Shown here: positions 1 through 20,368 of the stretch, in pieces
How the letters are laid out: each line of letters starts with the position of its first letter
Position numbering within the stretch: the stretch's first letter is position 1
Virus record (IMG/VR): IMGVR_UViG_3300027974_000202
Span: 1-20,368 of that record
Length of the DNA: 20,368 bases
Direction: 5' to 3' (one strand)
From: a virus
Notes under the pieces: model-generated
Database searches by the model: none
Told to the model about the DNA's origin: nothing
The model's input: the letters and a program-made list of their open reading frames with translations, nothing else
Translations under genes and position numbers: made by a program

Positions 1-1365
1 TTGGGATTATCACATTCCATGTTCAAACACATATTGGCATTGAACACTTACACTGAACCGTTTTTAAGCATGAGTGCCAGCGATCAGAAAGATATCATTG
101 AACAATTGCTGGGTATCACACTGCTGAGCGAGAAAGCAGAATTACTCAAAGACAAGATCAGAGTCAGCAAAGAAGACACAGCCATGGAGAATGCTCGTTT
201 GGAAGGTTTAAAGATGAGCAATGAGAAGATCAAAGAGACCATCAATTCATTGAGCAACAAAGAAAAAATTTGGAACACACAAAAAAATTTAGACGTTGAA
301 AAACTTAAAAAGTCCATCACAGAGTTGGAAGCAGTTAACATTGAACAAGAACTGGAGTCGCATCAACAGTTGGAAGAATGGACCAAATTCAACAATGAAC
401 TAAAACAATTACAAAAGGACAAGAGCAGTTTGGAAATAACACTGTTGCAATCAGACAAAACAGTCAAAAAAGTAGGACAGGATTTGGATAATTTGCATGA
501 CAACTCTTCTTGTTATGCATGTGGTCAGGAATTGCACAACGATAAATTTTGTGAAATACAATTGAAACTGGAAGAAGAGTATGGTGATGCTGTGAATTAC
601 AACATGAGCATTGTGGATGAAATTGCTGTGATAGAAGAAGCAGTCAAATTGCTGGGCGCACAAGCACAACGTCCTGATACATTTTACGACACCATCAAAG
701 AAGCCTATGAACACAGACAGTATTTGGAAACCTACAAGACCACATTGAAAAACAAAGAATTGGAACAGAATCCTTATGTGGATCAAATCACAGAGCTGAG
801 CACAGAAGCACTGCAAGAATTGGATTGGAGCGAAGTGAATCGTTTGCAAACACTCAAAGACCATCAAGAATTTTTATTAAAACTGTTGACCAACAAAGAC
901 AGTTTCATAAGAAAGAAGATCATAGATCAAAATTTGGCATTCTTAAACAACAGATTAACACACTATCTCACAGCACTGGGCTTGCCACACACAGTCACAT
1001 TCAAAAACGATTTGAGTGTGGAAATCACTCTATTGGGTCAGGATTTGGACTTTGATAATTTGAGCAGAGGTGAACGTAATAGATTGATATTGGGATTGAG
1101 CTTTGCTTTCCGCGATGTTTGGGAGAGTTTGTATCAGGACATCAATCTGTTGTTCATAGATGAATTGATAGATTCTGGTTTGGACACAGCAGGTGTGGAA
1201 TCATCCTTGGCCATATTGAAACGCATGAGCAGAGAACGAGGCAAGAGCATATATCTAATCAGTCACAAAGACGAATTAATGGGCAGAGTAAACAACACAT
1301 TAAAAGTAATCAAAGAAAATGGATTCACTTCCTACAGCAATGCTGTGGAAGTGCATGAAATTTAA
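1..1365 (+). CDS. 46: Recombination endonuclease subunit gp46 (SbcC/Rad50-like), 5' end missing
   Basis: ATPase subunit of the phage Mre11/Rad50-type complex (partner gp47), which resects DNA ends for recombination-dependent replication. The window cuts the gene: the frame is open from base 1 and 454 residues are visible, so the N-terminal Walker A part is missing and the TTG at base 1 need not be a start. Seen in the sequence: a long charged coiled coil on both sides of a zinc hook (C171-Y-A-C174); a C-terminal ABC signature LSRGER (354-359); Walker B NLLFIDE (382-388) followed by a D-loop DSGLD (391-395); and an H-loop histidine at 422 in ISHKDEL. This order is diagnostic of the Rad50/SbcC family, and gp46 is the T4-like member. 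The next gene starts 8 bases downstream behind an AAAAGGA ribosome site, so the two are probably co-transcribed. Confidence 0.93.
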   Translation: MGLSHSMFKHILALNTYTEPFLSMSASDQKDIIEQLLGITLLSEKAELLKDKIRVSKEDTAMENARLEGLKMSNEKIKETINSLSNKEKIWNTQKNLDVEKLKKSITELEAVNIEQELESHQQLEEWTKFNNELKQLQKDKSSLEITLLQSDKTVKKVGQDLDNLHDNSSCYACGQELHNDKFCEIQLKLEEEYGDAVNYNMSIVDEIAVIEEAVKLLGAQAQRPDTFYDTIKEAYEHRQYLETYKTTLKNKELEQNPYVDQITELSTEALQELDWSEVNRLQTLKDHQEFLLKLLTNKDSFIRKKIIDQNLAFLNNRLTHYLTALGLPHTVTFKNDLSVEITLLGQDLDFDNLSRGERNRLILGLSFAFRDVWESLYQDINLLFIDELIDSGLDTAGVESSLAILKRMSRERGKSIYLISHKDELMGRVNNTLKVIKENGFTSYSNAVEVHEI

Positions 1366-1373
1366 AAGGATTT

Positions 1374-1574
1374 ATGGACGACACACACGATCAGTTGACC
1401 AAGGCCTACATGAACTATTTCAAATACAATGAAAAGTTTGCCAAAAGACCCAGCCGTCAAAGCAAAATACATTCACGCAAATGGTTGAGTGAGATACGCA
1501 AACTCAGTCGCACTCGCCGAGCAGAGATTGTGCGTGAATACAACCAGCACAAAGACCGCACTCGCAAACAGTAG
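1374..1574 (+). CDS. Small very basic protein of unknown function
   Basis: 66 residues, strongly enriched in Arg, Lys and His (for example the stretch RKLSRTRRAEIVREYNQHKD), without cysteine or a membrane segment. The ATG lies 8 bases after the gp46 stop and has a well-placed AAAAGGA ribosome site, which supports it as a real gene rather than a chance frame. The composition suggests a nucleic-acid-binding or DNA-protein accessory role, and its position behind gp46 would fit replication or recombination. Both points are inference; I do not recognise a family. Confidence 0.65.
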   Translation: MDDTHDQLTKAYMNYFKYNEKFAKRPSRQSKIHSRKWLSEIRKLSRTRRAEIVREYNQHKDRTRKQ

Positions 1575-1622
1575 CACGGCGCAGCCGCTGCGGTAGACGC
1601 TACAGTTTGTACGAAGTACAAA
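1571..1622. repeat. Cluster of short perfect palindromes downstream of the small basic gene
   Basis: Starting at the stop codon of the upstream gene, GTAGC (1571-1575) pairs with GCTAC (1599-1603) and encloses CGCAG-CCG-CTGCG (1580-1592). It is followed directly by TTTGTAC-GAA-GTACAAA (1606-1622), a 7-bp stem with a GAA triloop. No long T tract follows within a few bases, although an A5-T9 stretch begins near 1635. It may act as a terminator or RNA-processing element between the gp46 transcript and the GIY-YIG gene. The rest of 1623-1738 is AT-rich and shows nothing further to me. Confidence 0.5.
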
Positions 1623-1738
1623 GCTGCGGCACAAAAATTTTTTTTCTCCTTTTGGTACCAAAATATTTCTGTCACTGCCAAAATATTCACAATATTCAAG
1701 ACTGCTGCAGAGAAAATCATGTCACAGTAAGTACCAGT

Positions 1739-2170
1739 ATGCCATGGATGTATCAAGACCAACCCATAGATTCTCTGCCGGAAGGCACAGTGGGATTTGT
1801 GTATCTGATCACCAATCTTGTCACAGGTCGCAAGTATGTGGGCAAGAAGCTGGCACAGTTCAAAAAATCTCGTCCGCCTCTCAAAGGTCGCAGCAACAGA
1901 CGTCGCAGTCTGGTGGAGAGTGATTGGAGAGACTATTGGGGCAGCAACGATGTGCTGATGATGGATGTGCAGCAGCAGGGCGAGGATCAGTTCACCCGAC
2001 AAATACTCTACATCTGTCGCAGTCGCGGCGTGATGGGCTATTTGGAGGCTCTGGAACAGTTTGAACGCAGAGTGCTGGAGTCGGATGAATACTACAATGG
2101 CATCATCAATGTGAGAATAGGCAGCAGCAATCTGCTGCGAGAAGAATTAAAAAGGCTCAAGGCAAAATGA
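1739..2170 (+). CDS. GIY-YIG superfamily nuclease-like protein
   Basis: 143 residues from the ATG at 1739. The frame is open further upstream to 1607, but that extension runs through the palindrome cluster and gives an unlikely Cys/Phe-rich peptide, so I chose the internal ATG; the ATG at 1748 is also possible. The two signature strands are visible: GFVYLIT (19-25, the GIY element) and KYVGKK (32-37, the YIG element). Next come an Arg/Lys-rich stretch (42-56), SDWRDYWGSN (61-70), a glutamate-rich helix around LEALEQFE (102-109) that could supply the metal-binding Glu, and N120 in EYYNG. The layout matches small single-domain GIY-YIG proteins of T4-like phages. Without a separate DNA-binding domain there is no evidence that it is a homing enzyme; a role in DNA processing or host DNA degradation is inference. 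No strong ribosome site is seen. Confidence 0.75.
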   Translation: MPWMYQDQPIDSLPEGTVGFVYLITNLVTGRKYVGKKLAQFKKSRPPLKGRSNRRRSLVESDWRDYWGSNDVLMMDVQQQGEDQFTRQILYICRSRGVMGYLEALEQFERRVLESDEYYNGIINVRIGSSNLLREELKRLKAK

Positions 2171-2414
2171 TAGCAACCAAATTGATTGTGAGATCCAGGA
2201 AATACGTCTTGAAAAGATGGTGAATCCTGTGTTGCAAACTGAGGCAAAAACGATGGTGCTCTGTGAAAAAGACACAACACCCACACTGATCAGTGGCTTG
2301 AACTGCTGATAGAGTGTTCCGTAGCAAATGAAGTCAGCCTGAGGGGGTATAGGGCTACCGCCCCGTGTAGTGATGGCTGTTCAAGATGGCGTGCTTATCT
2401 CGTATGACGTCACC

Positions 2415-2438
2415 ACTTCTCCCCGTTCTGGGAGAAGT
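2415..2438. terminator. Perfect 9-bp hairpin, possible bidirectional terminator
   Basis: ACTTCTCCC pairs with GGGAGAAGT around a CGTTCT loop. It is the strongest stem in the interval between two convergent transcription units. There is no T tract on either strand, so it is not a classical intrinsic terminator. It could pause polymerase or protect 3' ends. Confidence 0.35.
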
Positions 2439-2515
2439 ATGGATCCACTATCTGTATGAGCGAGCAGTTGCTTCGCAACTTGATTGATTCAAACAGTGAG
2501 AGCGCAGCGATCACT

Positions 2516-2535
2516 TGGACGAACTGGTTCGTCCA
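2516..2535 (-). terminator. Hairpin abutting the end of the leftward operon
   Basis: TGGACGAA pairs with TTCGTCCA around CTGG, an 8-bp perfect stem. Read on the minus strand it begins at the base after the TAG of the last small gene (2536-2538). This fits a 3'-end or terminator hairpin of the gp26-to-small-peptide transcript, although no U tract follows it. Confidence 0.4.
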
Positions 2536-2655
2536 CTACTTGATACGTGATTGATCTTTTCTGTTTGTGGTTTTATCAGTGTCGGAGTCCACAATATGCA
2601 AGGCCACCACTATTATCAGCAACAAGGTAGCAATGGTCAGTATGTGTTCTATCAT
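2536..2655 (-). CDS. Tiny single-pass membrane peptide (39 aa)
   Basis: Reading leftwards from the ATG at 2655, an AGAGGA ribosome site lies 7 bases upstream, which is strong support for so short a gene. The peptide begins MIEHIL, runs through a hydrophobic helix of about 17 residues (roughly 5-22: Ile, Leu, Val, Ala and Thr), and ends in a hydrophilic, charged tail with Asp, Lys, Arg and Asn (23-39). The predicted topology is a single membrane anchor with a short soluble tail. It is the last gene of the leftward operon and lies 18 bases after another small membrane peptide. The function is unknown. Size and shape would fit a lysis accessory, an exclusion factor or an enzyme-tethering peptide, and nothing in the sequence chooses among these. 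Confidence 0.6.
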   Translation of the reverse strand: MIEHILTIATLLLIIVVALHIVDSDTDKTTNRKDQSRIK

Positions 2656-2673
2656 GATGTTATCCTCTGTGGG

Positions 2674-2742
2674 TTAATCTTCGTTTCTGAATATTATGTA
2701 AGCAACCATCACAATCACAAAAATTCCCAAAATTATTTCCAT
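2674..2742 (-). CDS. Tiny hydrophobic peptide (22 aa)
   Basis: Leftward frame from the ATG at 2742 to the TAA at 2674-2676. It is almost entirely one hydrophobic helix (MEIILGIFVIVMVAYIIF) followed by the charged end RNED. It begins 10 bases after the stop of the HemD-like gene and ends 18 bases before the next membrane peptide, a spacing that suits an operon. No ribosome site is visible in front of it, so it may be translated by coupling or may be a chance frame. A longer in-frame version starting at 2895 overlaps the HemD-like gene in another frame and looks artificial. The function is unknown. Confidence 0.4.
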   Translation of the reverse strand: MEIILGIFVIVMVAYIIFRNED

Positions 2743-2752
2743 ATGGTTGATT

Positions 2753-3313
2753 TCAGTTGAGTGGATCGCTGGGATCAAACTGCAGCACTGTGTGCCACAA
2801 ATTTTTGTCCGCAGGTGCCGAAGGCACTGTGTACAAGGTGGTGCGAGGCCAAGATCTGGTTTGCAGCACAGTGAGCACCTGAGCACTGTACACATGTATG
2901 CTGTCGGGTTCTGAACTCAACAATTTTTCAATGTTGTGGTGATTCAACACACTGCGATGAGTCTGAATCGCAGTGACTCTGGCATCTTCAGCAAAATTTC
3001 TAGCGTGGTGGTCGCCGTGCAACCACGTGGTGTTGGTGTGGATCGTCACGTCCTCAGCTTTGAGTCTACAGCGTATGTGTTCAAAGCCACACAGTCTCAG
3101 ACGTTCTGCTGTGTGACGTCCCACACACTGAATGGGCTGAGTGAGCAGATCTGTGATGGCATGCTGATAGTGTTGCAGTGCTGCTGTGTGAGTGATCAGC
3201 AAGGGTTGAACCACAGCAGGTTCATGTGCCACTGGTTCAGTGGTGATACAAGGCCACCAATGGGCCTGGTCCGGTATGGTGTGATTCACGTTTGACTGTG
3301 TGTACACTCTCAT
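2753..3313 (-). CDS. hemD: Divergent uroporphyrinogen-III synthase (HemD)-like protein
   Basis: HemD closes and rearranges hydroxymethylbilane to uroporphyrinogen III, the common precursor of haem, sirohaem and cobalamin. The family is notoriously divergent, so the call rests on the ordered pattern rather than on a single motif: N-terminal strand MRVYTQSN; strand plus THTAA (41-45) where HemD has the TSxxA loop; CVGRHTAERLRLCGF (63-77), matching the family VGxxTAxxLxxxGF element; WLHGDHHARNF (97-107), matching the LRGxxxxxxL element; TAIQTHRS (114-121), matching the VYRT strand; and HVYSAQVLTVL (140-150), matching the second FTSxxxV element. At 186 residues it is shorter than usual (about 240-250). 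It is the third gene of the leftward operon headed by gp26, 71 bases after the gp51-like frame. No clear ribosome site precedes the ATG. An unrelated two-domain alpha/beta protein is the alternative. HemB elsewhere in the window raises my confidence. Confidence 0.55.
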   Translation of the reverse strand: MRVYTQSNVNHTIPDQAHWWPCITTEPVAHEPAVVQPLLITHTAALQHYQHAITDLLTQPIQCVGRHTAERLRLCGFEHIRCRLKAEDVTIHTNTTWLHGDHHARNFAEDARVTAIQTHRSVLNHHNIEKLLSSEPDSIHVYSAQVLTVLQTRSWPRTTLYTVPSAPADKNLWHTVLQFDPSDPLN

Positions 3314-3321
3314 CGTAAGAT

Positions 3322-3329
3322 TATTTACA
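3322..3329 (-). promoter_or_regulatory. Possible late promoter box TGTAAATA
   Basis: One mismatch from the T4 late consensus TATAAATA, reading leftwards and ending 8 bases before the ATG of the HemD-like gene. If used as in T4, transcription would begin only about two bases before the start codon. The box is weak and could be chance in AT-rich DNA. Confidence 0.25.
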
Positions 3330-3384
3330 CTGACCTTGGCACTATTAAAATATATTATTTGGTTTTTGGTGTCGTGCTGGGCGA

Positions 3385-3570
3385 TTAAAAGAATGGTAAT
3401 CCGCTTTTTTTGGTGGTTTCCAGATTGTCCTTGACGATTTTGCTGATGATTTCACGATCCTCCACAGCAAATGCAAACACATCATCCACTGTGACACTGC
3501 CACGCATGTACCAGCACAATCGCATCAATTCCAAGCGAAAGTTTTTGGTTTCATTCTCTAGGATATCCAC
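3385..3570 (-). CDS. Small gp51-like tail/hub assembly protein, probably expressed by -1 frameshift
   Basis: The 61 residues from a GTG at 3570 include LMRLCWYMRGSVTVDD and end in EIISKIVKDNLETTKKSGLPFF. This resembles, from memory, the small protein placed next to gp26 in marine T4-like phages and labelled gp51 or hub assembly factor. The start is poor: GTG with AAAGGAA directly against it, too close to serve as a ribosome site, and no ATG. The same frame is open upstream to 3615 and beyond, into the end of gp26, adding RIKILAKSLPEILKE in front. This suggests that the protein is made as an extension of gp26 by a -1 frameshift rather than on its own. Its role would be in tail or baseplate hub assembly, acting in the cytoplasm; the exact role is inference. 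Confidence 0.6.
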   Translation of the reverse strand: MDILENETKNFRLELMRLCWYMRGSVTVDDVFAFAVEDREIISKIVKDNLETTKKSGLPFF

Positions 3571-3608
3571 TTCCTTTAAAATTTCCGGCAGAGACTTGGC
3601 TAGGATCT

Positions 3609-4478
3609 TTATGCGAAAAAATTTGATTGATCAAAAGTCACAGGCACTTCAAACTCTTTGGGAGCTCCTGCCTTGATGTCTTCTTCTGTGCTGAGCACTC
3701 TCAGTGGCTTGATAGCAAATCTGTTGCGATTGCTGGTCACATGATCCACTATGCTGGTGTAAAAATTCTTGTCAGCCTTTTCGATGAACTCTGCAATGAA
3801 CTTGGGATCAGTCACTGTTTGACCTTCCACTTCCACGCTGCTCACTGTGTTGGCCACCAGTCTGATGGTGATCTCTGTGAGCTTCCTAAAGCTCTGATGA
3901 AACATGTTCACTTTGGTCTGTTCATCCAATTTGTCATCATTCACCACATTGAAAATTCTTTGTTCTTCAAATGTTTTGATGGCACCTTCGGTGAATTCTT
4001 TGTAGTTGAGCGGTTTCACTGTGATGCGCACTCCATCCACTGTGAGTTGTTCTTCAAACTTGGCCAGCAACAGATCATCCAACACTGTGCGTAGGTCCAT
4101 GGTGTAATCTTTCTTGATGGTGGTGTTGGGCACAGTGATATTGATGTCCAGCTTTTCACCATAGGTGGCCAATCTGATGGCAATCAGCACAGCATCTATG
4201 TCAATGCTGGGCATGAACCAAGCATTCTTGATGTTGGGCACACAGCTTTGTATCACATCCACAGTGGCCTGACCATTCATCAGTGCATCCGGAGTTTTGA
4301 AAGTCAACTCATCCTTGGCAGTCATGGCATACACTGCCAATTCACCTGTGACTGGCATGTCCAATGCGCCTGCAGGATAGTATTTGCCACGGCTGGGCAG
4401 TCTCAGATAGTTTTTGGGCTGTCTAAAATACTTCTGTAAAGGATTATTAACAGCTGATGGGTTTGTATTTTCTGGCAT
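3609..4478 (-). CDS. 26: T4 gp26-like baseplate hub / tail assembly protein
   Basis: 289 residues. The N-terminal half carries the conserved core of the T4 baseplate protein family (gp26 type): YFRQPKNYLRLPSRGKYYP (17-35), VTGELAVYAMTAKDE (43-57), then the most conserved block, TPDALMNGQATVDVIQSCVP (62-81), followed by DIDAVLIAIRLATYGE. The C-terminal half is helical and less conserved. The start is well supported by an ACGGAGG ribosome site 5 bases upstream of the ATG, with a perfect late promoter box 54 bases upstream. The gene is divergent from the probable tape measure gene. Its 3' end carries a T6C slippery run one codon before the stop, leading into the gp51-like frame. It has been annotated as a baseplate hub subunit. 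Pairing with a frameshifted extension beside the tape measure gene suggests it may instead act as a tail assembly chaperone; that is inference. Confidence 0.85.
   Translation of the reverse strand: MPENTNPSAVNNPLQKYFRQPKNYLRLPSRGKYYPAGALDMPVTGELAVYAMTAKDELTFKTPDALMNGQATVDVIQSCVPNIKNAWFMPSIDIDAVLIAIRLATYGEKLDINITVPNTTIKKDYTMDLRTVLDDLLLAKFEEQLTVDGVRITVKPLNYKEFTEGAIKTFEEQRIFNVVNDDKLDEQTKVNMFHQSFRKLTEITIRLVANTVSSVEVEGQTVTDPKFIAEFIEKADKNFYTSIVDHVTSNRNRFAIKPLRVLSTEEDIKAGAPKEFEVPVTFDQSNFFA
3615..3621 (-). promoter_or_regulatory. Candidate programmed -1 ribosomal frameshift site (T TTT TTC)
   Basis: On the minus strand the last codons of gp26 are TCA AAT TTT TTC GCA TAA. The heptamer T TTT TTC is in the exact X XXY YYZ register, so both ribosomal tRNAs can re-pair after slipping back one base. 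The -1 frame then reads TTT TTT CGC ATA AAG and stays open to the TAA at 3385-3387. The predicted products are 289 aa (unshifted) and 364 aa (288 residues of gp26 plus 76). I see no convincing downstream stem-loop or upstream stimulatory ribosome site. Confidence 0.6.
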
Positions 4479-4489
4479 TATTACCTCCG

Positions 4490-4497
4490 TATAAATA
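4490..4497 (+). promoter_or_regulatory. T4-type late promoter, perfect TATAAATA
   Basis: Exact match to the T4 late -10 element, reading rightwards towards the tape measure gene, whose ATG is 69 bases further on. The predicted start of transcription is about 4503. It lies within the leader of the divergent gp26 transcript. Confidence 0.7.
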
Positions 4498-4531
4498 AGT
4501 GTATAATTCGCATGTTTTTATAATATGTGTG

Positions 4532-4539
4532 TATTTATA
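4532..4539 (-). promoter_or_regulatory. T4-type late promoter, perfect TATAAATA on the minus strand
   Basis: TATTTATA on the plus strand reads TATAAATA leftwards, 54 bases upstream of the gp26-like ATG, and should drive the whole gp26 to small-peptide operon. The predicted start is about 4526. It faces the rightward late promoter at 4490-4497, so the two transcripts would overlap at their 5' ends. Confidence 0.7.
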
Positions 4540-4565
4540 ATCAGAATTAACTGGGTATTTAATTA

Positions 4566-6740
4566 ATGGCAGATGAAGTAAAAATAAAAGCTCCTGGATC
4601 GGATTTGGACGATGCTGTGCTGACAAATGCTGCCACAGAAGCCACTCTGAAAAAATTGGTGGATGCATTGGGCGGCAGAGGTTCCGGCACTGGAGCCAAA
4701 GTGGCTGACACTGCTAAAAAGTCAGCCAAAGGGTTGGAAGATCTGCGCAAACAATCCAAAAATACCGAAAATCAATTTGAAAAATTACAGAACCGAAGCA
4801 AGGTGTTGTCGGAAGGCATCAAGGATTTTGGTCATTCACTGATGGTGACTGGTCGCAAATTTGGCGACTTGGTACAGCCGTTGGCTTCAGTGATGAGCAA
4901 ACTCAATCCCAGCATGGCATTGTTCTATGGCAGCATATTGGCCTTGGTGAACGAAGTAGATCGTCAAGTGGACGTGTTCAGAGAGCTCAGTCAACAAGGC
5001 GCTGATTTTGGTGCAGGTATATTTGGTTCTCGTATGGCAGCCATTGAAGCTGGATTGAGTCTGGATCTTTTCAAAGAACAGGTGTTGGCCAACACTGGCA
5101 CATTTGGCTTGTTGGGCGGCAGTGTGAGTCGAGGTGTGAAAGTGTTCACCAACGTCAGCAGAAATATTCAAAGAGATTTCCAACCCACATTGAGCAAATT
5201 GGGGTTCACCATGCTGGAAACTTCAGATTATATCACAGATTATTTGGAAATACAAACCAGTCTAGGCAAAGCTCAGCAGATGAGTCAAGAAGATCTCACA
5301 GACGGCAGCAAAGATTATCTTCTGCAGTTGGACATGTTGAGCAGAGTCACAGGACAGAGCAGAAAACAACTCAGCGAAGAACTCAAACGTCAAGGACAGG
5401 ATCTCAAACTGAAATCGTTGATGGCCACCATGGACAAAGACGCCCAAGCCAATCTACAAGCAATTGTGGCAGGACTGGGAAATGTAGATCCCAAATTAAA
5501 ATCGGCCATTGAAGAAATGGTAGTCACAGGAGGCGCTCCTGTGAGTGAGTTTGGAAGAATGCTGGCCAGCACCTCCCCAGAATTGGTGAATCTAGCAGCA
5601 GGAGTACGCAATGGTTCTGTGAGTTCCGCAGAATTTGCAGCAGGCATGAGAAGAGCTGCTGCCGGAGCAAATGCTAATAGAGAATCTCTACAAGGGTTAG
5701 CCACTGCAGCTGCCATCACAGGCAATGACATGTATCTGGCGCAGGCGTCATTGTTGAGTTTGACCGAATATCAAAACGGTGCAGCAGAAGCCACCAAAGA
5801 ACAAATGAAAGCACAACAAGATGCCACCAAAGCAGTGACCAACTTTGACAGTCAAATGCAAAAATTTAGAAACGCTCTTATCAACTTGATATCTCCAGCA
5901 CTGGAAGCAGTTGGATTTGGATTATCTGTCATGTCTGAGTTCATCACTGCTGTCACAATGCCTTTCAGCTATCTTGGAAAACAATTGGATAAAATTAATA
6001 TTGATTTTGGTAAATTTGGACAGGCATTAAAAATAGCTCTAGGCACATTGTTGCTGTATGGCATGGCACGCGGCAGTTCAGCAATTATAAAAGGTGGCAT
6101 GAATATGGGCAGCAAGGTCCTGGGCATGGGATCTAATCTAATGTCCGGCAGCACTGCAGCAGCACCTGCAGCAGCAGCAGGCAAAACAGCAGGCTCAGGC
6201 GTAGCCGGCAAAATGCTCAGTGCTGGTGGTGCAGTGGCATCTGCCAAAGCCATAGGAATACTATCTTTGGCAGTAGTTGGCATAGGTGCAGCACTGGCTG
6301 GAGCCACATGGCTCATGGGAGGCGCTCTGGAAAAATTGGGCACAGGATTGGGCAAAGTGGCAGATGTGGATGGTGACAGATTAAAAAGTGTGGGCGAAGG
6401 AGTCAAAGAACTGGCCAGTGCCATGGCGGTATTTGGCAGCACTGGTGGTTTTGGTCAGATCAAAGACATCAACATAGAATCATTTGCCAAAAACATCAAT
6501 GCCACATTGGATTCACTTGACAAAGGTAAAATAGACAGCTATACTGAAGCATTAAACAGTCTGGGAGACTCTTTTGCTAAGGTACAAAACAATATGAGCA
6601 GCACAGTGTCAGCCTCAGGAAAAACTTCAGCTGACAAGCTGGAAGAGTTAAATATGACTATGAAGCAAGTTCTTTATGTGCTAGAAGGCAGCAAAAGATA
6701 TCAAAGAGACACTGCTACAGCAGTTGGAGAAATTACATAA
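4566..6740 (+). CDS. Probable tail tape measure protein (gp29 position/type)
   Basis: 724 residues. The N-terminus is acidic and Ala/Gly-rich. Charged helix with coiled-coil character follows at about 50-90, then a hydrophobic stretch at 115-129 (NPSMALFYGSILALV) and a long helical middle. Near the C-terminus there are two more hydrophobic segments, about 487-512 and 559-587, separated by a low-complexity Ala/Gly/Ser linker. Great length, helical repeats and internal hydrophobic segments without a signal peptide are typical of tape measure proteins, which set tail length and line the tail tube. Its position beside gp26/gp51-like genes and directly upstream of the portal supports a tail role. 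No ribosome site is seen before the ATG, but a perfect late promoter lies 69 bases upstream. A different large structural protein is possible. Confidence 0.65.
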   Translation: MADEVKIKAPGSDLDDAVLTNAATEATLKKLVDALGGRGSGTGAKVADTAKKSAKGLEDLRKQSKNTENQFEKLQNRSKVLSEGIKDFGHSLMVTGRKFGDLVQPLASVMSKLNPSMALFYGSILALVNEVDRQVDVFRELSQQGADFGAGIFGSRMAAIEAGLSLDLFKEQVLANTGTFGLLGGSVSRGVKVFTNVSRNIQRDFQPTLSKLGFTMLETSDYITDYLEIQTSLGKAQQMSQEDLTDGSKDYLLQLDMLSRVTGQSRKQLSEELKRQGQDLKLKSLMATMDKDAQANLQAIVAGLGNVDPKLKSAIEEMVVTGGAPVSEFGRMLASTSPELVNLAAGVRNGSVSSAEFAAGMRRAAAGANANRESLQGLATAAAITGNDMYLAQASLLSLTEYQNGAAEATKEQMKAQQDATKAVTNFDSQMQKFRNALINLISPALEAVGFGLSVMSEFITAVTMPFSYLGKQLDKINIDFGKFGQALKIALGTLLLYGMARGSSAIIKGGMNMGSKVLGMGSNLMSGSTAAAPAAAAGKTAGSGVAGKMLSAGGAVASAKAIGILSLAVVGIGAALAGATWLMGGALEKLGTGLGKVADVDGDRLKSVGEGVKELASAMAVFGSTGGFGQIKDINIESFAKNINATLDSLDKGKIDSYTEALNSLGDSFAKVQNNMSSTVSASGKTSADKLEELNMTMKQVLYVLEGSKRYQRDTATAVGEIT

Positions 6741-6741
6741 T

Positions 6742-8424
6742 ATGAGTTGGAAAAGATATTTTAATCAAGTGAGTGACAACGAGATCTACACTCGCACAGG
6801 TCGCATGGCAGGTCCAGCCAAGACCAACTACAGTTCTTATTTGCCAGATGTGTATGTGGGATCACCCAACAGAGTGGAACGCTATGGACAATACAATGTG
6901 ATGGACATGGATTCCGAAGTGAATGCAGCCTTGGACATCCTGGCTGAATTTTGTTCGCAACTGAACAAACAGAATGACACAAATTTTAAACTGAATTTCA
7001 AACAACCTGCAACCAATGCAGAAATCACCATACTGAAACAATATCTACAGCAGTGGTGCAAACTGAACAATTTCAACAAGAGAATTTTTAGAATATTTCG
7101 TAATGTGTTCAAGTACGGTGATGCTTTTTTTATCAAAGATCCTGAAACTAAAAAATGGTTCCACGTGGATCCAGCCAAAGTGACCAAGATCATTGTGAAT
7201 GAATCAGAAGGCAAGAAACCAGAACAGTACATGATACGTGACATAAATTTAAATTTTAAAGATTTGATTGCTACCACTCCATACGAAACCAACAACAATA
7301 TCACAGCAGGTGGTTCTGGTTATTTGGCAGGCAGTGTGCGTGGTATGGTGGGCATGAGCCCCGAACAGTCTGGATCAAGATTCACCACCAGTTTGAAAGA
7401 AACTGCTGTGAGTGCAGAACATGTGATACATTTGAGTTTGAGTGAAGGACTGGACAATAATTTCCCATTTGGAAATTCTTTATTAGAGTCCATATTTAAA
7501 GTGTACAAACAAAAAGAATTATTGGAAGACGCAATTATCATTTACAGGGTGCAAAGAGCTCCAGAACGTCGTGTGTTCTATGTGGACGTGGGCAATATGC
7601 CTTCACACTTGGCCATGCAGTTTGTGGAAAGAGTCAAAACAGAAATTCATCAGCGACGTATTCCTTCATCTACAGGCGGTGGAACCAATGTGATAGATTC
7701 TGCCTACAATCCATTATCCATCAATGAAGACTTTTTCTTCCCTCAGACAGCAGAAGGTCGTGGATCAAAAGTGGAAACATTGCCAGGCGGTACCAACCTT
7801 GGTGAAATTGATGATTTAAAATACTTTACCAATAAACTGCTGCGTGGATTGCGTATTCCCAGCTCATACCTGCCCACAGGACCAGATGACAGCAATGCAC
7901 AGTACACAGATGGCAGAGTGGGCACTGCTTACATTCAAGAATTGAGATTCAACAACTATTGTGAAAGATTACAGAACTTGGTCGCAGATGAATTCAACAA
8001 CGATTTTAAAAAATATCTTTTGGAAAAAGGAGTCAACATTGATGTGAGCATGTTTGATATCAAGTTTCAAACTCCACAAAACTTTGCTTCTTACAGACAA
8101 GCAGAATTGGACAACAACAGAATCCAAACATTCAGTCAAGTGGCAGCACTGCCTTACATCAGCAACAGATATGCACTGATGAGATTTTTGGGCATGAGTG
8201 CAGATGAATTGGCTGAAAACGAAAGATTATGGCGTGAAGAAAATGATGAGAAATTCAAAGTTAAACCCACTGCATCAGCTGCTGAAATGCGCAGCGCAGG
8301 CATCAGCTCTGCCAACATACAGCAGGATTTAGCAGCACAAGAACCAGAAACCACTGCCCCAGTGGAACCCACAGATACCACAGGTGGTGCTGGCGCCACT
8401 CCAGGCACAACTCCCACCACATAA
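6742..8424 (+). CDS. 20: Portal vertex protein gp20
   Basis: Dodecameric portal at the unique head vertex. It nucleates prohead assembly and forms the DNA channel for packaging. 560 residues from the ATG at 6742 (MSWKRYF); a TTG six codons upstream overlaps the previous gene and is unlikely to be used. GGAGA lies 11 bases upstream of the ATG. The family block is clear at about 260-290: LLEDAIIIYRVQRAPERR followed by VFYVDVGNMP, nearly identical to T4 gp20 in that region. Further matches are VETLPGGTNLGEIDDLKYF and LRIPSSYLP. The C-terminal 40 residues are a Pro/Thr/Gly-rich low-complexity tail, which is not seen in T4. The gene starts one base after the stop of the tape measure gene, indicating one transcript. 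Confidence 0.95.
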   Translation: MSWKRYFNQVSDNEIYTRTGRMAGPAKTNYSSYLPDVYVGSPNRVERYGQYNVMDMDSEVNAALDILAEFCSQLNKQNDTNFKLNFKQPATNAEITILKQYLQQWCKLNNFNKRIFRIFRNVFKYGDAFFIKDPETKKWFHVDPAKVTKIIVNESEGKKPEQYMIRDINLNFKDLIATTPYETNNNITAGGSGYLAGSVRGMVGMSPEQSGSRFTTSLKETAVSAEHVIHLSLSEGLDNNFPFGNSLLESIFKVYKQKELLEDAIIIYRVQRAPERRVFYVDVGNMPSHLAMQFVERVKTEIHQRRIPSSTGGGTNVIDSAYNPLSINEDFFFPQTAEGRGSKVETLPGGTNLGEIDDLKYFTNKLLRGLRIPSSYLPTGPDDSNAQYTDGRVGTAYIQELRFNNYCERLQNLVADEFNNDFKKYLLEKGVNIDVSMFDIKFQTPQNFASYRQAELDNNRIQTFSQVAALPYISNRYALMRFLGMSADELAENERLWREENDEKFKVKPTASAAEMRSAGISSANIQQDLAAQEPETTAPVEPTDTTGGAGATPGTTPTT

Positions 8425-8425
8425 G

Positions 8426-8433
8426 CATAAATA
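8426..8433 (+). promoter_or_regulatory. Possible late promoter box CATAAATA
   Basis: One mismatch from TATAAATA, immediately after the gp20 stop and 5 bases before the next ATG. T4 spacing would put the transcript start at or next to that ATG, so it would yield a leaderless message for the 80-aa gene or serve the genes after it. Weak evidence. Confidence 0.3.
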
Positions 8434-8438
8434 ATTTC

Positions 8439-8681
8439 ATGCTACTGCGTGAAATTTTCTATTTTGACAAAAATGATGTGAACACCGCTGATCACAAAAT
8501 GTATGATCCTCAACATGATCAATCCATTATTGGCACCACAGACACTCGCAAAACTAGATTTACTCTGAAACAAATCAACAGAGCTCGCAAAGCCAGTGAA
8601 TTTCACAACAACGAACAGCAAAAAGAACTGGAATTTGTGAGAAACATGTACAGTATCGCCAGCACTCAACCCACAGCCTAA
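8439..8681 (+). CDS. 80-aa protein downstream of the portal gene
   Basis: A hydrophilic protein beginning MLLREIFYF, with a central TDTRKTRFTLKQINRARKASEF segment (rich in Arg/Lys, helical) and a short C-terminal helix. It lies 14 bases after gp20 and 15 bases before the next gene, with no clear ribosome site. T4 has the 80-aa prohead core protein gp67 at this place, but that protein is strongly acidic and this one is not, so I do not equate them. A short protein with a KTR-LTL-QIN type motif downstream of gp20 seems familiar from other marine T4-like phages, which supports it as real. The function is unknown; a head assembly role is a guess from position. Confidence 0.65.
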   Translation: MLLREIFYFDKNDVNTADHKMYDPQHDQSIIGTTDTRKTRFTLKQINRARKASEFHNNEQQKELEFVRNMYSIASTQPTA

Positions 8682-8696
8682 CCTGAACAGCCAAGC

Positions 8697-9476
8697 ATGG
8701 CCAAATTAGACAAATCTTTATACACCAAAGAACAGTGGAAAGCCATCAAACATCAGCGTAACTCTGACAAAGCACAGCACAGACTGACCAAGCAGGGTCA
8801 TAGCACAACAGTGCAGCCTGCTCCTCATCAGCACACACCTGTTGCACCCACACCTCAACACAGACCACCAGTGGATGGCAACATTGCTTTTGTGGTGGGC
8901 AATGGACTGAGTCGCAAAAATATCAACCTGGATTATCTGCGCGAATGGGGCAAAATTTATGGTTGCAATGCACTGTATCGTGAATTTAGACCAGATTTTT
9001 TAGTGGCAGTGGATGCCAAGATGATTGTGGAGATTTGTGAAAGCCAATGGCAACTGCAAAATTCTGTGTGGACCAATCCCAACAAAAACATGGAAAAGTT
9101 CAAAGGATTGAATTTTTTCAAACCCAGTCAAGGATGGAGTTCAGGACCCACAGCACTGTGGTTGGCCACTTCACATCAGCACACCACACTTTATATATTA
9201 GGGTTTGATTATGTGGGCACTGCAGAGGGCAAACTCAACAACCTTTATGGCAGCACACGCAACTACCGCAACAACACAGATCCAGCCACATATCATGGCA
9301 ATTGGCAGCGTCAAACCGGCATTGTGATACAGAAAAACCCCAAAAACCAATACATTAGGGTGGTGCCAGACAGTGGAACAGGTTATCAAGCAGAAGATTT
9401 TAAAAAATATCGCAATTACTCCGAAATGCGGGTGTCAGATTTTCGTAACAGCTTTTGCAGACCAAAACCTGTGTAA
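8697..9476 (+). CDS. Rossmann-like protein of unknown function in the head module
   Basis: 259 residues. The basic N-terminus (1-35) and a His/Pro/Thr-rich linker (36-60) lead to an alpha/beta domain. That domain starts with a strand and glycine loop, IAFVVGNGLSRKNI (63-76), then IYGCNALYREFRPDFLVAVD (87-106), a later Gly-rich turn QGWSSGPTALWLA (145-157) and the strand LYILGFDYVG (165-174) followed by NNLYGSTRNY. The GNG loop, the GCN motif and the PD...D motif recall nucleotide- or sugar-phosphate-binding folds such as MptE-like/DUF115 or sialyltransferase-like proteins. I cannot confirm that relation. It sits between the portal and prohead core genes, where T4 has only small core proteins. 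Possible roles are modification of a glycan or of virion proteins. The start follows the previous stop by 15 bases without a good ribosome site. Confidence 0.6.
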   Translation: MAKLDKSLYTKEQWKAIKHQRNSDKAQHRLTKQGHSTTVQPAPHQHTPVAPTPQHRPPVDGNIAFVVGNGLSRKNINLDYLREWGKIYGCNALYREFRPDFLVAVDAKMIVEICESQWQLQNSVWTNPNKNMEKFKGLNFFKPSQGWSSGPTALWLATSHQHTTLYILGFDYVGTAEGKLNNLYGSTRNYRNNTDPATYHGNWQRQTGIVIQKNPKNQYIRVVPDSGTGYQAEDFKKYRNYSEMRVSDFRNSFCRPKPV

Positions 9477-9529
9477 AACCAGTCAAAATCGACCTATATC
9501 TACCCACTTTTTAAAAATTTTGTTAAATA

Positions 9530-9574
9530 AAGGAGACAGCCTTATCAATAAACTAACCAACAATCAAGGAGACA
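9530..9574 (+). promoter_or_regulatory. Duplicated ribosome-binding sequence AAGGAGACA before the prohead core gene
   Basis: The 9-mer AAGGAGACA occurs at 9530-9538 and again at 9566-9574, the second 3 bases before the ATG at 9578. Only the second precedes a start codon; after the first I find no ATG, GTG or TTG at a usable distance. Related sites (AAGGAGAC, TAGGAGACA, TAGGAGA) precede gp23, gp22 and the terminal fibre gene, so this is the phage's strong translation signal. Confidence 0.5.
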
Positions 9575-9577
9575 CTA

Positions 9578-10504
9578 ATGTCAGAAAACACAACCAATAA
9601 ATTCGAGCAAATGCTTGAAAAACTTACCGCAGATGACAGAACTGGTGCAGAAGCTCTATTTCACGAAATAGTAGTTGAGAAATCACGTTCGATCTACGAA
9701 AATTTATTAGAATCAGATTTAGCTGATATAGCAGTGGAAGAAACTGCTGTGGAAGAAGCTAAAAAAGATAAAGAAATGAAAAAAGCAGACAAAGAAGATT
9801 CTAAAGAAGAAATGAAAAAAGAATCTACTGAAGAAGTTGCTGCTGAAACAATTGCTCCAGTTGCAGTTGCTCCAGTTGCAGTTGCTCCAATAACTGCTGA
9901 AGTAGGCGGAGATGCCTCTGACGACATGATCGCAGACATCGAAGACGAAAAAGATGCTGAAGACAAAGGTGAAGAAAAACCTGCGGATGCAGACATCGAA
10001 AACAAAATAGTTGATTTAGAAGATGCAGTGGAAGAACTAAAAGCCGAGTTTGAAAAATTAATGTCAGACGAAGGCGACAAAGAAGATGCTAAAGACGGTG
10101 AAGGCGATAAAGAAGCTGAAAAAGAAGCCGTAGCAACAGAAGTTCAACCAAATGCAGAGGAAGTAGCACCAGTAGCAACTTCCGCACTTGGCACACAACC
10201 AGCCAACTCTGAAGACAAAAGCGAAAGAGAAAGAATGAGAGAATACGTGGACAAAGTGGCAGTGAAGCATGCTGACCATTCTGACAACGCAAAATCTCCA
10301 ACTCCTAAGCAAGCGAAATCAATGGGCGGAAAAGCTGTTGACATCGTAGGTTCAGAAGAAAAAGGTAGACCAGCTCCAAAAGCGGAGTTGAATGACGGAG
10401 GCAATATTAATACGCCTGGCGCATCTATCAAGTTGGTAAAAGCCAAAGGCCCAGAAAATGCTGACAAGTCGGACAATTCGACCAGTGTTGTGGGTAGCAA
10501 ATAG
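9578..10504 (+). CDS. Prohead core protein (gp67/gp68-type scaffold component)
   Basis: 308 residues, extremely rich in Glu, Asp, Lys and Ala, with no aromatic-rich core. The N-terminus is the most structured part: FEQMLEKLTADDRTGAEALF, then HEIVVEKSRSIYENLLESDL (28-47), which resembles the VVEKSRSIYE...LLE element of prohead core proteins in marine T4-like phages. Acidic low-complexity sequence (about 55-200) includes a short tandem repeat (APVAV). The C-terminal part has GGNINTPGASIKLVKAKGPE. It occupies the T4 gene 67/68 place, between the portal and the gp21 protease. Core proteins fill the prohead and are later chopped by the protease, which suits this composition. It has the strongest ribosome site nearby and gp23-like codon use, both signs of high expression. 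Confidence 0.7.
   Translation: MSENTTNKFEQMLEKLTADDRTGAEALFHEIVVEKSRSIYENLLESDLADIAVEETAVEEAKKDKEMKKADKEDSKEEMKKESTEEVAAETIAPVAVAPVAVAPITAEVGGDASDDMIADIEDEKDAEDKGEEKPADADIENKIVDLEDAVEELKAEFEKLMSDEGDKEDAKDGEGDKEAEKEAVATEVQPNAEEVAPVATSALGTQPANSEDKSERERMREYVDKVAVKHADHSDNAKSPTPKQAKSMGGKAVDIVGSEEKGRPAPKAELNDGGNINTPGASIKLVKAKGPENADKSDNSTSVVGSK
9852..9889 (+). repeat. 15-base tandem repeat, about 2.5 copies, inside the prohead core gene
   Basis: Unit TTGCTCCAGTTGCAG occurs at 9852-9866 and 9867-9881, followed by a partial TTGCTCCA. It encodes the alternating Ala-Pro-Val stretch of the acidic linker. The copies are exact at the DNA level, which indicates recent slippage. Confidence 0.85.
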
Positions 10505-10531
10505 TACAGTTAAGGACTTATAAAGTAAAAG

Positions 10532-11152
10532 ATGTTAACATTACGTGAAACATTGACATTCGATCAAGCAGGCTTGATCGTGGAGTCTACAGAGGACAAA
10601 AACGGGGGTAAGAGCCTTTACATGAAAGGTATCTGCATTCAGGGAGGCGTGAAAAATGCCAACCAAAGAGTGTATCCTGTTAGTGAAATCGGTAGGGCTG
10701 TCAACACACTCAACGATCAGATCAAAGGTGGTTATTCAGTGTTGGGCGAAGTGGATCATCCAGAAGGACTTAATATCAATTTGGACCGTGTGAGTCATAT
10801 GCTGTCAAGCATGTGGATGGACGGCCCAAATGGACACGGCAAACTAAAAATATTACCTACGCCGATGGGACTACTAGTTAAAACAATGCTGGAAAGCGGA
10901 GTTAAACTGGGAGTCTCGTCGCGTGGTTCAGGCAACGTCAAAGAAGACGGATCCGGACAAGTGAGTGATTTTGAAATCATCACTGTGGACATAGTGGCTC
11001 AACCGTCAGCTCCGGGAGCCTATCCAACACCAATTTATGAACATCTTTTGAACACAAGAGGTGGTTATAGAGCTTTAAACATCGCAAGGGACACACAGGC
11101 ACAAGAATACTTAAAGGAACAACTGGTGAATATCATCAGTAAACTCCGTTAA
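10532..11152 (+). CDS. 21: Prohead core protease gp21 (peptidase family S77)
   Basis: Serine protease that matures the prohead: it cleaves scaffold proteins and trims the capsid protein. 206 residues, close to T4 gp21. Conserved features: YMKGICIQGGVKNANQRVYP (30-49), matching the substrate-side strand and the NRNKRLYP element of T4; LGEVDHPEG, with the catalytic histidine at 76; VKLGVSSRGSG, with the catalytic serine at about 130; and DIVAQPSAPGAYPTP (153-167), the family's SAP motif. TAAGGA lies about 15 bases upstream of the ATG, a long spacing. It sits in the canonical order core protein - protease - scaffold - capsid. Confidence 0.93.
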   Translation: MLTLRETLTFDQAGLIVESTEDKNGGKSLYMKGICIQGGVKNANQRVYPVSEIGRAVNTLNDQIKGGYSVLGEVDHPEGLNINLDRVSHMLSSMWMDGPNGHGKLKILPTPMGLLVKTMLESGVKLGVSSRGSGNVKEDGSGQVSDFEIITVDIVAQPSAPGAYPTPIYEHLLNTRGGYRALNIARDTQAQEYLKEQLVNIISKLR

Positions 11153-11171
11153 ACAAATAGGAGAAAATATA

Positions 11172-12260
11172 ATGTTAGATGCACTGAAATCGCTTTTTGA
11201 AAACAATGTTGTTTCCAAAGAGATCAGAGCTGAAATCGAAAATGCTTGGAATGCTAAAATTAATGAAAATAAATTAGCAGCCACAGCAGAACTTCGTGAA
11301 GAGTTTGCTAAAAAGTATGCACACGACAAACAGCAACTAATTGATGCTGTGGACAAGTTAGTGTCAGAAAAATTAGCAGTGGAAATTGCTGAATTTGCAG
11401 AAGATCGCAATCAATTAGCAGAAGCCAAAGCACAATACGCAGTGGCCATCCGTGAAAACACAGATGCACTGAAATCTTTTGTGTTTGAAAGACTCGCAGC
11501 GGAGATCGAAGAACTACACGCAGATCAAAAAGTTGTGTCTGAAAACTTCAGCAAACTTGAAGAATTTGTGGTAGAAGCTCTATCTAAGGAAATAGCTGAG
11601 TTTCATCAAGACAAACAAGACCTAGCAGAGACCAAAGTACGCTTAATCAGAGAAGCCAAAGCTCATTTTGAAAAAGTTCGCAAGAACTTCATCGAGAAGA
11701 GTTCAGCGGTGGTGACTGAAACAGTTAGCAAAGTTCTTACCAAAGAAATTGGCCAACTTAAAGGCGACATTGAATCTGCTCGTAAGAACGACTTTGGACG
11801 CAGATTGTTTGAGACGTTTTCAGAAGAGTATGCTTCAAGCTACTTGAACGAAAAATCTGAAACATCTAAACTTCTAAAAGTGGTCAAGATCAAAGACCAA
11901 CAAATAGAAGATGCGAAAAAAGCTGCACAAGAGAATGCCAAATTGGTTGAAGCAAAAGACGCCGAAATCCAATCAGCAAAAGATGCAGCAGAGAGATCAG
12001 CAGTTATTGGTGAGCTTACAGCTCCTCTTAACACTGAACAAAAAGAAATAATGAAAAACTTACTGGAATCAGTTCAAACAGCAAAATTAAGATCAGCGTT
12101 TGACAAGTACATGCCATCAGTAGTAAACGGCGGTACAGCACCAGCGAAGAAAAAGGCTTTGAATGAAGGCACTGAAGTAACAGGCGACAAGACACAAACT
12201 AACGTTAGACAGGTATTCGATAACAATATATTTGCTATTCGAAGACTTGCCGGTTTATAA
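11172..12260 (+). CDS. 22: Major prohead scaffold protein gp22
   Basis: Internal scaffold around which the T4-type prohead is built; it is later degraded by gp21. 362 residues, almost wholly charged helix and coiled coil (Glu/Lys/Ala/Gln-rich) from about 15 to 270. The more conserved C-terminus reads LTAPLNTEQKEIMKNLLESV, then KLRSAFDKYMPSVVNG, typical of gp22 in marine T4-like phages. Its end (VRQVFDNNIFAIRRLAGL) is uncharged. It contains SYLNE (about 222-226), an LxE motif of the kind cut by gp21. A good TAGGAGA ribosome site lies 8 bases before the ATG. It sits directly between gp21 and gp23. Confidence 0.92.
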   Translation: MLDALKSLFENNVVSKEIRAEIENAWNAKINENKLAATAELREEFAKKYAHDKQQLIDAVDKLVSEKLAVEIAEFAEDRNQLAEAKAQYAVAIRENTDALKSFVFERLAAEIEELHADQKVVSENFSKLEEFVVEALSKEIAEFHQDKQDLAETKVRLIREAKAHFEKVRKNFIEKSSAVVTETVSKVLTKEIGQLKGDIESARKNDFGRRLFETFSEEYASSYLNEKSETSKLLKVVKIKDQQIEDAKKAAQENAKLVEAKDAEIQSAKDAAERSAVIGELTAPLNTEQKEIMKNLLESVQTAKLRSAFDKYMPSVVNGGTAPAKKKALNEGTEVTGDKTQTNVRQVFDNNIFAIRRLAGL

Positions 12261-12289
12261 ACAAACAAAACAAATAGGAGACAAATAAA

Positions 12290-13459
12290 ATGTCAGAACT
12301 AACAGAAGCACGCTGGTCAGAAACAAAATCAGCATTGTTAGAAGGGCTAAAAGGTAACAGAAAATCTGTTATGGATGTGACTCTTGAAAATACTAGAAAG
12401 TATATCAATGAATCAGCATCAGTAGGAAGCACTTCTGCAGGCAATGTTGCTACTTTAAACAGAGTAATTCTACCAGTAATAAGACGAGTTATGCCAACTG
12501 TAATCGCCAACGAATTAGTAGGCGTACAGCCAATGACTGGTCCAGTGGGACAAATCCACACGTTAAGAGTAAGATACGCAGAAGCATCAAGCGGTACAAC
12601 TACAACTACTGCTGGTGAAGAAGCTTTATCACCGTTCAAAATCGCAGAAGCATATTCTGGCGACAATTCATCTACTAAAGCAGGTTCAACATCAGCTTTA
12701 GAAGGTACAGGTGGTAAAAAACTATCGATCCAAATCTTGAAGCAAACTGTAGAAGCCAAAAGCAGAAAATTATCTGCAAACTGGACCTTCGAATCAGCTC
12801 AAGATGCTCAATCACAACAAGGTATCGACATCGAAGCAGAGATCATGGCAGCATTAGCTCAAGAGATCACTGCAGAGATTGACCAAGAAATCATTGGTTC
12901 ATTGTATTCATTAGCTGGTTCAGCTTTCAATACATTTGACCAACAAGCGGTTTCTGGAACTGCAACTTTCGTCGGTGACGAACACGCAGCTCTTGCTATC
13001 TTGATCAATAGAGCAGCTAACGCGATAGCACAAAGAACAAGAAGAGGCGCTGGAAACTACGCAGTAGTATCTCCAACTGCTTTGACTATACTTCAATCAG
13101 CTACAACTTCAGCATTCGCAAGAACAACTGAAGGCACATTTGAAGCTCCAACTAACAATAAATTAGTGGGAACTTTGAACTCAGCTATGAAAGTATACGT
13201 AAACACTTATGCATCAAGCGATGATGTGTTAGTAGGATACAAAGGTTCATCAGAAGCAGATGCTCCAGCGTTCTACTGCCCATACATTCCTTTAATGTCA
13301 TCAGGCGTTGTTCTTAACCCAAGCACTTTCGAACCAACTGTTTCTTTCTTAACAAGATACGGTTACGTAGAATTGTCAAACACTGCGTCATCTTTAGGTA
13401 ACGCAGCTGACTACTTGGCTAAAGTTGCAGTAACAACTGCTAACTTGTCGTTCGCGTAA
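12290..13459 (+). CDS. 23: Major capsid protein gp23
   Basis: HK97-fold shell protein. 389 residues. The highly conserved segment VATLNRVILPVIRRVMPTVI followed by ANELVGVQPMTGPVGQIHTL (53-92) is diagnostic of T4-like gp23, and the C-terminal half (YAVVSPTALTILQ; FYCPYIPLM; RYGYVEL) also fits. It is shorter than T4 gp23 (521 aa) and than the cyanophage homologues I recall. An IxE motif (I39-N-E41) precedes SASVGSTSAG and is the likely gp21 processing site, giving a mature form from about residue 42. The TAGGAGA ribosome site 8 bases upstream is strong. Codon use (TTA for Leu, GTA/GTT for Val) differs from the tail genes and suggests very high expression. A strong terminator follows. Confidence 0.96.
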   Translation: MSELTEARWSETKSALLEGLKGNRKSVMDVTLENTRKYINESASVGSTSAGNVATLNRVILPVIRRVMPTVIANELVGVQPMTGPVGQIHTLRVRYAEASSGTTTTTAGEEALSPFKIAEAYSGDNSSTKAGSTSALEGTGGKKLSIQILKQTVEAKSRKLSANWTFESAQDAQSQQGIDIEAEIMAALAQEITAEIDQEIIGSLYSLAGSAFNTFDQQAVSGTATFVGDEHAALAILINRAANAIAQRTRRGAGNYAVVSPTALTILQSATTSAFARTTEGTFEAPTNNKLVGTLNSAMKVYVNTYASSDDVLVGYKGSSEADAPAFYCPYIPLMSSGVVLNPSTFEPTVSFLTRYGYVELSNTASSLGNAADYLAKVAVTTANLSFA

Positions 13460-13478
13460 TAGCACGAAAAGAATATTA

Positions 13479-13512
13479 AAAATGGGGGGTGTAAAAACCC
13501 TCCATTTTTTTT
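13479..13512 (+). terminator. Intrinsic terminator after gp23
   Basis: AAAATGGGGGG (13479-13489) pairs with CCCTCCATTTT (13498-13508), 11 pairs including one G-T, around TGTAAAAA. The stem runs into eight T residues (13505-13512). Textbook rho-independent terminator that separates the capsid operon from the lipoprotein-hemB cassette. Confidence 0.92.
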
Positions 13513-13525
13513 GACTTCAAAATCG

Positions 13526-13554
13526 TTGACAAATCAAAATATATCAGCTAATAT
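13526..13554 (+). promoter_or_regulatory. Sigma70-like promoter for the lipoprotein-hemB cassette
   Basis: Perfect -35 TTGACA (13526-13531), a 17-base spacer, then TAATAT (13549-13554), which matches the -10 consensus at four of six positions. The predicted start is about 13561, essentially the A of the lipoprotein ATG. There is no T4 late box here. The cassette could therefore be transcribed by unmodified host polymerase, early or constitutively, unlike its late neighbours. Confidence 0.6.
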
Positions 13555-13560
13555 ACACAT

Positions 13561-13755
13561 ATGAAAACATTATTATCATTGGCAGCATTGCTGTTGACAG
13601 TTGGTTGCTCCAACATATCCAGTCCAAGAGTGGAATTTGGTATGAAGTGTGTGATGACTGGAGACAAAATTGCTTACAGCTATGTTTGGGTGTATGACAA
13701 ACACATTGGTTTACCAGCCACAGCTGAAACATGTTCTGCTCTGAAAAAAAATTAA
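13561..13755 (+). CDS. Small lipoprotein
   Basis: 64 residues. Short N-terminus MKT, a hydrophobic signal core (LLSLAALLLTV) and a lipobox-like LTVGC with the acceptor cysteine at 16. The -3 residue is Thr, a less common but tolerated lipobox. The mature part would be 49 residues, with C30 and C58 able to form a disulfide. It has no further membrane segment, so it should be anchored in the outer or inner membrane by lipid. Candidate roles are superinfection exclusion or an outer-membrane spanin; the sequence does not decide, and it is not Pro-rich as many spanins are. No ribosome site precedes the ATG. Its 3' end overlaps the first 25 bases of hemB in another frame, indicating co-expression. 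Confidence 0.75.
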   Translation: MKTLLSLAALLLTVGCSNISSPRVEFGMKCVMTGDKIAYSYVWVYDKHIGLPATAETCSALKKN

Positions 13756-14585
13756 AAAATACTATCAAACTCATTCAACCCATATTTGTGAATGACACAC
13801 ACCAATCTTATGATTCAGGATTGGGAGAACACAATCAAAACTATTGTGTGACGGATGCTGTGCAAAGAATTCGCACAGATATTTCTTTGGGACAACAGAA
13901 TTTTTTATTGTTCGTTACCACAAAAAACAAATCAGATCAGCCCAATTGGCAGTCACATCAACACATAGCTCAACAGATCAAAACAACATTTGGTGATCAA
14001 ATATACTTGATTGCTGATGTTTGTTTGTGTGGTGTTAGAACAGATGGTCATTGCTGTGTGCCTGATGATGCTGTGTTAACACAAAAACATTTGGGTGAAT
14101 TGGCACAAGCATATCTCACAGCAGGTGTGGATTGTGTGGCACCCAGTGACATGCAACCATTCACAGTGGCCACTATAAAATCCATCACTGACCGACCAGT
14201 GATGAGTTATTCCACCAAGTTTCGCAGTGCTTTGTATGCACCTTTTAGATTGGCAGTGGACAGCACGCCCAACACAGAACGTTGGTATCAATTGGATGTG
14301 CGGGATCGTGATGCTGCTGTGAAAAGTTCTATCAATTATTCAAGTCAAGGTGCAGATTTTTTAATGGTTAAACCAGGCATGAGCAGCATTGATTTGATCA
14401 AGCCCATCATGGATGCCACTGGTAAACCTGTGGGAGTGTATCAAACTTCAGGAGAATGGGTGGCCATACAATCCAGCACAGTGAAGGATAAATTGTTGCA
14501 GGAAAGCATGTGGGTATTCATCAGAGCAGGTGCAGATTTTATGATATCATATGGGGCAAGACTGCTGCAAAAATCACTTAAATAA
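13731..14585 (+). CDS. hemB: Delta-aminolevulinic acid dehydratase (porphobilinogen synthase, HemB)
   Basis: Condenses two 5-aminolevulinate molecules into porphobilinogen, the second common step of tetrapyrrole synthesis; cytosolic. Family motifs in order: zinc site IADVCLCGVRTDGHC with C98, C100 and C108 in the classic C-x-C-x7-C spacing; VDCVAPSDM (133-141); MSYSTKFRSALYAPFR (158-173) with the first Schiff-base lysine K163; WYQLD (185-189); GADFLMVKPG (207-216) with the second Schiff-base lysine K214; and VGVYQTSGEW (234-243). All key catalytic residues are present. At 284 residues it is shorter than cellular HemB (about 320-340): the N-terminal arm is reduced and about 10 residues are missing between the zinc site and K163. 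The start at 13731 overlaps the lipoprotein gene, suggesting translational coupling, and the next gene follows after 4 bases. It sits in a moron-like cassette with its own promoter between the capsid and virion genes. Confidence 0.95.
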   Translation: MFCSEKKLKNTIKLIQPIFVNDTHQSYDSGLGEHNQNYCVTDAVQRIRTDISLGQQNFLLFVTTKNKSDQPNWQSHQHIAQQIKTTFGDQIYLIADVCLCGVRTDGHCCVPDDAVLTQKHLGELAQAYLTAGVDCVAPSDMQPFTVATIKSITDRPVMSYSTKFRSALYAPFRLAVDSTPNTERWYQLDVRDRDAAVKSSINYSSQGADFLMVKPGMSSIDLIKPIMDATGKPVGVYQTSGEWVAIQSSTVKDKLLQESMWVFIRAGADFMISYGARLLQKSLK

Positions 14586-14589
14586 TTGC

Positions 14590-14871
14590 ATGGCAGATCA
14601 AACAGAAAAAGAATTGATGCAATCATATCTAGCTCAGAGGAAACAACTGGACACATGGATCCGACATCACCCCATGTTTGCACATGAAATACAAAGAATC
14701 AAAAAACACATCGACAAACTGATGAACCAGCGTGCGGATCTATTGATACAGTATCGTCAAACTCGTCGAGAACACTTCAAAGAGCAGGCCAGAATAGTGT
14801 TGTTGCAGGCTCAAAATCATCTGAAAACATTTTCAAAACTAGAGCTATTAGCTACCCTGTCCAAAAGATAA
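14590..14871 (+). CDS. Small helical protein of unknown function
   Basis: 93 residues from the ATG at 14590 (MADQTEKEL), 4 bases after the hemB stop. An in-frame ATG 13 codons upstream lies inside hemB and gives an odd Cys-rich extension, so I reject it. The sequence is nearly all charged amphipathic helix (Lys, Arg, Gln, Glu, His), with HEIQRIKKHIDKLMNQRADL (45-64) as a likely coiled coil. It has no cysteine, signal or membrane segment. Its stop codon overlaps a late promoter box. It may be the last gene of the hemB cassette or a small virion or assembly protein; I recognise no family. Confidence 0.6.
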   Translation: MADQTEKELMQSYLAQRKQLDTWIRHHPMFAHEIQRIKKHIDKLMNQRADLLIQYRQTRREHFKEQARIVLLQAQNHLKTFSKLELLATLSKR

Positions 14872-14874
14872 ATA
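14867..14874 (+). promoter_or_regulatory. Late promoter box GATAAATA
   Basis: One mismatch from TATAAATA and followed by C, as in many T4 late promoters. It overlaps the TAA of the upstream gene. The predicted start is about 14880, exactly the base of the first leader hairpin of the 130-aa virion protein gene. Confidence 0.5.
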
Positions 14875-14879
14875 CTTGC

Positions 14880-14922
14880 GTTCAACACATGGTTGAACTT
14901 ATGCGGTTTAACCCACCGCGTA
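14880..14922 (+). promoter_or_regulatory. Two tandem hairpins in the mRNA leader of the 130-aa virion gene
   Basis: GTTCAAC (14880-14886) pairs with GTTGAAC (14892-14898) around a 5-base loop. Next, GCGGT (14903-14907) pairs with ACCGC (14915-14919), extendable outward by a T-G and two A-T pairs. The leader then runs unstructured to GGAG (14941-14944) and the ATG at 14952. A 5'-terminal stem-loop usually protects messages from decay, so this may stabilise an abundant late transcript. Confidence 0.5.
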
Positions 14923-14951
14923 TAACATAGAACGTTAACAGGAGAAAACAA

Positions 14952-15344
14952 ATGGGAAGACCAGTAAGATCAGACCGTAATGGAGTGCAAGTATTTGGAA
15001 CATACGTGGGCGCTGCAGAAGGTATCAGATGTGAAGCCTACATAGGTGGAACAAACCAAACAGACGTGTTTATCATAAAACAATTAGGTGCTAGAAGATA
15101 CAAAGTACAAGAAGTATCAGGATCAGTCACAGCAAGAGCTAAACTTGTGTCTGGTGCACCAGCAGCAGCAGGTGAAATGAGATTGACCGGACATTTAAAC
15201 GGTGATCCAGCTCAACCAATTGTGTTGAGCAAATTGAACAAACGCACAGCAGCGAGCTACGCAGGAGCCAGATATAAATGGGTACTGAATGATGACTCAG
15301 CTACAGGCGAAGAAGGCAGAATAAATTTAACACTAATATCATAA
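14952..15344 (+). CDS. Small virion structural protein (putative)
   Basis: 130 residues, beginning MGRPVRSDRNGVQVFG and predicted as all beta-strand: a Gly/Ala/Val-rich chain with KQLGARRYKVQEVSG (44-58), GEMRLTG, LSKLNKRTAASYAGARYKW (92-110) and a C-terminal strand INLTLIS. It resembles small virion proteins of marine T4-like phages that start MGRP and carry a KQ-G-R-(F/Y)-KV strand followed by a KL-NR element. The role is uncertain (head decoration, neck or tail). A strong GGAG ribosome site, a late promoter and leader hairpins suggest an abundant late product. A stable GC stem closes the gene. Confidence 0.65.
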   Translation: MGRPVRSDRNGVQVFGTYVGAAEGIRCEAYIGGTNQTDVFIIKQLGARRYKVQEVSGSVTARAKLVSGAPAAAGEMRLTGHLNGDPAQPIVLSKLNKRTAASYAGARYKWVLNDDSATGEEGRINLTLIS

Positions 15345-15354
15345 TACCACCACA

Positions 15355-15376
15355 TTGGGGGGAGTGATCCCCCCAA
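15355..15376 (+). terminator. Very stable G6/C6 hairpin with GTGA loop, without U tract
   Basis: TTGGGGGGA (15355-15363) pairs with TCCCCCCAA (15368-15376) around GTGA, a GNRA-type tetraloop, giving nine perfect pairs. It is followed by A residues instead of T residues, so it is not a classical terminator. It lies 10 bases after one stop and 13 bases before the next start. A 3'-end-protecting or processing hairpin is more likely than full termination. Confidence 0.55.
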
Positions 15377-15389
15377 ACTAAAAAAAAAT

Positions 15390-16352
15390 ATGTCAAAGTT
15401 TTTGAGAGTTTTAGACGGCAATTACAACATCAAAGTTCAGGATGGTGGCGAAATCAAATTGGACACTGGTTTGGAAGTTGGCACAGTAAGAATCACAGGC
15501 AATTTGGTTGTGGAAGGAGATGCCACCACAGTAGAATCTGAAAATTTAGTAGTCAAAGATAACATTATCATAATCAATGATCAAGAAGCTGGTGCAGGTG
15601 TCACCCTAGGCACAGCAGGCATAAGAATTGACAGAGGCAATCAAACAGATGCTGAACTTTTGTATGATGAATCACTCAGTCCATACAATCCTGCCACAGC
15701 AACCAATGCAGACGGAGCATTTGTTTTACAATTTGCAAATTCAGATCCCATAGGATTGAGAACCAACAGCATCAGTTCTGGTGGAGAAATTGCTCTACAA
15801 CCAGGCGGCAGCGGAGCAGTGTTGGCATACAAAGTCAACTATGAAACATTTGTTACACAAAACAATCACATTCCCAATAAAAAATATGTGGATGATGAAA
15901 TTGCCACTGCTGTTGCCACACTAGCACCCACATTCATTGAGCGAGGAGACACCGAAGTCAGAGTGTATGACACCACATTGGGAGATCCCATCAGCAAAGC
16001 CACAGTGGAAATTGATGGAACGCTGACCAATACTTTTTTAGCCAATCAAGTGGATTTCTTGCAAGATCAGATCAACTTGGCAGAAATTAGAATACAAGAA
16101 AGCACCATTTCAGCACCAGGCACTGGTGGTGATTTAGTACTGCAGGCTCAAGGATCACAATCAGTAAGAATTGATGACACACTGCTGATCAAATCAGCAG
16201 CAATTGCACCCACATATGACGGAATTGGTTTAAAACTGTACACTGGCGCTCAAAGCACAGGCAAAACTGGATTGTTTTATGTAAATAGTACTAACACCAG
16301 AGACGAGATCATCAGTAAAAATAGATCTTTGCTCTTTAGCATGATATTTTAG
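15390..16352 (+). CDS. Fibre-type virion structural protein
   Basis: 320 residues, rich in beta-strand, Gly, Thr, Asn and Ser, without Cys. The N-terminal region has VRITGNLVVEGDATTVESEN (33-52), then LVVKDNIIIINDQEAGAGVT and TAGIRIDRG, the recurring GNL-VEGD-TTV / DNIIIIND / TAGI-IDRG pattern of fibre-like proteins in marine T4-like phages. A middle part with NKKYVDDEIATAV forms a helix typical of fibre trimerisation linkers. It is likely part of tail fibres or baseplate-attached structures that contact the host. The start has no ribosome site but is preceded by an A9-T tract, which could be bound by ribosomal protein S1. It is the first of four consecutive fibre-type genes. Confidence 0.7.
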   Translation: MSKFLRVLDGNYNIKVQDGGEIKLDTGLEVGTVRITGNLVVEGDATTVESENLVVKDNIIIINDQEAGAGVTLGTAGIRIDRGNQTDAELLYDESLSPYNPATATNADGAFVLQFANSDPIGLRTNSISSGGEIALQPGGSGAVLAYKVNYETFVTQNNHIPNKKYVDDEIATAVATLAPTFIERGDTEVRVYDTTLGDPISKATVEIDGTLTNTFLANQVDFLQDQINLAEIRIQESTISAPGTGGDLVLQAQGSQSVRIDDTLLIKSAAIAPTYDGIGLKLYTGAQSTGKTGLFYVNSTNTRDEIISKNRSLLFSMIF

Positions 16353-16360
16353 GAGTAGAT

Positions 16361-16684
16361 ATGGCCATTGACAACGCACAATTAAGCACAGGATCACCAA
16401 TAGCATTCACAGTGCCTGCCAACCAAAGTTGGGCATTCACCACCATACTGGTGTGCAACAAAGGATCTGGCAGTTGTACTTTTTCATTGTATGCTGTGAA
16501 AGAATCAGAAGCTGTGAGCGACACCAAAAATAAAATTGTCAACACTGCCACAGTGGAAGCTGGCGACACTTTTATTATGGACAGTGAAAAAATTATTTTA
16601 GAGGATGGCGACAAACTGTCATTTCAACAAAACGGTGGCACTAATGGTGACTTACTGGTGACGGTGAGTTACATTATAGTGTAA
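16361..16684 (+). CDS. Small beta-sandwich virion protein (putative)
   Basis: 107 residues with alternating hydrophobic beta-strands: SPIAFTVPANQSWAFTTILVC (12-32), CTFSLYAV (39-46), ATVEAGDTFIMDSEKIILED (63-82), GDKLSFQQ and LLVTVSYIIV at the end. The pattern of strands with an EAGD / L-DGD-L turn resembles small accessory proteins encoded between fibre genes in marine phages, often with a jelly-roll-like domain. C32 and C39 might form a disulfide. AGGAG precedes the ATG by 6 bases. Its stop overlaps the next ATG by one base (TAATG), so translation of the two is coupled. A fibre tip or adaptor role is inference. Confidence 0.6.
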   Translation: MAIDNAQLSTGSPIAFTVPANQSWAFTTILVCNKGSGSCTFSLYAVKESEAVSDTKNKIVNTATVEAGDTFIMDSEKIILEDGDKLSFQQNGGTNGDLLVTVSYIIV

Positions 16685-18006
16685 TGAGATATTTAAAAAA
16701 ACAAACCACCAATCAATCTTCTTTGAATGGCCGAGGCATCAAATTCAGTGCGCAAGAATTAGCCACCATAGACAGTGTGAGTGCATTGCTGTTGCCCAAA
16801 GGCAGCACAGGTGCAAGACCTTCACCAGTGGAAGGCATGATACGCTACAATACCACCACTCAGAATTTTGAAGCATATGAAGCCAATCCTGCATTTGGAA
16901 CTCCAGGTTGGAAAAAATTTAGAACTGATGAGCCCAAAATTATTCATTCGCAAAACTTAGGCAACGGCGACAACGTAGAAAGTTTGTTCGGACCATTGGA
17001 TGCCAATGATCCAGTGTCACCAGTACCCAGTGCTCCAGCACAGGTGTTGACCATGGTGGAGAACGTGTTGCAGATTCCCACCACCAACTACATATTCATA
17101 CAAAATCCCTGCTATTACAGCAGTGCTCTAATAAGTTTTTTTGCTGATATTAGCACATCCGGCAAGCCAGGTGCAGGTGCATTTGCTCCAGGCACATCTG
17201 CCGCATTCAGCAACAACGCAGCAGTGGTGGATTTTGCAGACGCAGGTTTTTATGTGGGACAGACTATTTTTGTGTCTGGCAGCACCAACAACAACGGATA
17301 CTACACCGTGGCTTCAGTGGCTCCTACTTTTTTAGAAATCAATGAAACATTCATCAATGAAAATGATCCAGGTTATGCCACCACAGAAACTATTGAAGGT
17401 TTGGTGAACCAATCTGTAGTGACTGGCACATTCAGCCAAACACAGGACAGCACAGCAGATGTGATAGTGCTCAACAGCACTGCTGGTCTGGAAGTGAACA
17501 ACATGATTATATTTGATACTGCTTCAGGCAATATCATTGCTGACACCATATACTTTGTAAAAACTATTTCTGGCAATCAGATCAGCATCAGTGCCACTGC
17601 AGGCGGCAGCACATTTAATTTGGGCGATTCTGCTATCACAGGCAACTGGTGTGCAGGAGTGGGATATGGTAGACAACCTTCAGGCAGCACCATAGCATCT
17701 GCGACCACCACTGGCACCAATCTAATCACAGTTGTAACCACAGCCAGCATGGCAGTGGGTCAGGAGATCAGTTTCACAGGCACAGCATTTGGCAATCTAG
17801 TGGATGGCACAACTTATTACATTGTTAACATAGCATCAGGCATCACTTTGCAGATCAGTGCCACATACGGTGGCCCAGTGTTTGCACTCACCACTGCAAC
17901 TGGATACATGCAAGTGTCCACATTGGGCAACAATCTATACATGTATTTCGGCACACCAGTGCCAGCAGGCAAACCTGTCACTGTGTTGCACAACTTTGAC
18001 AAATAA
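16684..18006 (+). CDS. Fibre-type virion protein with repeated beta domains
   Basis: 440 residues. The N-terminal part carries GARPSPVEGMIRYNTTTQNF (43-62) followed by EAYEANP and GWKKF, the widespread G-IRYNT-T-FE-Y---W phage fibre motif. After a linker come three related beta units: about 175-240 (VDFADAGFYVGQTIFVSG), 245-318 (VIVLNSTAGLEVNNMIIFDT to ISISATAGGSTFNLG) and 341-408 (ITVVTTASMAVGQEISFTGT to QISATYGGPVFAL). The last two are clearly homologous in their ISATxGGxxF ending. Such repeats are common in receptor-facing fibres. The ATG overlaps the previous stop by one base. The C-terminus ends at LHNFDK just before a late-promoter-like box. Confidence 0.7.
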   Translation: MRYLKKQTTNQSSLNGRGIKFSAQELATIDSVSALLLPKGSTGARPSPVEGMIRYNTTTQNFEAYEANPAFGTPGWKKFRTDEPKIIHSQNLGNGDNVESLFGPLDANDPVSPVPSAPAQVLTMVENVLQIPTTNYIFIQNPCYYSSALISFFADISTSGKPGAGAFAPGTSAAFSNNAAVVDFADAGFYVGQTIFVSGSTNNNGYYTVASVAPTFLEINETFINENDPGYATTETIEGLVNQSVVTGTFSQTQDSTADVIVLNSTAGLEVNNMIIFDTASGNIIADTIYFVKTISGNQISISATAGGSTFNLGDSAITGNWCAGVGYGRQPSGSTIASATTTGTNLITVVTTASMAVGQEISFTGTAFGNLVDGTTYYIVNIASGITLQISATYGGPVFALTTATGYMQVSTLGNNLYMYFGTPVPAGKPVTVLHNFDK

Positions 18007-18023
18007 TATTTGTTATCACAGCA

Positions 18024-18031
18024 AATAAATA
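18024..18031 (+). promoter_or_regulatory. Late promoter box AATAAATA
   Basis: One mismatch from TATAAATA, followed by C. The predicted start is about 18037, leaving a short leader with AAGGAG (18043-18048) before the ATG at 18053. The spacing is ideal for a late gene. Confidence 0.45.
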
Positions 18032-18052
18032 CTACACACAACAAGGAGACGC

Positions 18053-20368
18053 ATGCCTAATCCGGTAGGACGAATATCAGGCCCTTTGCTGAGAAGCAAT
18101 CTACAACGCACAGATGATCTGGCTTTTGAAACAGATCTGTTGTACATCAACCATTCAGGGTCTCGCATAGGTGTCAAAACAGATTCACCCACCAGACCTC
18201 TTCAGGTCAATGGCACATTAAATTCCAACAACATCATAGCCACCAATTCAGCTGTGTTTGGCGACATGACATTCAACAGCACTGGTATCAGTGCATTGAG
18301 CGGTGTGATATCCATCACATCTGCAGGCACCATTGAAGCTCCGAATTTGCGTGTGGGCGATATTTTTTTCGATGGCAATGTGTTAGGTACCTATACCACT
18401 GATTCAGATCTGCAGCTGGAAGCCAACGGCACAGGTTCTGTGATGTTCAACAGCAGCGTGGAAGTGACCGGCAACATACATGCCACAGGAGATATCACAG
18501 CAGATGGCAACATTGTGATAGGCACTGGTGATGAAGACAATCTATCTTTTGGTGCTGATCTTGCTTCAGACATTTTACCCAATGTTTCTGCCACACCTCT
18601 CACAGCAGCCGTGATCACATCAGGCAGTTGTCCTGAAACTTGGGCTGTGCCAAGAACATTGTCAGTGATAGGCACACTGAATGGCAAAAATCGTTACAAC
18701 TATTTTAATGAATATTTGGAGTGGACCGGAACATTTTGGAAATATTGGAACACCACTGTGGGTCCTGCTGCATACTATCGCAGTGATGATGTGACCACTT
18801 TTCCTTGGCAAGCCACCACATGGACTGCTGTGGGAGGACTGGGCACACCAGTGCCTATTTTTTCTCAACAGAGCAGCACAGGTTTCAACATAGGTGGTTC
18901 TCCCAGCAAACGTTGGGCAAATTACGAAGGCAAACAGGGTGATGTGGCCAATAATATTTTAGTGGATGACAATGTGAGTTTGGCAGGTATCACTGTGAAT
19001 TTGGGCATTGAAAACAAATTCTATGTGAGTGTTAATGGAGTAGACACCAATCCCGGAGATCATCCTAATTTTGCTTTTGCCACATTATCCACAGCACTGT
19101 CTGCTGCTCAAACAGCAGGTGGCAACAATCTCATAATGATCATGCCAGGTGAATACACAGAAACTTTTCCTTTGACCATCCCTGCCAACACCACTGTGAA
19201 AGGATCAGGAATCAGAACAGTGAGCATCATGCCAGACACCAGTTCACAAAGTCAAGATGCTTTCAGACTCAACAACAACACCACAGTGAGTGACTTGACC
19301 ATTAGAAATTTTTACAGTCCAGGATATGCTTTTAGATTTGCCAACAATATAAATGTGACCACCAAATCCCCCTACATACAAAATGTCACTGTGATCACTG
19401 CAGGTTCTGTGACATCAGGTTCAGATCCCAGAGGATTTGACGCAGGTGATGCGGGCAAAGGTGCTTATTTGGATGGCAGTGTGGTGAATGCAGCCAGCAA
19501 TCAAGCCAGCATGTTGTTCAATGCAGTGACGTTTATCACACCTGGTGTGGATGCTGTGACCATGACCAACGGAGTGAGGGTGGAGTTTATTGATTCATTC
19601 ACTTATTTTGCCAACAGAAGTTTGTATGCCACCAACGGCTCTTTGGGATTTGCCAATCTTGGTGTTAAATTTGGTGCTGAAGTGAGAGTGATTGCCAGTG
19701 CATCTGTGTACGGAAACTATGGCGCAGTGGCAGATGGTAATCAAACACTGATGTATCTGATCAATCACAACATGGCTTATATGGGGTCTGGCAAAGATGT
19801 GACCAATGATAGAAGTTTAGTAGTGCAGGCACAGGAAACTGTGGAATTAAATTCTGGAAGGATCTATTATCAAAGTCAAAATCACAGTGGCAATTTTAGA
19901 GTGGGAGATGTGTTTGAAGTAAACTTTGATGCAGGATTTGTTAATCTAGCTCCTGGTAGTTTTGATTTCACAGGATCCAGCCTCACAGTGGGATTACCTG
20001 GCTCACAGACTTATATTGATGCTGAAAGAATCACCCTGCCCAATCTTACTGTATCAGGCAACACAATCAAGAGTGATATTAATCAGATGGATATTACATC
20101 TGCCAGCGGCACAATTAATTTTTTAACCAACACTGATATCAGCAATAATTTAACAGTGTCAGGCAATTTTACTGTGGGCGGCAGTTTGACCAATCTGGGT
20201 AATCAAGTCACAGACACCATTGATTTTGAAATGGAATTCATCAGTGATATCATACCAGCTGTAGACAATGTGTACAATCTAGGATCACACAGTAAAAATT
20301 GGGACAATGTGTACACCCGTGAGTTTGTGGTGGGTGATATCACTATCTCAGACAATTACATGGTGGCC
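18053..20368 (+). CDS. Large beta-helix fibre/virion protein, 3' end beyond the window
   Basis: Open from the ATG at 18053 (MPNPVGRISG; ribosome site AAGGAGAC 3 bases upstream) to the end of the window: 772 residues seen, no stop. The N-terminal third repeats strands of the type VFGDMTFNSTGIS and GNIHATGDITADGNIVIG. From about 323 a parallel beta-helix (pectate-lyase-like) domain begins with FYVSVNGVDTNPGD and FAFATLSTALSAAQ, then IMPGEYTETFPLTIPANTTV and KGSG, the usual entry of such domains. Later come GRIYYQSQNHSGNFRVGDVF (about 602-621), a motif typical of marine T4-like virion proteins, and VDNVYNLGSHSKNWDNVYT (737-755), the common fibre YNLGS-xxW-NVY motif. It is likely a tail fibre or spike that binds or processes surface glycans; enzyme activity is not demonstrated. 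Confidence 0.8.
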   Translation, partial: MPNPVGRISGPLLRSNLQRTDDLAFETDLLYINHSGSRIGVKTDSPTRPLQVNGTLNSNNIIATNSAVFGDMTFNSTGISALSGVISITSAGTIEAPNLRVGDIFFDGNVLGTYTTDSDLQLEANGTGSVMFNSSVEVTGNIHATGDITADGNIVIGTGDEDNLSFGADLASDILPNVSATPLTAAVITSGSCPETWAVPRTLSVIGTLNGKNRYNYFNEYLEWTGTFWKYWNTTVGPAAYYRSDDVTTFPWQATTWTAVGGLGTPVPIFSQQSSTGFNIGGSPSKRWANYEGKQGDVANNILVDDNVSLAGITVNLGIENKFYVSVNGVDTNPGDHPNFAFATLSTALSAAQTAGGNNLIMIMPGEYTETFPLTIPANTTVKGSGIRTVSIMPDTSSQSQDAFRLNNNTTVSDLTIRNFYSPGYAFRFANNINVTTKSPYIQNVTVITAGSVTSGSDPRGFDAGDAGKGAYLDGSVVNAASNQASMLFNAVTFITPGVDAVTMTNGVRVEFIDSFTYFANRSLYATNGSLGFANLGVKFGAEVRVIASASVYGNYGAVADGNQTLMYLINHNMAYMGSGKDVTNDRSLVVQAQETVELNSGRIYYQSQNHSGNFRVGDVFEVNFDAGFVNLAPGSFDFTGSSLTVGLPGSQTYIDAERITLPNLTVSGNTIKSDINQMDITSASGTINFLTNTDISNNLTVSGNFTVGGSLTNLGNQVTDTIDFEMEFISDIIPAVDNVYNLGSHSKNWDNVYTREFVVGDITISDNYMVA

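Follow-up and report, generated by a model that had tools for sequence, protein, structure and literature searches.

In phages lambda (G/GT) and P2 (E/E'), a -1 frameshift close to the stop codon of the first frame gives rise to a major short product and a minor extended one; in lambda, the slippery heptamer is GGGAAAG and the tape-measure gene lies downstream. A review published in 2016 described the G-T frameshift as widely conserved, with T4 as the exception (PMC5009743). The T4-like chaperone genes were identified by Vladimirov, Gautam & Davidson in 2022 (Virology 566:9-15, doi 10.1016/j.virol.2021.11.003), a study to which later articles attribute the observation of a separate short gene and a fused long gene in some T4-like phages (PMC10885494) and of poly-T slippery sequences in the TAC-N genes of T4-like phages (PMC12846349).

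Our window, that is, the whole stretch of 20,368 nucleotides of the IMG/VR virus record IMGVR_UViG_3300027974_000202 that was analysed, contains a locus from which, very probably, a short and a long version of a T4-superfamily tail assembly chaperone are made by way of a -1 slip at T TTT TTC. As in lambda and P2, the shift would take place near the frame-0 stop, with the short product predominating and the extended one in the minority; the likeness to G/GT is one of arrangement. The novelty implied by the original prediction does not stand, since the 2022 study, as cited in the later articles, had already described a two-form chaperone made by frameshifting in other T4-like phages. With the systems so described, the window shares short and long chaperone forms and a poly-T slippery sequence, but its putative tape-measure gene is divergent, not downstream, and its family has a downstream hairpin that is absent from the window's own phage. 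The features of the locus are the following:

3385 to 3387, minus strand: stop codon TAA of the -1 frame (read in the sequence)
3388 to 3615, minus strand: -1 frame extension (predicted long form, TAC-C), 76 codons, the first being CGC (Arg)
3609 to 3611, minus strand: frame-0 stop codon TAA, one codon (GCA) 3' of the heptamer (read in the sequence)
3609 to 4478, minus strand: gp26-like gene, predicted frame-0 short (TAC-N) product of 289 aa (PF12322, phrog_150)
3615 to 3621, minus strand: slippery heptamer T TTT TTC in the canonical -1 frameshift register (invariant in 72 of 72 relatives)
4483 to 4488, minus strand: Shine-Dalgarno sequence GGAGGT of gp26 (read in the sequence GGAGGTAATAATG)
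4490 to 4497, plus strand: candidate T4-type late promoter motif TATAAATA for the divergent 724-aa gene (motif scan)
4532 to 4539, minus strand: candidate T4-type late promoter motif TATAAATA for gp26 and the fusion (motif scan)
4566 to 6740, plus strand: divergent 724-aa protein, putative tape measure (synteny)

The 289-aa gp26-like ORF matches the T4_baseplate family PF12322 (E=3.8e-11, 43.5 bits for a curated cut-off of 24.5) and phrog_150 (E=3.8e-14) in profile searches, and has a strong ribosome site (GGAGGTAATAATG). Its 3' end reads TCA AAT TTT TTC GCA TAA, with the heptamer in register one codon before the stop, exactly as originally predicted. In the -1 frame, a TGA stop is found three codons 5' of the heptamer, and the frame is then open from 3630 to the TAA at 3387-3385 (minus strand). 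It thereby crosses the junction and provides the 76 codons after the heptamer that bring the predicted fusion to 364 aa, also in agreement with the prediction. The translated -1 frame reads FF-RIKILAKSLPEILKEV...LPFF. It has no ATG at the junction: candidate starts appear only from extension codon 15 (a GTG) onwards, with the first ATG at codon 30, so that neither would yield the whole conserved segment. A short and an extended form sharing one start is the gene structure that a TAC-N/TAC-NC pair would have.

Because the heptamer TTTTTTC is not rare in the window (13 occurrences for 8.3 +/- 2.7 expected), a lone T TTT TTC proves little there, and it is its conservation in related sequences that makes the case for a frameshift. 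A first scan of IMG/VR, in which one of the search patterns was the junction peptide TFDQSNFF, retrieved 80 loci with the heptamer. A second scan, for which the query was restricted to gp26 residues 1-254 and the junction left out, found the heptamer kept in register in 47 of 47 distinct relatives with a readable junction. Bias from the TFDQSNFF pattern was considered and discarded, the result being the same in this second scan. Pooling both scans with the window and four named jumbo phages gave 72 representatives at <95% identity. Aligning their junctions, the check proposed in the original prediction, revealed the two Phe codons to be TTT and then TTC in the same register in all 72, preceded by AAT in each of the 60 sequences that have Asn at that position. 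In the same genes, TTC represents 291 of 1185 Phe codons (25%), and in each of the 45 other conserved columns with two-fold degeneracy both codons occur, neither of them exceeding 95%. An in-frame X XXY YYZ heptamer ahead of the frame-0 stop, as expected of a frameshift site, is thus conserved in these relatives (72/72; 47/47).

A -1 frame conserved as protein and constant in length (76 codons in nearly all relatives), and devoid of a start of its own, is likewise expected of such a site. The frame-0 codon after TTC is GCA, GGA, GCG, GTA, GCC, GGC, GAA, GTC, or GAG in 71 of the 72 sequences; the residue that it encodes varies (Ala, Gly, Val, or Glu) and its first base is G in those 71. Read in the -1 frame, an Arg codon (CGN) stands directly 3' of the heptamer in 71 of 72, upstream of any possible start codon, including the sole plausible restart codon. 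This restart codon, the next one in the -1 frame, is ATA in 47 sequences, CTA in eight, GTA in seven, ATG in seven, and another codon in three, so that in 62 of 72 it is ATA, CTA, or GTA and not a start. In two relatives (L145 and L153), a -1 stop lies directly against the 5' side of the T run. Given the upstream Arg codon, the mostly non-start codon after it, and the stops of L145 and L153, neither independent initiation nor coupled restart is a good explanation in general. An independent start for the -1 frame was also searched for and rejected: the first start codons are scattered over extension codons 1-36.

Translational coupling, in which the small frame would be a separate protein produced by restart at the overlapping AUA/AUG (ATAA/ATGA), is in our opinion highly improbable. 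It can account for the ATG found at the restart position in seven relatives, for the ATGA overlaps of Atu_ph07 and Phosso, and for the TAATG of 121Q, but not for the prevalence of ATA, CTA, and GTA at that position, the conserved Arg codon upstream of it, or the invariance of the slippery codons. The combination that the original prediction had named as evidence against a frameshift, namely relatives in which the small gene has an ATG and ribosome site of its own and the T6C run is not conserved, was not found, the T6C run being invariant and the junction ATG restricted to those 7 of 72. We consider just as improbable a transcriptional slippage by which RNA polymerase, stuttering on the T6 run, would shift the frame in a minority of mRNAs: a homopolymer run is present, and reaches T8 in HTVC008M, but T6 is short for polymerase slippage, and such a mechanism predicts neither the invariant C at the Z position nor a hairpin at ribosomal spacing. 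The possibility that there is no shift at all, the run merely encoding a conserved Asn-Phe-Phe and the -1 frame being a decayed gene, is practically negligible, as Phe-Phe is indeed conserved as protein in frame 0 but the third bases are invariant and the -1 frame is protein-conserved with constant length.

The comparative evidence consequently gives strong support to programmed -1 frameshifting at the gp26 junction, which would yield short and long products in the manner of lambda G/GT and, judging from sequence conservation, is almost certain. The site and the selective constraint acting on it can be read from the alignments; that ribosomes slip there, and how often, and that gp26 and the fusion act as chaperones is inferred, the latter from synteny and homology. 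In the mechanism that we propose, the majority of ribosomes would terminate at 3609 and release the 289-aa gp26-like protein (TAC-N), and a minority would slip one base back at T TTT TTC, with the P-site tRNA re-pairing from UUU to UUU and the A-site tRNA-Phe from UUC to UUU. Slipped ribosomes would then read CGC and produce the 364-aa TAC-NC with its 76-residue, presumably helical, tail. If the parallel with lambda G/GT holds, the part common to both forms would cover the tape-measure protein (which is probably the divergent 724-aa product), tube subunits would be brought in by the rare tail, and both forms would depart before tail completion. In seven relatives (L027, L048, L053, L142, L144, L081, and L082), the -1-frame ATG overlaps the gp26 stop (ATGA), and a free small protein may therefore be made there in addition to the fusion.

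In many relatives, a hairpin of up to 12 bp begins 5 nt after the heptamer (AGGATCTT...GAGATCCT). In 67 sequences, the fixed-register pairs amount to 586 of 804, compared with 463 +/- 11 after redrawing synonymous codons (maximum 500 in 2000 redraws), a count made on related, non-independent sequences and for a helix first noticed in the same data. P-SSM2 has a comparable hairpin, for which the last five bases of the folded string did not come from the record and are outside the stem. RNAalifold did not retrieve a single consensus fold for all relatives because clades differ, and the signal appears only in the fixed-register pair count. In the window, we detected no downstream hairpin beyond shuffles (fold z = +1.66; synonymous-recoding z = +0.33), and its closest relatives are also devoid of it; the efficiency of frameshifting in this phage may therefore be low. 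A downstream stimulatory structure (at 5-9 nt) is not obligatory at every -1 frameshift site. Neither the hairpin nor the divergent gene arrangement was found described in the literature searched, and a hairpin that follows the heptamer in many relatives and has been lost here is possibly new. A comparison of hairpin-bearing and hairpin-less lineages could serve as a natural experiment on what determines the proportion of the two forms.

The original prediction also considered the -1 frame to be gp51-like, which holds, at the level of sequence, for the C-terminal segment of T4 gp51 only, not for the whole protein, and only through intermediates. In profile-profile comparisons, the window's extension family is linked to the extensions of KVP40, cyanophages, and related phages with a probability of 77% and a score of 28.8 (15.2 at best in 100 column shuffles; the initial Phe-Phe shared by both profiles adds slightly to the score), and this KVP40/cyanophage set in turn to the T4 gp51 C-terminus with a probability of 94% and a score of 36.8 (16.3 at best in 100 shuffles). 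Direct comparisons gave no such signal: phrog_634, which corresponds to the T4 gp51 C-terminal segment, had no direct profile match with the window's extension family, T4 gp51 was not detected with the window's extension (hhalign probability 0.3%), and the fusion did not match T4 gp51 or gp26 by direct hhalign. Full-length matches to PF12322 were obtained for both T4 gp26 (8.8e-64) and T4 gp51 (3.9e-52), which are therefore short and long paralogues, not the two halves of one fusion. T4 gp51 consists of the common domain plus an extra C-terminal segment, and only its C-terminal ~50 aa correspond to the -1 frame; the KVP40 record likens the small gene to 40 residues at the T4 gp51 C-terminus. 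The proposal that the T4 gp26/gp51 pair is a counterpart of the frameshifted chaperones can thus be kept in the sense of short and long PF12322 forms and abandoned in that of fusion halves. Full-length PF12322 matches and the homologous C-terminal tail of gp51 bring T4 close to the window, whereas T4 has two separate, divergent genes and the window one frameshifted gene.

Junctions were also compared more broadly. Atu_ph07, Phosso, PA5oct, and 121Q carry a run of T TTT TTC or T TTT TTT in the -1 register at the same place, the predicted junction residues of PA5oct being Phe-Phe-Gln instead of Phe-Phe-Arg; among named phages gathered by PF12322 and phrog_634 searches, P-SSM2, S-PM2, KVP40, RaK2, phiW-14, and Aeh1 have T TTT TTC, and the pelagiphage HTVC008M (with its T8 run) and phiM12 have T TTT TTT, all in the -1 register. 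In T4 and CP220, two PF12322 genes are found in place of the frameshift junction. A frameshift with an invariant heptamer would thus be present across most T4-superfamily members tested, with the T4 genes 26 and 51 as an unlinked paralogous substitute. The abstract of the 2022 work is said to name T4 genes 26 and 51 and to report that several T4-like groups have retained the frameshift. Our result on breadth agrees with that study (Vladimirov et al. 2022), insofar as later articles convey its content. KVP40 and the cyanophages P-SSM2 and S-PM2, with their gp26 and short "gp51", resemble the window in having T TTT TTC in the -1 register but their tails, of ~55-60 aa, are ~20 aa shorter, and their long gene is directly downstream and collinear, in contrast with the divergent one of the window. 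It had been observed that cyanophage gp51 seemingly lacks ~200 N-terminal residues and that Aeh1 seemingly lacks gp51 altogether (PMC3037559), a puzzle that is explained if what has been called "gp51" in cyanophages is no more than a tail added to gp26 by frameshifting, which Aeh1 has too. The Aeh1 gp51-type tail (L210) is in the -1 frame after GAT TTT TTC GAC TGA. The Salmonella phage Vi01 (L204, Ackermannviridae) has GAA ATT TTC ATT TAA and a -1 tail without the canonical heptamer. Tentatively, and with slightly more doubt than confidence, we suggest that a hairpin-stimulated T TTT TTC frameshift was ancestral to the T4 superfamily as a whole (cyano-, pelagi-, vibrio-, and jumbo phages), that T4 and CP220 replaced it by separate short and long genes, that in the window's clade the hairpin disappeared and the heptamer persisted, and that in the window's lineage the putative tape-measure gene came to lie on a divergent transcript under a late promoter of its own.

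The neighbouring 724-aa protein, also advanced as the tape measure in the original prediction, is a putative one on the grounds of its synteny, its length, and the virion detection of its PA5oct counterpart; it has no match in the T4 tape-measure family. Its place between gp26 and the portal gene is kept in 121Q, PA5oct, and Phosso, and ESI-MS/MS detection is recorded for the PA5oct counterpart. In the PA5oct record, neighbouring structural genes carry the note "ESI-MS/MS" and the gp26 counterpart does not; a chaperone would be absent from the finished virion, but a missing note is weak evidence of that. The T4 tape-measure profile PF25671 matched neither the 724-aa protein nor any relative, a result that is uninformative because the profile also misses KVP40 and the cyanophages. 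The motif TATAAATA has only two copies in the window (0.31 expected). Both are located in the 87-bp gap between gp26 and the 724-aa gene, one per strand and each upstream of one gene, which is where T4-type late promoters would be expected. The AlphaFold model of gp26 (pLDDT 85.9) matches T4-like baseplate hub assembly proteins in BFVD, where the nearest annotated tail assembly chaperone is a weak hit from phage Kitkat (E=0.096); the extension is predicted to be helical (pLDDT 87.7), and fold searches in the PDB with the gp26 model and the extension yielded no match. Synteny, the ESI-MS/MS record, and the models are compatible with the chaperone and tape-measure roles without proving either. 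Four uncharacterised BFVD proteins of 500-690 aa (A0A191ZCG4, A0A0K2QR08, J7KJQ2, and A0A1L7N169), from the large Erwinia phages Special G and phiEaH2 and Ralstonia phages RSF1 and RP12, also match the gp26 model by fold (E from 7.6e-7 to 2.5e-5) and, judging from these models, are possible long-form chaperones.

For annotation, the short frame is best entered as a joined CDS, neither as a separate gene nor omitted. Elsewhere in the window, just downstream of the gp23 capsid gene, a near full-length gene (13731-14585, plus strand) encodes HemB, the delta-aminolevulinic acid dehydratase (PF00490, E=2e-55; NF006762, 178 bits, below its equivalog cut-off of 297 bits), and is a possible auxiliary gene for haem biosynthesis. 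An ORF at 1607-2170 (plus strand) contains a GIY-YIG-like motif (VYLITN...YVGKK), recognised by eye.
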